The position numbers and the translations under genes are program-made. A stretch of DNA of 64,000 nt. Source: Elusimicrobiales bacterium (GTDB taxonomy: Bacteria; Elusimicrobiota; Elusimicrobia; Elusimicrobiales; UBA9959). The stretch covers positions 124,001-188,000 of the forward strand of contig JAQTOU010000004.1 of the NCBI GenBank assembly GCA_028713125.1, read 5' to 3'. Below, piece by piece: positions 1 through 64,000 of the stretch; positions within the stretch are counted from its first letter, which is position 1, and each line of letters opens with the position of its first letter. The notes beneath the pieces were generated by a model. The model ran no database searches, was not told where the DNA came from, and was given only the letters and a program-made list of their open reading frames with translations.

Positions 1-1726
1 CTTCCTGCTGGGCTCTTAAAAGCGCGGCCTGTTCCACGAGGTCGGCTTCCGCCTGCTTGCGCCTGGTGATGTCGCGGCAGAGGGCTACTATCTGGTAGGT
101 GTCCCCCATCTTTACCACTGTGGCGTTGATCTCTATCGGTATGGCTTGCCCGCGCCTGTCCATATAGTCTACGGAGAGGTTCCTCGCGTGGCCGACCTTA
201 ATGCATTTTTCTATCTCGCGCCTGTTGCGTGCCTTGTCGTAAGGGGCGGTCCATTCGGTTACCCGCCGGCCTAGTATATCTCGCATCCGCTTGCGGCCGG
301 TAAGCCGCAGGTATTCTTTATTTGCGTCCACCACCTGGCCCTGCGAGTTAAGTATCAGGTAGCCGGTGTCCGTGCTTTCTACCAGGGCGCGGTATTTTTC
401 CTCGGTCTTAAGGCGCTCGGAGATGTCGTAGAATATTCCCTGCAGGACCTCCCTGCCTTTAAGAGTGAGTTTAGAGGCGCTTATCAGCACCTGTACTTTA
501 GACCCGTCTTTGCGGATGATCTCCGAATGCCCCAGCCTCGAGGAGCCATCCCTTACCCTATCGCGGAATTCCTGTTTGTAAAGCTCGGCGGCTTCGGGCG
601 GGTGCAGCCTGCTCTGGTGCATGCCTATGATCTCTTTTCGGGACCTGCCGAGCAGCTTCTCCGCGTCTTTATTCGCGTCCACTATCAGCCCGGTGGCCGT
701 ATCCGCAAGGATGATCGCGGTATTGGCCATTTGAAAGATCTTTTTGTATTTAAGCTCGCTTTCCGCCAGGTTGTTCGCCGTTTCGGCCTGCTGCTGCTCC
801 GCCAGCTTGTGGCGCAGCATCAGCGCGTAGACCCGCGCAAGTTTTTTCAAGGCGTCTATAGCCGCGGGCGTGTAGTCCGCGGGCGGGTTGACGAGGGCGA
901 GCATGCCTATAAGCTCTTTCCCGGAAATAGCGGGGGCTCCCGCGAACCGGGAGATCTTGATATTGCTGGAGATGGTTCCCGCGGCGCGCGGGTCCGTAGC
1001 GGCGGAATTCGTGACCAGGGGTTTTTTATGCTTAAGGACCCAGCCCCAGAGGCCGGTGAATTCTTTGAGCACCAGTTCCTTCCTGTGCCGCTGCGAACTT
1101 TTCATGGCCTCCCGCGTAAAGGCGGGAATGACCAGGTGGCCGGTGGCGGAACTGATATAGCCGGCGAAGCCGAAACGGCTGCCGGTGAGGCGCCGCGCTT
1201 CGTCCAGTACGATCCTGGAGATCTCCTCGAGGGAGATGGCGGGGAAAGCCAGGTAAAGCTCCTCGAGATGGGTGACCGCGTCGGCGACGTCGCGCTCGCG
1301 GGTAAGCTGGCCTTCCCTGCTTTCCTGGGCCAGGCGGCCGCTTATCGTTCTCGCCGCGATCTGGACCAGCTGCCCGGCGAAAGCGCCGGCGGCCCGGGCG
1401 TGGGGGCGCGCGAGCAGGAAGCCGGCCGTCGCGCCGCCCTGCACGGGGGAGCTCAGGATCCCGCTCATCTGTTCCGGGGAGCCCCTGCGCGCCAGTTCTT
1501 TTTTTGTGAAATTCAGGGAGACCGTCAAAGGCGCGGCGTTCTCGCCTTTGTCCAGCATTACGGACAGGCCGGCGGCGGGCCCGAGCGCGTCAGGCCGAGA
1601 AAGAGTCTTTATGACCCTGCGCAGGAAAGCGTCGAGGTTGTCCGGGGAGGCGGCGGCGAGCAGGAGTTCCCTCAGGAATTCCTCGCTGGCCCCCTGGACG
1701 GGCTTTCCGGCGGCTGGGTTTCGCAT
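1..1726 (-). CDS. GAF/PAS sensor protein, probable histidine kinase (3' end outside window)
   Basis: The frame is open from ATG at 1726 to the left edge, giving 575 visible codons. A poorly conserved N-terminal segment (about 1-150, possibly a divergent GAF) is followed by a GAF domain (about 160-290), then two PAS domains (about 320-440 and 445-560), each ending in a typical PAC stretch (FYDISERLKTEEKYRAL; CRDITRRKQAE). No transmembrane segment is visible, so the sensor is cytosolic. Its start codon overlaps the stop of the response regulator (TAATG), so the two are translationally coupled and probably form a two-component pair. The kinase core is expected beyond the edge and is not seen; a diguanylate cyclase or another output cannot be excluded. 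Confidence 0.8.
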   Translation of the reverse strand, partial: MRNPAAGKPVQGASEEFLRELLLAAASPDNLDAFLRRVIKTLSRPDALGPAAGLSVMLDKGENAAPLTVSLNFTKKELARRGSPEQMSGILSSPVQGGATAGFLLARPHARAAGAFAGQLVQIAARTISGRLAQESREGQLTRERDVADAVTHLEELYLAFPAISLEEISRIVLDEARRLTGSRFGFAGYISSATGHLVIPAFTREAMKSSQRHRKELVLKEFTGLWGWVLKHKKPLVTNSAATDPRAAGTISSNIKISRFAGAPAISGKELIGMLALVNPPADYTPAAIDALKKLARVYALMLRHKLAEQQQAETANNLAESELKYKKIFQMANTAIILADTATGLIVDANKDAEKLLGRSRKEIIGMHQSRLHPPEAAELYKQEFRDRVRDGSSRLGHSEIIRKDGSKVQVLISASKLTLKGREVLQGIFYDISERLKTEEKYRALVESTDTGYLILNSQGQVVDANKEYLRLTGRKRMRDILGRRVTEWTAPYDKARNRREIEKCIKVGHARNLSVDYMDRRGQAIPIEINATVVKMGDTYQIVALCRDITRRKQAEADLVEQAALLRAQQE

Positions 1727-2412
1727 TATTCGAATTTATAGCCGTGCCCGGGGACGGCTATGATCCGTTTAGAGAAGCTGCCGGTCTTTTTGCGCAGGTT
1801 GGAAATGTGCACTTCTACGGTGTGGGGATTGTTGTAGTCCGCGGTGTTATAGCCCCAGACGGATTCCAGGAGGCCGGTCAGGCTGAGCACGCGTCCCGGA
1901 TTGGAGACTAGGGCGGCGAGCAGGTCCAGTTCCTTGGAGGTAAGTTTCAATATTTTCCCGTTGAGTTTGGCCGTGCGGCCCTCGAGGTTCAATTCGAGGC
2001 CGGCTTTCTTGAGGAGGGGGGCGGGTTTGGCGCGGCTTTCGGCGCGCCGGATGAGGGTTTTAGCCTTCGCCATCAGGATGGGGTAGGAGATCGGCTTGGT
2101 GACGTAATCGTCCGCGCCGAAAGTGTAGCCGGAGACTATGTCAGCCTCGGAGACCTTCTTTCCGGACATTATTATCAGCGGGGTATTCCTGAGGGCCTTT
2201 GATTCTTTCACCCTGCGGCAGAGGGTGAACCCGTCCATGTGCGGCATATCCACGTCGGTTATGATAATATCGGGCTTCGCCGCGGCGGCGGCCGCCAGCG
2301 CCTTTACGCCGTCTGCCGCCAGGACCGCTTCGAAACCGTCTTTCTCAAGATAGCGTTTGAGAATGGAGAGGAGGTCGGCGTCATCGTCCACTATAAGGGC
2401 GCGCTCTTTCAT
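1726..2412 (-). CDS. OmpR-family response regulator
   Basis: 228 aa. The receiver domain (1-120) has the acidic pocket D9-D11, phosphoacceptor D53, S83 and K106. A winged-helix trans_reg_C domain (about 130-228) ends in the typical PGHGYKFE. It is a DNA-binding output paired with the PAS sensor it is coupled to. No Shine-Dalgarno is visible; TATAAT on the minus strand (2419-2424) lies 6 nt before ATG, suggesting a leaderless transcript in addition to read-through from the upstream RNA promoter. OmpR/PhoB regulators bind direct repeats of about 11-bp period, and two such arrays lie just upstream, so the regulator may control the tandem RNAs and itself. That link is inferred. Confidence 0.93.
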   Translation of the reverse strand: MKERALIVDDDADLLSILKRYLEKDGFEAVLAADGVKALAAAAAAKPDIIITDVDMPHMDGFTLCRRVKESKALRNTPLIIMSGKKVSEADIVSGYTFGADDYVTKPISYPILMAKAKTLIRRAESRAKPAPLLKKAGLELNLEGRTAKLNGKILKLTSKELDLLAALVSNPGRVLSLTGLLESVWGYNTADYNNPHTVEVHISNLRKKTGSFSKRIIAVPGHGYKFE

Positions 2413-2438
2413 AATAGGATTATAATATTTATGGAGGC

Positions 2439-2642
2439 AAAAAAGCGCCCCGCCGGAGTTTTCGTGAGGAGTTACATAGGCCTGACTAAGGAGTCTTACT
2501 TGTTGTCGCCCGGCGGGGCTTTAATTGAGCCAGTGCTGCAGATGCATAGAGCACGGAGCCCGAAGGCCCCGAGTCTTGGGGGTTTGGGTTAGGGGGCGCA
2601 CCGTACAGCACTGGGGATCTGTTTTTAAAGAACGGGTACTAT
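2439..2642 (-). ncRNA. Structured RNA, copy 1 of a tandem pair
   Basis: A roughly 200-nt RNA is predicted on the minus strand from a -10 box at 2649-2654. Two long-range helices are visible: CCAGTGCTG (2530-2538) with CAGCACTGG (2606-2614), and GCCCCGCCGG (2447-2456) with CCGGCGGGGC (2510-2519). The second helix is followed on the minus strand by a run of six U (2439-2444), as in an intrinsic terminator. Between the arms of the first helix is a C-rich region with a CCCC/GGGG hairpin. A second copy lies directly upstream, and a U-A to C-G swap in the first helix between copies supports the fold. It resembles no RNA family I recognise. It could also act as the leader of the response-regulator gene. 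Confidence 0.65.
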
Positions 2643-2648
2643 ACTGAA

Positions 2649-2703
2649 AGTATAACAAAGGTCGTTCAAGAATCGTTCAAGTCCGGCTCAAGACTTTTTC
2701 AAG
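2649..2703 (-). promoter_or_regulatory. Four direct repeats (11-bp period) plus -10 box: OmpR/PhoB-type promoter for RNA copy 1
   Basis: On the plus strand TTCAAG, TTCAAG, CTCAAG and TTCAAG begin at 2665, 2676, 2687 and 2698, an exact 11-bp period (7-bp unit with 4-bp spacer, as in pho boxes). On the minus strand the last unit lies 10 bp upstream of TATACT (2649-2654), the geometry of PhoB-activated promoters, in which the box replaces a -35 element. The same arrangement recurs at copy 2. The binding protein is inferred to be an OmpR-family regulator. Confidence 0.65.
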
Positions 2704-2709
2704 AGTTAA

Positions 2710-2907
2710 AATGAACCCCGCCGGCTGGGCCGGGAGACTTACGAAAGCCTGATCAAAGAGTCTTACTGTTGCCCGGCGGGGCTGAAATTGAGCCAGCGCT
2801 GCAGATGCATAGAGCACGGGACCCGAAGGCCCCGAGTCTTGGGGGTTAGGTTAGGGGGGCGCACCGTACAGCGCTGGGGATCTGTTTTTTAAAGAGCTTC
2901 TTGCTAC
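2710..2907 (-). ncRNA. Structured RNA, copy 2 of a tandem pair
   Basis: This is the second copy of the RNA at 2439-2642, with high identity in the central region. Its helices are CCAGCGCTG (2793-2801) with CAGCGCTGG (2869-2877), and CCCCGCCGG (2716-2724) with CCGGCGGGG (2773-2781). The 3' stem is followed by a weaker U-rich stretch, which runs into the repeat array of copy 1. The central C-rich loop region (runs of five or six C around 2846-2858 on the minus strand) is conserved between the copies, whereas the segment inside the 3' helix has diverged. The layout resembles duplicated regulatory RNAs such as OmrA/OmrB, each with its own promoter. Confidence 0.6.
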
Positions 2908-2913
2908 AAGTAA

Positions 2914-2968
2914 AGTATAGCGAAACGCGTTCAGGAAGCGCTCAAACCCGGCTCAAAAGGCGCTCAAG
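2914..2968 (-). promoter_or_regulatory. Four direct repeats (11-bp period) plus -10 box: promoter for RNA copy 2
   Basis: On the plus strand TTCAGG, CTCAAA, CTCAAA and CTCAAG begin at 2930, 2941, 2952 and 2963, again an exact 11-bp period. On the minus strand the last unit is 10 bp from TATACT (2914-2919). Spacing is identical to the copy 1 promoter although the sequence between has diverged, which argues that both are functional. Confidence 0.65.
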
Positions 2969-3005
2969 AATCGCGGCGCGCCGTTTACGACGGGAACGTT
3001 CCCAC

Positions 3006-3034
3006 TTTATCGCGCTAATTTCCTAAAATATAAC
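3006..3034 (+). promoter_or_regulatory. Possible recG promoter
   Basis: TTTATC (3006-3011) and TATAAC (3029-3034) are separated by 17 bp. A perfect 12-bp palindrome, GGGAACGTTCCC (2992-3003), lies directly upstream and could be an operator. Downstream, 3072-3106 is a degenerate 7-bp repeat tract reaching the recG start. Confidence 0.35.
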
Positions 3035-3071
3035 CGGAGGACCGGCCGTAAGCGCGACAGTGCCAGTATTT

Positions 3072-3106
3072 ATTCCCGATCCACGATTCTCGATTCTAGA
3101 TTTTTT
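3072..3106. repeat. Degenerate heptad repeat (GATTCCC-like), locus 1
   Basis: About five 7-bp units of the form GATTCTC/GATCCAC end 3 bp before the recG start codon. Related tracts occur at 31246, 51971, 52924, 54907 and 61781. Confidence 0.6.
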
Positions 3107-3108
3107 AA

Positions 3109-5184
3109 ATGGCTTCAATACAATTTCTAAAAGGCGTGGGCCCCAAGAAAGCCGAGCTGTTCGGGCGGCTCGGCCTGGAGACGCTCGACGACCTGCTCTT
3201 CTATTTCCCCTCAAAATGGGAAGACCGGCGGCTCCCTGAGAAGCGCGAGCCGCTGCCTTTCCTGGAGGCGACGCCGCTGATAAGGGGCAGGATAAAGAGG
3301 ATCAGGGACCTCTACACCTCCGGCAGCCTGCGCATCTTCAAAACTTTCGTGGAAACTCCCTATGGCGAGGCGGAGGCCAGCTTCTTCAAGCGGCATAACC
3401 CGCGCTTCGACGTCTTCGCCCTGCTGCGCAAGGACCTGCGGGAGGGCCGCACGGTATGGATCACCGGGACCCCGGAAGACCCGCTTTTCCTCACCCGCCT
3501 GCGCGCCGACGAGTACTATGCGGACGATGACGAGCGCGCTCTTAAGATGCACATAGGCCGCATAGTTCCCGTTTACCCCCTGACCGAAGGCCTGACGGCC
3601 AAATTCGTGCGCGAGGCTGTTTACGAGGCCGTTATGGCCGGGGCGGAAGCCGTGGGCGACTTCCTGCCGGCCGACCTCGCGGCGAGGCGCGGGCTCTCCA
3701 CGCGGGCCATGGCCGCGCGGGCCATCCATTTTCCGGAGAATAATTTCGAGCTGGTCCAGGCGCGCCGCAGGTTCATCTACGAGGAGCTGCTGCTGATGGC
3801 GCTGGCCTGGGCGATAAAAAAGCGGCAGACCCGCAGCGTCCAAAAGGGCTTTTCCTACGAGATAAAGAAAAACCTGCTTACGCCTTTCCGCGAGAACCTG
3901 GGTTTTCACCTCACGGCGGACCAGGCACACGCTATAAACGAGATCTTCGCCGATATGCAGGCCCCCACGCCCATGGGCCGGCTGCTGGAAGGGGACGTGG
4001 GCTCCGGCAAGACCGTGGTGGCGCTCTCGGCCATGCTCCTGGCGGCCGAGAACGGAGGGCAGAGCGTGTTCGCCGCCCCCACCGAGATCCTGGCCGAGCA
4101 GCATTTCCTCACTTTCGGCAAATTCCTTAAGGGCCTGGGCGTCAGGTTCGCGCTTCTGACCGGCCGCTTGAAAGCGGCGGAAAAGAAAAAGCTGCTTTCG
4201 GACCTCGCCGAGGGGAAAATAGATATTTTGATAGGCACCCACGCGGTTATCAGCGAAGGAGTGAAGTTCAAGAACCTGCGGCTGGCGGTGGTGGACGAGC
4301 AGCACCGCTTCGGTGTGCGGCAGCGCGCGGCTTTGCGGTCCAAGGGCGATAAGGCTGACATGCTGATCATGACCGCCACGCCTATACCGCGGACGCTTTT
4401 CCTCGCCCTCTACGGCGACCTGGACCTGTCGGTGATAAAAGAAATGCCCCCGGGCCGCAAACCGGTCAAGACTACCGAGGCCACGGAAGATATCGCTTTC
4501 CTGGCCGCCGCTGACGAGGTGGCAAAAGGGCGCCAGGTTTATATCGTCTACCCGGTCATAGAGGAAACGCAGGCGGCCGATATGAAGTCGGTAAAAGCGG
4601 AATTCGAGCGGCTGAGCGTTTATTTCAAAGGCCGCCGGGTGGCGATGCTGCACGGGCGCATGCTTTCTGAAGATAAAAAGAAGGTCATGGAAGATTTCGC
4701 GGCCGGGCGCACCGACGTGCTTGTGGCTACGCAGGTGATAGAGGTGGGGATAGACGTGGCTAATGCCACGCTGATGGTGATAAATAACGCCGAGCGCTTC
4801 GGCCTGGCGAGCCTGCACCAGCTTCGGGGGCGGGTGGGGCGCGGGAAGTGGGATTCGCGCTGCATGCTTGTGGCCCACGCGCGGGCCGGGGATTCGGCGG
4901 ACCGGCTGCGGGCGATGGTGCAGACTTCCAACGGTTTCGAGCTTAGCGAAAAGGATATATATATAAGGGGGGCGGGGGAGATCCTGGGAATGCGGCAGCA
5001 CGGGGATATGGATTTCAAGCTTGCGGACATGTCCCGCGACGGGGCTATCCTCGCGCAGGCGATAGAGGACCGCGAAATGATCCTGGCGAAAGACCCGGAC
5101 CTGGTGAAAAAAGAGAACTCCGGCCTGCGGCGCAAGCTGCAGGACCTCTACGCCGCACGCTGGAATTTGATAGATCTTTCCTGA
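3109..5184 (+). CDS. recG: ATP-dependent DNA helicase RecG
   Basis: 691 aa, the usual RecG length. RecG is a branch-migrating helicase that remodels stalled forks and Holliday junctions. The N-terminal wedge opens with the typical FLKGVGPKKAELFGRLGL. Walker A is GDVGSGKT (295-302), motif II is DEQH (396-399), and the QLRGRVGRG motif VI and the TRG C-terminal region follow. The start at 3109 gives the conserved N-terminus, though no strong Shine-Dalgarno is seen. The next gene begins 4 bp after the stop, so the two are probably co-transcribed. Confidence 0.97.
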   Translation: MASIQFLKGVGPKKAELFGRLGLETLDDLLFYFPSKWEDRRLPEKREPLPFLEATPLIRGRIKRIRDLYTSGSLRIFKTFVETPYGEAEASFFKRHNPRFDVFALLRKDLREGRTVWITGTPEDPLFLTRLRADEYYADDDERALKMHIGRIVPVYPLTEGLTAKFVREAVYEAVMAGAEAVGDFLPADLAARRGLSTRAMAARAIHFPENNFELVQARRRFIYEELLLMALAWAIKKRQTRSVQKGFSYEIKKNLLTPFRENLGFHLTADQAHAINEIFADMQAPTPMGRLLEGDVGSGKTVVALSAMLLAAENGGQSVFAAPTEILAEQHFLTFGKFLKGLGVRFALLTGRLKAAEKKKLLSDLAEGKIDILIGTHAVISEGVKFKNLRLAVVDEQHRFGVRQRAALRSKGDKADMLIMTATPIPRTLFLALYGDLDLSVIKEMPPGRKPVKTTEATEDIAFLAAADEVAKGRQVYIVYPVIEETQAADMKSVKAEFERLSVYFKGRRVAMLHGRMLSEDKKKVMEDFAAGRTDVLVATQVIEVGIDVANATLMVINNAERFGLASLHQLRGRVGRGKWDSRCMLVAHARAGDSADRLRAMVQTSNGFELSEKDIYIRGAGEILGMRQHGDMDFKLADMSRDGAILAQAIEDREMILAKDPDLVKKENSGLRRKLQDLYAARWNLIDLS

Positions 5185-5188
5185 TATT

Positions 5189-5890
5189 ATGAAAAAAAAA
5201 CTTGTTTTCGGGTCTATGGGGCTGTACCCGGAGCAGATAACGCTGGAGACCATCGCCGCGCTCAGGAAGTGCGGGAAGGTTTACCTCACCTGCATCAGGA
5301 AAGAGCAGGCGGCGGTGCTGCTTTCGCTTTTTCCGAAGGCGGAACTGGTCAGCGCTATCGCTTTCGAGGTTCTGATATTGAAAGTGATGGGCGGTTTCCT
5401 CAAGCATGATATGGTCGGCGTGCTGGATTACGGCGATCCGGCTTTTTTGTGCGCTTTCTCCGGGCGGCTGCGGGAGGAATGTCTTAAGGCCGGGGCGGGC
5501 TTTAAGGAATACCGGGCCGTCTCTTCGCTGAATTCGCTTATCGCCGATCTGGGCCTGGGGAACCTGGCTCCGGCGGGGCTGTACCTCGCCACGGCCAATA
5601 ATTGGGACATCCCTTCCAAATTCATTAACCCGGAAGTTCCGCTGCTTCTTTTCTCTCCGGACCGCGAGCAGCTGCGCGGGGATCCGCAGGGGCTGCTGGC
5701 CAAAGTCGTGAAAGATATACAGCGGGTTTATCCTCCCGGGCATGAAGTATATTTTATGACCAGCGAAAGCGCTTCCGCCGGCGGGAAACGCGCCCATAAA
5801 GTTAAGGTCTCCGGGTTGGGAAAAGCCGTTTCCGCCCTGAAATTCGACTCCACTCTGTTCGTCCCCGCGGCCGGTAAAAAGAAAAAGTAG
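5189..5890 (+). CDS. Tetrapyrrole-methylase-like SAM-dependent protein
   Basis: 233 aa. The fold is suggested by an N-terminal GLYPEQITLETIAALRKCGKVY-type stretch (broken here by a strand and helix), a YGDPAFLCAF motif near 75-85 like the SAM-binding GDPxxF of corrin/porphyrin methylases, and VSSLNSLIADLGL (near 110), the region that follows it in that family. The tail is Lys-rich. No cobalamin or heme genes are nearby, so the substrate is unknown; relatives include RsmI-like and peptide N-methyltransferases. It sits 4 bp behind recG. The TAG stop lies inside a REP-like sequence, so the last codons may be repeat-derived. Confidence 0.6.
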   Translation: MKKKLVFGSMGLYPEQITLETIAALRKCGKVYLTCIRKEQAAVLLSLFPKAELVSAIAFEVLILKVMGGFLKHDMVGVLDYGDPAFLCAFSGRLREECLKAGAGFKEYRAVSSLNSLIADLGLGNLAPAGLYLATANNWDIPSKFINPEVPLLLFSPDREQLRGDPQGLLAKVVKDIQRVYPPGHEVYFMTSESASAGGKRAHKVKVSGLGKAVSALKFDSTLFVPAAGKKKK

Positions 5891-5902
5891 CCTGTCCCCT
5901 TT
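5882..5902. repeat. REP-like GTAGCCTGTCCCC sequence, copy 1
   Basis: AAAAAGTAGCCTGTCCCC plus three T. The same core occurs in inverse orientation at 14970-14990, and as two facing half-copies at 18262-18297. Confidence 0.6.
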
Positions 5903-5913
5903 CCCGGTAAAAT

Positions 5914-5946
5914 AAAAACCCCGCGCCGGGTGGCGCGGGGTTTTTT
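5914..5946. terminator. Bidirectional intrinsic terminator
   Basis: The stem CCCCGCGCC (5919-5927)/GGCGCGGGG (5932-5940) has a 4-nt loop, A-run on the left and T-run on the right. It lies between the converging methylase-like gene and the pilin. Confidence 0.9.
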
Positions 5947-5961
5947 ATGCCTTCTTCTCCT

Positions 5962-6414
5962 TTAGAAGGTGGACCAGGGCGTGTTGACGGCTGCGTCTCC
6001 GCGTCCTTTTATGTCCTCATGCGTGCAGCTGACGATGAAGTTGCCCCAGGTAACGGCGATAGTGGGGTCATTCGCGTACATCCAGCCGGGTCCGTCCGTA
6101 ACGGTCTGCGCGCCGTCTATGGCGCGGCTGTCCGCGTGCCCGGTGCCGGGCATCTTGGCCAGCGGTATTTCGGCTATGTACTTCGCATTGAGGGTGATGC
6201 AGGCGAGAGTATCCGCCGGGAACCAGCCCTCATTGTCGCCGTAGTACACCTGGACCGCGCTGCGCACCGAAGACAGAGCGCCTTTAGTCGAGCCTTCTTT
6301 CGCCTTGTTGATCAGGTCGGCGAACTTCGGTATGGCTATGGCGGCCAGAATACCGATAATGGCTACGACTATCATCAGCTCTATCAGGGTGAACCCTTTT
6401 CTTAGTTTTTTCAT
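5962..6414 (-). CDS. Type IV pilin-like / pseudopilin protein
   Basis: 150 aa. A short basic leader MKKLRKG is followed by [20 protein letters not shown], the class III signal cut by prepilin peptidase after G7, with the conserved Glu at position 5 of the mature protein. After the hydrophobic helix (8-27) comes a short globular domain with two Cys (C71 region and C130 region) that may form a disulfide. GGAGG lies just before ATG. A sigma70-type promoter at 6500-6528 precedes it. It could be a major pilin or a pseudopilin; PilT is encoded at 37310, but no pilin assembly genes are adjacent. Confidence 0.92.
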
Positions 6415-6499
6415 ACTACCTCCTTGACTGTCGTTGTCTGGCAGTACACCCCCGGGATAATATATAGATGATGCCCCAGGGAGTTGCTTCCACGATTAG

Positions 6500-6528
6500 A
6501 GTATACATCCGGGATCGCCTGTTATCAA
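6500..6528 (-). promoter_or_regulatory. Sigma70-type promoter of the pilin gene
   Basis: On the minus strand TTGATA (6523-6528), 17-bp spacer, TATACT (6500-6505). The leader of about 80 nt to the pilin ATG contains the Shine-Dalgarno. Confidence 0.7.
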
Positions 6529-6661
6529 TAGTCTTTTCGGCACACTTGTCCCAAGTTACATCCGGGGCGGTTTGGAGGCTGTTTTTAGGGCCCTGGAAAC
6601 ACGCGCGATATTTTTATTTTTTGTGTCAAGAATAATTTTCCCAATGAAAAAAAGAAAATAT

Positions 6662-6691
6662 TTGCGTTAAAAACAGTATATGGTGTAAAAT
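6662..6691 (+). promoter_or_regulatory. Promoter of the nrdR-nrdD operon with NrdR box A
   Basis: TTGCGT (6662-6667) and TAAAAT (6686-6691) with 18-bp spacing. The spacer carries 6671-6686, which matches the known NrdR box consensus (acaCwAtATaTwGtgt) at 13 of 16 positions. A regulator bound there would block RNA polymerase. Confidence 0.55.
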
Positions 6692-6697
6692 ATGCGG

Positions 6698-6907
6698 ACT
6701 ACTACTAATGGTGGTGGGGTTAGATTTAGACACAACTTATAGTGGTTACGCGGTTGCCAAGCATAGCATAGGCACGGCACCGCCTCAGGGGGCCTTTCGG
6801 CCCTGAAGATTTTAAAGCCGCCGGTTGAGAGTGCTCCCGGCCCTGCAGTAAACGAAGATTTGGTCGTTTGACGGGCATAGCCCCTGATACGACACAAACG
6901 CAAGTTT
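6698..6907 (+). promoter_or_regulatory. Structured leader of the nrdR operon
   Basis: A leader of about 220 nt would separate the promoter from nrdR. It contains a stable hairpin (CAGGG...CCCTG around 6785-6806), a GGGCATAGCCC hairpin (about 6873-6883) and an ACGA/TCGT pair between them. It matches none of the riboswitch cores I can recall (cobalamin, purine, c-di-GMP). It may be a cis-regulatory RNA or merely a long untranslated region. Confidence 0.3.
6730..6745. promoter_or_regulatory. NrdR box B (candidate)
   Basis: ACACAACTTATAGTGG matches the NrdR box consensus at 13 of 16 positions. Its centre is 59 bp from that of box A. NrdR promoters commonly carry two boxes, though usually about 31 bp apart. 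Confidence 0.5.
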
Positions 6908-6918
6908 GGAGCGATTTG

Positions 6919-7368
6919 ATGAAGTGCCCTTTTTGCGGAGCGGAAGACACCAAAGTCACCGACAGCCGCGACTCAGCCGAAGCCTTTGAGATAAGGCGCC
7001 GGCGCGAATGCGAGAAGTGCGAGAAAAGGTTCACCACCTACGAGCGCATCGAGCAGCACCCGCTGGTCGTCATTAAGAAAGACGGCCGGCGCGAGAGCTT
7101 TTTGTACGAAAAGCTGATGAGCGGCATCACCAAATCCTGCCAGAAGCGGGATGTAAGCGTGGAAAAAATGGAGGAGGCGGGCAGGGATATCGAAGCTAGC
7201 CTGAGGAACGAGGACAAGAGCGAAATACCCAGCGCGGTGATAGGGGAGCTCGTGGCCAGGAAACTCAAGAAGCTCGACAAGGTCGCGTATATAAGGTTCG
7301 CATCGATCTACAAAGACTTCGAAGATGTCACCGATTTTGAAAAAGAGATCAAATCAATTAAAAAATAA
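6919..7368 (+). CDS. nrdR: Transcriptional repressor NrdR
   Basis: 149 aa, family length. Zinc ribbon C3-x2-C6 and C31-x2-C34 is followed by an ATP-cone (about 49-139) that senses ATP/dATP and controls binding to NrdR boxes upstream of ribonucleotide reductase genes. The start at 6919 is chosen because all NrdR proteins begin MKCPxC and GGAG lies 7 bp upstream; an in-frame ATG at 6868 would add 17 unconserved residues. It is the first gene of the operon with nrdD 17 bp downstream, so it probably regulates itself and nrdD. Confidence 0.96.
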   Translation: MKCPFCGAEDTKVTDSRDSAEAFEIRRRRECEKCEKRFTTYERIEQHPLVVIKKDGRRESFLYEKLMSGITKSCQKRDVSVEKMEEAGRDIEASLRNEDKSEIPSAVIGELVARKLKKLDKVAYIRFASIYKDFEDVTDFEKEIKSIKK

Positions 7369-7385
7369 AGAGGATTAAACAGAAA

Positions 7386-10300
7386 ATGAACGAATTTTTC
7401 CCCAAAGTGATCAAGAAGCGCGACGGCAAGGTTACCCCCTTCAACCTGGAGAGGATAAAGACCGCCATCTATAAAGCCGCCTATACCCTGGGCGGGCGCG
7501 ACGAAGAGAAAGCCGTGGACGTGGCCAATGAAGTGGCCCGCCGGCTCAATAACAATTTCACCGTGCAGAACAGGATCCCCACCGTCGACGACAGCAATAC
7601 CGTCTGCGTCGAGGTCCTCCGCGAGAAAGGCTTCGACCGCACCGCCGACAAGTTCGAGTCCTACTCCCTGGACCGCCAGCGCGTGCGCAAGAGCGGCCTG
7701 ACCGTGAAAAAGAAAGCCGGCAAGGCCGATATTACCGACCAGATGCTCCTGGTGCAGTCCATCACCAATGAGACCATCGAGGAATTCGACCGGAAGAAGC
7801 TGGCCGACGCGCTGGAGAAAGAATACCAGCTCTCCCGCGACCTGGCCGAAATGATCGCCAAGGAGACCGAGAACGACGCTTACGAGCTCTCCGAGAAATA
7901 CGGTACCAAGAACTTCGACACCCAGTTCCTGCGCCGGATCTCCGAAGCCCACCTCTCCATGATGGGCATCCCGCTCAAGAATTCCGCGCTCGCCATGCCG
8001 CTCTCGACGATAGAAGCGCTGGTCTTCGGCAGCAGCAAGGAAAACTCCAATATCACCTCCAATAACCCCGAAGCCGTGAACCTCGGCATCGCGGAATACG
8101 TCCTGAAGCAGTATAACCTGCGCAAAGTGTTCTCCGAGGAGATCGCCGAGGCGCATAATAGCGGGACCATCCACATCCACGACCTGGGCTACCCCCAGCG
8201 CGTGTACTGCTCCAGCCACTCCATCGAGTACATCAAGAAGTACGGCCTGGACAAGATCGTCTCCAACCTGCAGAACAAGAGCCAGCCGGCCAAGTCGGCC
8301 ATGGTCCTGAACGGCCATATCCAGACTTTCCTGGCTTCGATGCAGTCCCGCTACGCCGGCGCCCTGGGCTTCGGCTTCCTTAATATACTGTACGCCCCCA
8401 TGCTCAACTGCCCCGAAGTCCTGGTGGAAGGCGAGCTGGAAGGGAAAACCGTAAAGATAAAGAAAGACGTGCTCGACGCCATGGTCGAGGCAGGCACTAT
8501 TACCTGCACCGACGGAACCGCTACGCCCTACTTCAAGAAGACCGGCGAAGTCCGCGAGCTGTTCAAGCTGTCTAAAAAAGAGATGCGCCAGATAGCGCAG
8601 AATCTCATTTTCTCGGCGAGCCAGAACGCGTTCAGCCGCGGCGGCCAGACGCTGTTCATCGACTTCAACATGCACACCGGCGTGCCCCAGTACATGCACA
8701 ATGTGCCCGCGATGGGCCCCGGCGGCAAGTACATGATAGAGGACGCCGCCGGCAATATAGAGATGGTGGACGAGGCGCCCCGCTTCGTCGGCGTCGACGG
8801 CGACTCCCGCAACGGCGACGTGGTTCATCCCACGGACGGCCGCAAGTTCATCACCTACGGCGACCCCCGCATGGTGAAGACCGCGCAGGAATTCGCTATA
8901 GAGCTGATGAAGGTCTGGGAAGACGGCGACAAGTACGGCATCCAGTTCGCTTTCCCGAAGTGCGACCTGCACGTGAGCAAGGAAGCCCTCGAGAACCCGG
9001 CCGAAAGGGAAGTCTACGATTACGGCTGCAAGCTGGCCACCAAGAACGGCTCCACCTACTTCATGTTCGACCGCGACGGCGCCGGCGCGACGCTCGCCCA
9101 GTGCTGCCGCCTCAAGGAGAAGGTCACGGACCCGTATCTCCTCAAGCACCCGGAGAATATCCGCTTCACCGGCTTCCAGAACGTCACCATCAACCTGCCG
9201 CAGGCCGCTTTCAAGGGCAAAACCCTGAAAGGCACGCTGGACCAGATAGACAAGGCCATCGACCTGGCCGTGAAGGCCCACCTGCAGAAGAAGGTCTACA
9301 CGCAGACCCTGCTGGACACCGACGGCAGCCCGCTCCGCTCGCTGGGCATCCCCTCCGACGACGGCACGCCCTACGTGGACCTGAACAAGGCCACCTACAT
9401 CATGGGCATCATAGGCCTGAACGAAGTGGTGCAGTACCTCACCGGCAAAGAGCTGCACGAAGGCCGCGACGCTTTCGAGACCGGCCTGCAGGTGATAGAC
9501 CACATGCACCAGACCATCAACGCTCTTCGCGCCAAGCACGGCCTGAAGATCACGATGGAAGAGACCCCCGCGGAAAGCGCCACCCAGAAGCTCGCCAAGG
9601 GCGACATGGTCCGTTTCCCCGAGGCCAAGAAGGTGATCAAGGGCGACCTTAAGAAGGCCCCTTATTACACCAACTCCGTGCACCTCAACCCCGGCGCCGA
9701 CGTCTCCATCCTGGACCGGATAGAGCTCCAGTCCAAGTTCCATGACATGATCGAGTCCGGCTCCATCATCCACGTGTACTGCGGCGAGTCCCAGATACCG
9801 CCGGAGTCCATCGGAACGCTGATCGAGAAGGCCTACCGCAATACGCGCGCCTCGCAGATCACCGTCTCCCCTGAGTTCACGCACTGCAATAACTGCCACA
9901 CCAACTTCTTCGGCTTCAAAGAGAAGTGCGGCAAATGCGGCAGCGAGAACCTGACCAAGCGCACCAAGATCGTGGGGTACTTCTCCAACCTGAGCGGCTG
10001 GAACGACTCGCAGCTCGAGATCAGCAAGGCCCGCGAGGCCGTGGCCCAGCATTACGCCGACTTCACGCCCGGCGTGAAATGGCTGCACGAGAAAGACGCC
10101 TCCAAGCGCGTGATGGTGTTCGGCAAAGCCGGCTGCGGGATGTGCGAAGAAGCCAAGGCCAGCCTGACCAAGGCCCTCAAGGAAAAAGGCATGGAGATCC
10201 CGGTGGAATTCCACGACCTCACCCAGCAGGACGCCCGCATGGTGGCCGCCCGCTGGAACGTCCCCCTGGACCCCATCCCGACGGTGCTGGTGAAGAATAA

Positions 10301-10406
10301 CGGCACGATGAACCGCTACGAGCTCGAGTACAAGCGCGGCAAGCCCGTGCACCGCAAAGAAGTGGAGTACTTCAAGATGGTAGAGGGCGCTTACGCCGTA
10401 AAATAA
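7386..10406 (+). CDS. nrdD: Anaerobic (class III) ribonucleotide reductase with C-terminal glutaredoxin-like domain
   Basis: 1006 aa, longer than the 600-750 aa of common NrdD. Two ATP-cones (about 5-100 and 115-210) provide allosteric control. The catalytic barrel includes the NrdD signature HIHDLGYPQRVYCSSHS. A zinc site is formed by C834, C837, C848 and C851, and the glycyl radical loop is VGYF with G864. After it, a redoxin domain (about 905-1000) carries C917-G-M-C920 in a GKAGCGMC context and a cis-proline region (DPIPTVLV). NrdD makes deoxynucleotides without oxygen; some subtypes take electrons from a redoxin rather than formate, and the fusion suggests this here. nrdG follows. Confidence 0.97.
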   Translation: MNEFFPKVIKKRDGKVTPFNLERIKTAIYKAAYTLGGRDEEKAVDVANEVARRLNNNFTVQNRIPTVDDSNTVCVEVLREKGFDRTADKFESYSLDRQRVRKSGLTVKKKAGKADITDQMLLVQSITNETIEEFDRKKLADALEKEYQLSRDLAEMIAKETENDAYELSEKYGTKNFDTQFLRRISEAHLSMMGIPLKNSALAMPLSTIEALVFGSSKENSNITSNNPEAVNLGIAEYVLKQYNLRKVFSEEIAEAHNSGTIHIHDLGYPQRVYCSSHSIEYIKKYGLDKIVSNLQNKSQPAKSAMVLNGHIQTFLASMQSRYAGALGFGFLNILYAPMLNCPEVLVEGELEGKTVKIKKDVLDAMVEAGTITCTDGTATPYFKKTGEVRELFKLSKKEMRQIAQNLIFSASQNAFSRGGQTLFIDFNMHTGVPQYMHNVPAMGPGGKYMIEDAAGNIEMVDEAPRFVGVDGDSRNGDVVHPTDGRKFITYGDPRMVKTAQEFAIELMKVWEDGDKYGIQFAFPKCDLHVSKEALENPAEREVYDYGCKLATKNGSTYFMFDRDGAGATLAQCCRLKEKVTDPYLLKHPENIRFTGFQNVTINLPQAAFKGKTLKGTLDQIDKAIDLAVKAHLQKKVYTQTLLDTDGSPLRSLGIPSDDGTPYVDLNKATYIMGIIGLNEVVQYLTGKELHEGRDAFETGLQVIDHMHQTINALRAKHGLKITMEETPAESATQKLAKGDMVRFPEAKKVIKGDLKKAPYYTNSVHLNPGADVSILDRIELQSKFHDMIESGSIIHVYCGESQIPPESIGTLIEKAYRNTRASQITVSPEFTHCNNCHTNFFGFKEKCGKCGSENLTKRTKIVGYFSNLSGWNDSQLEISKAREAVAQHYADFTPGVKWLHEKDASKRVMVFGKAGCGMCEEAKASLTKALKEKGMEIPVEFHDLTQQDARMVAARWNVPLDPIPTVLVKNNGTMNRYELEYKRGKPVHRKEVEYFKMVEGAYAVK

Positions 10407-10416
10407 GCGTCACGGC

Positions 10417-10454
10417 AAAAAAAGCGGCGGCGCCTGAGCAAGGGCGCCGCCGCT
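10417..10454. terminator. Perfect 12-bp hairpin between nrdD and nrdG
   Basis: AGCGGCGGCGCC (10423-10434) pairs with GGCGCCGCCGCT (10443-10454). On the plus strand it is preceded by an A-run but followed by only a weak T-tract (GTTATAAG), so it may attenuate rather than end nrd transcription. It reads as a full terminator on the minus strand. Confidence 0.6.
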
Positions 10455-10470
10455 GTTATAAGAACTTAAT

Positions 10471-11196
10471 ATGAAAATAGGCGCGGTGCTGGGCTTTAAC
10501 CTTATCGACTATCCGGGGAGGATAGCGGCCGTGGCTTTTACTCCGGGCTGCAACTATCTCTGCCCGCATTGCCATGCCGCGCCGCTTCTGGCCAATGCCA
10601 GGGATATCGGCGAAACCGGCTTTCTTGAATACCTGGATACTGTAAAAGAATGGGTCAACGGCGTAGTTATCTGCGGCGGCGAACCCACGCTTCAGCCCGA
10701 CCTGATCCCCTTTATCGAGCGGGTGCGCTCACGCGGCCTTAACATCAAGCTGGACACCAATGGAAGCAATCCAAAGGTTCTTTCGCGCCTCCTCGCGGAC
10801 AAGCTTGTGGACTATGTGGCCATGGACGTGAAAGGCCCCGATACCTTGTGGCCGGACACCGCCGGCGTTCCCGGCTATGAAGCCGCAATGCTTGAAAGCA
10901 TGCAGCTGGTGACCCGCTTCCCTGTTTACGAATTCCGCACCACCGTGGCCCCGGTCCTGCGGACCGGCGGCGAGATATCCTTCCTGACCGTGCCAGAGAT
11001 GGGCGCCGCCGCCCGCCTGATAATAGAGACCACCGGCAGTTCGGCGCATAAATATTACGTCCAGAAATTCGTTCCCCGCAAAGACGGCCTCCTGGACAAG
11101 CGCTTCGAAGCTTTCCCGGAAACACCGATACAATTGCTGCAGGATATCCACGCGGAAGTCCTGAAACACATTCCAAATACCCAGCTGAGAGGATAA
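10471..11196 (+). CDS. nrdG: Anaerobic ribonucleotide reductase activating protein (radical SAM)
   Basis: 241 aa. The radical-SAM cluster motif C27-x3-C31-x2-C34 (CNYLCPHC) is followed by the GGEPTLQ SAM-binding strand. The N-terminus GFNLIDYPGRIAAVAFTPGCN is typical of NrdG-like activases encoded with redoxin-dependent NrdD proteins. It would generate the glycyl radical on NrdD. No Shine-Dalgarno precedes the start; TATAAG 8 nt upstream allows a leaderless message. dut starts 3 bp after the stop. Confidence 0.92.
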   Translation: MKIGAVLGFNLIDYPGRIAAVAFTPGCNYLCPHCHAAPLLANARDIGETGFLEYLDTVKEWVNGVVICGGEPTLQPDLIPFIERVRSRGLNIKLDTNGSNPKVLSRLLADKLVDYVAMDVKGPDTLWPDTAGVPGYEAAMLESMQLVTRFPVYEFRTTVAPVLRTGGEISFLTVPEMGAAARLIIETTGSSAHKYYVQKFVPRKDGLLDKRFEAFPETPIQLLQDIHAEVLKHIPNTQLRG

Positions 11197-11199
11197 ACC

Positions 11200-11643
11200 A
11201 TGTCTACGCTCGAAATCCAGGTACAGAAGCTTCACGCCGAGATCAAACTGCCCGCTTACGCCCACGAAGGCGACGCCGGCGTGGACCTTTATTCCACCAT
11301 CAACCACACCCTCCAGCCCGGAGAGCGCGTCCTCGTCCCCACCGGCCTCAAAATGGCCATCCCCGAAGGCTTCGAAGGCCAGGTGCGCCCCAAGTCCGGC
11401 CTCGCTCTGAAGCACGGGATAAGCGTCCTCAACACCCCCGGCACCGTGGACTCTCCCTACCGCGGCGAAGTCGGCGTAATTCTTATTAATTTAGACCCCA
11501 AAACCCCCTACGAAATAAAAAAAGGCGAAAAAGTCGCCCAGATGGTCTTCGCCAAAGTAAAACACGCCGAATTCTTCGAAACCGAAGAGCTCACCTCCAC
11601 CACCCGCGGCGAAGGCGGCTATGGAAGTACGGGGAAACATTAA
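11200..11643 (+). CDS. dut: dUTP diphosphatase
   Basis: 147 aa, typical trimeric dUTPase. All five motifs are visible: DAGVDLYS (1), RPKSGLA (2), GTVDSPYRGEV (3), GEKVAQMVF (4) and the C-terminal RGEGGYGSTG (5). It hydrolyses dUTP to dUMP, preventing uracil incorporation and supplying dTMP synthesis. Its position behind nrdD-nrdG groups dNTP supply in one operon. Confidence 0.97.
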   Translation: MSTLEIQVQKLHAEIKLPAYAHEGDAGVDLYSTINHTLQPGERVLVPTGLKMAIPEGFEGQVRPKSGLALKHGISVLNTPGTVDSPYRGEVGVILINLDPKTPYEIKKGEKVAQMVFAKVKHAEFFETEELTSTTRGEGGYGSTGKH

Positions 11644-11650
11644 GGCTTAA

Positions 11651-12112
11651 ATGAAAAAGAATAAAACTTCATCCTCCGCGAAGGGGGCTTCCAGGAGGTT
11701 CAGCGAGGGGTGCCGCTGTTCGGAGGCGATCCTCGCGGAATACGGTGAGCGGTTCGGCCTCGCCCCCGACCTGGCTATGAAGATAGGCTGCGCTTTCGGC
11801 GGCGGGCTGGGCAGCACCGGCGACGTTTGCGGCGCCGTATCGGCTTCCATAGTCGTCCTGGGCCTGAAACATGGCAGGACGGACAAAGACGACGCCGCCA
11901 GGCGCATAGCCGCGGACGGCAAGGTGCGGGAATTCCTGGAGAGGTTCAAGCGGAAACATAAACACCACAGGTGCAATGACCTGGTGGGTTTCGACAGGAG
12001 CACGCCCGAGGGCCATGACAAAGCCGCCGCCGCCGGGGTCTTTAAAAAGCTCTGCCCCGGTTACGTGGAGGACGCGGCCAAGATCCTGGAGGAACTTCTG
12101 GAAAATAAATGA
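11651..12112 (+). CDS. C_GCAxxG_C_C family redox-type protein
   Basis: 153 aa. The family signature is present: C22/C24 (RCSEAI), GCAFGGGLGSTGDVCGA (about 48-64), CNDLVG (about 109) and CPGYV (about 136). These conserved cysteines are thought to bind a metal or a redox centre; the molecular function of the family is not established. It starts 7 bp after dut without a clear Shine-Dalgarno and is probably the last gene of that operon. Confidence 0.8.
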   Translation: MKKNKTSSSAKGASRRFSEGCRCSEAILAEYGERFGLAPDLAMKIGCAFGGGLGSTGDVCGAVSASIVVLGLKHGRTDKDDAARRIAADGKVREFLERFKRKHKHHRCNDLVGFDRSTPEGHDKAAAAGVFKKLCPGYVEDAAKILEELLENK

Positions 12113-12384
12113 GCGATCAACAGGATAAGCGAAATAGCGCTTATTGCTGACGATCTTGTCCGGAAGCCCGAGTGGCCTGAGGGCGTTAAGGCCGCGATCT
12201 TTACTTTTGACCCTTCGGATCAGTCAGGTCAAGGATCAAGACCTACCCCGATCTTCCCTAATAATTCATTAATTAAAACGTCAGCGGCGCCCATAATAGT
12301 TCCGCCGGGCTAGGCCCTTTGGCCCATATGCCGCAGGGCAGAACAGCCCTTTCAGAATGGCCTTTCATCAGATACAGTATTAGT
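12113..12384. other. Intergenic region before the serine protease
   Basis: 272 bp. The frame of the preceding gene stays open for about 65 codons after its stop, with no start codon and no recognisable family. A GC-rich segment with short inverted repeats (GGGCTAGGCCC, 12306-12316; GGGCAGAACAGCCC near 12336-12349) lies before the protease. No convincing promoter was found. Confidence 0.4.
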
Positions 12385-13623
12385 ATGAAAAATCAGAAAC
12401 TTATTTCCCTTATCGCGCTCGGCCCCGTACTGATGGCGACCGGTTTCGCTTTCGCTGAAAACACCGCCTACACGCAGCTTAAGGGTTCTGAAAACATTCA
12501 GCCGCTGGCCGTTCCCGCACCCTCCTTTTCCGCCTCCAAAAGCATCTACGGAGAGAACTCGATGCAGGAGTATTACCAGGTTCCGGCCCAGCTGAAAAAA
12601 CTGGCCGACTCCACCGTGGCCTTCGTGAACAAAAGCAGTCTCTATTTCGATCCCGTAGAAAAGGTCTACAAGGTAAAAAACACAATTAAGATCTCCGAAT
12701 CGAACTACCTCGATGAAAACGAGGATTTCTCTTCGCAAAGCAAGCTCTCCGGCTGTTCCGGCTCCTACCTGGGCAAGGGGCTAGTGATGACCGCGGGGCA
12801 TTGCGTCTCCGAGGACGCCAAGGATCCCAGCTATTTCGAGAACTTTTTCATGGTCTTCGGCTGGAAATACGATAAAGAGGGCGCCCCCGCGCAGGAGTTC
12901 AAGTCCGACGCCGTTTATTCCATAAAAAAAGTGGAGACCCGCGCCCTGGAAGGGCCGACCGGGGATATGAAAACCTACAGGGATTTCGCCCTCGTCTCGA
13001 TGGACAGGGACCCCTCCGACAGGCAGCCTCTTGCGCTTGAAAAAGAGCAAGCCCCCAAGATCGGCCAGAAAGTCTTTACTATAGGCTATCCGCTGGGGCT
13101 GGCGGTAAAGATCAACGACCCGGACCAGGCCCAGGTCTACGCGGTGGAGAAGAACGGGTTCCAGACGAACATAGACGCTTTCGGCGGCAACTCGGGCGGC
13201 CCCGCTTTCGATTCAGCCACTAATAAGATAGTGGGCATACTTGTGACCGCGGTGGGAACCGAATTTTCCTACGAATTGAACCGCGATTTCAGCTTCATAG
13301 CCGATTTCTCGCTGCCGTCGGACACTATTGAGTATAAGCCGCAGCTCGGGACGGTCACTTTCGGCTCGGCGGTAAGGGGCATCGTCCTTGAAATGCTCCG
13401 GAATTCGAAAGGCACGATATCCATTCTGGACGAAAACAAATGCCTTGTCACCCTCCCCAAGGGCGCCAGGTTCGAGAACAGGTCCCTGCTCTTCTCGCTG
13501 ATCACCCGCGTCGGCGGGAACAATGTCTTTAACAAGGGCAAGCTGATGCGGGACAAGCAGGAAAGCTTCGGCACCGGCGTCATGAAACTGCCGGAAGAAA
13601 TAAAGAATCTCGTCCAGCCCTGA
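12385..13623 (+). CDS. Secreted trypsin-like serine protease
   Basis: 412 aa from ATG 12385, which begins a clear signal peptide (MKNQKLISLIALG..., cut near GFAFA). An upstream in-frame ATG at 12319 would bury it. The chymotrypsin-fold triad is visible: H139 in TAGHC, D200 in YRDFALV and S270 in GGNSGGP. A C-terminal extension of about 100 aa follows the protease domain and is not recognised. It is probably periplasmic or secreted. No Shine-Dalgarno precedes the start. A strong terminator follows. Confidence 0.9.
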   Translation: MKNQKLISLIALGPVLMATGFAFAENTAYTQLKGSENIQPLAVPAPSFSASKSIYGENSMQEYYQVPAQLKKLADSTVAFVNKSSLYFDPVEKVYKVKNTIKISESNYLDENEDFSSQSKLSGCSGSYLGKGLVMTAGHCVSEDAKDPSYFENFFMVFGWKYDKEGAPAQEFKSDAVYSIKKVETRALEGPTGDMKTYRDFALVSMDRDPSDRQPLALEKEQAPKIGQKVFTIGYPLGLAVKINDPDQAQVYAVEKNGFQTNIDAFGGNSGGPAFDSATNKIVGILVTAVGTEFSYELNRDFSFIADFSLPSDTIEYKPQLGTVTFGSAVRGIVLEMLRNSKGTISILDENKCLVTLPKGARFENRSLLFSLITRVGGNNVFNKGKLMRDKQESFGTGVMKLPEEIKNLVQP

Positions 13624-13641
13624 GCGCCGGGCTTACGCTAA

Positions 13642-13671
13642 AGAGACGGGACCCTGTCCCGTCTCTTTTTT
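13642..13671 (+). terminator. Intrinsic terminator after the serine protease
   Basis: AGAGACGGGA (13642-13651) and TCCCGTCTCT (13657-13666) with a 5-nt loop and a T-run to 13671. Confidence 0.9.
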
Positions 13672-13697
13672 GCGCAGGGACGCGGCAGTTCGCATCT

Positions 13698-14288
13698 ATG
13701 ATGTTAAAAAAAGATAAAACTTCCTTCCCCGCTCTGCTCCTGGTCTTCCTCGCCGTTCTCTCCGCCGGCTGCCGGAAGCCATCCTTCCGGAACGACCTGG
13801 TATTCGAGAACGGAAATAATAAGTACAAGTTCACTATCACGGTCGCGGAAGATATGCTGTATATAGGCGGGAAATATAACGGGGCGGACCTGTCCGGAAC
13901 CTCCGGGCAGATGATGACCGGTAAAGAAATTTTCCAGGCCGCTGTGGCGGACCTGAACTCGGATGGGGAGCCGGAAGTGTATGTTTTTTACAGGCCGGCC
14001 GACGTCGGGCCCGGCGTCCATGCTCTGACCTGCAAAGGCGGGGACTGTTCCAGCCTCGGCATAGAAGGTTCCGGCGGCGGCCCTATCCCGGAGGATTATT
14101 GCGGCGGGGACTCGTATAGACTGGAAAAAGACTCCATCGTGCGGCAATACCTCCGCTGCCCCGACAAAGCTTCCGGCTACAAGAACGCCCTTGAGCCCAG
14201 GACTATCAGGTATAAGCTGAAATATTCCTCCCAGGGTTATATCCTTAGCCGGGCCGATGGGCCCGCCGCGAACCCGACACGCCCTTGA
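13698..14288 (+). CDS. Lipoprotein, possibly PliI-like
   Basis: 196 aa. A type II signal peptide ends in the lipobox LSAGC with C25, so the protein is lipid-anchored. The central AVADLNSDGEPEVYVFYRP stretch resembles periplasmic lysozyme inhibitors of the PliI type and also VCBS/calcium-loop proteins. Five Cys besides C25 could form disulfides. The start is one of two adjacent ATGs (13698 or 13701). No partner gene indicates a function; the PliI reading is tentative. Confidence 0.65.
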   Translation: MMLKKDKTSFPALLLVFLAVLSAGCRKPSFRNDLVFENGNNKYKFTITVAEDMLYIGGKYNGADLSGTSGQMMTGKEIFQAAVADLNSDGEPEVYVFYRPADVGPGVHALTCKGGDCSSLGIEGSGGGPIPEDYCGGDSYRLEKDSIVRQYLRCPDKASGYKNALEPRTIRYKLKYSSQGYILSRADGPAANPTRP

Positions 14289-14424
14289 CGGGTTCGTCTG
14301 CTATGCTATTTGTGCAGCCGGGTCGTAAATTGGAAATGGGAGCGGTAAAAGTGATAGATTAGGAGTAGGGTGCGGGAAAAGTTTTGGCTAAGAAAATCTA
14401 AAGCGGGAATTTTAAGGAGACAAT

Positions 14425-14904
14425 ATGGCGAATTTAAATAAAGTAATGCTGATCGGGCGCCTGACCAGGGAGCCCGAGATAAAAGAATTCAGCAATGGCG
14501 GCAAGGTGGCCAATGTGGGCTTCGCCGTCAATAACCGCAAGAAGAACATGCAGAGCGGGCAGTGGGAAGACGTCCCGGTATGGGTGGACCTTAAAGCTTT
14601 CAACCGCGAGACCGGCCGCAAACTGGCCGACCTGATAGAGAAATACCTGCATAAAGGCTCGCAGGCCTATGTTGAAGGGCACCTGGTGCTGGAGGAGTGG
14701 ACCTCCAAGGAAGGCGGCGAGAAGCGCTCCAAGATGGTGGTCTACGTGGACGAGATAGAATTCCTGGGCAGCCGCGGAGACTCCGAGGGCGGCGCTTCCG
14801 AGGCCGCCGAGCCGATGCCAGCCAAGAGCTCCCGGGGAGCCAAGGCCTCTAAAGGCGGCGGCGAAGAGAAAAGCAGCGACGGCATAGAAGAAGTCCCGTT
14901 CTAG
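14425..14904 (+). CDS. ssb: Single-stranded DNA-binding protein
   Basis: 159 aa. The OB-fold (1-110) opens MANLNKVMLIGRLTREPEI and carries the conserved VWVDLKAFN region. A flexible Gly/Lys/Ser-rich linker (about 115-150) leads to the acidic partner-binding tip ending EEVPF, the equivalent of DDDIPF in E. coli SSB. AAGGAG is placed 6-7 bp before ATG. It is transcribed alone, with a terminator behind it. Confidence 0.97.
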   Translation: MANLNKVMLIGRLTREPEIKEFSNGGKVANVGFAVNNRKKNMQSGQWEDVPVWVDLKAFNRETGRKLADLIEKYLHKGSQAYVEGHLVLEEWTSKEGGEKRSKMVVYVDEIEFLGSRGDSEGGASEAAEPMPAKSSRGAKASKGGGEEKSSDGIEEVPF

Positions 14905-14926
14905 AAAACTCGGGCGGAAAGACGAA

Positions 14927-14960
14927 CCCCGGCGGCCGCAAATTACGGCGCCGGGGTTTT
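14927..14960 (+). terminator. Intrinsic terminator after ssb
   Basis: CCCCGGCG (14927-14934) pairs with CGCCGGGG (14949-14956), followed by TTTT. Confidence 0.75.
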
Positions 14961-14969
14961 GCGTGCGGT

Positions 14970-14990
14970 AAAGGGGACAGGCTACTTTTT
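14970..14990. repeat. REP-like GTAGCCTGTCCCC sequence, copy 2 (inverse)
   Basis: AAAGGGGACAGGCTAC and a T-run form the reverse complement of the core at 5882-5902, identical over 21 bp. It lies between the ssb terminator and the next gene. Confidence 0.6.
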
Positions 14991-15005
14991 CAGAGGTTCT
15001 AAAAT

Positions 15006-15527
15006 ATGCTCCGCAGCCTGGCTATAAGTTTTCTCGCTTTCCCGTTCTCGGCGCTGGCCTTCTTTATCGGCTGGGCGGCCAGGGACCTGCGCTTCGGCCT
15101 GCTGGCCGGGGCCGTTATTTTTACCGGGTTCTTTATCGCCGCGGTGGTAAATCTTTTTTTTGTAAAAAGCTACAGCTACCTCGATGCAGCGCTGCCGGCG
15201 GTATTCTCGGTCCTCTGGTCGCTCGCGCTCGCGCCTTTCAGCTTCGGGGCCAGCCTTTTCTCCGCCCCGGCCTTCATAGGCGCGGCGCTGCTGCTCGGTT
15301 CCTGCATGGCCATAGCCAAGCGCTACCAGACGGGAATAAAATGGCTTATTTTTCCCGCCTTTGTCTTCCTTTATGAAATGCTGCCGATAAATATTCCAGG
15401 CCCGGTGGATGACACTTTCGCCCTCACAGGTTCCCTGAGCGTAATTTTGGTCCAGTTCCTGCGCCGCGAACTTCCGCGGATAATAATAACAGAACTTCAG
15501 AAGCGCCCCTCGCCTCCCGGCAGATAA
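15006..15527 (+). CDS. Integral membrane protein of unknown function
   Basis: 173 aa with about five hydrophobic helices (near 5-25, 30-55, 62-80, 85-100 and 110-130) and a basic C-terminal tail (RREL..., RPSPPGR). I do not recognise a family. It has no clear Shine-Dalgarno and stands alone between ssb and the permease. The hydrophobicity and codon use look like a real gene. Confidence 0.6.
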   Translation: MLRSLAISFLAFPFSALAFFIGWAARDLRFGLLAGAVIFTGFFIAAVVNLFFVKSYSYLDAALPAVFSVLWSLALAPFSFGASLFSAPAFIGAALLLGSCMAIAKRYQTGIKWLIFPAFVFLYEMLPINIPGPVDDTFALTGSLSVILVQFLRRELPRIIITELQKRPSPPGR

Positions 15528-15613
15528 GCGCCTGTCGAGGCTTCGCCTCGGCAGAGCGGGCGTAAAAGCGTTTATGGTTTGACCTTTGTGCCGGGGTATG
15601 GGAAAATATACTT

Positions 15614-16513
15614 ATGCCCTACCTCACCGCTTTTGCTAAAGAATTTTTAAACCTTACCTGGATGGTTCTGCCCTACTTTTTAGGCGGGGCCGCTTTTGGC
15701 GCGGCGTTGGACGTTTTTGTTAAGCCGGAGTTCGCGCTGAAGCACTTGGGCGGCGGCTGGCTTTCCATGGCTAAAGCCTCCGTTCTGGGCATGGTGATGC
15801 CGGGCTGCTCCTGCGCCACCATGCCTATGGCCGACGGCCTGCGGCGCAAGGGGGCGGACCTGGGCACCGTTACGAGCTTCCTGCTTGCCTCGCCGCTGGT
15901 CAGCCCGCAGACGCTGGTCCTTACCTGGGCGGTTTTGGGCTGGAAATTCACCTTGGCCAGGGCGCTGGCGGCTTTCTTCGGGGCTATGATGGTAGGCTCC
16001 ATCTTTCTTTGGCTGGAGAAGAATAAACCTGGCTTTTTGGATATTCCGGCGCCTGCCCCGGAGAAGAAATGCTCTTCAGGCTGCTGCGGCGTCAAAGCCG
16101 AGGAAGAAGCGGGGCCAAGGAAGTTCTGGCCGGTCTTTATCGACATACTGAAAGACCTGGCTAAATACTTCGTGATCGGCATGGCGATAGCCAGCCTGCT
16201 TACCGTGCTCATTCCGCCGGATGTTATCCCGCGATATATCGGTTCTTCAGGCCCGCTGGCCTACCTGGCCGCCGTACTTCTGGGCGTGCCGCTTTATGTC
16301 TGCGAGGGGGAAGAGATCCCGCTGACCTTGTCCCTGCTGAAACTGGGGCTCGGCAACGGCCCGGCTTTCGCCTTCCTGCTTGGCTCCGTGGGAACCTGCA
16401 TTCCCACCATGATAATGTCGCAGAAACTTATAGGCCGCCGCGGCCTTATGATCTACGCCGCCTGGTGGGTGTTTTTCGCCTTCGGCGCCGGCGTCCTGTT
16501 CGGCTTCTTCTGA
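15614..16513 (+). CDS. ArsP/DUF318-type permease
   Basis: 299 aa, about eight membrane helices in two halves. Each half has a motif typical of the PF03773 family: MPGCSCATMPMADGL (about 59-73) and VPLYVCEGEEIPLTLSLL (about 222-240). A cytosolic loop has a Cys cluster CSSGCCG (about 153-159) that may sense or hand over metal or metalloid. Members include ArsP, which exports trivalent organoarsenicals, but many others are uncharacterised. No arsR or redox partner is adjacent. The start lacks a Shine-Dalgarno. Confidence 0.85.
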   Translation: MPYLTAFAKEFLNLTWMVLPYFLGGAAFGAALDVFVKPEFALKHLGGGWLSMAKASVLGMVMPGCSCATMPMADGLRRKGADLGTVTSFLLASPLVSPQTLVLTWAVLGWKFTLARALAAFFGAMMVGSIFLWLEKNKPGFLDIPAPAPEKKCSSGCCGVKAEEEAGPRKFWPVFIDILKDLAKYFVIGMAIASLLTVLIPPDVIPRYIGSSGPLAYLAAVLLGVPLYVCEGEEIPLTLSLLKLGLGNGPAFAFLLGSVGTCIPTMIMSQKLIGRRGLMIYAAWWVFFAFGAGVLFGFF

Positions 16514-16531
16514 GCATAGCGGCGGGAAAAT

Positions 16532-16561
16532 AAAAAGCCGGAGGGGAACCTCCGGTTTTTT
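16532..16561. terminator. Bidirectional intrinsic terminator
   Basis: CCGGAGG (16538-16544) and CCTCCGG (16549-16555) with loop GGAA, A-run to the left and T-run to the right, between the converging permease and aldehyde dehydrogenase genes. Confidence 0.85.
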
Positions 16562-16588
16562 ATTCTCGGCTTCTGCCTTGATCCTGAT

Positions 16589-18208
16589 TTATTTCATGCA
16601 CGGATACCTGTAATCCACAGGCGGCGCGAGGTTTTCCTTCACCGTTCTGGCGAAGGTCCAGCGCAGGAGGTTGTGCGGCCAGCCTACTTTATCGTTGGTC
16701 CCGGAGGCGCGGCCCCCGCCGAAAGGCTGGCGGTCCACCACCGCCCCGGTGGGCTTGTCGTTTATGTAGAAATTGCAGGCGGCGTCGGCCAGCGCGGCCG
16801 AGGCTTCGGCTATAGCGGCTTTGTCCTGACCGAATACCGAGCCGGTCATCGCGTAGGGCGAGGTCTGGTCGCAGATCTTAAGCGTTTCGGCGAACTTCCC
16901 GTCGTCATAAGGGAAAACGGTCATCACCGGCCCGAAGATATCGCCGCTCATGGTCTTGAACTGCGGGTCCGAGGTTTCTATCAGGGTGGGCCTTATGAAA
17001 TAGCCCTGCGCCTCGCTGCAATCCCCGCCCGCGATGATTTTAGCGTCCGGCGACTTTTCGACCAGGGCCAGGAAGCCTTTTATCCTGTCGTAGGCGGTCT
17101 TGTCTATGACGGCGTTCATGAAGCAGGAAAGATCCTCGCAGGGCCCGACCTTTATCCCGTCGATCTGCGAGACCAGGTCGTCCTTAATGGCTTTCCAGAG
17201 CGAGCGCGGGATGTAGGCGCGGGAAGCGGCGGAGCCCTTCTGGCCCTGGTATTCGTAAGCGCCGCGTATCATGGCGGTTTTCAGGGCTTCGGGGTCGCAG
17301 GAACTGTGGGCGAAGATGAAGCCCTTGCCCCCGGTATCGCCGCAGACCCGCGGGTAAGCTTTGTACTTGTGCAAATTGCGGACTATGGCGCCCCAGAAAG
17401 TGTTGAAGACCGGGGTGGAGCTGCACAGGTTCAGGCCGGCGAAGTCCGGGCTGTCTATCGCTTCGGTGCTTATCGTGCCGGCAGGTCCGGGGACCATATT
17501 GATCACGCCGTCCGGCAGCCCGGCGGCCTGCCAGAGTTTCATCAGGTAATAAGCCGAGAAGATCGCGCCGGAGGCGGGTTTCCAGATGACGGTATTCCCC
17601 ATCAAAGCCGGGGCCATTGGAAAGCTTCCGGCTATGGCGGTGAAATTGAACGGGGTCAGGGCGAAGATAAAGCCTTCGAGCGGCCGGTATTCCAGCCTGT
17701 TCTTTTCTCCCGCCGGGGAAGTGGGCTGGTGCCCGTAGATCTGCTCAAGATAATAGGGGTTGAAGCGGTAATGGTCCGCAAGTTCGCAGATGTCCGTTTC
17801 CGCCTGCTGCGCGCTTTTGGACTGCCCCAGCATGGTGGCTGCTACAAGGGTGGAGCGCCAGGGCCCGGCCAGGAGCTCCGCGGCTTTTTGGGAGATCGCG
17901 GCCCGTTCCCGCCAGGGGGTGTCCGCCCAGCCGGTTTTGGCGGTCTTGGCGGCCTCTATCGCCAGCTGCACTTCCGCGGCGCCGGCTTTATAGAAGCGGC
18001 CAAGGGTCTTTTTGTTATCGTGGGGGATAATTATGTCGGAATGCGCCCCGGTGCGCACTTCCCTGCCGCCGATGATAAGAGGTATGTCGGCGGCCCGGGC
18101 CTTCAATTCGGCGATTTTCTTTGCCAGTTCGGCCCTCTCCGGGCTCCCGGGAGAGTAATCGAGTATAGCCTCGTTTTCAGGCCTGGCTATCTGAGTCTTT
18201 GTGTTCAT
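16589..18208 (-). CDS. Catalytically dead P5C dehydrogenase paralogue
   Basis: 539 aa from ATG 18208, which matches the start of its active paralogue at 19883-21511; a TTG at 18232 would only add residues. The two align almost without gaps. In the active copy the catalytic thiol is C326 (YQGQKCSAAS) and the general base E292 (GETGGKDF). Here they are G325 (GQKGSAAS, codon GGC) and D291 (GDTGGKGF), and the NAD-site FTGST has become LCSST. Fold-building regions (TPFNF, NDKPTGAV, QPFGG) are intact and the frame is full length, so it is not decaying at random. It may bind aldehyde or join mixed oligomers. A palindromic terminator-like element separates it from the gene upstream. Confidence 0.88.
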   Translation of the reverse strand: MNTKTQIARPENEAILDYSPGSPERAELAKKIAELKARAADIPLIIGGREVRTGAHSDIIIPHDNKKTLGRFYKAGAAEVQLAIEAAKTAKTGWADTPWRERAAISQKAAELLAGPWRSTLVAATMLGQSKSAQQAETDICELADHYRFNPYYLEQIYGHQPTSPAGEKNRLEYRPLEGFIFALTPFNFTAIAGSFPMAPALMGNTVIWKPASGAIFSAYYLMKLWQAAGLPDGVINMVPGPAGTISTEAIDSPDFAGLNLCSSTPVFNTFWGAIVRNLHKYKAYPRVCGDTGGKGFIFAHSSCDPEALKTAMIRGAYEYQGQKGSAASRAYIPRSLWKAIKDDLVSQIDGIKVGPCEDLSCFMNAVIDKTAYDRIKGFLALVEKSPDAKIIAGGDCSEAQGYFIRPTLIETSDPQFKTMSGDIFGPVMTVFPYDDGKFAETLKICDQTSPYAMTGSVFGQDKAAIAEASAALADAACNFYINDKPTGAVVDRQPFGGGRASGTNDKVGWPHNLLRWTFARTVKENLAPPVDYRYPCMK

Positions 18209-18247
18209 CGCCGTTTCCCCTGTCCGCCTCAAAACCTTTCGTACAAT

Positions 18248-18297
18248 ATTATCAAAAAAATGGGGACAGGCCGCTTTATTAAAAGCAGCCTGTCCCC
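18248..18297 (-). terminator. Palindromic REP-like element acting as a minus-strand terminator
   Basis: GGGGACAGGC (18262-18271) pairs with GCCTGTCCCC (18288-18297); a run of seven T follows on the minus strand (18254-18260). Each arm is a half-copy of the GTAGCCTGTCCCC family seen at 5882 and 14970. It would partly insulate the dead paralogue from its upstream neighbour. Confidence 0.65.
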
Positions 18298-18311
18298 CTT
18301 ATACCGCTTGC

Positions 18312-19853
18312 TCAGGAAATGTGCGGGAACTTGATGCCCTGGGCCAGAGGCGCTTTATCCGTGTAGTTGATCGTGGTAGTCTGGCGGCGCATATACGCTT
18401 TCCAGGCGTCAGAGCCTGATTCCCGCCCGCCGCCTGTCTCTTTTTCGCCGCCGAAAGCCCCGCCTACTTCCGCGCCGCTCGTGCCGATATTCACATTGGC
18501 TATGCCGCAGTCGGAGCCTTCCGCCGAGAGGAATTTCTCGGCCTCACGCATATTATTGGTGAAGATGGACGAGGACAGCCCCTGTGGAACGCCATTGTGC
18601 ATCGCCAGCGCTTCGTCCAGCGTCGAGTATCCCATTACGTACAGGATGGGCGCGAAGGTTTCTTCCTGCACTATTTTGTAATCGTTCTTCGCCTCTATCA
18701 CGCAAGGCTTCACATAGCAGCCGCTTTCATAGCCCTTCCCTTCCAGCACTCCGCCTTCTACCAGCATTTTGCCGCCTTCAGCTTTGGCCTTTTCGATGGC
18801 GGAGAGATAGTCCTGCACTGCCTTGGTGTCGATAAGCGGTCCGACATGGTTATGCTCGTCCAGGGGGTCGCCGATGCGCAGCTGTTTGTACGCTCTTTTT
18901 ATATTCTCCATTGTTTTCGAATAGATGCTTTCATGCACTATAAGCCGCCGGGTGGACGTGCAGCGCTGCGCGGCCGTGCCTACGGCCCCGAAGACCGCCG
19001 TAGGGATAAGGAGGTCTAGGTCCGCGTTCTCGGTTACTATTATCGCGTTATTGCCGCCCAGTTCCAGGATGCTGCGCCCGAAGCGCGCCGCGACCGTGGA
19101 GGAGACATGGCGGCCGATGCGCGTGGAACCGGTGAAAGACACCAGCGGGATGCGGCCGTCATTGTTTATCATGTCGCCGGCGGGGTTGCCGCAGACCAGC
19201 GTGCTTATCCCGCCAGGCAAATTGTTCGCTTTCAATACTTTGCCGATGAGCTGCTGGCAGGCTACCGCGCAGAGCGGTACTTTTGAGCTTGGCTTCCAGA
19301 TGGCGACGTCGCCGCAGACCCAGGACAGCGCGGTATTCCAGGCCCAGACGGCTACGGGGAAATTGAAAGCGCTGATAATCCCGACCACGCCCAGCGGATG
19401 CCACTGCTCGTACATCCGGTGCCCGGGGCGCTCGCTGTGCATTGACAGGCCGTAAAGCTGGCGCGAGAGGCCGACGGCGAAATCGCAGATGTCTATCATC
19501 TCCTGCACTTCGCCCATACCCTCCTGGAGGGATTTGCCCATCTCATAGGAAACCAGTGCTCCAAGTTCTCTCTTCATCGTGCGCAGTTCCGCGCCGAACT
19601 GCCGCACTATCTCGCCGCGCGCCGGGGCGGGCATGGTTCTCCAGGTCCTGAAAGCTTCCATGTTCGCTTCCATCGCCTCTTTATAATTGGCGGCGTCAGC
19701 CGTCCCCACGGAGCCGAGCAGTTCCCCATTGACCGGCGAGTAAGACTTGATCAGCGGCCCGGCGGCTTTCAGCGCGCGGCCGCCTATCCAGACGCCGCTT
19801 TGGGTCTCTTTAATGTTGAATGTCTTCAGAACTTTATCGAGGGATGTGTTCAT
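18312..19853 (-). CDS. ALDH7-family aldehyde dehydrogenase (alpha-aminoadipic semialdehyde / P6C dehydrogenase type)
   Basis: 513 aa from ATG 19853, which has AGGAGA just upstream; an earlier in-frame ATG at 19886 overlaps the preceding gene. Catalytic residues are E264 (LELGGNNA) and C298 (GTAAQRCTSTRR), with FTGST at 240-244. The extended match to antiquitin (EQWHPLGVVGIISAFNFPVAVW, split by loops) points to NAD-dependent oxidation of alpha-aminoadipic semialdehyde in lysine breakdown. With P5C dehydrogenase beside it, the cluster would oxidise the semialdehydes of lysine and proline/ornithine catabolism. No aminotransferase or proline dehydrogenase is adjacent. Confidence 0.9.
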   Translation of the reverse strand: MNTSLDKVLKTFNIKETQSGVWIGGRALKAAGPLIKSYSPVNGELLGSVGTADAANYKEAMEANMEAFRTWRTMPAPARGEIVRQFGAELRTMKRELGALVSYEMGKSLQEGMGEVQEMIDICDFAVGLSRQLYGLSMHSERPGHRMYEQWHPLGVVGIISAFNFPVAVWAWNTALSWVCGDVAIWKPSSKVPLCAVACQQLIGKVLKANNLPGGISTLVCGNPAGDMINNDGRIPLVSFTGSTRIGRHVSSTVAARFGRSILELGGNNAIIVTENADLDLLIPTAVFGAVGTAAQRCTSTRRLIVHESIYSKTMENIKRAYKQLRIGDPLDEHNHVGPLIDTKAVQDYLSAIEKAKAEGGKMLVEGGVLEGKGYESGCYVKPCVIEAKNDYKIVQEETFAPILYVMGYSTLDEALAMHNGVPQGLSSSIFTNNMREAEKFLSAEGSDCGIANVNIGTSGAEVGGAFGGEKETGGGRESGSDAWKAYMRRQTTTINYTDKAPLAQGIKFPHIS

Positions 19854-19882
19854 TGTCTTGTCTCCTTGAATTATTGCCGTTG

Positions 19883-21511
19883 TCATTTTTCCTCCATGAA
19901 GGCGTATTTATAATTAACCGGCGGAACGAAATTCTCTTTCACCGTCCTCGGCGAAGTCCAACGCATCATATTGATCAGGGAGCCGGCTTTGTCGTTGGTT
20001 CCGGAGGCCCGCGCCCCGCCGAAAGGCTGCTGGCCGACTACCGCGCCGGTAGGTTTGTCGTTGATGTAGAAGTTGCCGGCCGCGTGTTCGAGCAGGTCCT
20101 CGGCCTTCAGCACGGCCGCCCGGTCCTGGGCGAAGACCGCGCCGGTCAGCGCGTAGGGAGAGGTGGCGTCGCAAAGCCTCAGTGTTTCTTCGTACTTGCA
20201 GTCCTCATAGACATAGACGGTCATCACCGGCCCGAAGATCTCCTCTTCCATGGTCCTGAAGCGCGGATTTTCCGTTTCTATCAGCGTGGGCTGTATGAAA
20301 TAGCCTTCTGAGTCGTCGCAACCGCCGCCGGCCAATACTTCGGCGTCCGGCGCCGCCTTGGCAAAGTCTATGTATCCCTTTATAGTGTTAAAGGCGGCTT
20401 TGTCTATAACCGCATTGAAGAAGTTAGTGAAGTCCTCCGCCGGACCCATCTTTATCCCTTTGACCTGGGCGATGAGGTCGTCCTTTATGCCGTTCCAGAC
20501 CGAGCGCGGTATATAGGCTCGGCTGGCCGCGGAGCATTTCTGGCCCTGGTATTCATAAGCGCCGCGCACAATGGCGCATTTAAGGGCTTCCCGGTCGCAG
20601 GACTCGTGGGCGAAGATAAAATCTTTGCCGCCGGTCTCGCCAACCACGCGCGGGTAGCCCCGGTATTTGCTGAAATTGCCCGTGATGGTTCGCCACATCC
20701 CGTTAAAGACCCCTGTGGAACCGGTGAAGTGCAGGCCCATAAGGTCGGGACTGTCTATGACGGGGTTCCCGACTTCCGCGCCTGAGCCGGGCAGCATGTT
20801 TATCGCTCCGTCGGGGACTCCGGCCGCCTGCCAGAGCTTCATTAGGAAATAGGCGGAATAGACCGCGCTGGAGGCCGGCTTCCAGATAACGGTATTGCCC
20901 ATTATCGCCGGTGCGGTCGGCAGATTTCCGGCTATAGAGGTGAAGTTGAAAGGCGTCACAGCGAAGACGAACCCTTCGAGCGGCCTGTAGTCGAGGTAGT
21001 TCCAGCTCCCTGAAGGGGAAAAGGGCTGCTGGTCGTAGATCCGCTCCGCGTAATAAGTGTTGAAGCGGTAGAAGTCCACCAGCTCGCAGGCGGAATCTAT
21101 CTCGGCCTGGTAAGGATTCTTGGACTGGCCAAGCATAGTGGCGGCGTTGAGGGTCTGGCGCCAGGTGGTAGCGAGCAGCTCGCCGGCTTTAAGGAAAATG
21201 GCGGCCCGGGCATACCAGGGCATTCTCCCCCAGGTCTTGCGGGCTTCGGCGGCGGCTTTAAGCGCCAGCTCCACCTCCGCGGGGCCCGCTTTGTGGTAGC
21301 GGCCTATCAGCTTTTTATTCTCGTGCGGGGCGAAGATGTCGGCGGTGCGGCCGGTGCGGATCTCTTTGCCGCCTATTATAAGGGGTATATCTATTATCTG
21401 TCCGCGCAGTCCGGCAAGTTTAGCTTTAAGTTCCGCGCGCTCGCGGCTGCCGGGAGCGTAGTCCAGCAGCGGTTCATTGACGGGCTTCGGGACCTGGAAA
21501 ATAGTGTTCAT
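19883..21511 (-). CDS. 1-pyrroline-5-carboxylate (glutamate semialdehyde) dehydrogenase
   Basis: 542 aa, close to the ALDH4A1-type P5CDH family rather than the PutA or RocA types. E292 (GETGGKDF) and C326 (YQGQKCSAAS) are present, as is FTGST (262-266). It oxidises glutamate semialdehyde to glutamate with NAD. GGAGAGGA stands before the ATG. It is the first gene of the minus-strand cluster and is divergent from a LysR gene, its likely regulator. Next downstream, 29 bp on, is the ALDH7 gene. Confidence 0.94.
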   Translation of the reverse strand: MNTIFQVPKPVNEPLLDYAPGSRERAELKAKLAGLRGQIIDIPLIIGGKEIRTGRTADIFAPHENKKLIGRYHKAGPAEVELALKAAAEARKTWGRMPWYARAAIFLKAGELLATTWRQTLNAATMLGQSKNPYQAEIDSACELVDFYRFNTYYAERIYDQQPFSPSGSWNYLDYRPLEGFVFAVTPFNFTSIAGNLPTAPAIMGNTVIWKPASSAVYSAYFLMKLWQAAGVPDGAINMLPGSGAEVGNPVIDSPDLMGLHFTGSTGVFNGMWRTITGNFSKYRGYPRVVGETGGKDFIFAHESCDREALKCAIVRGAYEYQGQKCSAASRAYIPRSVWNGIKDDLIAQVKGIKMGPAEDFTNFFNAVIDKAAFNTIKGYIDFAKAAPDAEVLAGGGCDDSEGYFIQPTLIETENPRFRTMEEEIFGPVMTVYVYEDCKYEETLRLCDATSPYALTGAVFAQDRAAVLKAEDLLEHAAGNFYINDKPTGAVVGQQPFGGARASGTNDKAGSLINMMRWTSPRTVKENFVPPVNYKYAFMEEK

Positions 21512-21541
21512 TTTGTCCTCTCCGGAAACGGTCCTATTATG

Positions 21542-21594
21542 TTAACAGTTCGCGGAAGATTAGTATAATTCATAGTATTCATTGCAGGCATGAA
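21542..21594. promoter_or_regulatory. Divergent LysR/aldehyde dehydrogenase control region
   Basis: For the LysR gene, TTAACA (21542-21547), 16-bp spacer and TATAAT (21564-21569). On the minus strand a TATACT-like -10 lies at about 21565-21570. TTCAT-N7-ATGAA (21578-21594) is a perfect inverted repeat containing a T-N11-A LysR-type site, placed to repress the regulator's own gene and to activate the divergent operon. Confidence 0.5.
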
Positions 21595-21605
21595 AGGAAT
21601 TCAAT

Positions 21606-22508
21606 ATGGCGCTCAATCTCTACCAGCTTAAAGCTTTCTTCACCGTCGCGCAGACCCGCAACTTCACCGAGGCGTCTAAAAGGCTGTATCTCACCCAGTC
21701 CGCGGTCAGCCACGCGGTGAACAAGCTGGGTAAAAGCGCCGGCGACGAGCTCTTTAACAAGACCTCGAAGGGGCTGGAGATGACGGAAGCGGGGAGGATA
21801 CTCTATAAGGCCTGCGAGACGGTTTTCTTCGAGATCGAAAAAGCCGAGGAACACCTCGCGGCCGTAAAAAACAAGAACCTCGGGTCGATACGCCTGGGCG
21901 CTACTGTCGAGTTCGGTACCACGCTGCTGGTGAAATACCTTAAGGTCTTCATAGAGAAAAATCCGCGCATCCACATAGACTTCCAGTTCCGCCATGAACT
22001 GCTCAAGCCTCTCCTGAACGAAGAGCTGGACGTAATAATCGACTGTACCGAGCACGATTCGGGGGAACTGCTGAAAACCCCGCTCTTCCGCGAGGAATAC
22101 GCGGTGATAGCTTCGCCCGGCTATTTGCGGAAGCACAGGATCCGGCAGCCGGCCGACCTGGCCGGCCATAATATCCTTTCGATGGACAAAGAGGGGAAGT
22201 GGTGGGGGAATTTCCTGAACGCCCTGCCCGCGGCCGGGCGCCCGGAGTTGTCGCAGGTCACTGAAATGAACCATATCAGGGCCATGATCAACGCCGCCAT
22301 CGAGGACCTCGGCGTGGGCTTTGTGCCGAGATACTGCGTGATGAAGGAACTGAAAGCGAAAATCCTGGCCGACGTCTTCCCTAAGCTGAAGCTTTTTGAA
22401 GGCAACTTCTATATCTATCAGAAAGCTAAAAGGGCGGGCCTTGAAAGGCACCGCAGCCTGGTGGAGTACCTGAAAAACATTAAAAGCACCCACCTCGAGC
22501 GGGCTTAA
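21606..22508 (+). CDS. LysR-family transcriptional regulator
   Basis: 300 aa. The N-terminal winged helix (about 5-64) reads LYQLKAFFTVAQTRNFTEAS then LTQSAVSHAVNKL, as in LysR proteins; the effector domain (about 92-295) has the periplasmic-binding-like fold. AAAGGAAT lies upstream of ATG. Divergence from the aldehyde dehydrogenase cluster suggests that it controls amino-acid breakdown, perhaps with a semialdehyde or amino acid as ligand. Confidence 0.92.
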   Translation: MALNLYQLKAFFTVAQTRNFTEASKRLYLTQSAVSHAVNKLGKSAGDELFNKTSKGLEMTEAGRILYKACETVFFEIEKAEEHLAAVKNKNLGSIRLGATVEFGTTLLVKYLKVFIEKNPRIHIDFQFRHELLKPLLNEELDVIIDCTEHDSGELLKTPLFREEYAVIASPGYLRKHRIRQPADLAGHNILSMDKEGKWWGNFLNALPAAGRPELSQVTEMNHIRAMINAAIEDLGVGFVPRYCVMKELKAKILADVFPKLKLFEGNFYIYQKAKRAGLERHRSLVEYLKNIKSTHLERA

Positions 22509-22617
22509 GCGCCGCAGGAATAATATTCATGCGGGCTATGAAAATTGTGAATAATGGCGGGAAAGGCAAATTTTATACGATTGAGTTGCGGCTTGCCTTC
22601 TATAGCTAGGAGAAACA

Positions 22618-23637
22618 ATGATTGTTAAATCGCTGGGTTTATGCGCGGTGCTGCTGGTCGCGGGACTGCCGGCCTTTGCTCAGGAGGTCTCCACGGCCGC
22701 GTCCGCCTCGAACAGCTTTTTTGAGCGGGGGGCCGGTAAAGACTACGCGCTGAAGACTATTTATGTGGGCGGCGAGGTTGAAAATCCCGGTCCCGTGGAG
22801 CTGGCTTCGCTTCCGGTGAGGGACCTGGCCGTGAAAGAGCTTGGTTTCGCGGAAGGGAAGTCGCAGTTCAGGGGCGCTTATTTCTTCTCGGGCTATTCTC
22901 TTTACGATATCCTTAAGGCCAAGCCGGTAAAAAAGGCCGGCGGGGATTTCCACCCGGAAGTGGACCTGTTCGTAGTGGTGGAGAACGAGAAAGGCGAGAA
23001 AGCCGTGTTCAGCTGGGGGGAGATCTATTATGCCCGCAACAACTTCAACGCGCTTATATATAAGGAAGCGCGTTCGATAACTACCGGCAGGGGAAAGGAC
23101 TGGCCGCTGCCGGAGGAGTCACGCCTGGTCTGTTCCGACGACCTTTACAATACCCGCTTTATAGCCAACCCGTCGAAGATAACCGTCAGGTCCGCCCCGG
23201 GCGATTACCCTGGTGAAAAACACGCCGACGCTTATACGGATAAATTCAAGATCGTAGCCGGCGGGAAGACCGAGACTATAAAGGACCTGGAGAAGCTGGG
23301 CGAAAAACGCGCTTTTGTCTATACCGGTTATGGCCATGGCAGCGGGTACAAGAGCGTAAAATCAGGAGAAGGTTTTGTTTTCAAGGATATCCTCGCGAAA
23401 ACCGCCGGTATAGCCCCGCAGGATTCCGGCTCCGCGCTGGTGATAGTTTCGGCCGGTGACGCCTACCGCGCCGCTTTCAGCCTGTCGGAGATGATCAACA
23501 GGGGGGACAATGCCGACCCGCTTCTGACGGAAAGAGGGCGGGACGACGGCGGCCGCTTTACGCTTTACTGCCCCGCGGATTTCTTCGTAGACAGGAATGT
23601 GGGCTCCGTGGCCAAAGTGGAGATCCTGAAAATATAA
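22618..23637 (+). CDS. Periplasmic protein with Moco-domain-like folds, in the Mo/W locus
   Basis: 339 aa. A Sec signal peptide ends at PAFA (about 21). Residues 45-200 have the outline of the sulfite-oxidase type molybdopterin-binding fold: GGEVENPGPVELASLP, SGYSLYDILK, then WPLPEESRLVCSDD and NPSKITVRS. A second, shorter segment (215-339) looks like a repeat of the same outline (VFKDILAKTAG, RFTLYCPADFF, VAKVEIL). C165 is a possible metal-ligand Cys, but not in the classical context. With a porin and tupA directly downstream, a role in handling molybdate/tungstate or its cofactor outside the cytoplasm is plausible but unproved. AGGAG precedes ATG. Confidence 0.55.
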   Translation: MIVKSLGLCAVLLVAGLPAFAQEVSTAASASNSFFERGAGKDYALKTIYVGGEVENPGPVELASLPVRDLAVKELGFAEGKSQFRGAYFFSGYSLYDILKAKPVKKAGGDFHPEVDLFVVVENEKGEKAVFSWGEIYYARNNFNALIYKEARSITTGRGKDWPLPEESRLVCSDDLYNTRFIANPSKITVRSAPGDYPGEKHADAYTDKFKIVAGGKTETIKDLEKLGEKRAFVYTGYGHGSGYKSVKSGEGFVFKDILAKTAGIAPQDSGSALVIVSAGDAYRAAFSLSEMINRGDNADPLLTERGRDDGGRFTLYCPADFFVDRNVGSVAKVEILKI

Positions 23638-23666
23638 ATTTGCCGTAAATTCTCTGGAGGTAAATC

Positions 23667-24932
23667 GTGAACAACAGGATAATCGCAGCGTTAGCGTGTT
23701 TGCAGTTCTTGGCCGTTCCCGCTTCGGCGCAAAGCGCAAAGCCGGCCGGCTGGAAGACCAGTTTCGGCGCCGAGGAGCGTCTGCGCGTAGAGAGAAGAGG
23801 GAATTTCGACTTTAACGACGCGATCAACGACAATTCCGGCGTTTCGTTCCAGCGCTTCAAGCTGAACGCGAAAGCCGAACTGCCCGGGAAACTTGAGCTG
23901 TTCGCCGAAGGCATGGACCTGCGCGACGCCCATGAGGACCTGGCTAAAACCGCCCAGAAGGACAAAGCGGACCTGCACCAGGCTTACGCGGCGGTCAAAG
24001 GCAAGCCCCTAGGCCTGCCGCTCGAGCTTAAGGTCGGAAGGCAGGAGCTCAAATACGGCGCGGGGCGCCTGATCTGGGCCGCTACCTGGAGCAACAGGAT
24101 AAACCACTTCGACGCTGCCGTGCTTAAATACAAGTCCGGCGGGCTTTCCGCCGACTTTTTCTACGGCGCGCGCGTTACCTACAATGAATACGACTGGAAC
24201 GAGCCCAACCGGCACGACATTATCGGCGGAACATATGTAAGCTACCGGAAGAACAAGGACGCGCCCCTGGTGGAGGGCTACTTCCTGTCCAACTACGACA
24301 GCTCAAATATGTCCACGCTTAACAGGCGCACCGTGGGTGTGCGCGGGCAGTTCACTCTGCCGGGCGCGGTGGTCTGCGACCTGGAGCTGCCCTACCAGTT
24401 CGGAAAAAGCTCGCAGAAGAACGTTTACGCTTCCGCTTTCCACCTGGACCTGAGCCGCGAGTTCAAGCGCGCCTGGAGCCCGAAGGTGACGGCCGCGTAT
24501 AACTACGCAAGCGGCGACAAGAATCCGACGGATTCAGTGAATAACGTCTTTATCCCGCTTTACCAGAGCACTCATGATCCCTACGGCGTGATGGACCTGT
24601 TCCGCTGGCAGAACATGAAGGAAGGCGCGCTGGAGCTTTCCGCGAAGCCTGTGAAGGCCCTTAAGCTTACCGCGGGGCTTAATTACTTCTGGCTGGCGCA
24701 GGCCAAGGATTCCTGGTACGACTCCGCCGGCAAGAAGCTCCGCACCCGCGCGGCCGGTACCGCCGGAACCTATGTGGGCAGGGAAGCTTCCCTGCTCGCG
24801 AAATGGGAGATGTGCGCGAACGCCGCCCTGGACGCCGGCTACGCGCGCTTTTTCACCGGGTCCTATGTGAAGAACACCGGGAAACATGACGACGCCGATT
24901 GGGCTTTCGTCCAGCTCAGCGTTAAGATCTAG
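23667..24932 (+). CDS. AlgE-like outer-membrane porin
   Basis: 421 aa with a signal peptide cut after PASA (about 21). The mature part consists of alternating strands typical of an 18-strand barrel of the alginate-export family (GRQELKYGAGRLIW, YVSYRKN, LKLTAGLNYFWLAQ) and ends in a hydrophobic strand VQLSVKI. TCTGGAGG stands before GTG/ATG. It lies between the periplasmic Moco-like protein and tupA, so it may let oxyanions through the outer membrane; this is inferred from position. Confidence 0.75.
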   Translation: MNNRIIAALACLQFLAVPASAQSAKPAGWKTSFGAEERLRVERRGNFDFNDAINDNSGVSFQRFKLNAKAELPGKLELFAEGMDLRDAHEDLAKTAQKDKADLHQAYAAVKGKPLGLPLELKVGRQELKYGAGRLIWAATWSNRINHFDAAVLKYKSGGLSADFFYGARVTYNEYDWNEPNRHDIIGGTYVSYRKNKDAPLVEGYFLSNYDSSNMSTLNRRTVGVRGQFTLPGAVVCDLELPYQFGKSSQKNVYASAFHLDLSREFKRAWSPKVTAAYNYASGDKNPTDSVNNVFIPLYQSTHDPYGVMDLFRWQNMKEGALELSAKPVKALKLTAGLNYFWLAQAKDSWYDSAGKKLRTRAAGTAGTYVGREASLLAKWEMCANAALDAGYARFFTGSYVKNTGKHDDADWAFVQLSVKI

Positions 24933-24961
24933 GTTAGCGTGAAGATCAAAGGAGAAAAAAT

Positions 24962-25804
24962 ATGTTTAAAAAATTAATAGCGGGTTTATGTCTTGCTGTC
25001 CTTGTCTCTCCGTCTTTCGGCGGCGAGGCGAAGTTGGACGCTAAACCGGTCAAGAACAAGACGATAATACTCGGGACGACCACCAGCGTGCAGGACACCG
25101 GGCTGCTGGACGTGCTTATAGCCGCTTTCCAGAAAAACTCAGGCTATACTGTAAAAGCGGTGGCCGTGGGCTCCGGCCAGGCGATACAGATGGGCAGAAC
25201 GGGCGAGGCCGACCTCCTCTGGGTGCACAGCCCCGACGACGAGAAACAGTTCGTGGCGGAAGGTTACGGCACGGACAGGACCACGTTCATGCACAATGAC
25301 TTCGTGGTGCTCGGCCCGGTTTCCGACCCTGCCGGAATAAAGGGCGAAAAGAAAGTCGCCGACGCTTTCGCTAAGATAGCGGCCAGCGGCGCGCTGTTCA
25401 TCTCCCGCGGGGACAAGTCGGGGACGCATAAAAAGGAACTTAAGCTGTGGGAAGCGGCCAAGGTAAAGCCCGCCGCCGATAAATATATAGAGGCCGGGCA
25501 GGGTATGTCCGCCGTAGTCGGGATGGCGAACGAGAAACAGGCTTATGTCCTGGCCGACAGGTCAACTTACCTGTCGCTTAAAAAGAACATCACCCTGGTG
25601 ATACTCTCGGAGGGCGACGAGGGTCTGCTGAACCGCTATAGCCTCATTTTGGTAAACCCGGAGAAATCGCCGAAGGTGAACGTGGAGGGGGCGAAAGCTC
25701 TTTTCAACTTCCTTCTTTCTAAAAAGACGAAGAAGATCGTGGAGAAGTTCGGCGTGGACAAATACGGAAAGCAGCTGTTCTTCTACGATTACGCGGTGAA
25801 GTGA
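24962..25804 (+). CDS. tupA: Tungstate ABC transporter substrate-binding protein
   Basis: 280 aa with a signal peptide ending near PSFG. The TupA/WtpA-type anion site is indicated by TTTSVQDTGLLDVL (about 40-53), then SRGDKSGTHKKEL and GQGMSAV, which coordinate the oxyanion in TupA. TupA prefers tungstate over molybdate in characterised members. Its permease and ATPase (27349, 28047) are separated from it by a palindromic repeat, a ModE-like regulator and a MOT1 transporter. Confidence 0.92.
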   Translation: MFKKLIAGLCLAVLVSPSFGGEAKLDAKPVKNKTIILGTTTSVQDTGLLDVLIAAFQKNSGYTVKAVAVGSGQAIQMGRTGEADLLWVHSPDDEKQFVAEGYGTDRTTFMHNDFVVLGPVSDPAGIKGEKKVADAFAKIAASGALFISRGDKSGTHKKELKLWEAAKVKPAADKYIEAGQGMSAVVGMANEKQAYVLADRSTYLSLKKNITLVILSEGDEGLLNRYSLILVNPEKSPKVNVEGAKALFNFLLSKKTKKIVEKFGVDKYGKQLFFYDYAVK

Positions 25805-25818
25805 GGTTCGGGGCGTCA

Positions 25819-25933
25819 CAGGGACCGGGACGCAAAAACGTTGTCTCGCACACCGTGCTCGCAACTCCCGCTCTCGCCCTCCGCGCTTACGCAAGCGTCG
25901 GGCTCCGAGAGGGTTTTGCTTACCCGGTCCCTG
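25819..25933. repeat. Palindromic repeat element, copy A
   Basis: 115 bp with an 11-bp perfect outer stem CAGGGACCGGG/CCCGGTCCCTG and inner segments GCAAAAAC/GTTTTGC and GCGCTTACGCAAGCGTC. The core (CCCTCCGCGCTTACGCAAGC) recurs in inverse orientation at 31711-31863. No gene is inside. Confidence 0.75.
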
Positions 25934-25966
25934 CGCCGCCCCTCCAGGGGTAGTTAAAGTTAACCC

Positions 25967-25990
25967 CGTTATATTTTGTAAAATATAACG
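25967..25990. promoter_or_regulatory. ModE box overlapping the modE-like promoter
   Basis: A perfect inverted repeat: arms CGTTATATTTT and AAAATATAACG around a GT centre, matching the known ModE operator pattern (CGTTATAT...ATAACG). The palindrome includes TAAAAT (25979-25984), a -10 box 6 nt before the GTG start, so bound ModE would block transcription of its own gene and of the Mo/W genes downstream. Confidence 0.85.
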
Positions 25991-26338
25991 GTGAAAATTA
26001 AGGTGAAGATAGGGCTGAGGGACGCGGCGGACAGGCCTTTCATGGGGATAGGGCCGGCCTGGCTGCTGCGGGGGGTGGAGAAGGCCGGGTCTTTGAACTT
26101 GGCCGCGAGGGACATGGGGATGTCCTATTCCAAGGCCCACAAGCTGGTTAAGACGCTTGAGGCGGCGCTCGGATACCCGGTGCTGGCCAGTTCCATAGGC
26201 GGCAGCAGTCGCGGGGGCTCTTCGCTTACCCCGCGGGGCCGGAAGTTCCTTGAGCGCTATGAAAAGCTGGACGCCGCGGTAAAGGCGCAGGCCGAGAAGC
26301 TCTTTGAAAAAACTTTCCCTGGAGGGTTGGTCAAGTGA
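25991..26338 (+). CDS. ModE-like molybdate/tungstate-responsive regulator (DNA-binding domain only)
   Basis: 115 aa. It matches the ModE winged-helix domain: GPAWLLRGVEKAGSLNLAAR then MGMSYSKAHKLV (recognition helix) and GGSSLTPRG. The C-terminal MOP ligand domains of E. coli ModE are absent, so the sensor must be elsewhere or metal must be bound differently. The GTG start directly abuts the operator and has no Shine-Dalgarno, suggesting a leaderless mRNA. The stop overlaps the GTG start of the next gene (GTGA). Confidence 0.9.
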   Translation: MKIKVKIGLRDAADRPFMGIGPAWLLRGVEKAGSLNLAARDMGMSYSKAHKLVKTLEAALGYPVLASSIGGSSRGGSSLTPRGRKFLERYEKLDAAVKAQAEKLFEKTFPGGLVK

Positions 26339-27342
26339 AGGCCATCCCGCTATCTTTTGCGCCGCGCGAGTGGGCCGGGGCTTTCGGGGACCTGGGAATA
26401 AGCGTGCCGGTGCTGCTCGCTCTTTCCGCTTCCGGGGCGCTGGACCTGAGCCGGGCTCTGCTTCTTTTCGGTTCTGTTTATGTCTGCGCCGGGCTTTATT
26501 TCCGCGTGCCTCTGCCGGTGCAGCCGCTCAAAGCGGCCACGGCTGTGGTTATCGCCCGGGGCCTGGGGGGCGTGGCGCTCAAGGCCTGTTCGCTGTGGAT
26601 AGCGGCGATATTTATAATTCTTTCCGCGACCGGCCTCTCTGAAAAGCTGAACAGGCTCTTTACCAGGACCATCGTGCGCGGGATACAGTGCGGAGTAGGC
26701 CTGCTTCTTTTCAAGGCCGCGTATAAACTTATTTTTTCGGCGCCGCAGGCCGCGGCTGTCCTGCCGCTTAGCGCCGGTTTTCCCGGCCCGGGTGAGATGT
26801 GGATGGCGCTATGGGTGCTTGTGATACCGCAGTTGCCCCTGACCCTTGGGAACTCCGTGGCCGCCACCTGCGAGGTCAGCCGCGAATATTTCGGGGAGGG
26901 CGCGGAACGTGTGGATCCTTCGCGAGTTTCTCTCTCTATCGGTCTTTCAAATTTGGTTTCGGCGTTTTTCGGCGGGCTGCCGGTCTGCCACGGCTCGGGC
27001 GGGGTTACGGCCCACCACAAGTTCGGGGCGAGGACAGCCGGCGCGACTATAATAATGGGAACTGTCTTGATAATTCTTTCTCTCTCCCTTGGCTCGGCCG
27101 GTTCTTCCGCCGTTTTGGGGGCCATCCCTTCCTGGCTGCTTGCCGCCCTGCTCGCTTATACCGGCCTGCTTCATACGAAACTGGTCTTCGATACGCAGGC
27201 CAGCCTGACCCTGGCGGCCGCGATGGGGCTGGTCGGTATCGTCACTAATAACCTTTCATATGCCCTGGCGCTTGGGCTCGCGGTCGAAGCGGCGATGAAA
27301 TTCAGCGTTGCGGGCTTGCGCCCGGATAAAGCGGCGGTCTAA
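26335..27342 (+). CDS. MOT1-type molybdate transporter
   Basis: 335 aa with about ten membrane helices. MOT1 signatures are present: FGDLGISVPVLLAL (about 17-30), PVQPLKAATAVV (about 61-72) and GLPVCHGSGGVTAHHKFGAR (about 214-233). Plant and algal MOT1 proteins are high-affinity molybdate carriers, and bacterial members occur in Mo operons. The GTG start overlaps the ModE-like stop, so translation is coupled. It gives the cell a second oxyanion uptake route next to TupABC. Confidence 0.88.
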   Translation: MKAIPLSFAPREWAGAFGDLGISVPVLLALSASGALDLSRALLLFGSVYVCAGLYFRVPLPVQPLKAATAVVIARGLGGVALKACSLWIAAIFIILSATGLSEKLNRLFTRTIVRGIQCGVGLLLFKAAYKLIFSAPQAAAVLPLSAGFPGPGEMWMALWVLVIPQLPLTLGNSVAATCEVSREYFGEGAERVDPSRVSLSIGLSNLVSAFFGGLPVCHGSGGVTAHHKFGARTAGATIIMGTVLIILSLSLGSAGSSAVLGAIPSWLLAALLAYTGLLHTKLVFDTQASLTLAAAMGLVGIVTNNLSYALALGLAVEAAMKFSVAGLRPDKAAV

Positions 27343-27348
27343 AGAAGC

Positions 27349-28050
27349 ATGGAATTTATAATAGACGGTTTCCTGAAAGGCCTCTCCCTGATCTTTAACG
27401 GGGACGCGGAAGTTTATTCTATCGTAAAACTTTCCATGTCCGTTTCATTTCTCGCCACGGCGGTTTCCGTGGGCGTAGGCGTGCCGCTCGGCAGCCTTAT
27501 AGCTATAAAGAAATTCCCGGCGAAAAAGATAGTCATCTCGCTGGTCAATACCGGGATGGGCCTGCCGCCGGTGGTTGTCGGGCTGATGGCAATGCTCCTT
27601 CTCTCCAGGAACGGCCCGCTTGGTTTTCTCGGCTGGCTTTATACTCCGGCCGGCATGGTCCTGGCTCAGGTCATCATTGCCACTCCGGTCGTCACCGGGC
27701 TTTCCCTCTCGGCGATGCAGAGCCTCGACCGAAGGTTCTATCTCCAGATGCTCACTCTGGGCGCAGGGCAGTGGCAGGCGCTTTGGGTCTGCCTGAAGGA
27801 GCTGAAGCTTTCGATACTCGCCGCGGTTATAGCCGGCTTCGGCAGCATCATTTCCGAGGTCGGGGCGGTGATGATAGTGGGCGGGAATATCAGGCACCAG
27901 ACCCGCGTTCTGACCACCGCCACGGTGATGGAAACCCATATGGGGAATTTCGACAATGCCATAGCCCTTGGCCTTATTTTGCTTGGGCTCACTTTCCTGA
28001 TAAATATGGCGCTGACTTTCATCCAGCAGCAAAAGGCGCGGGCCGAATGA
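27349..28050 (+). CDS. tupB: Tungstate ABC transporter permease
   Basis: 233 aa with five or six membrane helices. The EAA-type cytoplasmic loop is LTLGAGQWQALWVCLKELK (about 137-155). The family features GLPPVVVGLMAM and SEVGAVMIVGGNIRHQTRVLTTA are those of TupB/WtpB-like permeases. Its stop overlaps the ATG of the ATPase gene (ATGA), so the two are coupled. Confidence 0.92.
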   Translation: MEFIIDGFLKGLSLIFNGDAEVYSIVKLSMSVSFLATAVSVGVGVPLGSLIAIKKFPAKKIVISLVNTGMGLPPVVVGLMAMLLLSRNGPLGFLGWLYTPAGMVLAQVIIATPVVTGLSLSAMQSLDRRFYLQMLTLGAGQWQALWVCLKELKLSILAAVIAGFGSIISEVGAVMIVGGNIRHQTRVLTTATVMETHMGNFDNAIALGLILLGLTFLINMALTFIQQQKARAE

Positions 28051-29105
28051 TAAAGCTCAGGAACCTTGATTTCCGCCTGCCTACCGGCTTCGCGCTGAAC
28101 ATCGATTCCCTTGATGTTCGAGAGGGGGAAGTCTTCGCCGTCATCGGCCCTAACGGAGCGGGAAAGACGACCCTGCTTAATATTCTCGCTCTGCTTCAGG
28201 AGGCGAAGCCCGGCGCCCTCGAGATAGGCGGTATCAACGCCCTGGCCGCTTCGGACAGGACCAGGCTCCGGCGCTCTATGTCCTACCTTTTCGCGCGCCC
28301 CTACCTGGTGAATAATACTGTTTACAATAATGTCGCCCTTCCGCTCAGGTTCCGCGGCGAAGCGGACTCGGGGCAGGTGGCTGAAATGCTGGACGTCTTC
28401 AAGATAGCTTATTTGCGGGACCGCGACGCGACCCGGCTCTCGCAGGGAGAGCGGCACCGCGTTTCCCTGGCGCGGGCTTTCGTCACCCGGCCGCGGCTGG
28501 TGCTTCTGGACGAGCCTTTCTCAAGCCTGGACGCGCGGGCTAAAGAGGCGATAATCGGAGATCTGCGCAGGATAACCAAAGCGGAAAAAACTACGGTGGT
28601 GCTGGTGACGCAGGACCAGGAAGAAGCGCTCGCTCTGGCCGACGTCCTGGCCGTGATAAAAAACGGGCGCCTGCTTCAGAGCGGGGAGCCGCAGGAGATC
28701 TTCGCGCGGCCGGCTTCAAAGGACGTAGCTGATTTTGTGGGCGTGGAGACCTTGCTGAATGGCGAAGTCACGGCCAAAACTGATAATCTCTGTTCTGTAA
28801 GCGTCGGCGCGGCGGCGCTTGAAGTTATATCCGAGTGCGCCGTAGGCGACAAGGTTCTGCTCTGCGTCAGGCCGGAGGCGGTCTCTGTTTCCAAGGCGGC
28901 GGAGGCCAACAGTATGCGAAACCACTTCAGGGGGAAGATAATATCCATGGAGCCCTGGCGGTTGGAATACAAAATTTCCCTGGATTGCGGCTTCAACCTG
29001 ATCGCCGCGGTCACCAAGCGGTCGCTGGACGAGATGGGCCTTAAGCCGGGAGACGAAGTTTTCGCTTCGTTCAAAGCCACGGCCGCCCACCTGATAAGGA
29101 GATAG
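28047..29105 (+). CDS. tupC: Tungstate/molybdate ABC transporter ATP-binding protein
   Basis: 352 aa from ATG 28047. Walker A GPNGAGKTT (about 34-42), signature LSQGE (about 132), Walker B LVLLDEP and the D-loop SSLDAR are intact. The C-terminal 110 aa form a TOBE/MOP-like domain that can bind oxyanion and regulate transport. The start is fixed by its overlap with tupB; upstream open frame is not used. moeA starts 4 bp after the stop. Confidence 0.92.
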   Translation: MIKLRNLDFRLPTGFALNIDSLDVREGEVFAVIGPNGAGKTTLLNILALLQEAKPGALEIGGINALAASDRTRLRRSMSYLFARPYLVNNTVYNNVALPLRFRGEADSGQVAEMLDVFKIAYLRDRDATRLSQGERHRVSLARAFVTRPRLVLLDEPFSSLDARAKEAIIGDLRRITKAEKTTVVLVTQDQEEALALADVLAVIKNGRLLQSGEPQEIFARPASKDVADFVGVETLLNGEVTAKTDNLCSVSVGAAALEVISECAVGDKVLLCVRPEAVSVSKAAEANSMRNHFRGKIISMEPWRLEYKISLDCGFNLIAAVTKRSLDEMGLKPGDEVFASFKATAAHLIRR

Positions 29106-29109
29106 CGCT

Positions 29110-30291
29110 ATGATAACTTTCGAAGAAGCGATGGAGACGGTTTTAAAGAACGCTAAGCCGCTGCCCGCGGCGGCTGCGCGGATAGAGGACGCCGTCGGCC
29201 GGGTCCTGCTCGAGGACATCCGCTCCGGCATAGAGATGCCGCCCTTCGACAAATCCGCCGTGGACGGCTACGCGGTAAAGAACGCGGAAGCGGAAAAAGG
29301 GCAGCCTTTGCGCAATGTCGGCCTGATCCAGGCCGGGGATGTTTTTAAAGGGAAAGTCGGCCCCGGGCAGTGCGTCAAAATAATGACCGGCGCGCCGCTG
29401 CCCCCCGGCGCCGACAGCGTGATCATGGTAGAGGACAGCTCTGAGGCCGACGGCTTCGTGAAATTCCTGAAGCCCGCCGGCAAGGGCATGAACGTCTGCG
29501 AGCGCGGCGAAGATATAAAGAAAGGCCAGCTGATCCTGGCCGGCGGGACCGTTATTTCGATCTCCCATATAGCGGTGCTCGCCGCCGTAGGCCGCAGCCA
29601 TGTTAAAACCGGCGCGCTTCCGAGGGTTTCGCTGATAAATACCGGCGGGGAACTGGTCCCGCCGGGCCAGAAGCTCGGCAGGAACCGCATTTACAACAGC
29701 AATGGCCCCATGCTTTCCGCTATGCTGAAGACCGACGGGATAAACGCCGAGGCCGTCATCGTGCGCGACCAGGCCCGGAGCCTGAAAGCGGCTTTCTCCA
29801 AAGGCCTCAAGGCCGACATCATGCTCATCTCCGGCGGAGTCTCCATGGGGGATTTCGACCTGGTGCCCGGGATCCTGAAGAGCCTGGGCGTGAAATGCCT
29901 TTTCCATAATGTGCGGGTCCGGCCGGGCAAACCGATGTTCTTCGGCGTAAAGGGGCGCAAACTCGTGTTCGGCATCCCCGGTAATCCTCTTGCGAATTTC
30001 ATGGCTTACCTGGCTTATATCCGCCCCTCCATCCGAAGGATGTCGGGCCGGAAAGACTACGCTCCCGAATTTGAAACCGGCGTTTGCTCCGGCAAGTTCG
30101 AGCCGAAAACCCCGCGCCGCGCTTTGGTCCTTTCCGCCGTGCGCGCGGATACCTGTTATTCCCTTACGGAAGTTTCGAATAACGGCTCCGCCGATATCCT
30201 CGCCCTGGCCCAGGCCGGCGGCTTCACGATGATAAAAGAGGGCGGTTCGCTGAAGAAAGGCGAGAAAGCCAAATTCCTTACATGGCAATAG
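29110..30291 (+). CDS. moeA: Molybdopterin molybdenumtransferase
   Basis: 393 aa. The family motifs are visible: PPFDKSAVDGYAV (about 39-51), MTGAPLPPGADSVIMVE (about 94-110), ISGGVSMGDFD (about 240-250) and FGIPGNPLANFMAYL (about 286-300). MoeA inserts molybdate (or tungstate) into adenylylated molybdopterin in the cytoplasm. It overlaps moaA by 10 bp, so uptake and cofactor assembly are directly linked. Confidence 0.96.
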   Translation: MITFEEAMETVLKNAKPLPAAAARIEDAVGRVLLEDIRSGIEMPPFDKSAVDGYAVKNAEAEKGQPLRNVGLIQAGDVFKGKVGPGQCVKIMTGAPLPPGADSVIMVEDSSEADGFVKFLKPAGKGMNVCERGEDIKKGQLILAGGTVISISHIAVLAAVGRSHVKTGALPRVSLINTGGELVPPGQKLGRNRIYNSNGPMLSAMLKTDGINAEAVIVRDQARSLKAAFSKGLKADIMLISGGVSMGDFDLVPGILKSLGVKCLFHNVRVRPGKPMFFGVKGRKLVFGIPGNPLANFMAYLAYIRPSIRRMSGRKDYAPEFETGVCSGKFEPKTPRRALVLSAVRADTCYSLTEVSNNGSADILALAQAGGFTMIKEGGSLKKGEKAKFLTWQ

Positions 30292-31238
30292 ACTACCTGC
30301 GCCTGTCGCTTACCGACAGGTGCAATTTGAACTGCATCTACTGCACCCCGCTTGAAAAAAAAGGGTTCCTCACTCACGACCAACTGCTCCGCCACGAGGA
30401 GATCGCCCGCGCCGCCGCCGCCTTCGTCGGCGCCGGGGTTAAGAAAATCCGCCTGACCGGCGGCGAGCCGCTTCTGCGCAAGAACATCGTCGGCCTGGTG
30501 AAGATGCTCAAGGCCATCCCCGGGCTGAAGGAACTTGCGATGACCACCAACGGAGTGCTTCTGCGCGACCTGGCCGGCCAGCTGCGCGAGGCCGGCCTGG
30601 ACCGCGTCAATATCAGCCTGAACACCCTCAACCCGGCCACCTACGAGCGGATAACCGGTTCGGCGGCGCTGGAGGACGCCTGGGACGGCCTGATGGCCGC
30701 CCTGAAGGGCGGTTTCTCCGAAGTGAAGCTGAACGTCGTGGTAATGAAAGGCGTCAACGACGCCGAGATAAAGGAATTCGCCCGGCTCTCAAAGGATTTC
30801 CGCCTGTCCGTGCGGTTCATAGAATTCTTCCCCACGAACAAGCGCTCGGTAAACCTGGCGCACGCCCTGTTCACCACGGCCGAAACTAAAAAACTCGTAG
30901 AGAAGGCCTATGGCCCGCTTACCGAACTGCCGCCCGCCCGCGGCGGCGGCCCCGCCCGTGTTTTTAAACTGAGCGGCGCCAAGGGCAAAATAGGTTTCAT
31001 AAGCGGCCGCAGCGACTATTTCTGCGGTTCCTGCAACCGTTTGCGCATGGACTGCACGGGCAAAGTCTACCCCTGCCTCTTCTCCCCGTCCACCCACAGT
31101 CTGCGCGACCTCCTGCGCTCCGGCGCGGAAGAAGCCGTCCTCGTGGACTATATCAAAAAGATATTTTTAGTAAAATCTGACTATAAGAAAGACTCGCCCT
31201 CCGCCGGCAATATAGAAATGAGCAGCCTGGGCGGATGA
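30282..31238 (+). CDS. moaA: GTP 3',8-cyclase
   Basis: 318 aa. The radical-SAM cluster C14-x3-C18-x2-C21 (CNLNCIYC) is followed by TGGEPLL. The second Fe-S site, which binds GTP, is CGSCNRLRMDCTGKVYPC (about 248-265). The protein ends in the Gly-Gly tail required for activity (SLGG). It catalyses the first step of molybdopterin synthesis with MoaC, encoded next. Confidence 0.97.
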   Translation: MAIDYLRLSLTDRCNLNCIYCTPLEKKGFLTHDQLLRHEEIARAAAAFVGAGVKKIRLTGGEPLLRKNIVGLVKMLKAIPGLKELAMTTNGVLLRDLAGQLREAGLDRVNISLNTLNPATYERITGSAALEDAWDGLMAALKGGFSEVKLNVVVMKGVNDAEIKEFARLSKDFRLSVRFIEFFPTNKRSVNLAHALFTTAETKKLVEKAYGPLTELPPARGGGPARVFKLSGAKGKIGFISGRSDYFCGSCNRLRMDCTGKVYPCLFSPSTHSLRDLLRSGAEEAVLVDYIKKIFLVKSDYKKDSPSAGNIEMSSLGG

Positions 31239-31245
31239 AGAAGCC

Positions 31246-31267
31246 GGGAATCGAGAATCGGGGAAAA
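31246..31267. repeat. Degenerate heptad repeat, locus 2
   Basis: Three 7-bp units (GGGAATC, GAGAATC, GGGGAAA) lie between the moaA stop and the preferred moaC start. If the earlier ATG at 31235 is used, they are coding. Confidence 0.5.
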
Positions 31268-31270
31268 TTT

Positions 31271-31699
31271 ATGATAGATGTCGGCGTGAAAAAAGATACC
31301 AAGAGAATCGCCAAGGCGCAGAGCTATATAAAGCTGAACGCTGAAATAATCGGCCTTATAAAGGCCAATAAGATCCCAAAGGGCAATGTCCTCGAAGCCG
31401 CCCGGTTCGCCGGCATCCTCGCCGCCAAGAACACCGCCGGCCTCCTCCCGCTCTGCCACAACCTCCCCCTGAATTTCGTGGGCGTAGATTTCAAAATAGA
31501 CAAAACCGGCGTCCTCATAAACACCGAAGCCCGCTGCACCGGCAAAACAGGCGTAGAAATGGAAGCCCTCGTTGCCGCCAGCGTCGCCGCCCTCACCATC
31601 TACGACATGTGCAAAATGTTCGCCCAGAATCTGGAAATAGGCGAAGTCTTTCTGCTCGAGAAACTAGGCGGCAAAAGCGGCCACTACAAGCGTAAATAG
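31271..31699 (+). CDS. moaC: Cyclic pyranopterin monophosphate synthase
   Basis: 142 aa from ATG 31271, where the conserved N-terminus MIDVG-KKDTKRIAKA begins and GGGGA lies 6-7 bp upstream. An ATG at 31235 that overlaps the moaA stop would add 12 residues encoded by a heptad repeat. The active-site regions LLPLCHNLPLNFV and the CTGKTGVEMEALV stretch are present. MoaC converts the MoaA product to cyclic pyranopterin monophosphate. Confidence 0.95.
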   Translation: MIDVGVKKDTKRIAKAQSYIKLNAEIIGLIKANKIPKGNVLEAARFAGILAAKNTAGLLPLCHNLPLNFVGVDFKIDKTGVLINTEARCTGKTGVEMEALVAASVAALTIYDMCKMFAQNLEIGEVFLLEKLGGKSGHYKRK

Positions 31700-31710
31700 C
31701 CGTTTTTTCA

Positions 31711-31863
31711 GTTGCCAACCTCCAGGTAGACGGACGTGACGGGTTAGCAAAACCGTCGTTGAGCCCGACGCTTGCGTAAGCGCGGAGGGCGAATACCGAG
31801 CGAGGCCACGGTGTGGCCGAGCGTGTTTTGCGTTCCGGCACGGCTGGCGACCTGGTCTTAACA
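31711..31863. repeat. Palindromic repeat element, copy B
   Basis: About 150 bp. The outer CCAGGT (31722-31727)/ACCTGG (31850-31855) and inner GCAAAAC (31747-31753)/GTTTTGC (31825-31831) are paired. The core GCTTGCGTAAGCGCGGAGGG is the inverse of that in copy A at 25819-25933. It sits between moaC and the MOSC gene. Confidence 0.7.
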
Positions 31864-31871
31864 AGTGATCT

Positions 31872-32321
31872 ATGGGAAAAATCTTTTCAATAAATTTCAG
31901 CGCGGTCAAAGGCGTGCCTAAGGAGCAGGCGCAGAAGGCTTTGCTTGTGAAGAACCACGGGATTAAGGACGACGCGCACGCCGGAACCCCCATCCGGCAG
32001 GTCAGCCTCCTCGACATGGAAAGCGTCCGCCTCCAGATAGCCGACGCCAAAGCCAAGAAAGCCACGGTAGAAATACGCCCCGGCGTCTACGCCGAGAACA
32101 TCACCACCGAAGGCATCGAGCTCGCCGCCCTCAAGCTCGGCGATAAACTCCGCGTCGGCCCCACCGCCGTCCTCCAGATCTCGAAAATAGGCAAAGAATG
32201 CCACAGCCGCTGCGCCATCTACCACCAGGTAGGAGACTGCATAATGCCCCGCAAAGGCATCTTCGCCGAAGTCCTCGAAGGCGGCCCGATAGAGATCGGC
32301 GACCCTATAGAAAAGATCTAG
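31872..32321 (+). CDS. MOSC-domain protein
   Basis: 149 aa, a stand-alone MOSC domain: GIKDDAHAGTPIRQVSLLD (about 30-48), then GVYAENITTEGIEL and GKECHSRCAIY with a likely catalytic or sulfur-carrying Cys (C111 or C115). Such proteins are thought to transfer sulfur or bind molybdenum cofactor in biogenesis of Mo enzymes. It follows copy B of the palindromic repeat and has no clear Shine-Dalgarno. Confidence 0.88.
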   Translation: MGKIFSINFSAVKGVPKEQAQKALLVKNHGIKDDAHAGTPIRQVSLLDMESVRLQIADAKAKKATVEIRPGVYAENITTEGIELAALKLGDKLRVGPTAVLQISKIGKECHSRCAIYHQVGDCIMPRKGIFAEVLEGGPIEIGDPIEKI

Positions 32322-32334
32322 CCCAAGGAACAGT

Positions 32335-32631
32335 ATGTCGCTGGATTACCCGCTGTACGAAGAAATGCTCCGCCGGAAATCGCGCGCCGCGAAGTACTGG
32401 CGCGCGGGCGACGTTCTTTACTACCTCGGCCTCCTCCCGCTGGTCCTCAGTCCCTTCTTGTATCTCCTGGCCAACGGGGCAAGATCCGTCCCGCTGTTCA
32501 AAACGGACCTGCGCCCCGTAGCCGGAGCCGTGGCCCTGGTCAGCCTCCTCGTATTCCTGTCAGGGAGCTTCCTTAAAAGCGTATCCTACACGATAGCCAA
32601 AAAAGAAGGCATAGACATTCAAAAGTACTAG
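32335..32631 (+). CDS. Small membrane protein of unknown function
   Basis: 98 aa with two hydrophobic helices (about 27-46 and 62-82) and a basic N-terminus. I recognise no family. AAGGA stands before ATG, and it lies 13 bp behind the MOSC gene and 7 bp before the next, so it belongs to the same operon. Confidence 0.6.
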   Translation: MSLDYPLYEEMLRRKSRAAKYWRAGDVLYYLGLLPLVLSPFLYLLANGARSVPLFKTDLRPVAGAVALVSLLVFLSGSFLKSVSYTIAKKEGIDIQKY

Positions 32632-32638
32632 GGAGAAT

Positions 32639-33415
32639 ATGCTGGGAGCCATAGCCGGGGATATTATCGGGTCCGTATACGAGAACTTCCACACAAAGAG
32701 GAAGGACTTCAGGCTTTTCACCCCGCTCTCGAGCTTTACCGACGACACGGTCCTCACCGTCGCCGTCGCGGAAGCCATTTTAAGCGGCAAGCCTTACGGC
32801 GAAAGCATCCGGAGCTACGCCCGTAGCTATCCCCTGCGCGGCTACGGCGGCGGGTTCATGCGCTGGGCGCTTATCCCCGGCTCCGCCCCGTACAATAGTT
32901 TCGGCAACGGCTCCGCCATGCGCGTCAGCCCGGTAGCCTGGGCTTTCGAGAAAGAAGAAGAAATGCTCGCGCAGGCCGAATTCTCCGCCGCCTGCACCCA
33001 TAACCACCCCGAGGGCATAAAAGGCGCCCAGGCCGCGGCCCTGGCCGTGTTCCTCGCCCGGAAGGGCGCGGCGAAAGAAGAGATCAAAACCTCCATCGCC
33101 TCCAGGTACGGCTATGACCTTTCAAGAAAGCTCGATGAGATACGCCCCTCTTATAAAACGGAGATCAGCTGCCAGGCTTCCGTGCCCGAGGCGATAATCG
33201 CCTTCCTGGAAGCTGAAAACTTCGAAGACGCCGTCCGTAACGCGGTTTCGCTCGGCGGCGACGCGGACACGCAGGCGGCCATCGCCGGCTCGATAGCCGA
33301 AGCTTATTATAAAGGCATCCCCGCGGAGATCCTCCAGCGCGTGAATAAAAAACTGCCGGCCGGGTTCCTGGACGTCATAGCGCGGTTCCGCGCGAAGTTC
33401 CGCGCTGCGGCCTGA
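32639..33415 (+). CDS. ADP-ribosylglycohydrolase family protein
   Basis: 258 aa. The two metal-binding signatures of the family are present: TDDTVLT (about 34-40) and GGDADTQAAIAG (about 210-221), with a GNGSAMRVSP motif (about 88-97) typical of these enzymes. DraG-type members remove ADP-ribose from proteins; others act on small ADP-ribosylated molecules. Its target is unknown. It is in operon position among molybdopterin genes, which is unusual. AGGGAGAAT precedes ATG. Confidence 0.88.
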   Translation: MLGAIAGDIIGSVYENFHTKRKDFRLFTPLSSFTDDTVLTVAVAEAILSGKPYGESIRSYARSYPLRGYGGGFMRWALIPGSAPYNSFGNGSAMRVSPVAWAFEKEEEMLAQAEFSAACTHNHPEGIKGAQAAALAVFLARKGAAKEEIKTSIASRYGYDLSRKLDEIRPSYKTEISCQASVPEAIIAFLEAENFEDAVRNAVSLGGDADTQAAIAGSIAEAYYKGIPAEILQRVNKKLPAGFLDVIARFRAKFRAAA

Positions 33416-33442
33416 ACGGCCGGCGGCCTGTTAAGGAGAAAT

Positions 33443-33934
33443 ATGGAAAAAACTGAAAGTTTTAAATTCGCCGTGCTTACTTCAAGCGACCGCTGCTCCA
33501 GGGGCGAGTCGGAAGACGTGAGCGGCAAACTCGTTTCCGAAATGGCCAAGACCATAGGCGGCCTTGCCGCCGCCTACGACATCGTCCCGGACGAAATAGC
33601 CGCTATAAAGGAAAAGCTCCTCCATTACTGCGACACCCTCAAAGTAAACGTCGTCATCACCACCGGCGGAACCGGCTTCAGCGGCCGCGACGTCACCCCC
33701 GAGGCCACCGCCCAGGTAATAGAAAAGAACATCCCCGGCTTGCCCGAGCTGATGCGCGCCGAAGGCCTCAAAAAAACAAAAAAAGCGGTCCTCTCCCGCG
33801 GCATCTGCGGGATACGCAGGAACACCATCATCATCAATTTGCCCGGCAGCCCCAAAGCCGTAAAAGAATCCCTTGAAGCCGTCCTGGACCTGATCCCGCA
33901 CTCCCTTGAAATGCTCAGCGGCGGAAGGCACTGA
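33443..33934 (+). CDS. mog: Molybdopterin adenylyltransferase (Mog/MoaB type)
   Basis: 163 aa, single MoCF domain. TTGGTGFSGRDVTPEA (about 72-87) and INLPGSPKAVKE (about 131-142) are the MPT-binding motifs. It adenylylates molybdopterin for metal insertion by MoeA. AAGGAGAA lies before ATG. It is the last molybdopterin gene of the run, although moaD stands at 37046. Mog and MoaB cannot be told apart firmly by sequence alone. Confidence 0.92.
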   Translation: MEKTESFKFAVLTSSDRCSRGESEDVSGKLVSEMAKTIGGLAAAYDIVPDEIAAIKEKLLHYCDTLKVNVVITTGGTGFSGRDVTPEATAQVIEKNIPGLPELMRAEGLKKTKKAVLSRGICGIRRNTIIINLPGSPKAVKESLEAVLDLIPHSLEMLSGGRH

Positions 33935-33984
33935 AACTCTGACGGACTTCCAGTTGCCGATAGTTCTTAAAGGAGAAAACCGGA

Positions 33985-34674
33985 ATGCTTACGCTTATGA
34001 TATTGCTTATGGCCCTGGCCCTTGCCGGGGCCGGGATGATGTTCGTCGGGGTACGCGGCCTCCTGGCCAGGCGTGTGACCATTTATTCCGGGAAATGGCT
34101 GCTGGCCCTGGTAGCCATTTGTTTCCTCCCGCAATTCCTGAACGGCCTGAACCTGCTCGGCAAGCTCCCTTCGCTGGCCGTGATCAACCTTATCATGTAC
34201 CCCGGCCTGGTGCTGGTATTCTGGTTCATCACCAAGGGCTACATTATTTTCGGCGTTTCCGAGGAGCTCGCCAACGAAGCGCTTAAAGGCGCCTTCGGAA
34301 AGATGGGGCTGAAACACGAGCAGATGCTTGGTTCGGTAAAACTGGAGGATGGCGGGATCTTCCAGGTCTCAATACAGGACTGGGTGGGGACCATGCAGCT
34401 CAAGCCTAGGAATCCGGCGGCGAAGGCCAGGACGAAGGAACTTGTCGCCGCGCTTTCGGAGCATTTCTCGGCCTCGACCGCGCGGATCCGCTTCATGCCT
34501 TACTGGATCTACACGTTCTGCGGCGGCCTCCTGCTGGCAACGCTGCTTTTCTTTGCCGCCATGGTAGTGAACCACCTTGGCCGCAGGCCACAGCCCCCGG
34601 CGGAACAGCTAAAACCGTCCGCCGCCTCGGTCCTGCGCCCATGGAGCATGGATCGGACAGGACAGAATGTTTAA
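33985..34674 (+). CDS. Membrane protein of unknown function
   Basis: 229 aa. Four hydrophobic helices are seen: two or three in the first 95 residues and one near 175-193; between them is a soluble segment of about 80 aa (about 95-170). No family is recognised. AAAGGAG precedes ATG. Its end overlaps the glpT start by 8 bp, so it probably belongs with the glpT-glpQ operon rather than with mog. Confidence 0.6.
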   Translation: MLTLMILLMALALAGAGMMFVGVRGLLARRVTIYSGKWLLALVAICFLPQFLNGLNLLGKLPSLAVINLIMYPGLVLVFWFITKGYIIFGVSEELANEALKGAFGKMGLKHEQMLGSVKLEDGGIFQVSIQDWVGTMQLKPRNPAAKARTKELVAALSEHFSASTARIRFMPYWIYTFCGGLLLATLLFFAAMVVNHLGRRPQPPAEQLKPSAASVLRPWSMDRTGQNV

Positions 34675-36040
34675 CAAACTCCTGGCCATATATAAACCCG
34701 CCGCGTTCACGGAACCGCTGCCGGCGGATAAGGTCCGTCCGGCCTATACGCGCATGCGCTGGCAGGTGATGCTGAGCGTCTTCGCCGGCTACGCTTTTTT
34801 CTATTTCGTGCGCAACACTTTCTCTCTGGCCAAGCCGTACCTGATAAAGGACTACGGCATGTCCAAGGGCGACGTGGGCCTCATCGCTACCGGGCTCGCC
34901 ATAGCCTACGGCATGAGCAAGTTCATAATGGGCAGCGTTTCGGACCGGTCCAATCCGCGCTATTTCATGGCCACCGGCCTGCTGCTGTCCGGCCTGATAA
35001 ACCTGGTTTTCCCGAGCTTCGCGGGCTCGGTGGCGGTGATGTTCGTGCTTTGGTTCGCCAATGGCTGGGCGCAGGGTATGGGCTGGCCTCCCTGCGCGCG
35101 CACGCTGACGCACTGGTTCTCGGACCACGAGCGCGGGACTATCTTCGCCACCTGGAACCTGGCGCATAACGTGGGCGGCGGGCTGGTGGGGCCGGTGGTG
35201 AACGGCGCGCTGGCGCTGGCCGCGGTGATCGCCGGGGGCGCGGCCCTCAGCTCCGGCCTGACCTTTCATATAGTTTTCTACGTTCCCGCGCTGCTCGCCA
35301 TCTCGGCTGGGCTGCTGCTGCTGGTCTTCCTGCGCGACACGCCGCAGTCCTGCGGGCTGCCGTCGATAGAGGACTACAAGGACGACCACCCCGACACCGG
35401 CGTGGCCGACCCCGAGCGCGAGCTTACCTCCAAAGAGATATTTTTCAAGTTCATCTTCAATAACAAGCCGCTCTGGATAATCGCCGTCGCAAATATCTTC
35501 ATCTACGTGGTCCGTTACGGCGTGCTGAACTGGGCGCCCACCTACCTCACGGCGGCCAAGGCCTGCCCGGCCGGGACTTCGCGCTGGATGTTCTTCCTCT
35601 TCGAGGCCGCCGGTATTCCCGGCACCCTGCTGGCGGGCTGGGTCTCCGACAAGCTGTTCGGCGGGCGCAGGAGCCCGGTGTCTTTCATCTTCATGGTCCT
35701 GGTGACCATCGCAGTCTGGGTTTACTGGAAGAACCCTCCCGGCCATTTCCTGGTGGACGCGCTGGCGCTGTTCGCTATAGGGTTCCTGATCTACGGCCCG
35801 GTGATGCTGATAGGCGTCAGCGCCGTGGACCTGGCGCCCAAGAAGGCCGCGGGCACTGCTGCCGGCTTCACCGGTTTCTTCGGTTATGTCTTCGGTGCGG
35901 TCATCGCGGAGCTGGGGCTGGGCAGGATAGTCGACCGCTGGGGCTGGGACGGCGGGTTCATTTTGCTGCTCGGGGCCTGCGTGGTCTCGATGGCTCTGTT
36001 CGCCGCCACCTGGAAAGTTCACCATAAGCCGGACCGGTAA
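34667..36040 (+). CDS. glpT: Glycerol-3-phosphate / organophosphate antiporter (GlpT family)
   Basis: 457 aa, twelve-helix MFS protein of the OPA family. The N-terminus YTRMRWQVMLSVFAGYAFFYFVRN, GWPPCARTLTHWFS and MLIGVSAVDLAPKKAAGTAAG match GlpT. It exchanges glycerol-3-phosphate for phosphate. The periplasmic phosphodiesterase that would produce its substrate is encoded 48 bp downstream. UhpT/PgtP-like specificity cannot be excluded. Confidence 0.9.
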   Translation: MFNKLLAIYKPAAFTEPLPADKVRPAYTRMRWQVMLSVFAGYAFFYFVRNTFSLAKPYLIKDYGMSKGDVGLIATGLAIAYGMSKFIMGSVSDRSNPRYFMATGLLLSGLINLVFPSFAGSVAVMFVLWFANGWAQGMGWPPCARTLTHWFSDHERGTIFATWNLAHNVGGGLVGPVVNGALALAAVIAGGAALSSGLTFHIVFYVPALLAISAGLLLLVFLRDTPQSCGLPSIEDYKDDHPDTGVADPERELTSKEIFFKFIFNNKPLWIIAVANIFIYVVRYGVLNWAPTYLTAAKACPAGTSRWMFFLFEAAGIPGTLLAGWVSDKLFGGRRSPVSFIFMVLVTIAVWVYWKNPPGHFLVDALALFAIGFLIYGPVMLIGVSAVDLAPKKAAGTAAGFTGFFGYVFGAVIAELGLGRIVDRWGWDGGFILLLGACVVSMALFAATWKVHHKPDR

Positions 36041-36088
36041 AGACGGCAGGCAAAAAAATATTCCGGTCAGCCCGGATAAAGGGAAATC

Positions 36089-36967
36089 ATGAAAAAGATA
36101 CTCTTCCTGGTCATTATATCTTTGGTTCCGGGCTTATCCGCCGAAACCGGGCCCATAGCCGTGCACGGCCACCGCGGCAGCCGCGGCACCGCGCCGGAAA
36201 ACACCATCCCCGCTTTCAAGGCGGCGCTCGCGGCCGGGGCCGACGTGCTTGAAATGGACATGGGCGTGACGAAAGATAATGTGATAGTTATTTCCCACGA
36301 GCCCAGGATAACCCCCGAGCGCTGTCTCGGACTCGGGGGAGAGAAGCTTGAAAAGCCGGTGCCTCTCCGCTCCCTGACCCTGGCCGAGGTGAAAAAATAC
36401 GACTGCGGCTCGCTGCCCAATCCCAGGTTCCCGCGGCAAGTTCCCGCCCCGGGCGCGCGCATTCCCACGCTGGACGAGGTCTTCGCGCTGGTAAAAGCCT
36501 CCGGCTACGAGGCCGCCGGCAAAGTCGAGTTCAATATCGAGACCAAGATCTTTCCCGCCGAGCCGGAGCTCTCGCCCTCCCCGGCGGAGTTCGCGAAACT
36601 GGTGGCGGACGCCGTCAGGAAGAACGGCATGGAAAAACGCGTTATAGTGCAGTCTTTCGATGTGCGCACTCTTAAAGAAATAAAAAAAATAGCCCCGGCG
36701 ATACGCACCTCGCAGCTGACCTACGAGGAGCTGGTGGACATAGTGCCCGCCCTCAAGAGCGCAGGGGCGGATATCTGGAGCCCTAACGGCGATTGGATGA
36801 CTCCGGAGTCGGTCAGGGAAGCCCAGGCGGCAGGGATAAAAGTGGCCCCGTGGACGTTGAACACGCCCAAAGAATGGGACGCCGCCATCGCCGCGGGAGT
36901 GGACGCTATAATTACCGACTATCCCGGCGAGCTTGCGGCCTACCTGCGGTCAAAAAAACTGCGCTAA
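36089..36967 (+). CDS. glpQ: Periplasmic glycerophosphodiester phosphodiesterase
   Basis: 292 aa with a signal peptide ending near GLSA. The GDPD motifs HGHRGSRGTAPENT (about 26-39), EMDMGVTKDNVIVISHE (about 56-72) and the late TLNTPKEWDAAIAAGVDAIITDYP-type stretch (about 250 onward) include the catalytic His pair and the metal-binding Glu/Asp. It splits glycerophosphodiesters to glycerol-3-phosphate and an alcohol, feeding GlpT. AAAGGGAAA precedes ATG. Confidence 0.93.
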   Translation: MKKILFLVIISLVPGLSAETGPIAVHGHRGSRGTAPENTIPAFKAALAAGADVLEMDMGVTKDNVIVISHEPRITPERCLGLGGEKLEKPVPLRSLTLAEVKKYDCGSLPNPRFPRQVPAPGARIPTLDEVFALVKASGYEAAGKVEFNIETKIFPAEPELSPSPAEFAKLVADAVRKNGMEKRVIVQSFDVRTLKEIKKIAPAIRTSQLTYEELVDIVPALKSAGADIWSPNGDWMTPESVREAQAAGIKVAPWTLNTPKEWDAAIAAGVDAIITDYPGELAAYLRSKKLR

Positions 36968-37045
36968 GCCCGCCGCTTTTTGTTATTATTGATAAAATAT
37001 ACTGAAGGGGAGCTTTTTCAGGCGTACACAGAGCCGCGGACTTTT

Positions 37046-37273
37046 ATGAAAATCACGGTCAAACTTATCGGCCCGCTCATTTACGAGGCGGGGTTCAGCG
37101 AGAAAGAGCTGACTTTTCCCGGGACCATGACGGCGGCTGAGCTCTCGGCGCACGTGAAAATAGACAAGAAGCGGGCTACCATAATCACCCGCAACGGCAA
37201 GGCCGCCGCCGCGGGGGAAGCGCTGGAAGACGGGGACAGGGTGGCTATTTCGTACATTTATTCCGGCGGTTAG
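37046..37273 (+). CDS. MoaD/ThiS-family sulfur carrier
   Basis: 75 aa beta-grasp protein that ends in the Gly-Gly tail (YIYSGG) needed for thiocarboxylate formation. The Mo context nearby favours MoaD (small subunit of molybdopterin synthase) over ThiS, but no moaE or thiS partner is adjacent. The start at 37046 gives the normal length; an in-frame ATG at 36980 would add 22 unconserved residues. The Shine-Dalgarno is poor. Confidence 0.8.
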   Translation: MKITVKLIGPLIYEAGFSEKELTFPGTMTAAELSAHVKIDKKRATIITRNGKAAAAGEALEDGDRVAISYIYSGG

Positions 37274-37309
37274 CCGCCGCGCATACTGAATTATCGGCAT
37301 AAGGGGCAT

Positions 37310-38758
37310 ATGGCACAATTAGACAAGCTCATTGAAAAGATCCAGACGAACCAGGAGATAATCCTGGAGGCGGGCAAGGCGCCGATGCTTAAGACCGACG
37401 CCGGGGCCACCGCCATGTTCAACCAGCTGGTTTCAGCGCTGCAGCTGAGCAATCTCCTGCAGGAGATCGCGCCGGCGGACAGCAAGGCCACGGTAGCCCA
37501 GCATAAGCCCGCGAGCTTCGAATACACTTTCGGAGGCAAGACCGTGGCCGTGGTCTACGCGCCGGAGGGCGCCCAGGCTGGCGCGAAAATAACCCTGGCG
37601 AACGGCGCGTCAAAAGCGTCCGTGTCGGGCTATGTCTGCACTCCCGAGGTCCCGCCCTCGGACGAGCCGGAGATAAACAGGCTGCTCCGGAAGATGTTCA
37701 AGATGAACTCCTCCGACCTCCACCTCACCTCCGGCCACAAGCCGATGGTGCGGCTCCACGGGGATATGAAGGAGCTTGCGGACGAAGAAGTTGTGAAGCA
37801 GGACCATATGTGCACCCTGATCGCCGAGATCATGCCCCCGCACAACGCCGCGCAGTTCGACGAGATCCACGACACCGACTTCGCCCATGAAATAGTCGGC
37901 CTGGCCCGCTTCCGCGTGAACGTGTTCAAAGACAGGTACGGTATGGGGACGGTGCTGAGGCAGATCCCCATGGAGATAGTTACCGCCGAAAAACTCGGCT
38001 TGTCCAAGGAAGTGCTCGACCTCTGTTTCCTTACCAAGGGGCTGGTGCTGGTGACCGGGCCCACCGGGTCGGGCAAGTCAACCACGCTCTGCGCTATGGT
38101 GGACTATATCAACCGCCACCGCAAAGACCATATCATCACGATCGAGGACCCTATCGAGTTCGTCCACAACAAGAAGAACTGCCTGATAAACCAGCGCGAG
38201 GTGCACGTGCACACCAAGTCTTTCTCGCAGGCTTTGCGCGCCGCGCTGCGCGAGGACCCGGATATAGTACTTGTGGGAGAAATGCGCGACCTGGAGACTA
38301 TCGCGATAGCCATCGAGACCGCCGAGACCGGCCACCTCGTCTTCGGCACGCTCCACACCACGACGGCCGCTTCCACGGTGGACCGCATCATAGACCAGTT
38401 CCCCGCGGACAGGCAGAGCCAGATAAGGACCATGCTCTCCACCTCGCTGAAAGGCGTCGTGGCCCAGACGCTCTGCAAAAAGATCGGCGGGGGGCGCGTA
38501 GCGGCCATGGAAACCCTGTTCGTTACAAGCGCTATCTCCAACCTCATACGCGAAGGGAAGATCTTCCAGATCCCTTCGATCATGCAGACCGGCAAGAAGC
38601 AGGGCATGGTCCTGCTCAACGACGCGCTTTTTAAATTAGTGTGCGATAAGCAGGTGGAGCCGCAGGAGGCTTACATGAAGTGCGTGGACAAGCCGGCCTT
38701 CGCGGCCATGCTGAAGACGAAAGGTATAACCGTTAAACTGGGCGAGATGGACGAATAG
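37310..38758 (+). CDS. pilT: PilT-type twitching-motility ATPase with N-terminal extension
   Basis: 482 aa; PilT is usually about 345-370 aa. The PilT core starts near residue 120 (INRLLRKMFKMNSSDLHLTSG) and contains Walker A GPTGSGKST (about 249-257), an Asp box, Walker B (DPDIVLVGEMRD, about 318-329) and His box. The first 115 residues are an unrecognised domain with a predicted helix and beta segment. PilT hexamers power pilus retraction at the inner membrane. The pilin gene at 5962 is a possible partner. It stands alone with a terminator behind it. Confidence 0.93.
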   Translation: MAQLDKLIEKIQTNQEIILEAGKAPMLKTDAGATAMFNQLVSALQLSNLLQEIAPADSKATVAQHKPASFEYTFGGKTVAVVYAPEGAQAGAKITLANGASKASVSGYVCTPEVPPSDEPEINRLLRKMFKMNSSDLHLTSGHKPMVRLHGDMKELADEEVVKQDHMCTLIAEIMPPHNAAQFDEIHDTDFAHEIVGLARFRVNVFKDRYGMGTVLRQIPMEIVTAEKLGLSKEVLDLCFLTKGLVLVTGPTGSGKSTTLCAMVDYINRHRKDHIITIEDPIEFVHNKKNCLINQREVHVHTKSFSQALRAALREDPDIVLVGEMRDLETIAIAIETAETGHLVFGTLHTTTAASTVDRIIDQFPADRQSQIRTMLSTSLKGVVAQTLCKKIGGGRVAAMETLFVTSAISNLIREGKIFQIPSIMQTGKKQGMVLLNDALFKLVCDKQVEPQEAYMKCVDKPAFAAMLKTKGITVKLGEMDE

Positions 38759-38776
38759 CCGGCGCGCCGCGCGAAT

Positions 38777-38809
38777 AAAAAAGCCCCGGGCAGCTGCCGG
38801 GGCTTTTTT
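38777..38809. terminator. Bidirectional intrinsic terminator
   Basis: GCCCCGG (38783-38789) and CCGGGGC (38797-38803), A-run left and T-run right, between converging pilT and ppnP. Confidence 0.9.
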
Positions 38810-38823
38810 ATTCGCCGGAAAGC

Positions 38824-39108
38824 TCAATCCACGTAGAGGCAGAGGTAGGCGGTGTCTTCGGCGACTTTCAGCTGGAATCTGGAATTCGGGGCCACGGTGA
38901 AAGAGGAGCCCTTAGGAAAATCTTTCCAGGCGGTTTCTCCGGGCAGTTTTACGGTCAGCTTGCCGCTGGTGACGGTCATGATCTCTTTCTTGCCGGTGCC
39001 GAACTCGTAGTCGCCGGGGGCCATCACGCCGGTGGTGGCGGGGCCGGTGCCGGAGGTGAAGGCTATAGATTTAACCCTGCCGTCGAAATATTCGTTCGTC
39101 TTGAACAT
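38824..39108 (-). CDS. ppnP: Pyrimidine/purine nucleoside phosphorylase
   Basis: 94 aa cupin of the former DUF1255 (YaiE) family. [16 protein letters not shown], the [19 protein letters not shown] stretch and [16 protein letters not shown] match along its whole length. The E. coli homologue phosphorolyses many nucleosides to base and ribose-1-phosphate. It lies 6 bp behind the Cys-rich mini-protein gene. Confidence 0.92.
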
Positions 39109-39114
39109 ATCGGA

Positions 39115-39306
39115 TCAATGCCCGCAGCAGCCGTTGCACTTGTGGCCGCCGGGATTTATGGGGCAGCCGCCTTCGGAAGCGGAGGAGCCTTTCTTCAGGC
39201 CGGGGACTTCGTCCGAAACTTTGACCACCTTGCCCAGCTTCTTGTCATAGACATAGCGGCCGGTGGCGGTTTCCTGCTTTTTTTGTTCTTCTTTATGGTC
39301 GGCCAT
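39115..39306 (-). CDS. Cys-rich small protein of unknown function
   Basis: 63 aa from ATG 39306 (AGGA 6-7 bp upstream). The N-terminal half is polar and charged; the tail carries four Cys and two His (GGCPINPGGHKCNGCCGH), a likely metal-binding or redox tip. No family recognised. It lies between tRNA-Arg and ppnP on the same strand and is too short for firm proof, but the Shine-Dalgarno and the tight 6-bp gap to ppnP support it. Confidence 0.6.
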   Translation of the reverse strand: MADHKEEQKKQETATGRYVYDKKLGKVVKVSDEVPGLKKGSSASEGGCPINPGGHKCNGCCGH

Positions 39307-39336
39307 AAGATTCCTGGAAGGGTTTGTGGTTAAATT

Positions 39337-39411
39337 TGGTGCGCCCGACAGGAATCGAACCTGTACAACCGCCTTCGCAGGGCGGGACTCTATCCGTTGA
39401 GATACGGGCGC
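39337..39411 (-). tRNA. tRNA-Arg (anticodon GCG)
   Basis: The minus strand folds as a full cloverleaf: acceptor GCGCCCG/CGGGCGC with encoded ACCA (39337-39340), D-stem CTC/GAG, anticodon stem CCGCC/GGCGG with loop CTGCGAA, and T-arm ACAGG-TTCGATT-CCTGT. The anticodon is GCG (39376-39378), reading CGC and CGU. Most bacteria use ACG edited to ICG for these codons, so GCG is unusual. Confidence 0.93.
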
Positions 39412-39451
39412 AGAACCTAGGCAGTGCTGAAACAAACGGCTGAAGTACTAT

Positions 39452-39479
39452 TTTATAATTTATATGGGGGGGATAACAA
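39452..39479 (-). promoter_or_regulatory. Promoter of tRNA-Arg
   Basis: On the minus strand TTGTTA (39474-39479), 16-bp spacer and TATAAA (39452-39457), about 40 bp before the mature 5' end. Confidence 0.5.
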
Positions 39480-39486
39480 TGATTAC

Positions 39487-41478
39487 TCATATCCCCATCA
39501 GTTTTCTCCACCAGGATTTTTCTTCTTCCTTGAGCTCGGGGGTCTGCTCGAAAACCGGCTCCTCCGACTGGCCGCGGTAGATAGGCATCGCGACCCGGAA
39601 AGTGGTTCCGCGTCCGGGCTCGCTTTCGAGGGTTATCCTCCCTCCCTGCATTATGACCATGGCTTTGGTAATAGAAAGGCCAAGGCCGGTCCCGCCCACC
39701 TTTTCGCCGGCGGCCACCTGCACGAACTTTTCGAAGACCTTGGCCTGGTCTTCCTTTTTGATGCCGCAGCCGGTGTCTTTGACCGAGAGGAAAGAATAGC
39801 CGCTCAGGGCCTCCTTGCCGGCGTCGGCCGAGACCTCGATGCTCCCGCCCTGGGGGGTGAACTTTATGGAGTTGGAGATGAGGTTGATAAGCACCTGCAC
39901 GGTGCGGCGCTTGTCGGCGTAAATATTCTGCACCCCGGGCTCGCAGGCGACGGTGAGGTTCACGCCTTTGGAGGTGGCCCAGGCCCTCATCGATTCGACG
40001 GCCTCTTTCGCCACTTCGGAAGCGTCGGCGCCCTCTTTGTGGAAGATCAGCTTGCCGGACTGCAGTTTGGAGAAATCCAGGATATCGGTGATTATCGAGT
40101 TCAGGCGCTCGGTATTGCGGATGGCGGTGTTCAGGATCCCCCGGCCGGCCTCCTCTTTCGCCACGTCCCGGCTCATAAGTTCCAGCGCGGCTTTTATCGA
40201 GGTAAGCGGGGAGCGCAGCTCGTGGGTCATATTGGCTATGAATTCCTGCTGCATCTGCTCCACCTGTTTCAGCTTGGCGGCGTCGGTTGGGATAGAGACA
40301 GTACCCACTATCTTTCCGTCTTCGTTCTGGATTATCGCGGTGGATTTTTTCACCGTTTCAGCCAGTGCGGCCGAGCCGCCCTTTTCCAGCTCTTTGGAAA
40401 TATCCGCCTTGTCGTCAGACTTTATCTCTTTGGCCAGGGAGACCACCTGGCTTTCCAGCTGGGACAGGTCCATTATTTTTTTGCCGGAAAGTTCGGACAG
40501 GGGCCTGCCGGAAATGGCCTCCGCCTGCGGGTTCATCATCAAAATATTGCCGTTCTTGTCCACGACCACGACGCCGTCCGCCATGTTGGTCATCACGGTC
40601 TCGGCGCGAACCATGTCGTTCTCTACTCTCTTCTTTTCGCCGCGGATCCCGACAAGGGCCTTGTTAACGCTGTCTTCTATTTCCTTCTTGAGCTTGGCGG
40701 CAAGAATATCCATTATCCGGCGCTGTTCTTCAGGGTCGGCGGTGCTGCGGGCTATTACTGTCCCGATGGCCGCTTCAAAGCCCAGGTCCGAGATCTGTCC
40801 CGCTACGTTCCCGGATGTCGCCGCGGCCTGCTGCGTCTGCTGAGCTGTTTCCGGACTTGCGGCGGTTCCGTATCCGGTTCCAGCTCCGGCTCCAGCTCCT
40901 GCTCCGGCTCCGGCTCCAGCTCCTGCTCCGGTTCCAGCCCCGGTTCCAGCCCCGGTTCCAGCCCCGGTTCCAGTCCCGGCTCCTGCCCCGGCTCCGGTTC
41001 CTGCTCCCGGACCGCCGCCGGGCCCGGCGCCGGATTGCGGCTGGTTCAGGTCCACCTTGGCGTAAACGGCTTCACTGAGGGTTATCCTTTCTATACCCCG
41101 CTCTTTAAGGAAAGTTTTGGCTTCGCCTTTGTAGGCCTGCACCTGGCAGAGGGCCAGCAGGTCTTCCTCGGAAACGCCACGGGTGAAAGTTACGGTCTGT
41201 ATGCGGGACTTCGTGAACAGGTTCCTCAGAGAATTGGGCAGCTTGTCCGAGGCGATCAGCGGCGTGCTGTTTATAAGCAGCTTGTCGTTATCCAGCGTCA
41301 TCGAGAATTCGGCGCCGTCCAGCGAATCCGAGATCTGCTCGAGCAGCGCTTTTCCTTCGATAAGCGCCTGTTTTACCTGGGGGTGGTCCGGTTTATAAAG
41401 GTTTATCTGCACCAGCGCGCGGGTGAAGACTTTAAGAAAATTAAACCAGAGCTGTTTCGGGTCCTGCGTTTCTGTCAT
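39487..41478 (-). CDS. PAS-containing sensor histidine kinase with Gly-Ala-Thr linker
   Basis: 663 aa, no transmembrane helix. An N-terminal helical domain (1-147) is followed by a low-complexity Gly/Ala/Thr/Pro linker (about 149-200), a coiled segment, a PAS domain (about 285-395), the dimerisation helix with H419 in FIANMTHELRSPL, and a HATPase domain with N-box NLISNSIKFT, DTGCGI and GGTGLGLSI. No response regulator is adjacent. The ATG overlaps the stop of the nucleotide-sugar dehydrogenase (ATGA), so the two are co-translated. Confidence 0.92.
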   Translation of the reverse strand: MTETQDPKQLWFNFLKVFTRALVQINLYKPDHPQVKQALIEGKALLEQISDSLDGAEFSMTLDNDKLLINSTPLIASDKLPNSLRNLFTKSRIQTVTFTRGVSEEDLLALCQVQAYKGEAKTFLKERGIERITLSEAVYAKVDLNQPQSGAGPGGGPGAGTGAGAGAGTGTGAGTGAGTGAGTGAGAGAGAGAGAGAGAGTGYGTAASPETAQQTQQAAATSGNVAGQISDLGFEAAIGTVIARSTADPEEQRRIMDILAAKLKKEIEDSVNKALVGIRGEKKRVENDMVRAETVMTNMADGVVVVDKNGNILMMNPQAEAISGRPLSELSGKKIMDLSQLESQVVSLAKEIKSDDKADISKELEKGGSAALAETVKKSTAIIQNEDGKIVGTVSIPTDAAKLKQVEQMQQEFIANMTHELRSPLTSIKAALELMSRDVAKEEAGRGILNTAIRNTERLNSIITDILDFSKLQSGKLIFHKEGADASEVAKEAVESMRAWATSKGVNLTVACEPGVQNIYADKRRTVQVLINLISNSIKFTPQGGSIEVSADAGKEALSGYSFLSVKDTGCGIKKEDQAKVFEKFVQVAAGEKVGGTGLGLSITKAMVIMQGGRITLESEPGRGTTFRVAMPIYRGQSEEPVFEQTPELKEEEKSWWRKLMGI
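40873..41030. repeat. Hexanucleotide-type repeat tract inside the histidine kinase gene
   Basis: About 150 bp of variants of GGAGCC/GGAACC (plus strand: GGCTCC, GGTTCC, AGCTCC) encode the Gly-Ala/Gly-Thr linker. All units are multiples of 3, so length changes keep the frame. Confidence 0.85.
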
Positions 41479-42773
41479 AGTCGGAAGAGGTTCTTTCCTT
41501 TCAGGCCTTTGGTGGCGTTCCTGGTGTCGAAGACAAGGCGGGATTTTTTAACTATCTCTGCGTAATCGATGCAGGAATGCGGGGTCACTATCATCACGCA
41601 GTCGTAAGACTTTATTTTTTTCAGCGCGTCTTTCTTCGAGCGGCGCGTCTCTCCTTCCAGGTCCGTCTCGGCGACATAGGGGTCGTAATAATCGGCTTTC
41701 GCCCCGGTTTTCTCCAGGAGAGTCAGCACGTCGCGGGCCGGGCTTTCGCGGGAATCGGAAATGTCCGGCTTATAGGACATGCCTATCATCAATATTTTGG
41801 ACCTGCTCAGGGCTTTGCCGCGGGTATTGAGGATCTCGCCCAGGCGCGTCACCACATGGTCGGGCATGGCGGAATTTATAGCGCCGGCCAGCTCGATAAA
41901 GCGCGGCTCGAAGTTGAGCGTCTTCATTTTCCAGCCCAAATAATGCGGGTCCAGCGGTATGCAGTGGCCGCCGATGCCGGGGCCGGGGTAGAAAGGCATG
42001 AAGCCGAAGGGCTTGGAGGCCGCGGCGTTGATGACTTCCCAGATGTCCAGGCCGAGCTTGTCGCACATCAGGGCCATCTCGTTGATCATCGCGATATTGA
42101 CGGCGCGGAAAGTGTTCTCGAGCAGCTTTACAAGTTCGGCCGCTTCGGTGCTTGAAACTTCCAGAACTTTGTCGATGACGGATGCGTAAAGCATACCGGC
42201 CAGGGCGGTGCAGTCCGCCGTAATGCCGCCCACCACTTTAGGGGTGTTCTTCACGCCGTATTTCTTATTGCCCGGGTCTACGCGCTCCGGGGAGAAGGCC
42301 AGGTAAAAATCTTTGCCGGCTTTAAGCCCGCCCTGCTCGAGCATGGGCTTTACCAGCTCTTTGGTGGTTCCGGGATAGGTGGTGCTCTCGAGTATTATGA
42401 TCTGGCCGCGGCGCATGAACTTGCGGGTCTCCTGCACGGAGGCCACTATATAGGAAACATCGGGGTCCTTGCTCTTGCGCAGCGGGGTGGGGACGCAGAT
42501 TATGACGGCGTCCATCTTCTTCAGGGCGGAAAAATCCAAGGTGCCCGTAAGCAGGCCCTTTTTGACCATCGCTTCCACTTCGTGGCCGGGGACGTCGGGA
42601 ATATAGGATTCGCCGTCTTTAAGATCGCGAACTTTCTGCGCGTCGACTTCAAAACCGGTTACGGCGAAGCCGCCCTTGGCGAATTCCATGGCCAGCGGCA
42701 GGCCAACATAGCCCATGCCCACTATGCCGATCTTCGCCTTTCTTTCTTTGATAAGTTTTTTGATCTTTTCCAT
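41475..42773 (-). CDS. UDP-sugar 6-dehydrogenase (UDP-N-acetylglucosamine/mannosamine or UDP-glucose type)
   Basis: 432 aa. The NAD-binding GIVGMGYVGLPLA (about 16-28) and catalytic Cys in GPGIGGHCIPLDP (about 259-271) are present; YKPDISDSRESPA marks the UDP-binding domain. The pattern is closest to the WbpA/TuaD-like nucleotide-sugar dehydrogenases that supply uronic acids for surface polysaccharides. A TATAAT (about 42812-42817 on the minus strand) precedes it. Downstream it is coupled to the histidine kinase. Confidence 0.9.
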   Translation of the reverse strand: MEKIKKLIKERKAKIGIVGMGYVGLPLAMEFAKGGFAVTGFEVDAQKVRDLKDGESYIPDVPGHEVEAMVKKGLLTGTLDFSALKKMDAVIICVPTPLRKSKDPDVSYIVASVQETRKFMRRGQIIILESTTYPGTTKELVKPMLEQGGLKAGKDFYLAFSPERVDPGNKKYGVKNTPKVVGGITADCTALAGMLYASVIDKVLEVSSTEAAELVKLLENTFRAVNIAMINEMALMCDKLGLDIWEVINAAASKPFGFMPFYPGPGIGGHCIPLDPHYLGWKMKTLNFEPRFIELAGAINSAMPDHVVTRLGEILNTRGKALSRSKILMIGMSYKPDISDSRESPARDVLTLLEKTGAKADYYDPYVAETDLEGETRRSKKDALKKIKSYDCVMIVTPHSCIDYAEIVKKSRLVFDTRNATKGLKGKNLFRL

Positions 42774-42919
42774 TTTTAATTATCCCTCTAAATCTAACTG
42801 AAATTATACTAAAAAGGCGGAGGAGCGGCGAAAGAGACTGGTTAGCCGGCCGGTTCCGTGTTTTGGCGGCCCGGATCCTCCTTTTCTAATGGGGCATATA
42901 AATAATATAATTACCGTCT

Positions 42920-43546
42920 ATGGAGTGGATTTTACAGCTTCCCGTATTGTTTTTCTCGGTCATTTTCCACGAATTCGCCCACGGCTATATGGCCTACCGG
43001 CGCGGGGACGATACCGCTTATCTTTCCGGCCGCCTCTCTTTCAACCCGCTGCCGCATATAGACCCGGTGGGGACAATACTGTTGCCGGCCGCCTGCGTTT
43101 TTATGGGATTCCCCGCCATAGGCTGGGCCAAGCCGGTGCCGGTAAATCCCTACAGGCTGCACAGCCCGCGCTCGGATATGGCCATGGTGGCTTTCAGCGG
43201 CCCGCTCTCCAATATCCTGCTTGCGCTGGCGGCCGCAATAGCGTTCAAGCTGACTTTCACTTTCGTCGGCGGGGAGCTGGCCGTCACGCTGCTCAAGACT
43301 TTGGGGTTCGCCGTGGTCATAAACCTGCTGCTCGCGGTCTTTAACCTTATCCCGGTGTTCCCGCTGGACGGCAGCCAGATAGCGCTGGGCCTGCTGAAAG
43401 GCCGGACCCTCGAAATTTACGAAAGGCATCTGCCTTACGGGGTTTATATAATAATAGGCCTGATGGTTACCGGCCTGCTCCCGCGCCTTATGCACCCGGT
43501 ACTCAACCTGGCGCTGCTTTTAATGACCCCGATAATGGGGGGCTGA
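42920..43546 (+). CDS. Site-2 protease family membrane metallopeptidase
   Basis: 208 aa with five or six membrane helices. The zinc motif HEFAH (about 17-21) and the second motif NLIPVFPLDGSQ (about 139-150, with the third ligand Asp) are those of M50 peptidases of the small YwhC type. The natural substrate is unknown. TATAAT (42906-42911) lies 8 nt before the ATG and no Shine-Dalgarno is visible, so the message may be leaderless. trpS follows after 5 bp. Confidence 0.92.
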   Translation: MEWILQLPVLFFSVIFHEFAHGYMAYRRGDDTAYLSGRLSFNPLPHIDPVGTILLPAACVFMGFPAIGWAKPVPVNPYRLHSPRSDMAMVAFSGPLSNILLALAAAIAFKLTFTFVGGELAVTLLKTLGFAVVINLLLAVFNLIPVFPLDGSQIALGLLKGRTLEIYERHLPYGVYIIIGLMVTGLLPRLMHPVLNLALLLMTPIMGG

Positions 43547-43551
43547 CTTTT

Positions 43552-44643
43552 ATGGAAAACAATAAGAAACCAGTGGTAGTTTCCGGTATAAGGCCAACCG
43601 GGCGGCTGCACCTCGGTAATTACTGGGGCACCCTCAGGAACTGGCTGGAACTGCAGGAAAAGTACGAATGCTATTTTTTCATCGCCGACTGGCACGCCCT
43701 CACCACCGGCACCGACAAGAGCGAGACCATCGCCGAGAATACCCGGGAGATGGTTCTTGACTGGATGGCCCTGGGCCTCGATCCGGCCAAATGCGTTTTT
43801 TTTCGGCAGTCTGACGTCAAGGCGCACGCGGAGCTGGCGCTGCTGCTCGGCATGGTGACGCCCATCAGCTGGCTGCTCCGGAACCCCACTTTCAAGGAAC
43901 AGCTGCAGGAGCTGCACAAACAGAAGTACAAAGGCCAGGAAGACAAGACGAAGAAGGCCGAGGGCGTGACGAAACAGTTCGCCGAGGCCCACGGCCACGA
44001 CTCCGAAGAGCTTGCGCTGCAGTCCGACATGGCGGTGCTCGGTTTCCTCGGCTACCCTGTGCTGCAGGCCGCCGACGTGCTGCTCTATGACGCGAAGCTG
44101 GTTCCTATAGGCAAAGACCAGCTCCCGCATTTGGAGATCTCGCGCGATATCGCCCGCCGCTTCAACCACGCTTTCGGGACGGATATCCTCTGCGAGCCCG
44201 AGCCGCTGTTCACGAGCTCACCGTTGGTTCCGGGCATCGACGGCCGGAAAATGTCCAAGTCCTACGGCAATACCATAGCGCTGGGCGAGGAAGCGAAGAG
44301 CCTGGAAGCGAAGATAAAGAAGATGTACACGGATCCGCTCAAGATAAAGGTGGACGACAAGGGCCATCCCGAGGGCTGCGTGGTCTGCGCTTTCCACAAA
44401 CTTTACAACCCGGATTGGAAGACGCAGGAAACCGCGTGCCGGGAAGGCAAGACCGGCTGCGGCGCCTGCAAGAAGCAGCTTATAGAACTGATGGAGAAGG
44501 AAGTCGGTGCTTTCAGGGCGCGGCGCGCCGCGCTGGCCGCCTCCCTGAAGGCGGAGGACGTGCTGGCGGAGGGCGCCGGCAGGGCCGCCGCCGTAGCGGG
44601 CCTGAAAGTGAAAGCCGCTTCCAAAGCCGCGGGGTTGATATAA
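43552..44643 (+). CDS. trpS: Tryptophan-tRNA ligase with Fe-S type Cys motif
   Basis: 363 aa class I synthetase. The HIGH motif is TGRLHLGN (about 16-23) and the KMSKS loop is intact (about 227-231). Near residues 272-305 is a Cys set ending C-x6-C-x2-C (CREGKTGCGAC), preceded by a CVVC; Thermotoga TrpRS has a C-x22-C-x6-C-x2-C set that binds a 4Fe-4S cluster near the anticodon, so a cluster is likely here. It charges tRNA-Trp. scpA starts 1 bp after the stop. Confidence 0.96.
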   Translation: MENNKKPVVVSGIRPTGRLHLGNYWGTLRNWLELQEKYECYFFIADWHALTTGTDKSETIAENTREMVLDWMALGLDPAKCVFFRQSDVKAHAELALLLGMVTPISWLLRNPTFKEQLQELHKQKYKGQEDKTKKAEGVTKQFAEAHGHDSEELALQSDMAVLGFLGYPVLQAADVLLYDAKLVPIGKDQLPHLEISRDIARRFNHAFGTDILCEPEPLFTSSPLVPGIDGRKMSKSYGNTIALGEEAKSLEAKIKKMYTDPLKIKVDDKGHPEGCVVCAFHKLYNPDWKTQETACREGKTGCGACKKQLIELMEKEVGAFRARRAALAASLKAEDVLAEGAGRAAAVAGLKVKAASKAAGLI

Positions 44644-44644
44644 A

Positions 44645-45469
44645 ATGAACGCTATAGACATACATCTGGAAAATTTCGAGGGGCCCCTCGACCTGCTGAT
44701 GCACCTTATCAAGAAGAACAATCTTGATATTTACGATATCCCGATAGCGCAGATAACCACCGAGTACCTCTCCTACCTCGACGTGATGAAGAGCCTGAAC
44801 CTGGACGTCGCGGGCGAATTCCTGGTGATGGCCGCCACGCTGATGCAGGTGAAGGCCAAGATGCTGCTGCCGGCGCCGGAGGTGCTCGACGGCGAGAACG
44901 GCCCCGACCCGCGCGGCGTGCTGGTGTCAATGCTGGAGGAATACCAGCGCTATAAGGAAGCTTCCAAAGAGATGAACGGCCGGTTCGCGAAGTTCAAGGA
45001 CGCCTTCTACCGCGGCTCGCCCGTTTTCTCCAACGAGGACAAGTACCTCGACCTGGATTTCTCCGCGCTGATGGACGCGGTCAAGCGCGCTTTCGAGCGG
45101 ACCGAGCCCAGCCGCGGGGTCGACGCCGACCAGTTCCCCATAGAGTCGCGCGTAGCGAAGATAGAGAAACTGCTGGAGGGCCGCGAGTGGCTGCTGCTCG
45201 ACGAGGTGTTCGCCTCCGAGACCAAGCGGCTCGGCGTGATAACCTGCTTTATGGCCCTGCTCGAGCTGGTCAAGCAGAGGAAGATCATGGTCTCGCAGGA
45301 CGACGCCTATACCGAGGTGCGCATTTATCCCGCCCCCGCCCCCGCGGCAGTTCCCGAGGCGGCTGCCGCCGCCGTGGAACCCCCTCCCGCGGAAGTTCCG
45401 CCCGCCCCGGCCGACGTTCCCGCGGACGCCCCCGCCGCCGCGGACGGGAACTCCGGAGAAACTGTTTAG
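44645..45469 (+). CDS. scpA: Segregation and condensation protein A
   Basis: 274 aa. The kleisin N-terminus IHLENFEGPLDLLMHLIKKNNLDIYDI (shown in part: FEGPLDLLMHLIKK) and the winged-helix C-domain (about 160-225, FEVTR-like region AFERTEPSR to VKQRKI) match ScpA. The last 50 residues are a Pro/Ala-rich tail not found in most relatives. ScpA links SMC heads with ScpB and organises the chromosome. scpB follows after 39 bp. Confidence 0.96.
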   Translation: MNAIDIHLENFEGPLDLLMHLIKKNNLDIYDIPIAQITTEYLSYLDVMKSLNLDVAGEFLVMAATLMQVKAKMLLPAPEVLDGENGPDPRGVLVSMLEEYQRYKEASKEMNGRFAKFKDAFYRGSPVFSNEDKYLDLDFSALMDAVKRAFERTEPSRGVDADQFPIESRVAKIEKLLEGREWLLLDEVFASETKRLGVITCFMALLELVKQRKIMVSQDDAYTEVRIYPAPAPAAVPEAAAAAVEPPPAEVPPAPADVPADAPAAADGNSGETV

Positions 45470-45508
45470 AAGAGCCGGTCGCTAATTATTGTTTTTAAAG
45501 AGGTACCT

Positions 45509-46303
45509 ATGGAAGACGCCGAACTTAAAAAAGTGCTTGAAACCCTGCTGTTCATTACCGACGCCCCGCTGCCGGTAAGCCGCATAGCCCAGCTTTGCGA
45601 GATAAAGAACAAGGAGCGCATAGAAAGCGTCCTCGTCGAACTCCGCAAGAGCTACGACGACGAGGGCCGCACTTTCCAGATCATGCAGGTGGCCGGCGGC
45701 TGGCAGCTGGCCACGCGCCCGGAATACGGCCTGTGGGTCCGCAAGCTGTTCCAGAACAAGATGACGGTGCGCCTGACACAGGCCGCGCTGGAGACCCTCT
45801 GCATAATCGCCTACAAGCAGCCGCTCACCCGCGCCGAGATAGAAGCGATACGCGGCGTGGAAGTTATAGGCCCGCTGGAAACCCTGACTCAGCGCAGGCT
45901 CATTACGGTCGTCGGCCGCCGCGAGAGCATCGGCCGCCCCATCCTTTACGGGACCACCAGCGAGTTCCTGCGCCAGTTCGGGCTCAACTCCCTGGACGAT
46001 ATGCCCAAGCTTGAAAGTTTCAACATCGAGAACATGGCTGACGCGGCCCAGGCTACGGCTATAGAACTTATAGAACAGGAATCGATCCCCGAGCCGGAGC
46101 CGGTAGCCGAAGGCGCCCCTCCCGCCGATCCCGCGCAGGGAGATGACTATGCCGGCGAAGGCGCCGCGCAGGAAGCGGTCGAAACCGCTCCCGAAGCCGG
46201 CGAGCCAGCGGCTGAACAGCCCGCCCCGGCCGAGGAGGAACCTGCCGTGGAAACGGCGGTTCCCGGGCAGCCGGCCGACGAGTCCGGCGAGAAGCCCGAG
46301 TAG
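45509..46303 (+). CDS. scpB: Segregation and condensation protein B
   Basis: 264 aa. Two winged helices (about 8-75 and 88-170) include LKKVLETLLFITDAPLP and RLTQAALETLCIIAYKQPLTRAEIEAIRGV-type stretches (split by a turn). An acidic Pro/Glu/Ala-rich tail (about 190-264) resembles the tail of the adjacent ScpA. It is the partner of ScpA in the SMC complex. AAAGAGGT precedes ATG. Confidence 0.96.
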   Translation: MEDAELKKVLETLLFITDAPLPVSRIAQLCEIKNKERIESVLVELRKSYDDEGRTFQIMQVAGGWQLATRPEYGLWVRKLFQNKMTVRLTQAALETLCIIAYKQPLTRAEIEAIRGVEVIGPLETLTQRRLITVVGRRESIGRPILYGTTSEFLRQFGLNSLDDMPKLESFNIENMADAAQATAIELIEQESIPEPEPVAEGAPPADPAQGDDYAGEGAAQEAVETAPEAGEPAAEQPAPAEEEPAVETAVPGQPADESGEKPE

Positions 46304-46340
46304 AGTTTTTGAGGCTGTTTTTTATCTCTGAACATCACTA

Positions 46341-47327
46341 ATGCCTGAAATTAGAAAAGATCCGGTTTTCGGCCGCTGGGTAATAATGGCCTCGGAGCGC
46401 GGCCTGCGCCCCAACGAGTTCCTTGCCGCCGGCGAAGAGGCCGGCTACGCCTGCCCTTTCTGCGCCGGCAACGAGAGCCTCACCCCTCCGACCCTTTACT
46501 CCCTGCCCGGCAAGGACGGCTGGCGTCTGCGCGTGGTCAGCAATAAGTACCCGGCGCTGGTTCCCGGCGGTTCCCCGGCCGGCCGCAGCGAGGGGATCTA
46601 TACCAGCATGGACGCCCTGGGCGTTCACGAGGTGGTCATCGAAACCCCGGAACACGGCCGCCCGCTGGAGGAACTCCCCGCCGAAGCGGTGTCGGACGTG
46701 CTGAAAACTTTCATGCTGCGGGTTAAAGAGATAAAAAAAGACCCGCGCATAAAGCATGTGCTGATCTTCAAGAACCACGGGCGCAATGCCGGCGCCAGTC
46801 TGCTGCACCCGCATTCGCAGATAATAGCCATGCCCATGGCCCCGCTGCGGGTGACCCAGGAGCTGGACGGTGCGGCGGCTTATCATAAAGAGCGCGGAAC
46901 CTGCGTATACTGCGACATGACGGCGGCGGAGCTCTCTTTTAAAAAGCGCGTAGTGGCCGAAAATTCCTCATTCCTCGCCGTGACCCCTTACGCGAGCTGC
47001 TTCTCTTTCGAGATCCTGATACTTCCGAAAAAACATTTGAGCCATTTTGAGGACATGCCGGAGGCCATGGCGCCGGCGCTGGCGGAAGTGCTCAAGACCG
47101 CGATAGACAAACTTGCCGCTTCCCTGCCGGACCTGTCCTACAATCTTATCGTGCACACTATGCCCGTTCAGGAGCCGGAGGCGACGCATTACCACTGGCA
47201 CATAGAGATAACGCCCAAGCTCACGCGCGTGGCCGGCTTCGAGTGGGGTACAGGTTTTTATATCAATACGGTCTCCCCGGAAGAGGCCGCCAGGATTTTA
47301 AATTCAGGGAAGAAGTACAAGATCTAG
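46341..47327 (+). CDS. galT: Galactose-1-phosphate uridylyltransferase
   Basis: 328 aa. The Zn site Cys pair CPFC (about 39-42) and the active-site LLHPHSQI (about 155-162, catalytic His of HPH) are present. It exchanges UMP between UDP-glucose and galactose-1-phosphate. glgA starts 9 bp later, so the pair links UDP-sugar and glycogen metabolism. No Shine-Dalgarno is seen before the start. Relatives with ADP-sulfurylase-like or ADP-glucose activity exist, so substrate identity is not certain. Confidence 0.9.
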   Translation: MPEIRKDPVFGRWVIMASERGLRPNEFLAAGEEAGYACPFCAGNESLTPPTLYSLPGKDGWRLRVVSNKYPALVPGGSPAGRSEGIYTSMDALGVHEVVIETPEHGRPLEELPAEAVSDVLKTFMLRVKEIKKDPRIKHVLIFKNHGRNAGASLLHPHSQIIAMPMAPLRVTQELDGAAAYHKERGTCVYCDMTAAELSFKKRVVAENSSFLAVTPYASCFSFEILILPKKHLSHFEDMPEAMAPALAEVLKTAIDKLAASLPDLSYNLIVHTMPVQEPEATHYHWHIEITPKLTRVAGFEWGTGFYINTVSPEEAARILNSGKKYKI

Positions 47328-47336
47328 AGGAGAACC

Positions 47337-48794
47337 ATGAAGATCCTTATTGCCGCGAGCGAAGCTTTCCCGTTCTGCAAGACAGGCGGCCTGGCCGACG
47401 TGACCGGGGCCCTGTCGCAGGTGTTTTCCAGGGCCGAAGGCTCGGAGGTCGTGCTCTTCCTGCCGCGCTACCGCAACGTGGGCGGCGGGGCTTTTTCGCT
47501 CAAGGCCGCCGGCGGCAGCTTCCTGATCCCGGTGGGCAACCGGGTGGAGACCGCCACCATGAGCCGCGTGCAGTGGGGCAAGGTGGCCGTCTATTTCATA
47601 GAGAACCCTAAATATTTCGACCGTCCCGGCATGTACCGCACCGCTGGCGGCGACTTCGAGGATAACGACGAGCGGTTCCTCTTTTTCTCGCGCGCCGTGC
47701 TGGAGGGCGCCAAGTTCATCGGCTTCAAGCCCGACATCATACACTGCCACGACTGGCAGACAGGACTGGTGCCCGCCTACCTGCGCACCCTTTACCGCAT
47801 AGACTCTTTTTACGCCAAGACCGCCTCGGTCTTCACTATCCATAATATCGCCTACCAGGGGATGTTCCCGAAGGAAACCCTGCTTAAGGCCGGCTTCTCC
47901 TGGCAGGATTTCACCCCGGAGCGCCTGGAGTATTACGGCGGGATAAATTACATGAAAGCCGCCCTGTCCTTCGCCGACCTGGTCACTACCGTCAGCCCCA
48001 CCTACGCCAGCGAGATCCAGTACCGCCCGGAATTCGGGCACGGGATGGAGGGGGTCCTCAAGCACCGCACCTCCGACCTGTTCGGCATCCTGAACGGGAT
48101 AGACGAGGAGATCTGGGACCCGGCCACCGATACTTTCCTGGAGCGCGGCTACGAGCTGAAGAGCTTCCAGCGCGGCAAGGCGGCGGCCAAGAAGGCGCTG
48201 CAGAAAGAGCTCGGCCTGGAGGAGAACAAGGATGTTATTCTGGCCGGCGTGGTGAGCCGCCTGGACCACCAGAAGGGCCTTGATCTCCTGCTGAAGATAG
48301 CGCCGGAGTTCCTGGACAAGATGCAGTTCGTGGTCCTGGGCTCGGGCGATCCCGGGCTGACCGACGCCTTCGGGGCGCTGGCGGCGCAGAACCCGAAGAG
48401 CGTGGCCTTCAGGTCCACTTTCGACGAGGCCCTCGCGCACCGCATCTACGGCGGCTCTGATATTTTCATCATGCCGTCCCGCTTCGAGCCTTGCGGCCTC
48501 AGCCAGATGATAGCTATGCGCTACGGCTCCCTGCCCGTGGTGACGCGCACGGGCGGGCTCAAGGACACGGTGTTCTATAACGGCGAGCCGAAGGACTCCA
48601 ACGGCTTCGCAATAGACAACCCGGACGAGGGGCAGCTCCACTCGGTGCTTGGGCATATAATCTCGCTTTACGGCTGGCGCGAGAACTGGAACCTGATGGT
48701 GAAGAACGCGATGCGCGGCGACTACGCCTGGGGCAAGTCCGCCGAAGCCTACCTGAAGCTCTTCAGCATAGCCGCCCAGCGAAGACAGCTGTAA
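47337..48794 (+). CDS. glgA: Glycogen synthase
   Basis: 485 aa GT5 enzyme. KTGGLADV (about 15-22) binds ADP-glucose, and the C-domain has GGSDIFIMPSRFEPCGLSQ (about 375-393) and RTGGLKDTV. It extends alpha-1,4-glucan from ADP-glucose in the cytoplasm. GAGGAGA lies before ATG. A strong terminator follows. Confidence 0.96.
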   Translation: MKILIAASEAFPFCKTGGLADVTGALSQVFSRAEGSEVVLFLPRYRNVGGGAFSLKAAGGSFLIPVGNRVETATMSRVQWGKVAVYFIENPKYFDRPGMYRTAGGDFEDNDERFLFFSRAVLEGAKFIGFKPDIIHCHDWQTGLVPAYLRTLYRIDSFYAKTASVFTIHNIAYQGMFPKETLLKAGFSWQDFTPERLEYYGGINYMKAALSFADLVTTVSPTYASEIQYRPEFGHGMEGVLKHRTSDLFGILNGIDEEIWDPATDTFLERGYELKSFQRGKAAAKKALQKELGLEENKDVILAGVVSRLDHQKGLDLLLKIAPEFLDKMQFVVLGSGDPGLTDAFGALAAQNPKSVAFRSTFDEALAHRIYGGSDIFIMPSRFEPCGLSQMIAMRYGSLPVVTRTGGLKDTVFYNGEPKDSNGFAIDNPDEGQLHSVLGHIISLYGWRENWNLMVKNAMRGDYAWGKSAEAYLKLFSIAAQRRQL

Positions 48795-48810
48795 GTCTGC
48801 GGCCGGGAAA

Positions 48811-48842
48811 TAAAAAAGGGAAGCGAAAGCTTCCCTTTTTTT
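48811..48842. terminator. Bidirectional intrinsic terminator
   Basis: AAGGGAAGC (48816-48824), loop GAAA, GCTTCCCTT (48829-48837), with flanking A-run and T-run, between converging glgA and the RND gene. Confidence 0.93.
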
Positions 48843-48858
48843 ATTGCTGGGTGTGTGT

Positions 48859-51800
48859 TCAGGCCGCCGGTTTGGGGTCTTCCTTCATATATTTCTTCCT
48901 GAACCAGAGCTCCAGGTCGTCGAAGAGGGAGTATGTGACCGGGGTCATCAGCAGGGTTATCAGGAGGGACAGGGTCTGGCCGCCTATGATGACTATGGCC
49001 ATCGCGCGGCGCGTGCCCGAGCCGGCGCCGGTGCCCAGCGCCGTCGGTATCATGCCGGCGATCAGGGTCAGCGTGGTCATCAGGATGGGGCGCAGCCGGG
49101 TCTTGTTGGCCTCTATCATCGCCTGGTGGCGCGGCATGCCCTTGGCCCTCAGGGTATTTGTATAGTCCACCTGCAGGATGGAGTTCTTCTTCACGATGCC
49201 GAACAGCATGAAGATGCCCATGATGGAGAACAGCGTCAGGGCCTGGCCGGAGATGAACAGAGAGATGATAGCGAAAGGGATGGTCAGCGGCAGCACTATC
49301 ATGATCGAGACCGGGTGCACGAAGCTCTCGAACTGGCTGGCGAGCACGATATAGATGAAGATGAAAGCCATAAGGAAGGCGATGACGAAGCCTTTCAGCA
49401 TGCTGCCGAGCTCCTTGGCTTTGCCGGTCACGCCGCCGGTGTATTCGGGCGGGACGTTCAGGTCCTTGAAGGCTTTGTCCGCTTCCTTTATAAGCGTGCC
49501 AAGCGGTATCCCATCCATATTCGCAAGCACTTTCACGTTGCGCTGCCGGTTGAAGCGCTCGATCTGGGTCGGGCCCACGCCCTCCACCACTTTCGCGATA
49601 TTGTCCAGGCGCGTGACGCGGTTGACGCCTGCGGGGATCATCAGGGCCTCTATGGCCTCCTTCCTGTCGCGGAAGACGTCCTCGGCGCGCAGGCGCACCT
49701 GGTACAGCTCGTCGCCGTCCTTGAACTTGGTGATATCCTCCTCGCCGCCCACCATGGTGCGCAGGGAAGTGGCGATATCCTCCACCTTCACGCCCTGGTC
49801 GTGGGCGCGCTTGCGGTCGATCTCGACGCGGTATTCCGGCTTGGCGTAGGAGAAGCTGGTGTCCACGTCCACCGCGCCCTTCACCTTGCGCAGCCGGTCG
49901 GCCACGGCCATGGAATACTCGTTGAGCTTGTTAAGGTCGGGGCCGGAGATATTGTACTGCAGCTCCGCCTCGCCGCCGCCGAAGCCGCCGACGGCCGCCA
50001 CCGAGACGCGCAGGCCCTTGTATTTGCTCATCATCTCGCGCGAGGCCAGGACCAGCCTGGAGATCGGCAAAGAGCGGTCTTTTATGTCGACCGCCTCCAC
50101 CAGGACATAACCTTCGTTGGGCGCCGAGGAGCCGCTGTGGCTGCCCGTGCCGGTGCCGATGGATGACAGCGTGTTTATCACGTACGGGATCTGCTTGGTC
50201 TCCGTTTCCACCTGCGCGAAGATCTGCTTCATCATCGAAAGGCTGGTGCCCTCGGGCGCGGTAATGATGATCTGGTATTGGCCTGTGTCGTCGGAGGGCA
50301 GGAAGTCCTTGCCCAGGAACATGGCCAGCGGCACCATGGAGATCATGATGACCACCGCGAAGGCGATCATGCGCTTGCGGCGGGCGAGCGACCATTCCAG
50401 CATCTGGATGTAGTATTTGGCCAGGAACTCGTTTATCCTGTCGGTGCGCTTCTGCATGTCGGTCTTGCCCTTCGGGTTGACCTTGAGGAAGATCGAGCAG
50501 AGCATGGGCGTAAGGGTCAGGGCCACGAAGGTGCTGATGGCCACGGCGTAGGCTATGGTGAGGCCGTAGCTCTTGATGAAGCGGCCTACTATGCCGCCCA
50601 TGTAGGCCAGCGGGACGAAGATGACCAGGAGCGCCGTGGACATGGCCAGCACGGCGAAAGCTATTTCGCGCGAGCCTTCCAGCGAGGCCCTCAGCGGGTC
50701 CATCTTATGCTCTTCCATGTGCCGGTAGATATTCTCCAGCATGACTATGGCGTCGTCGATGACTATGCCGACGGCGATGGTCAGGCCCAGAAGCGTCATG
50801 TTGTTGAGCGTGAAGCCCGAGAGGTCCATGAAGATCAGCGTGCCGATAAGCGAGGTGGGAATGGCCAGCGAGGAGATGATGGTGGAGCGGAAGTCGCCGA
50901 GGAAAAGCAGCACCATCAGCGCGGCCAGGATAGCGCCGAGCACGAGGTGCTCTTTAACGGTGTCGACCGAGGCCTGTATGAAGATGGACTGGTCGCCGAT
51001 TATCTTGGTCTCCACTCCGGGCGGCAGGGTTTTCTTAAGCTCCGCCAGGCGCGCTTTTATGTTCTTGACCACGGCCACGGTATTGGTTCCGGACTGCTTT
51101 TTCACCACCAGCGTTACGGACGGGGCGCCGTTGTAAGAGGAGGAGGTCGTCATGCGGGCCCCGGTGTCCTCGACGCTGCCGATGTCGGAGACGCGCACCT
51201 GCGCGCCGTTTATGGTGGTGATGACGATATCGTTGAAATCCTTTACGTTCTGGATGCGCCCCATGGTGCGCAGCACGAATTCCTTGTTCTTCTGCTCCAC
51301 TTTGCCGCCGGGGATCTCGATATTCTGCTGGATGATGGCGTCCTTGACCTGCTTTATCGACAGGTTCAGGGCTGAAAGCTTCAGCGGGTTGACCACCAGG
51401 TGTATCTCGCGCTCGCGGCCGCCGACTATATCCACGGCGCCGACGCCGTTCACGGTCTCGATGTTCTCCTTGATCTTTTTCTTGGCCAGCTGGGTGAGGT
51501 CTATCAGGTCCCTGTTCCCGTAGATAACTACGTTAAGGACGGGGGTGGCGCCCATGTCGAACTTCGCTATCATAGGCGCGTCGGTGCCCTGCGGCAGCTG
51601 GCGCTGCGCCGAGTTGACCTTGTCGCGCACTTCCTGGGCGGCCACGTCGCCGTTCTTTTCCAGGATGAACTTTATCATCACTATGGAGAGGCCTTCGTAA
51701 CTGGTGGAGGTGATGTCCTCGATGCCGGAGATGGTGTTCACGGCTTCTTCGATAGGTTTTGTGATCGAGGATTCCACTTCTTCCGGGCCGGCGCCGCGCA

Positions 51801-51951
51801 GGGTCGTCTGCACAATGACGAAGGGGAATTCCACGTTCGGGAAAAGGTCCACGCCCAGGCGGAAGTAGGAGAAGGCCCCCAGCACGACGATCGTAAGGAT
51901 CATCATGGTGGTAAAGATCGGTTTGCTGACCGCTATATCCGTTATTTTCAT
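48859..51951 (-). CDS. RND efflux pump inner-membrane transporter (HAE1 type)
   Basis: 1030 aa, full AcrB/MexB length with twelve membrane helices and two large periplasmic domains (about 35-335 and 560-860). TM4 carries the proton-relay pair in GIVIDDAIVMLENI (about 400-413). N-terminal KPIFTTMMILTIVVLG is typical. It exports hydrophobic or amphiphilic compounds together with the adaptor and outer-membrane proteins encoded upstream. Drug specificity cannot be read from the sequence. Confidence 0.96.
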   Translation of the reverse strand: MKITDIAVSKPIFTTMMILTIVVLGAFSYFRLGVDLFPNVEFPFVIVQTTLRGAGPEEVESSITKPIEEAVNTISGIEDITSTSYEGLSIVMIKFILEKNGDVAAQEVRDKVNSAQRQLPQGTDAPMIAKFDMGATPVLNVVIYGNRDLIDLTQLAKKKIKENIETVNGVGAVDIVGGREREIHLVVNPLKLSALNLSIKQVKDAIIQQNIEIPGGKVEQKNKEFVLRTMGRIQNVKDFNDIVITTINGAQVRVSDIGSVEDTGARMTTSSSYNGAPSVTLVVKKQSGTNTVAVVKNIKARLAELKKTLPPGVETKIIGDQSIFIQASVDTVKEHLVLGAILAALMVLLFLGDFRSTIISSLAIPTSLIGTLIFMDLSGFTLNNMTLLGLTIAVGIVIDDAIVMLENIYRHMEEHKMDPLRASLEGSREIAFAVLAMSTALLVIFVPLAYMGGIVGRFIKSYGLTIAYAVAISTFVALTLTPMLCSIFLKVNPKGKTDMQKRTDRINEFLAKYYIQMLEWSLARRKRMIAFAVVIMISMVPLAMFLGKDFLPSDDTGQYQIIITAPEGTSLSMMKQIFAQVETETKQIPYVINTLSSIGTGTGSHSGSSAPNEGYVLVEAVDIKDRSLPISRLVLASREMMSKYKGLRVSVAAVGGFGGGEAELQYNISGPDLNKLNEYSMAVADRLRKVKGAVDVDTSFSYAKPEYRVEIDRKRAHDQGVKVEDIATSLRTMVGGEEDITKFKDGDELYQVRLRAEDVFRDRKEAIEALMIPAGVNRVTRLDNIAKVVEGVGPTQIERFNRQRNVKVLANMDGIPLGTLIKEADKAFKDLNVPPEYTGGVTGKAKELGSMLKGFVIAFLMAFIFIYIVLASQFESFVHPVSIMIVLPLTIPFAIISLFISGQALTLFSIMGIFMLFGIVKKNSILQVDYTNTLRAKGMPRHQAMIEANKTRLRPILMTTLTLIAGMIPTALGTGAGSGTRRAMAIVIIGGQTLSLLITLLMTPVTYSLFDDLELWFRKKYMKEDPKPAA

Positions 51952-51970
51952 AAATAAATACCAATTAGTC

Positions 51971-51997
51971 AGGAATCGAAGATCGAAAGTCGAATGA
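51971..51997. repeat. Degenerate heptad repeat, locus 3
   Basis: GGAATC, GAAGATC, GAAAGTC and GAATGAA units at 7-bp spacing, between the adaptor and RND genes. Confidence 0.45.
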
Positions 51998-52028
51998 ACG
52001 GGGCTCTATTGCTGATTTTCGATTGTCG

Positions 52029-52916
52029 TTATTGCTGTACCTTAATCTTGCTGCCGTCTTTTAAGCCGTACAGGCCGAATGTTATTATTTCCGCGCCTTC
52101 TTTCACTCCGTTGATCTGGACGAAGTCGTCCGTCCTTATCCCGGTTTTAACCGGCACCCTGGCGGCGAGGTTTCCGGCCGCGGGCACGAACACGAAATCT
52201 CCTCCGTCCTGGCTCACCACCGCGCCGGCCGGAACCGAAAGGGCCGCGCCGCGGGCGGCCGTTATAAGGCGCGCCTCGGCGAACATGCCTGATTTCAGGC
52301 GCCCGTCGACGTTATCCACCAGCACTTCCACCAGCGTGTTGCGGGAGCGGGAATCCACCACCGGGCTGACGCGGTAGACGCTGCCGGAGAAGTAGGTATC
52401 GGGGAAAGCGTCCACTTTTATCCGCGCGCGCTGGTCCTTGAAGACCTTGCCTATATATTTCTCGGGTACGTCCACCGCCACCCGGACCATGCCCTGGTTC
52501 ACAACCAGCGCTATCGGGGTCTGCGGATTTACGCTGGCGCCGATGTCCTGGTAGATGCGGCCGACCACCCCGGTCAGCGTGGACGGCACGGGCGCGGGCT
52601 CGTAAACGGTTCCCACTTCGTCGCGCTCGATAAGGGCCACGGCCTCGTCTTTCTTTACGGCGTCGCCCTCTTTAAGGAGGTTCTTCATCAGTTTGCCGGA
52701 GATCCTCGGGTAGAGCGTGGCTTCGTCCATGGCTTTCACCGAGCCGGTAAGCATTATATATTCCTCGAGGTTCCGTACCTGGGCCTTCTCGGTCTTGACC
52801 AGGAAGCGGTCCTTTTCAAGGTTGTTGAAGGCTTCGAGCTCTTTGTTCCTGCAGCCGGAGGCCAGCGCCGCCGCCGCGAGCGTTAAAATAAATATCCGTG
52901 TTTTGATTTTTTTCAT
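52029..52916 (-). CDS. RND periplasmic adaptor (membrane fusion) lipoprotein
   Basis: 295 aa. A lipobox LASGC places C22 as the lipidated residue. The HlyD-type order is visible: beta-barrel and split lipoyl halves around 60-130 (LKEGDAVKKDEAVALIERDE; VGRIYQDIGASVNPQTPIA), and a C-terminal barrel. The alpha-hairpin is very short, so the adaptor may contact the TolC-like partner differently from AcrA. It is the middle gene of the efflux operon. Confidence 0.92.
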   Translation of the reverse strand: MKKIKTRIFILTLAAAALASGCRNKELEAFNNLEKDRFLVKTEKAQVRNLEEYIMLTGSVKAMDEATLYPRISGKLMKNLLKEGDAVKKDEAVALIERDEVGTVYEPAPVPSTLTGVVGRIYQDIGASVNPQTPIALVVNQGMVRVAVDVPEKYIGKVFKDQRARIKVDAFPDTYFSGSVYRVSPVVDSRSRNTLVEVLVDNVDGRLKSGMFAEARLITAARGAALSVPAGAVVSQDGGDFVFVPAAGNLAARVPVKTGIRTDDFVQINGVKEGAEIITFGLYGLKDGSKIKVQQ

Positions 52917-52923
52917 AAATTTA

Positions 52924-52970
52924 ATTCCGATCCCGATCCTTGATTCCCGAGTTCCGATCCCTTATTCCCC
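52924..52970. repeat. Degenerate heptad repeat, locus 4
   Basis: Units GATCCC, GATCCTT, GATTCCC, GAGTTCC, GATCCCT in succession between the TetR-TolC and adaptor genes. Confidence 0.6.
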
Positions 52971-54839
52971 GACCGCCCAGGCCAGCTCGGCCGAAGCCGA
53001 GCAGGCGTCGTGCTGGGCCTGGGTGTAAAGCGTCTGCGCCCTGTTCAGGGCCAGCGTCGCGTCGTTGAGGTCCAGCTGCCCGGCAAGACCGTTGCGGAAG
53101 CGGAGCTCCGTGGCGGCGAGCGCCGTCCTGGCCGTCTCGACCGCCGTGGTCTGGGAGGCCAGGCGCTGCGCGGCTTCGTTCTGCTCCAGCCAGGCTTTCT
53201 TCACCGCTATCTTCAATTCGCGGCCGGTATTTTTCAGGTTCTCGCCGGCTATGGCCAGTTCCAGCTCGGCCTGTTTTACTTTGGAGACCACCGCGCCGCC
53301 GGAGAAAAGCGGAAGGTTGAGCCTGAGGCCCGCCGACAGGCTCCAGGTGCGCTCGTCGGCCCCGGGGAAGCCGCCGTTGGTCTGGCCCTGGAACTGCTTC
53401 GTGGCGTAGGCGCCGAGATAGGGGTAATGGCCCGCTCTTTCTATCGTTATGTTCTCGAAGGCCAGCCTTTTCTGCAGGTCGGCCAGCCGGTATTCCGGGC
53501 GGGAGGCCATGGCCTTCGCGTAAAGAGTTTCGAGCGCGGGGGCGTTTTGCGCCGCGCAGCCCATGCTTCCGGAAAGGGCGAGAGGGGCGTCGGGCTCCAT
53601 GCCCAGGAGATTCTTAAGCGACAGCAGCCCGAGCTCGTAATAGTTCAGGTTCTGCATCACGGCCGGCTCATTGTTGGAAACCTCCACTTTCTGGCGCAGC
53701 ACGGCCAGGTCGCTGGCGAGCCCCTGTTTGTATTGAGCCTCTATGGTGGCTAAATGCTGCCTTGCGAGTTCCAGCGTCTCCTTCTGTATGTCCGCCATGG
53801 CCTTGGAGAGGAGCACCGAGTAATAGAGCTGGGTGACGGCTTTCTTTACCGTGTTCCGGGCCGCGCGCAGCTGTTCGGAGCTGGAGTCGGAATAGATGCC
53901 GGCCATGGTGATCCCGGTGTGCACTTTGCCGCCGGCCCAGAGCACCTGGTTCAGGTCCAGCGAGGCCGCGTAGGAATTGTCCAGCCCCATCGTTATCTTC
54001 TTGCCGCCGAAAAATATGGAGGATTTTTCGATGTTGCGCGTGTACTGCGCGCTGGCGCTCAGCTGGGGGTAAACCCCGCCCCAGTACTCGAGGATCTTCT
54101 CCTTATAGATGAGGCGGGCGCGCTCCGCGTTGGCTACGGAGGTGTTGTTCTTCATGGCCAGTTTCACCGCCGCGTCGACGCTGACGTCGGCGGACTGGGC
54201 TTTGGCGAGCAGGGGGGAGAGCAGCAGTATGACCAGGGCCGCTTTCAGGCCGCGCGCCCCGCGCGCGATGATCCCCGCCAGGCGGGCCGGCAGGCTTTTG
54301 TCCAGGCTGGCCGCGCCGGACTCGCGGGCTTCTATCATGAAATGGGCTATTACCGAGCTGACCATGTGGACGATATCCTCCGCGGCGCGGCGCGGCAGGT
54401 TCTCCTCTTCCAGCATCCGGCGCAGCGCGGCGCGGTTGCGGGTCTTGAATTCCAGGTGGATCTGGCTCATTACGCCTTCGGAGGGGGAGGCGATTATCTT
54501 GAGCGCGCACTTCGGCATGTCCGGGTAGCGCCTGATGAAGGAAAGATGGTTGGAGAAAATGCGCTCCAGCTTCTGCTCCAGCGTCAGGCCGGAGTCCTTT
54601 ATCTCCATATTGAGTTCCTGGAAATGTTTTGTGCCTTCGGCAAAAGAGGCGCGGATAAGCTCGTTCTTATCCTTGAAATAATAGTAGAGCACCGGCTTGG
54701 TGATCTTCAGCTTGGCGGAGATCTCGCGCATCGAGACGCCGTCCGGGCCTTTCTCGGCCATCAGGGCCGAGGCCGTCTCCAGTATGCGCTGGCGGGTCTT
54801 GTCGCCCTTCGTTTCTTTGGGTGTCGTTTGTGGTTTCAT
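52962..54839 (-). CDS. TetR repressor fused to a TolC-type outer-membrane efflux protein
   Basis: 625 aa in one uninterrupted frame. Residues 1-205 form a TetR/AcrR protein: HTH (about 18-64) with VSMREISAKLKITKPVLYYYF and a ligand domain ending in the usual LAGIIARGARGL. At about 206-222 this runs into a hydrophobic signal-like segment (ALVILLLSPLLAKAQS), then a TolC domain (about 225-625) with two OEP repeats. In other bacteria these are two genes. No in-frame ATG or GTG lies near the signal; the nearest is ATG in HFMIEAR (about 30 residues upstream). Either a fusion with DNA-binding and membrane parts, or internal initiation, must explain it. It is first in the pump operon, behind a strong promoter and palindromic operator. 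Confidence 0.88.
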   Translation of the reverse strand: MKPQTTPKETKGDKTRQRILETASALMAEKGPDGVSMREISAKLKITKPVLYYYFKDKNELIRASFAEGTKHFQELNMEIKDSGLTLEQKLERIFSNHLSFIRRYPDMPKCALKIIASPSEGVMSQIHLEFKTRNRAALRRMLEEENLPRRAAEDIVHMVSSVIAHFMIEARESGAASLDKSLPARLAGIIARGARGLKAALVILLLSPLLAKAQSADVSVDAAVKLAMKNNTSVANAERARLIYKEKILEYWGGVYPQLSASAQYTRNIEKSSIFFGGKKITMGLDNSYAASLDLNQVLWAGGKVHTGITMAGIYSDSSSEQLRAARNTVKKAVTQLYYSVLLSKAMADIQKETLELARQHLATIEAQYKQGLASDLAVLRQKVEVSNNEPAVMQNLNYYELGLLSLKNLLGMEPDAPLALSGSMGCAAQNAPALETLYAKAMASRPEYRLADLQKRLAFENITIERAGHYPYLGAYATKQFQGQTNGGFPGADERTWSLSAGLRLNLPLFSGGAVVSKVKQAELELAIAGENLKNTGRELKIAVKKAWLEQNEAAQRLASQTTAVETARTALAATELRFRNGLAGQLDLNDATLALNRAQTLYTQAQHDACSASAELAWAVGE

Positions 54840-54852
54840 AAATGCTTAAAAC

Positions 54853-54870
54853 TTACCTACCGGTAGATAA
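54853..54870. promoter_or_regulatory. Palindromic TetR-type operator
   Basis: TTACCTACC-GGTAGATAA: two 9-bp arms with one mismatch, centred just downstream of the -10 box of the efflux promoter, as expected for autorepression by the TetR part. Confidence 0.75.
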
Positions 54871-54899
54871 ATTGTAGCAGAGCGGGCGCCGGCTGTCAA
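54871..54899 (-). promoter_or_regulatory. Strong sigma70-type promoter of the efflux operon
   Basis: On the minus strand TTGACA (54894-54899), exactly 17 bp, TACAAT (54871-54876). The start site would fall inside the palindromic operator; the leader is about 30 nt. Confidence 0.8.
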
Positions 54900-54906
54900 G
54901 GCGAGG

Positions 54907-54937
54907 GGGGATCGGGAATCAGGGATCGGGAATCCCT
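54907..54937. repeat. Degenerate heptad repeat, locus 5
   Basis: GGGATCG, GGAATCA, GGGATCG and GGAATCC at 7-bp spacing; looser copies continue to about 55010. It lies between the efflux promoter and the 3' end of the sensor kinase. Confidence 0.6.
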
Positions 54938-55013
54938 GGCCGGGCGGTGCGGGACTGTTCTTATCGGGGAGCGGGAATAGAAAATCAGGCCGAAACCCGG
55001 GGATCGATAAATA

Positions 55014-56990
55014 TCAGGGGTTGGCGGGGAAGTATATATCGAATTTTGTGCCCTGTCCCGGACTGCTCGTGATGTTTATGCCGCCTTTATGGAGCTGCAC
55101 CAGGGAGTAAACCGTGGCAAGGCCGAGGCCGGTACCCTGGCCCTCCGGCTTGGTGGTAAAGAACGGTTCGAAGACCCGCTCCGCCACTTCCGGGGGCATA
55201 CCGCAGCCGTCGTCGGAGACGGCGAGCCTGACTACATTCGAGCAGTCCGCCACCTCCTTCCCGCAGGTCCCGGCCGGGGTGTTTTCAGGGCGAGAGGTGG
55301 TTATGGAAAATTCCCCGCCTTTGGGAAGAAGCGCGTCGCGTGCGTTCACGGCCAGGTTTACAAGGACCTGCTCCAACTGTCCTTTATTACCGGTTATGAG
55401 GGGCAGGCCGGGAGCGAGCGAAAGTTTAAGGCGTATTTTCTTTTCGAGGACCACTCCGAGCATTCCGCTCAGGCCGCTTATTACCGCGTTAAGGTCCAGG
55501 GCGGACATTTCCGCGGGCTGGTTCCTGCTGTAGGCCAGGATCTGCTTTACCAGGGCGGAGCCCCTGTCCAGGCCGGAGGCCGTTTCTTTGACGAACCTTT
55601 CCGCTTCGCTGCCGGCCGGCAGGGTTTCAAGCGCCAGGTCATTGAAGCCCTGGGTTACCGTAAGGATATTGTTGAAGTCGTGGGCTATGGCGCCGGCTGT
55701 TTTTCCCAGGGATTCCATTTTTTGGGCCTGGAAGGCCTTGGCCTCCAGGTTCTTGTACTCCACGGCCTTGGCTATTATCGCGCAGGCCGCTTCAAGGAAA
55801 GCCTGCTCGCCCTCGTCGTATTTATGCCCCGGGCGCAGGTAGAGGTTCAGCACGCCGATAAGCTTATCCTTTCCTTTTATAGGAAGGCAGTAATGGCCGT
55901 GGGGTCTCATTCCCTCGTAGTGCACCTCGTGCCTTTCGTCGAGCACCGGCGCGAAAACCGTCTTGCCGGATTCGGCGGCCCTCCCGCACAGGCAGCGGCC
56001 ATAAGGCACATTACGGCAGGCTGCGGCGGTTCCTTCGGCCAGTCCGCGCTGCGCAGCCATCCGGAGGCTCGTCCCTCCCGTATCGGCCAGGAGTATGGCC
56101 CCTTTGGACTCGTGGGTCAGCCAGGGTATGGCCATGATATTTTCAAGGAACTTCTCCAGCAGTTCGGCCAGCGTCCCGTGTTCGAGCAGGATAGCCAGCA
56201 GGCCGGCTATGGCGGCGCGCTTCTCTACGTCCCTGCTTATGGTCCTGGACATTTCCGAGAAAGTTTTAAAAAGACTCCCGACCTCGTCCCCCGAGGAGAC
56301 CGGCGGCAGCTCCCGGAAATTCCCGGCGGTAATTTCAGCCGCGGCTTTATCGAGGATAAGAAGGGGCCCGACTATTTTCTTTTGCGTAAAGTAAAAAACT
56401 ACGGCTCCGAAAAGCAGGTTCAGCGCTATCAGCAGCAGCATCAGGCGGGCCATTCCGCGCGTCGCGTCCTCAGCCGTTTTGCGGTAAGCGGCCGTTACGT
56501 CGTCGCAGGCCGAGAGCAGCGCTTCGGAATGCGATTCCACGTAGGAGAGGGCCCGGCGGAAAGCGGGCCCGCCGGCCGCGGCGCCCGAGAGCGCAAGCGC
56601 GGCCTCCCTGTAGGGCTTCCAGACGGCCTCTTCGGCGCTGACCAGCGGCGCTATTGTAGCGGGGGCCGGGGAGACGAAAAAGTTCCTTGAGGGGCCGCCG
56701 TGCTTGAAGGCCTCGAGGGTTTCATGGAATTCTGCCGTAAGCTCTTTGAGCGTACCACGGTCCGTATCGTGCCCGGCGCTGATCTGGAAAGCCATGTAGG
56801 CTATTTTCTGCGACAGCATCCGCTGGCGGCCGGCCGCGTCCACCGCGGTGGCGGTCTGGTCAAGTTCGTCCAGCAGGTGGTCGTAGGCGAGGAAGTTAGC
56901 GACGAAGAGCCCGGCAAAGGTCAGGATGACGATGAGCAGTTTCCTGCCCAGTGTCAGTCTTGGCGCCAGTTTATTCTGTATCGGATCCAT
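55014..56990 (-). CDS. Membrane sensor histidine kinase with PilJ-type input, HAMP and GAF domains
   Basis: 658 aa. TM1 (about 17-36) and TM2 (about 180-203) enclose a periplasmic PilJ/NIT-like domain with the signature [14 protein letters not shown] (about 51-64). HAMP (about 205-255), GAF (about 270-415, with several Cys around [12 protein letters not shown]), HisKA with H437 in [11 protein letters not shown] and HATPase (about 530-655; [21 protein letters not shown]) follow. This domain set is typical of NtrY/AtoS-like kinases that sense small anions such as nitrate. No response regulator is adjacent. Confidence 0.92.
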
Positions 56991-57110
56991 TGTTCTCCCC
57001 GCCCGGAGAGTATATTATATTTCCTGCGGCGTCAGCGCGCAACCGCTTGCCCAAAGGGCCTACCGGGGGATGGGTCTTTATATTCCGCGTTCCTGGGCCT
57101 TATGTCCCTA

Positions 57111-57138
57111 TTGCTTTTAGTCAAATGAGTGATAGAAT
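57111..57138 (+). promoter_or_regulatory. Promoter of the leader RNA at 57145
   Basis: TTGCTT (57111-57116), 16-bp spacer and TAGAAT (57133-57138). Confidence 0.5.
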
Positions 57139-57144
57139 GCTTAT

Positions 57145-57248
57145 GTAGCACCCTTGTAATCCTCCGAAACAGGCGGGGGAGACTCCACCGGCTGGCCTTA
57201 ACCAGCTGTAACCAGGGGAAACGAAGATCTTTTCGTTTCTCTTTTTTT
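57145..57248 (+). ncRNA. Leader RNA with intrinsic terminator (candidate riboswitch or attenuator)
   Basis: A leader of about 100 nt has a CCTCC/GGGGG helix (57161-57165 with 57175-57179), a hairpin GCTGG-CCTTAA-CCAGC (57191-57206) and then a full intrinsic terminator: GAAACGAA (57218-57225)/TTCGTTTC (57232-57239) and a T-run. The terminator is 30 nt before the start of the secreted protein gene. An aptamer-like part before a terminator is the layout of a transcriptional riboswitch. It matches no class I can recall. A stand-alone small RNA is the alternative. Confidence 0.5.
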
Positions 57249-57277
57249 GTCGTCCGGAGATTTGCATAGGAATCAAA

Positions 57278-58183
57278 ATGAAAAAAAACCTGATATACAC
57301 TTTCCTTCTTCTGGCCTGCGCGGTCCTCTCGGCTTCCGCCGACGGGGAACAGATGAAGCTCGACACTCTCCTCACCGGCCACAGGGGTTTCTGGGACCCG
57401 GCCTTCCAGGACTGCATAGAAACCTCGGACGGCTACCTGAATTCGAGCAATACCATGAACTTGTATTCCGAGCCCAAGGATACCAGGGGCTTCCGCGACT
57501 CCGTGATCTCGGCGCCGCCCCCCGCGCTCAGGATCCCGGCCGCTGTTAAAACCCCCGCCGCGGCCGCCAGGGCGCTGCCCGAGGAAAGGGCCGGCCTGCC
57601 GGCGCTGCCGTCCGGTCATTATAAAGTCACTTTCGCCGGGGAAAACGGCCCCGTCGGGTCGTACGTGAGGCCGCTGGATTCGGGCTCCCGGAAATACGCC
57701 AGGGAGTATGTGCTGCTCGGCGTCGCCGTAGGCGAGGGCTCCTATGACAAGCTTCTGCCCAAGCTCGAGGCCGCGGGCCTGAGATTCGCCGGGGAAAAGA
57801 TCTCCTACGGTAAAAAAGACAAAAAAACCGTCATCCTGGGCTGGGCGCCTTACGCGAATATGGCCGGGATAGCCAAGATCGCCGGCGTGACCGGCGTGGC
57901 CGTGGAAAAAAAGAGCACGGGCATGCCGCTCAAGGCGAAGGTGCGCTTTACCCTGAAGGTCCCCTACCAGAACAAGCCTAACGTCTTCGTGCCGGAGTTC
58001 ATAAAGGGCCTGACCGAAAAAAGCGGCTTTGATCCCGGTAACTGGTTCCGCCTGCCGCAGAAAAACGCCGAATCCAAGTTCAGCGTTTTTAACGTCACCG
58101 GCACTCTTCCCGTCGACATGATAGGGGAGCTTTCCCGCTCTCCTTTCGTCGCCTCCGTGGAATTCAACGACGCTTCTCTGTAA
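57278..58183 (+). CDS. Secreted protein of unknown function
   Basis: 301 aa with a signal peptide ending near SASA (about 21). After a Pro/Ala-rich linker (about 75-108), residues 109-301 seem to hold two similar alpha/beta units (YVLLGVAVGEGSYDKLLPKLEAAG and FIKGLTEKSGFD, then ISRSP-like ends VTGVAVEKK and PFVASVEFND) reminiscent of small inhibitor or BON-like folds. I do not recognise a family. No Shine-Dalgarno is strong (CATAGGAAT). Expression is probably governed by the leader terminator upstream. A terminator follows. Confidence 0.75.
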   Translation: MKKNLIYTFLLLACAVLSASADGEQMKLDTLLTGHRGFWDPAFQDCIETSDGYLNSSNTMNLYSEPKDTRGFRDSVISAPPPALRIPAAVKTPAAAARALPEERAGLPALPSGHYKVTFAGENGPVGSYVRPLDSGSRKYAREYVLLGVAVGEGSYDKLLPKLEAAGLRFAGEKISYGKKDKKTVILGWAPYANMAGIAKIAGVTGVAVEKKSTGMPLKAKVRFTLKVPYQNKPNVFVPEFIKGLTEKSGFDPGNWFRLPQKNAESKFSVFNVTGTLPVDMIGELSRSPFVASVEFNDASL

Positions 58184-58216
58184 GGGCCGCGGGCGGAGCC
58201 GGGCCTTTATTCAAGC

Positions 58217-58248
58217 CGCCGGCCGCGAAAGCGGCCGGCGTTTTTTTT
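58217..58248 (+). terminator. Intrinsic terminator
   Basis: CGCCGGCCGC (58217-58226), loop GAAA, GCGGCCGGCG (58231-58240) and eight T. Confidence 0.93.
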
Positions 58249-58272
58249 CCGCCCTGCCGCACGTCCGGCCGC

Positions 58273-58301
58273 TTTCAGTTGCCGTCCATAAAAGTTATAA
58301 T
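58273..58301 (+). promoter_or_regulatory. Promoter of ftsX, leaderless type
   Basis: TTTCAG (58273-58278), 17-bp spacer, TATAAT (58296-58301); the ATG is 8 nt further on and no Shine-Dalgarno fits. Confidence 0.55.
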
Positions 58302-58309
58302 TTGCCTTT

Positions 58310-59110
58310 ATGACCGAACACAAACACCTTCATGAGCCCCCGCACGTGCACGTTAAGCCGCGCAAGGGCTACCGGGTGGCTTTTTTGCTTGCTTTTTCCG
58401 CCGGCCTCCTGGCCGAGATGCTGCTTTTCATGCACGCCCAGATGCGCGAGATAGCGGTGCTGCTTAAAGAAGATTTCCGCATTATAGTTGTGCGCGACGA
58501 AAAAACGAAAGAGAGCGCGGAGGCCATGGGCGCGGCGCTCGCCGGCATCAAAGGGACCTCGCAGGCCGTTTACATAAGCCGCCAGGACAGGCTGGCCCGC
58601 CTTAAGGCGGAGGAGCCGGAGCTCGTGTCCTCCGTGCTTCCTCCCGGCTCGAACCCCATGCCGGATACATGGGAAGTGATAATGACGGAGGACGCTCTGG
58701 GAGACATGAACGCCTGGACGGACGCGGCCTGGCGCGTTCCGGGGGTCGCCGACATAAAGTACAAGCCCCTCGAGGCTTACGCCATAATGCACGCCGTTTT
58801 TTACGGGCACCTGATAACGCTGGGCCTCGCCCTGGCCTTCCTGGCTTTCATGATCATGGCGGCCATGGCCCTCGCGCACGGACACACCCCGGCTTCGCTG
58901 GCGGCTTCCCTCGGGGCCGACAGGAACTGGTTCCTCGCCGGCGCCGGCGGCTCCCTGGCTTCGGCCCTGGCCGCCTACGCGGTGGTTTACCCGGTTAAAT
59001 ATTTAAGCCCGCTCTGGGTCTGGCCCAACCCCCTTTGGCAGGCCGGGATGGGCGTTTCCGGCGCGCTCCTGGGCTGGGCTCTCTGCCAGTGGAAGAACGA
59101 CCGCTATTGA
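58310..59110 (+). CDS. ftsX: FtsX-like cell-division permease
   Basis: 266 aa. A His-rich basic N-terminus is followed by TM1 (about 22-40), the FtsX extracellular domain (about 45-155, with SRQDRLARLKAEEPELVSS and NPMPDTWEV), and three further helices. FtsX transmits ATP hydrolysis by FtsE to periplasmic EnvC to activate cell-wall amidases. envC lies 9 bp downstream. ftsE, normally directly upstream, is not in this window; the gene instead has its own promoter. A few helices are poorly hydrophobic, but the fold is complete. Confidence 0.87.
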   Translation: MTEHKHLHEPPHVHVKPRKGYRVAFLLAFSAGLLAEMLLFMHAQMREIAVLLKEDFRIIVVRDEKTKESAEAMGAALAGIKGTSQAVYISRQDRLARLKAEEPELVSSVLPPGSNPMPDTWEVIMTEDALGDMNAWTDAAWRVPGVADIKYKPLEAYAIMHAVFYGHLITLGLALAFLAFMIMAAMALAHGHTPASLAASLGADRNWFLAGAGGSLASALAAYAVVYPVKYLSPLWVWPNPLWQAGMGVSGALLGWALCQWKNDRY

Positions 59111-59119
59111 AATAGTCAA

Positions 59120-60337
59120 ATGTCACAAGCTGCAACTCACAAGCCGCGGATATTCTCAGCCGCGCTGGCCCGCGCCGGCGCCGCCGCGGCTTTCCTGCTC
59201 CTGCTGGGTTTCTCTTTCCCGCACCAGTGCCGGGGGCAGCAGCCCGCCGTCGACGCCAAAAAGAAGAACCTCGACGAGATAAACCGCCAGCTGGAGGAAA
59301 AGAAAAAAGAGATGGAGCAGTACCGGCTGGAGGAGGAGCGCATCGCCTCCGAGATCTCCGGCCTGAAAAAAGAGGAAAAACAGACCGCCTCCCGCCGCCA
59401 GGAACTCGAGGGCCAGCTTGACAAGTCCCGCTCCCGCTCAGGCGAAGCCCGCCAGAAATACGAGTCGCTGGAAAAAGCCAAGAAGGACCTGGCCGGGGAC
59501 ATCTCCGGGGAGCTGGTGATGTATTCGATGCAGAAGGATTTCTATTACCCGTATTACGGCGGGCGCGACATCTCCAAAGACATGCTGATGCGCGCGGCCA
59601 TGCTCAACAAGCGCGCCCTGCTGACCCGCATCAAAGGCGAGACCGCCCGCGTCAACAAAGATATCGAGATCCTCAAACAGAAGGGCGTGGAGCTGAAATC
59701 CAAGCAGGAATTGCTGCGCAAGCAGAGCTCGGCCCAGAAGACGATGGTCAAAGCCAAACAGAGCGAGCTGGACAAAACCCACGAGCAGCAGGCCAGGCTG
59801 GGCAGGGAACTCGAAAATCTCCAGAACGCCGCCCTCGGCCTTACCCGGCTGGTAAAAAAACTTCAGAAGCAGGCCCCCTACCGCAGCCAGGAGGGAACCG
59901 ATCTGCCTATCGACAAGGGCTCCATGTACTGGCCCGCCAAGGGAAAAGTTATTAGCCGCTTCGGCAGGGAAGACGTGCCGGGGCTTAAAACCTGGATCGT
60001 GCGGGAGGGGATCCGCATAGCCACGGAGCCGGGCGCCACGGTGTACTCCGTGCTGGCCGGCAAGGTCATCTACTCGGGCCCGTTCCGCGCTTACGGGAAC
60101 GTGGTGATAATCGACCATGAAAAAGGCTTTTTCACTATCTACGGGCTTTTAAGCCGGATCGACGCGTCCAAAGGACAGGTCGTCCCCGCGCTGACGCCTC
60201 TCGGCCTGGCCGGCGAGGATACGCAGGCCATGAGCTCGGGCAAAAAGTCGCAGGGAAGCGCCGTTTATTTCGAGATCCGCAAGGGCGACCGGGCTTTAGA
60301 CCCCCTGAAGTGGCTCCCGTCCGCGATCGTGCAGTAA
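59120..60337 (+). CDS. envC: EnvC-type murein hydrolase activator
   Basis: 405 aa with an N-terminal export signal (hydrophobic about 17-36), a long coiled coil (about 45-270; KKKEMEQYRLEEERIAS) and a C-terminal LytM domain (about 283-400). The LytM zinc ligands are replaced (REGIRIAT where peptidases have H-x-G-x-D, and FTIYGLL where they have Y-x-H), so it should not cut peptidoglycan but activate amidases, as E. coli EnvC does. It follows ftsX and precedes ctpA, the usual gene order. Confidence 0.92.
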   Translation: MSQAATHKPRIFSAALARAGAAAAFLLLLGFSFPHQCRGQQPAVDAKKKNLDEINRQLEEKKKEMEQYRLEEERIASEISGLKKEEKQTASRRQELEGQLDKSRSRSGEARQKYESLEKAKKDLAGDISGELVMYSMQKDFYYPYYGGRDISKDMLMRAAMLNKRALLTRIKGETARVNKDIEILKQKGVELKSKQELLRKQSSAQKTMVKAKQSELDKTHEQQARLGRELENLQNAALGLTRLVKKLQKQAPYRSQEGTDLPIDKGSMYWPAKGKVISRFGREDVPGLKTWIVREGIRIATEPGATVYSVLAGKVIYSGPFRAYGNVVIIDHEKGFFTIYGLLSRIDASKGQVVPALTPLGLAGEDTQAMSSGKKSQGSAVYFEIRKGDRALDPLKWLPSAIVQ

Positions 60338-60429
60338 TCGGCCGCATCCACGCGCCATTAAATTAGATATAATTAAAAAGTTAAGCATCTGGCCTAAACC
60401 GCCGGCTTTTCGTCTTTAAGGAGCTTTTC

Positions 60430-61770
60430 ATGAAGAACGCGAGGAAACTTGTTTTTGTCACGCTTTCGGCCCTGGTAATAGGCGCCGTTTTCCCCTATGT
60501 GAATTTCGCGCTGGACCAGACCTACTCTCAGCTCAAGGTCATCGTGGACGTGCTGGAGCTGATAAAAGAGAGCTATGTCGAGCAGATAGACCCACAGAAG
60601 CTGGTTTACGGCGCCGCCAAGGGCATGGTCGCCGAGCTGGACGACTACTCCCAGTTCATGGAGCCGGACGTCTACGACAGGGTAAAAAGCGATACAGAGG
60701 GCGAATTCGGCGGCATCGGCATCCGGGTGGACACCCGCGAGGGCTGGCTGACCGTGGTGACCCCGCTGCCCAATACCCCTGCCTGGAAGGCCGAGATGCT
60801 GCCCGGCGACAAGATCATAAAGATCGAGGGCGAATCCACGAAAGACCTGATAATCGACGAGGCCATAAAAAAACTGCGCGGCAAGCCCGGGACGCAGGTC
60901 AAGATAACCACCGCGCGCGAGCCCGAGGACAAGACCGCGGAGTGGATAACGAAAGACCTCACCCTCACCCGCGAGCTGATAAAGGCCGAGAACGTGAAGT
61001 GGCACATGATCGACCAGAAGACCGGCTATATCAAGATCGTGGAATTCACCGGCCACGCCGTGGAGAATTTCGACAAGGCCCTGGCGGAGCTGAAGGGCAA
61101 GGGCATGGAGGCGCTGGTGCTGGACCTGCGCTACAACCCGGGCGGGCTCCTTTCCGCCGCCGTTGACATCTCCAAGCTGTTCCTGAACGATAACAAGATG
61201 ATAGTTTTCACGAAGGGCCGCAAGCCGGAGAACTACCAGGAATTCAAGGCCAACGGCTCGGGCGCGTACGAGACGCTCCCGCTGGTCATTCTGGTCAACC
61301 GCTACTCGGCGAGCGCAAGCGAGATCGTAGCCGGCGCGATGCAGGACAATAAGCGCGCCGTCGTCATAGGCGAGCGCTCCTTCGGCAAGGCCAGCGTGCA
61401 GTCGATGATCCCGCTCTCGGACAAGTCGGCGCTGCGCCTGACCATCGCCAAGTATTATACGCCGAGCGGCAAATCGATACAGCACGACGCGAAGAACGAG
61501 AACGGCGGCATCTACCCCGACATCGAGGTCAAGGTCACGGTCGAGGCGGAGAAAAAGCTGCTTCAGCAGGGCGACGAGATCTATTATCCCGGCAAGGACG
61601 GGAAGGACGCCAGGGACGCCAAAGGCGCCAAGGACGTCAAGGACGTCAAGGACCTCAAAGACTCCAAGGCGGAAAAAAAGAAGGACGCCCCGCGCGACGA
61701 GGTGCTCGAGCGCGCAGTGGAACTGCTGAAAGCCAGGGAAGTCCTGGGCAATCTGAAACCGGCGAAATAA
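60430..61770 (+). CDS. ctpA: C-terminal processing protease (S41)
   Basis: 446 aa with an N-terminal signal/anchor (about 8-25). A PDZ domain (about 90-180; GGIGIRV, PLPNTPAWKAEMLPGDKI in two pieces) precedes the catalytic core: NRYSASASEIVAGAMQDN with the catalytic Ser (293-297) and RSFGKASVQ with the Lys. The tail holds a Lys-Asp repeat (KDxKD, about 388-416). It acts in the periplasm, trimming proteins or regulating cell-wall hydrolases, in keeping with its place behind envC. AAGGAGC precedes ATG. Confidence 0.94.
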   Translation: MKNARKLVFVTLSALVIGAVFPYVNFALDQTYSQLKVIVDVLELIKESYVEQIDPQKLVYGAAKGMVAELDDYSQFMEPDVYDRVKSDTEGEFGGIGIRVDTREGWLTVVTPLPNTPAWKAEMLPGDKIIKIEGESTKDLIIDEAIKKLRGKPGTQVKITTAREPEDKTAEWITKDLTLTRELIKAENVKWHMIDQKTGYIKIVEFTGHAVENFDKALAELKGKGMEALVLDLRYNPGGLLSAAVDISKLFLNDNKMIVFTKGRKPENYQEFKANGSGAYETLPLVILVNRYSASASEIVAGAMQDNKRAVVIGERSFGKASVQSMIPLSDKSALRLTIAKYYTPSGKSIQHDAKNENGGIYPDIEVKVTVEAEKKLLQQGDEIYYPGKDGKDARDAKGAKDVKDVKDLKDSKAEKKKDAPRDEVLERAVELLKAREVLGNLKPAK

Positions 61771-61780
61771 AGCCGCGGCC

Positions 61781-61853
61781 GGGGATCGGGGATCAATGAA
61801 TGCGGCGACCGACGAAAGATCCCCGTTCCGCGATTCCCGATTCTTGATCTATC
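61781..61853. repeat. Degenerate heptad repeat, locus 6
   Basis: GATCCCC, GTTCCGC, GATTCCC, GATTCTT and GATCTAT in succession end at the tsaD start codon; an inverse piece (GGGATCGGGGATC) opens the tract. Confidence 0.65.
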
Positions 61854-61854
61854 G

Positions 61855-62913
61855 ATGAAAATCCTGGCTTTTGAAACGACTTGCGACGAGACCTCGGCCG
61901 CCGTGCTCGAGGGGCGGACCCTCCGCTCGAACGCCGTTTTTTCGCAGATAAAACTTCACCGTAAATACAGCGGCGTGGTTCCGGAACTGGCCAGCCGCGC
62001 GCACCTGGAGAAGATCCCGTTCGTGCTGGGGAGCGCGCTGCGCCGCGCCGGGATCGGGGTCCCGTTAAAGACAGGCGCTTTTGACGCCGTCGCTTTTTCG
62101 CGCGGCCCGGGGCTGCCCGGGGCGCTGATGGTGGGCCGGGTCGCGGCCGAGGCCGCCGCGGAACTTGCGGGCGCCCCGTTGATAGGCGTGAACCACCTTG
62201 AAGGCCATCTGCTCGCCTGCGAATTCGAGAATGGAAAAGTCGCCAGGCCGCTTGAATTCCCGCTGCTGGTGCTTATAGTTTCAGGCGGTCATACCGAGCT
62301 CTGGCACGCCCGCGGCTACGGGGATTACACGGTCCTGGGCCGCACGCGCGACGACGCCGCCGGCGAGGCTTTCGACAAGGTCGCGAAGCTGCTCGGCCTG
62401 CCTTACCCCGGCGGCCCCGAGGTGGAAAAAGAGGCCGCGCGAGCGAAAGGCAAAGGGCCGGATTTCCCGCGCCCTTTCATGCCGGGGACCAGGGATTTCT
62501 CTTTCAGCGGGCTTAAGACGGCGGTAAGCTATTACCTGGCGGCGAAACTCGGCCAGGATTTTTACAAGAAGGGGCTGCGCCTGCCCGCTTCGGAAAAGGC
62601 GCTGGTATGCAGAAGTTTCCAGGACGCCGCGGTCGAAACGCTGGTTAAAAAGACCGCCGACGCCGCGCGCTCCCTCGGGCTTAAGCGCATAGCCGTGGGG
62701 GGAGGGGTCTCGGCCAACGGCGCGCTGCGCGCGGCCTTTGCCCGGCTTGAAGGTTTCGAGGTAAGGTTTTCGGAGAGGGCTTACTGTTCCGACAACGCCG
62801 CGATGGTGGCGCTCTGCGCCCTGCGCCGGCTAGAGTCCGGGAAGTTCCGGAACAGCCTCGGAGTTGAGCCGGACCTGGGAAGTCCGGGCTGGGCGGTCCG
62901 AAGCGTAATATAA
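61855..62913 (+). CDS. tsaD: tRNA N6-adenosine threonylcarbamoyltransferase
   Basis: 352 aa Kae1/TsaD. ETTCDETSAAVL (about 7-18), SGVVPELASRAHLEKI and metal-binding H-x3-H in GVNHLEGHLLA (about 119-129) are present, as is SGGHTELW (about 143-150). It transfers the threonylcarbamoyl group to A37 of tRNAs reading ANN codons. The start follows a heptad repeat and lacks a Shine-Dalgarno. It is not linked to tsaB or tsaE here. Confidence 0.96.
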   Translation: MKILAFETTCDETSAAVLEGRTLRSNAVFSQIKLHRKYSGVVPELASRAHLEKIPFVLGSALRRAGIGVPLKTGAFDAVAFSRGPGLPGALMVGRVAAEAAAELAGAPLIGVNHLEGHLLACEFENGKVARPLEFPLLVLIVSGGHTELWHARGYGDYTVLGRTRDDAAGEAFDKVAKLLGLPYPGGPEVEKEAARAKGKGPDFPRPFMPGTRDFSFSGLKTAVSYYLAAKLGQDFYKKGLRLPASEKALVCRSFQDAAVETLVKKTADAARSLGLKRIAVGGGVSANGALRAAFARLEGFEVRFSERAYCSDNAAMVALCALRRLESGKFRNSLGVEPDLGSPGWAVRSVI

Positions 62914-62930
62914 CCGTAATACGCGCGGTG

Positions 62931-62943
62931 TATAAATTAAAAG
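62931..62943 (+). promoter_or_regulatory. Candidate -10 box for a leaderless message
   Basis: TATAAA (62931-62936) is 7 nt before the ATG at 62944, with no Shine-Dalgarno. No good -35 is visible. Confidence 0.35.
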
Positions 62944-64000
62944 ATGATCATCTGGCTGCTTTCGGACTATGACCACAGGAAACACCTGGCTTTCAAGAGC
63001 CTGGTGACCAGGTTCTCGGCCGCCTACCAGGACTGCAATATAGAATTTTCGGTAAAAAGCCGGCAGAGCCTCTGGGAGAGCCTGTTCGCCCATCTGCGGG
63101 ACCCGAAGCGCAACCCGCTGGCCGACGTCATGGAGATCCCGCAGAACTGGACCGAGCTTTTCGCCAAACTGGGACTTCTGGCCGAGCTTTCCGCCGGGCT
63201 GGAGCCGCTGGCCCAGCGCCGCTACCCGGAGTTCATCCTCAAGGAACTTTGCAGGGACGAGGGCACGCGGGCGTATTCCGCGCCCTGGTGGCTGGAGGCC
63301 CCGGCCCTTTTTTACAGGCCGCAGGCTCTTAAAGGTGCCGTGGAGTACCCGGAGAAGGAGCTCGCTTCCTGGGAAGGTTTCCGCGCCGCGCTTGACCGCC
63401 TGAAGGCGCCGGCGAGGCGCGGGAATTTCCGCGAGCTTTCCATCCCCGGCTCGTCCGGCTCGGTCTCGGTGTCGGACGTTCTTCCCAGGGTCTGGAGCCG
63501 CCGCGGCGGGCTGTTTTCGGACGATTTCAACAGGGCCACATTCAGCCGCGAGGAAACCGCCGGCGGGATAGAGGACTGGCTGGAGCTGGCCGTCAGCGGC
63601 AAGATAGAGCTTTTCAGCCCGGACCGCTTCGAGAACGGCCCGCGCCCCGCCGAGGACTGCGCCTTCGTCATCTCCTCCAGGAAGATCCAGGGCTCGGGCC
63701 GCTCGGGCCTGAAGATGCTGCCCTACCCCGGCTACCCTTCCGGCGGCGGCCTGATGCTGGTTTACAACCTGGCCGTCTCCGCCTCGGCGAAGGACCACGG
63801 TCCGGCGGCGGCTTTCGTAGCCTGGGCCATGGAGCCGCGCAATGTCTCCGCCTTCGCGGAAAGCTTCGGGGTCTTCCCCTGCCTGAAGTCGGTATTCGAG
63901 GAGCGGCTGGGGGATGAAAAAGAGGCGGCGGTTTACCGGCGGCTTTTTTCCGCGCCCGAGCTTATGCCGAACATCATGGTTTATCCCACGGCCGAACTGC
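62944..64000 (+). CDS. Cytoplasmic solute-binding-like protein (3' end outside window)
   Basis: The frame is open from ATG 62944 to the right edge, 352 visible codons. The start MIIWLLSDYDHRKHLAFKSLVTRF resembles the first strand and helix of family 1 ABC sugar-binding proteins (here split as IIWLLSDYDHRKHLAFK then SLVTRF), and the body (SAPWWLEAPALFYRP; GGLMLVYNLAVSASA; AAAFVAWAME) follows that fold. It has no signal peptide, so it should stay in the cytoplasm, perhaps as the sensor domain of a larger regulator. The part beyond the edge would tell. Confidence 0.6.
   Translation, partial: MIIWLLSDYDHRKHLAFKSLVTRFSAAYQDCNIEFSVKSRQSLWESLFAHLRDPKRNPLADVMEIPQNWTELFAKLGLLAELSAGLEPLAQRRYPEFILKELCRDEGTRAYSAPWWLEAPALFYRPQALKGAVEYPEKELASWEGFRAALDRLKAPARRGNFRELSIPGSSGSVSVSDVLPRVWSRRGGLFSDDFNRATFSREETAGGIEDWLELAVSGKIELFSPDRFENGPRPAEDCAFVISSRKIQGSGRSGLKMLPYPGYPSGGGLMLVYNLAVSASAKDHGPAAAFVAWAMEPRNVSAFAESFGVFPCLKSVFEERLGDEKEAAVYRRLFSAPELMPNIMVYPTAEL

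Follow-up and report, generated by a model that had tools for sequence, protein, structure and literature searches.

Small RNAs under response regulators and the tandem pair in the window

OmrA and OmrB of enterobacteria constitute a tandem sRNA pair under OmpR, an arrangement that resembles the RNAs described here; they are, however, Hfq-dependent, while no Hfq was found in the genome studied, and their sequence is unrelated. In Listeria, the multicopy sRNAs LhrC1-5 all depend on the response regulator of the LisRK system, and under LisR each LhrC copy offers three redundant pyrimidine- or CU-rich motifs for target recognition (PMC4132741). Likewise, csRNA1-5 of Streptococcus form a family of similar sRNAs with the strongest promoters of the CiaRH two-component regulon, and the redundant RsmY/RsmZ and CsrB/C RNAs are reported to be nearly the sole direct output of the response regulator GacA/UvrY (PMC7602753). 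The 6C RNA (B11 sRNA) of Actinobacteria, including the Hfq-less mycobacteria, targets mRNAs by Hfq-independent C-tract pairing through C-rich loops (PMC12395582). As to transcript leaders, the published gamma-proteobacterial boxA consensus, GYTCTTTAANA, is found near the 5' end of rRNA transcripts and also in the suhB leader; the consensus search behind it left out non-coding RNAs (PMC5725501).

In the window (the whole stretch of 64,000 nucleotides of Elusimicrobiales DNA that was analysed), two RNA gene copies lie head-to-tail on the minus strand at 2436-2968, between recG and the gene of an OmpR/PhoB-type response regulator (Table 1). In each copy, four TTGA-type repeats with 11-bp spacing come first, followed by TATACT and a short leader; the core then extends over ~180 nt, and a U-run terminator closes the gene. 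A sequence-only reading had proposed two copies of a structured RNA with common helices, each under OmpR/PhoB-type 11-bp repeats and beside the probable regulator. Both cores were recovered and the coordinates given proved correct; the proposal is borne out by the conservation and covariation of the block, the specificity of its promoters and its linkage to the regulator gene (see below). The same reading had the RNAs perhaps repress many mRNAs by pairing with GGAG Shine-Dalgarno sites, a role that the nearly invariant C-tract loop could serve. As judged from sequence comparison, with strong support from the relatives, the pair represents a real RNA family that had not been described before.

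Set against the systems above, the RNAs differ from LhrC in sequence and structure, and LhrC was not matched by cmscan; the csRNAs are unrelated in sequence and smaller (87-151 nt). The C-rich loops are shared with 6C/B11, where they are conserved in its high-GC group, but covariance models detect no similarity. RsmY/RsmZ and CsrB/C bind CsrA/RsmA, while CsrA was not found here. In contrast to its rRNA-type counterparts, the boxA belongs to an sRNA that is short, is apparently controlled by a regulator and ends in an intrinsic terminator of its own. To our knowledge, no boxA occurs in LhrC and no two-component linkage exists for 6C/B11. The locus combines a putatively two-component-controlled tandem sRNA with an rRNA-type boxA.

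Table 1. Positions in the window of the two RNA genes, their sequence elements and the flanking genes
Feature	Position	Strand	Basis or remark
Copy 1 promoter, four 11-bp repeats TTGAGCGCCTT TTGAGCCGGGT TTGAGCGCTTC CTGAACG...	2931..2967	-	sequence; register conserved in relatives
Copy 1 -10 box TATACT	2914..2919	-	10 bp past last repeat
Copy 1 boxA GCTCTTTAAAA	2887..2897	-	perfect GYTCTTTAANA match
Copy 1 RNA core, domain 1 (C-tract hairpin) and domain 2 (terminator hairpin)	2707..2882	-	covariance model R1, 176 bits
Copy 1 C-tract internal loop CGCCCCCCUAACCUAACCCCCAAGAC	2836..2861	-	near-invariant alignment columns
Copy 1 terminator hairpin	2707..2782	-	loop: GUAAGAC, AUCAGGC, GUAAGUC
Copy 2 promoter, four 11-bp repeats TTGAAAAAGTC TTGAGCCGGAC TTGAACGATTC TTGAACG...	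2666..2702	-	sequence; promoter pattern search
Copy 2 -10 box TATACT	2649..2654	-	sequence; 10 bp past last repeat
Copy 2 boxA GTTCTTTAAAA	2623..2633	-	perfect GYTCTTTAANA match
Copy 2 RNA core, domains 1 and 2	2439..2619	-	covariance model R1, 200 bits
Copy 2 C-tract internal loop CGCCCCCUAACCCAAACCCCCAAGAC	2573..2598	-	near-invariant columns
Copy 2 terminator hairpin and U run	2439..2519	-	loop: GUAAGAC, GUCAGGC, GUAACUC
OmpR/PhoB-type response regulator (Response_reg and Trans_reg_C)	1726..2412	-	
Start of sensor gene, directly after regulator, runs off window	1..1726	-	full gene L216:3501-7727
recG, divergent, on far side of RNAs	3109..5184	+	

Promoter repeats and the neighbouring two-component genes

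The exact 11-bp period of the four repeats in each copy, 10 bp from TATACT, was confirmed in the sequence and its register is kept in relatives. Read on the plus strand, the repeats appear as TCAG at 2931 and TCAA at 2942, 2953 and 2964 in copy 1, and as TCAA at 2666, 2677, 2688 and 2699 in copy 2. A -35 box is absent at the canonical spacing, the 11-bp repeats overlapping the missing -35 region. Among 53 copies from the genus, the position of the -10 box is near-invariant, and three or four TTGA elements stand in 11-bp register in 44 (all four in 28), whereas control spacings of 8-14 bp never brought more than two into register. The same holds for loci of other genera, with three or four in register at all 15 examined. 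Searching the 3.48-Mb own genome for three repeats plus a -10 box with at most two mismatches returned only these two promoters (three matches, one of which overlaps the copy 2 site in a shifted register and was counted with it), and the reversed pattern used as control gave zero matches. A third site in this genome (L062, three mismatches), which falls within a cluster of coding genes in antisense orientation, was taken as chance. In 20 congeners, a two-repeat pattern identified the promoters of these RNAs only, bar one site in G011 (L053:1708-1753) and G002 (L054:1494-1428). There it precedes a small lipoprotein-like gene, which is possibly a second regulon member.

From the sequence context, the regulator encoded next to the pair likely controls and activates both RNA promoters, presumably by binding to the four 11-bp repeats. 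Such an activity would give a dedicated output to a regulator whose function had no assignment. Its gene is linked to the RNAs almost everywhere examined. The RNA lies 5' of the regulator in g1, g3, g15 and g16 and directly 3' of the regulator-sensor operon in g12 and g14; in L042, L044, L048 and L118 other genes separate the two. As the linkage survives relocation, it indicates that RNA and regulator are functionally connected in trans and speaks against a leader. A cis-acting leader or attenuator of the regulator gene, with the terminator of copy 2 controlling readthrough, would agree with the distance of less than 30 nt between this terminator and the regulator start in the window, and with similar distances in many congeners. 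Still, it was rejected as a general role on account of the intervening genes and the relocation, and the regulator has a promoter-like sequence of its own past the terminator; we regard this explanation as very improbable. Right after the terminator of copy 2, a TATAAT is located a few bases 5' of the regulator ATG (window 2412-2440, minus strand), and from its sequence the regulator start is possibly near-leaderless. The sensor gene encodes 1408 aa with GAF, six or more PAS and HisKA domains; HATPase_c was not found in this protein, nor was an ATPase ORF found directly after its gene.

Conserved structure, loops and boxA

Three helices are supported by the alignment, i.e. the long stem of domain 1, the apical hairpin within it and the terminator stem. 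Pairing is kept in 97.6% of alignment cells, and both partners have changed in 16 of 38 pairs, compared to 7.1 in shuffles (0 of 500 reached 16); sliding the partners gave 2-9 doubly changed pairs versus the 16 in register. The compensatory change claimed from the two copies is real: at alignment columns 10/88, copy 1 has C-G where copy 2 has U-A. A small peptide was rejected, as single-base indels between copies speak against a reading frame. It may also be asked whether the element acts at the level of DNA, by a structure of the G-rich strand or as a recombination site near recG: the complementary strand is rich in G-tracts, and recG is the neighbouring gene here as in most members of the family. 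The covarying stems, however, share the polarity of one transcript with the promoter, the boxA and the U-run terminator, and a DNA-level role appears scarcely credible.

The loop of ~26 nt between the stem and the apical hairpin (CGCCCCCCUAACCCAAACCCCCAAGAC) is almost invariant across the genus and contains no G inside, whereas its closing stem varies. The central 21-mer of the copy 2 loop occurs once in the own genome. In other genera the spacing of the C-tracts differs; at least three C-tracts, separated by A/U and free of G inside, are retained. The C-tract loop is taken as the universal part of the RNA because it is kept in other genera and because minimal hairpins with the same loop recur elsewhere in some genomes. 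Conservation of an unpaired C-rich loop is the feature expected of a 6C- or LhrC-like C-tract antisense sRNA. With respect to the C-rich loop region of the sequence-only reading (CCCCC, CUCC in copy 1), the C-rich loop is indeed present, but the CUCC of copy 1 belongs to the terminator loop and lacks conservation in this form. Stand-alone C-tract hairpins, lacking TTGA repeats and boxA, were located at L117:1888-1975, L120:2021-1930, L133:1124-1193, L134:1616-1540 and L201:1539-1444. Those at L117 and L120 lie directly 5' of related secreted-protein genes, and that at L201 lies 5' of another response regulator.

The terminator loop carries a repeated motif. GU(A/C)AGNC occurs 82 times in 46 terminator loops, versus 1.5 in shuffles, with a spacing of 11-13 nt; the array is expanded in L028. 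In many copies 2, the pyrimidine-rich spacers of this loop, e.g. ACUCCUUA, resemble an anti-Shine-Dalgarno sequence, albeit neither the spacers nor the CUCC stretches of the loop are strictly kept. The GU(A/C)AGNC motif, the near-invariant G-less C-tract loop and the boxA had been overlooked in the sequence-only reading. A repeated motif of this kind is also what a protein sponge would display, comparable to CsrB or to RsmY/RsmZ under GacA, with the C-tracts and/or GU(A/C)AGNC titrating an RNA-binding protein other than CsrA. The near-invariance of the C-tract loop above a variable closing stem is consistent with this explanation, as is a recognisable regulon consisting almost only of these RNAs, which is reported similarly for GacA with RsmY/RsmZ (reference listed in PMC7602753). 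On the other hand, each loop offers only two or three repeats, and neither CsrA nor a candidate partner protein was found. A sponge is considered unlikely, albeit the strongest of the alternatives.

Upstream of the core, GYTCTYT is present in all 53 genus copies that have a leader (seven with one extra T) and at 13 of 15 loci of other genera. The neighbouring leader positions are variable, and none of the shuffled leaders reproduces the strict boxA form. The own assembly lacks 16S, and the comparison with rRNA leaders therefore relies on congeners: those of G005 and G025 carry GCTCTCTAAAA, and GCTCTCTGAAAA or GTTCTTTGAAAA stands in those from elsewhere in the order, in each case ~210-300 nt 5' of 16S. 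By these comparisons, the boxA is a genuine and unusual addition to the sRNA. NusB and Rho are both encoded in the genome, and the boxA may shield the C-rich, untranslated transcript from Rho. If it works in this way, ribosomal antitermination would be used to make short regulatory RNAs that are otherwise cut off by Rho.

The same elements could conversely form a decoy, in which boxA (the NusB-S10 site) and the rut-like, C-rich, G-less loop of an abundant RNA titrate Nus factors or Rho and thereby adjust rRNA synthesis or Rho termination. The fit of boxA to the gamma-proteobacterial consensus as well as to rRNA leaders within the genus, the absence of G inside the C-rich loop and the presence of Rho and NusB genes are all in line with this proposal. 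Were it true, a two-component signal would be coupled to rRNA synthesis or global termination in a new way. Homologues in G034 and G140, however, keep the C-tract hairpin without boxA, which shows that boxA is not the core of the element. Moreover, Rho normally requires an unstructured site longer than one 26-nt loop. Overall, titration of Nus factors or Rho appears improbable.

Candidate mode of action and phylogenetic range

The family, its structure, promoter, boxA, terminator and linkage to the regulator are apparent from the comparative data; how the RNAs act is a matter of analogy. We favour trans-acting RNAs under two-component control, the C-tracts of which would pair, independently of Hfq, with mRNA stretches that are G-rich or hold a Shine-Dalgarno sequence, and assign this reading a probability of about 50%. 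It is preferred because the anatomy is LhrC-, csRNA- and 6C-like and because neither Hfq nor CsrA was found in the genome. An Hfq-type sRNA of the OmrA/B kind and a CsrA sponge of the CsrB/RsmZ type were rejected, the genome being without detectable Hfq and CsrA. In the proposed sequence of events, the phosphorylated neighbouring regulator would bind the four 11-bp repeats and activate the -35-less promoter, upon which RNA polymerase would synthesise an RNA of ~200 nt with the ribosomal-type boxA in its leader. NusB-S10 loaded at boxA could protect the untranslated, C-rich and Rho-prone transcript until the intrinsic terminator is reached. The RNA would then display the near-invariant G-less C-tract loop together with a terminator loop in which pyrimidine-rich spacers accompany about three GU(A/C)AGNC-like motifs, and Hfq-free pairing of both loops with such mRNA stretches would allow the two-component system to repress or tune a set of mRNAs.

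Pairing energies of the loops with 306 gene starts (444 kb of the genome) showed a marginal excess, 1-3 of 30 composition-matched shuffles being as good. Besides this narrow margin, further observations count against C-tract antisense pairing as formulated here. The near-invariance extends over the whole 26-nt loop, further than a short seed would call for, and fits binding by a protein; the CUCC stretches of the terminator loop are not strictly kept; and the adjoining sensor has no recognisable ATPase domain for phosphorylation.

A DNA search of 61 relatives located the RNA block in a single further genus besides that of the window, where 30 of 32 genomes carry it (counting the own genome). 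Covariance model R1, built from 44 cores, matched 49 of 341 Elusimicrobiota genomes; all belong to one family with nine genera, and none was found outside this family among the 341 genomes of the phylum. The helices and the 11-bp repeats are conserved in the relatives examined for them. Cmscan against Rfam 15 gave zero matches to the RNA block at gathering level, and permissive settings produced unrelated matches only (E 3.5 or worse), which rules out known families such as 6C, LhrC, 6S and CsrB as far as they are held in Rfam 15. The C-loop pattern also matched DNA from beyond Elusimicrobiota, among others from Omnitrophota, Bacteroidales and Leptolyngbya; these matches were discarded in the absence of a significant model match, although the one in Omnitrophota (E 0.12) may be genuine. 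As far as the literature search showed, this would be the first regulatory small-RNA family for Elusimicrobiota, and its covariance model is now available for searching other genomes.

Many genomes carry two copies and several a single complete one, and the terminator domain is missing from some copies 1. Without it, copy 1 would read on into copy 2 in L022 (2391-2165), L037 (3001-2817) and L038 (2597-2411). At L130:2290-2000 (minus strand) the domain order is swapped, with a GUAAGAC-loop hairpin first and the C-tract hairpin as terminator. In four genomes, one copy (copy 1 or 2) contains a structured insert of ~145 bp between domains 1 and 2 (L034:2255-2400, L026, L035, L036). The insert recurs at 76% identity in the genome of the window (G000:C35:117326-117459) and is apparently a dispersed repeat inserting into the RNA gene. 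Elsewhere in the window, a 2'-deoxyguanosine-II riboswitch (RF03165, 68.7 bits) occupies 57149-57220 on the plus strand; 57 nt downstream begins an ORF without Pfam match (57278-58183), which encodes 301 aa with a signal-like N-terminus.

Follow-up and report, generated by a model that had tools for sequence, protein, structure and literature searches.

TetR-family repressors of RND efflux operons are encoded by separate, usually divergent genes (PMC8277102). Local repressors of the AcrR/MtrR type combine a TetR_N domain with the TetR fold and have their operator on the promoter of the RND operon. Channels of the TolC or outer membrane factor family contain OEP repeats, fold into four strands and long helices, form trimers in the outer membrane, carry the signal peptide at the extreme N-terminus, and are associated with adaptor and pump genes. 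TetR-family repressors are dimers that let go of DNA when a ligand binds. Repressors, which bind DNA, and channels of the outer membrane have their places in different compartments and are normally the products of separate genes. Here, we describe one family of Elusimicrobiota in which a drug-pump repressor and the outer-membrane channel of the same pump are encoded as one continuous chain. The parts belong to known families in an operon of known kind, but the one-chain architecture is new. NCBIfam and Pfam matches each span one half or the other and none spans both, and no published TetR-TolC fusion was found in the literature searched, where the one term-matching paper was unrelated. In layout, the nearest comparison is with ToxR and CadC, in which a cytoplasmic N-terminal DNA-binding part is followed by one hydrophobic segment and then an exported part. 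This is a works-like comparison of layout alone: ToxR and CadC join a winged helix to an exported sensor, whereas the fusion joins a TetR repressor to an outer-membrane channel probably released by cleavage, its domains being TetR_N and OEP rather than a winged-helix domain and a periplasmic sensor domain. Both this architecture and its probable maturation route would surprise specialists.

The window, a stretch of 64,000 nucleotides from an Elusimicrobiales bacterium, carries the fused tetR-tolC gene on its minus strand (52962..54839) as an open frame of 625 codons plus stop, which runs from an ATG at 54837-54839 to a stop codon at 52962-52964 and holds both TetR_N and OEP. The single 625-codon frame for TetR and TolC given in a preliminary description, which left the strand unstated, is borne out. 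Residues 1-197 (54249..54839, minus strand) form a TetR-type repressor by Pfam, predicted structure, and Foldseek, with the TetR_N DNA-binding domain at residues 19-64 (54648-54785, minus strand; Pfam, 4.8e-14). Residues 215-625 (52965..54197, minus strand) form a TolC-type outer-membrane channel by the same three approaches, and the Pfam OEP match (5.5e-54) comprises two stretches reaching residue 620, of which 436-620 is the best. An AlphaFold2 model of the fused protein (mean pLDDT 84.6, from a 33-sequence alignment) contains ten TetR helices spanning residues 11-207; the last of these, 183-207, leads to a low-confidence stretch at 200-215 and then to a whole TolC protomer. Foldseek with this model returned TolC structures at 5e-20 and TetR-family structures at 9e-5 with about 190 residues covered, and the structures of AcrR and MtrR match the fused TetR by sequence profile. 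The repressor part thus has the N-terminal TetR_N helix-turn-helix and the all-helical C-terminal domain of the TetR family, and the channel part has the two OEP repeats and the fold of TolC (Pfam, model, and Foldseek). Both halves had been called complete, and they are, but the boundary of the TetR part is at about residue 197, not 205, and the TolC part is 411 and not 400 residues long.

The transition from TetR to the signal-like segment contains neither a linker nor a stop codon. Whereas repressors of the AcrR/MtrR type are separate genes, the repressor is here the N-terminal part of the channel polypeptide, and some 198 repressor residues precede the signal segment, which is internal (residues 199-214) and not at the extreme N-terminus as in other TolC proteins. 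The channel domain is still a member of the TolC family. The fused gene is the first of an operon and is followed by a membrane-fusion (adaptor) gene (52029..52916, minus strand; HlyD_D23, 7.9e-20) and an RND pump gene (48859..51951, minus strand; ACR_tran, 2.5e-271), so that adaptor and inner-membrane pump genes lie downstream of the fusion, in the gene order of the relatives.

A phylum-wide search recovered the open frame from 49 genomes, with identity as low as about 35%, which is far more than chance would give. The fusion was counted by an HMM scan over stop-to-stop frames, which was chosen because the genome search tool reads through stops. In the family of the window, 47 of 59 genomes are fused, representing ten genera, and one genome from each of two other families is fused as well. 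The records of close relatives show Elusimicrobia assembled by many different projects. Relatives with a stop codon or frameshift at the junction had been named as the observation that would speak for an error or for two separate genes; 49 frames proved to be open, and within the fused clade no more than two members have split genes. The spacing from the end of TetR to the signal segment is identical in 43 of the 49 fused genes. In a tree of the channel part, one clade has 51 of its 53 rows fused, two damaged copies (L033 and L065) being included in the 51, and further fusions, L036/L095 and L109, are placed elsewhere as two independent fusions. These placements suggest that the join arose about three times in the phylum, a number that is approximate since the tree is a quick one with some long branches. 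Values of about 685 under 'open_frame_aa' in sister families were taken for extra fusions, but re-reading the DNA revealed an in-frame stop between the genes, and these were counted as split. The same fusion was found neither among the non-Elusimicrobiota loci fetched from genome contigs nor in 124 genomes of the phylum to which a Cloacimonadota record belongs.

Pairwise dN/dS is at or below 0.22 for the DNA-binding part in all 12 informative pairs and ranges over 0.08-0.33 in the remainder of TetR and 0.08-0.31 in the channel part; by these ratios, both the TetR part and the channel part are under purifying selection. Judged from this comparison of genomes, the fusion is real, old, and maintained. 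The join has been kept intact across many genera, and so the regulator and the part that it regulates would be made together.

Outside the fused groups, the split order tetR-tolC-mfp-rnd is general, being present in Elusimicrobiaceae, Calditrichota, Ignavibacteria, and Cloacimonadota; it is the ancestral arrangement. The split operons encode homologous proteins in the gene order of the fused operon, but in them a stop codon intervenes between the two genes, and tolC is furnished with a start and a signal peptide of its own. In the unfused members of the fused clade, L067 and L069, stop and start overlap as ATGA, which is probably the ancestral junction; L067, which the tree places only approximately, may have reverted to separate genes. 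Since two clade members are split, the fusion can be dispensed with. In several split relatives (L034, L037-L040, and L112-L115), tetR and tolC share a frame with a single stop codon between them, and so one base change would fuse them. A separate tetR adjoins a much more distant TolC and pump in L035 and L097, and the L097 TetR, a separate gene, shows about 40% full-length identity to the fused TetR.

Upstream of the fused gene, on the minus strand, a -35 element TTGACA (54894..54899) is separated by a 17-base spacer from a -10 element TACAAT (54871..54876), and a promoter of the TTGACA-17-TATAAT type precedes 45 of the 49 fused genes. An 18-bp operator-like near-palindrome, TTATCTACCGGTAGGTAA (54853..54870, minus strand), lies over the expected transcription start. 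The promoter and operator described earlier as intact are therefore present, and the fused gene has an operator-like palindrome on the promoter of its RND operon, where TetR repressors of the AcrR/MtrR type have their operator. The palindrome around CCGGTAGGTA is conserved before 48 of the 49 fused genes, mostly about 20 bases upstream of the ATG, and the independent fusion L109 has a different palindrome of its own, TGACTGACTGGTCAGTCA. Because the core TACCGGTAGGTA occurs a single time in the 3.48-Mb genome, at the fused gene, the TetR part seems to be a self-repressor that acts locally. One half of the operator, the downstream one (TAGGTAAG; 54852-54859, minus strand), is at the same time the most Shine-Dalgarno-like stretch preceding the fused gene, so that operator and ribosome site overlap, as they do in most relatives.

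The explanation that we favor, with moderate confidence, takes together a maintained one-polypeptide fusion, a self-repressing operon, Sec targeting, and likely cleavage; the sequences themselves show the fusion, its conservation, selection on both parts, the operator-like site, and the signal features. Translation from the tetR start codon would yield a single polypeptide comprising the TetR-type repressor and the TolC-type channel that belongs to the same RND efflux operon. By binding the one operator over the operon's transcription start, the repressor part would make the operon self-repressing. The former TolC signal peptide, now KAALVILLLSPLLAKA at residues 199-214 (54198..54245, minus strand) directly after the last TetR helix, would target the chain to Sec, with the TetR part staying on the cytoplasmic side. 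Signal peptidase I would most likely cleave after AKA214, as predicted from hydrophobicity and the (A/V/S)xA motif, and free a normal channel for the outer membrane. Once cut off, TetR would carry the signal peptide at its C-terminus as a hydrophobic tail, which would presumably tether it to the inner membrane for some time, at least until the tail is degraded; in this form, the tethering proposed in the preliminary description would fit the sequence. Several points weigh against this explanation: two members of the fused clade are split, the motif (A/V/S)xA follows the junction segment in 44 of 52 fusions and is not clear in the other 8, and some fused genes contain possible internal starts, from which an extra product may arise. 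The lineage makes it possible to test by what route a repressor is freed from a precursor targeted to Sec, whether signal peptidase can work when a folded cytoplasmic domain precedes its site, and whether an efflux channel, through its synthesis or export, can feed back directly on its own operon.

TetR and TolC are very probably translated as one chain. Separate translation of TolC predicts a conserved internal start, and none conserved in position or accompanied by a conserved Shine-Dalgarno sequence was found across the 49 fused genes, which favors one chain. The ancestral TolC start position, codon 198 (54246..54248, minus strand), is CTG in the window and among the 49 fused genes is ATG in only 10, TTG in 2, CTG in 14, and another codon in 23; Shine-Dalgarno pairing at this codon averages about -3.3 to -3.8 kcal/mol over these genes versus -6.3 kcal/mol at the tetR start. 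Residues 175-203 are devoid of in-frame ATG, GTG, and TTG in 15 of the 49, including the gene in the window, in agreement with the earlier remark that no usual start codon lies near the junction. The damaged copies lend further support to one-chain translation, since TolC is still in frame behind the TetR remnants both in L033, which has lost TetR residues 47-162 with the reading frame kept, and in L065, which has lost the DNA-binding part, retains about 70 residues before the signal segment, and has a different, separate tetR gene upstream. It is unlikely that one frame yields two products, with the first ATG giving full-length TetR-TolC, an internal start at Met159, Met168, or codon 198 giving a TolC precursor by itself, and most TolC made without TetR. 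Such a scheme could draw on the ten genes with ATG at codon 198, on an in-frame ATG somewhere within residues 175-203 in 22 of 49, and on Met159 of the window's gene (54363..54365, minus strand), the only well-placed internal start candidate, which stands 11 bases after GGAGG (54377-54381; pairing energy -9.5). The Shine-Dalgarno signal at Met159 is, however, weak or absent in most relatives, and L067 has both Met159 and Met168 in its split TetR even though its TolC is translated from a start of its own. The translation switch with two products proposed in the preliminary description is weakened by these findings and retains one candidate, Met159, in the window's gene.

Export might itself control repression, a possibility that we hold to be quite improbable. 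The cytoplasmic full-length precursor would bind the operator, and Sec export with cleavage would take the repressor off it and carry it to the inner membrane, tying operon output to channel export. The presence of repressor and exported cargo in one chain at a fixed distance, and a single operator sited on the gene's own promoter, would fit such coupling, but an ordinary ligand-sensing TetR with a tail would leave identical traces. If true, the gene would encode a self-regulating polyprotein in which the repressor half monitors what becomes of the exported half, and it would stand with the export-monitoring regulators of the SecM type, where expression of an operon is governed by export of its own product.

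The signal-like segment ascribed earlier to the TolC part is indeed present at residues 199-214. This junction segment contains the most hydrophobic 12 residues in 49 of 52 fusions and is slightly more hydrophobic than the signal peptides of split TolC genes. The median length of the hydrophobic core is 15 residues in fusions versus 16.5 in split TolC signal peptides, and AxA is present in 45 of 54 fusions versus 46 of 62 split TolC genes. Because core length and AxA rate match those of split TolC signal peptides, the segment looks like a retained signal peptide, and conversion into a long membrane anchor is not indicated. Very little probability attaches to an uncut fusion, in which the segment would be a permanent anchor and the channel would stay attached to TetR at the inner membrane: the slightly raised hydrophobicity would suit an anchor, but the core has the length of a signal peptide, AxA is found in most fusions, and a TolC retained at the inner membrane is unable to make an outer-membrane channel. 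An assembly or sequencing error, in which a missed stop or frameshift had joined two ordinary genes, is ruled out for practical purposes, for although the separate genes of sister families could be joined by a single base change, the identical open frame recurs in 49 genomes from different projects, which supports the earlier proposal of a new, working architecture.

The divergent fusion of L036 and L095 is common to two genera; its TetR part is nearly identical in the two (synonymous difference 0 to 0.01) and the channel part differs (0.13), a contrast that suggests transfer or recombination. In one genus (L051, L053, and L054), the fusion is immediately preceded by a second, separate tetR in the same orientation (about 740-1410 in gene-strand coordinates). 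In the window, a PilJ-HAMP-GAF sensor histidine kinase gene (55014-56990, minus strand) lies directly upstream of the operon and is co-directional with it. Beyond it, a plus-strand frame of 301 amino acids (57278-58183) with a signal-like start and no Pfam match is followed shortly downstream by an FtsX-like gene (58310-59110) and an M23 peptidase gene (59120-60337).
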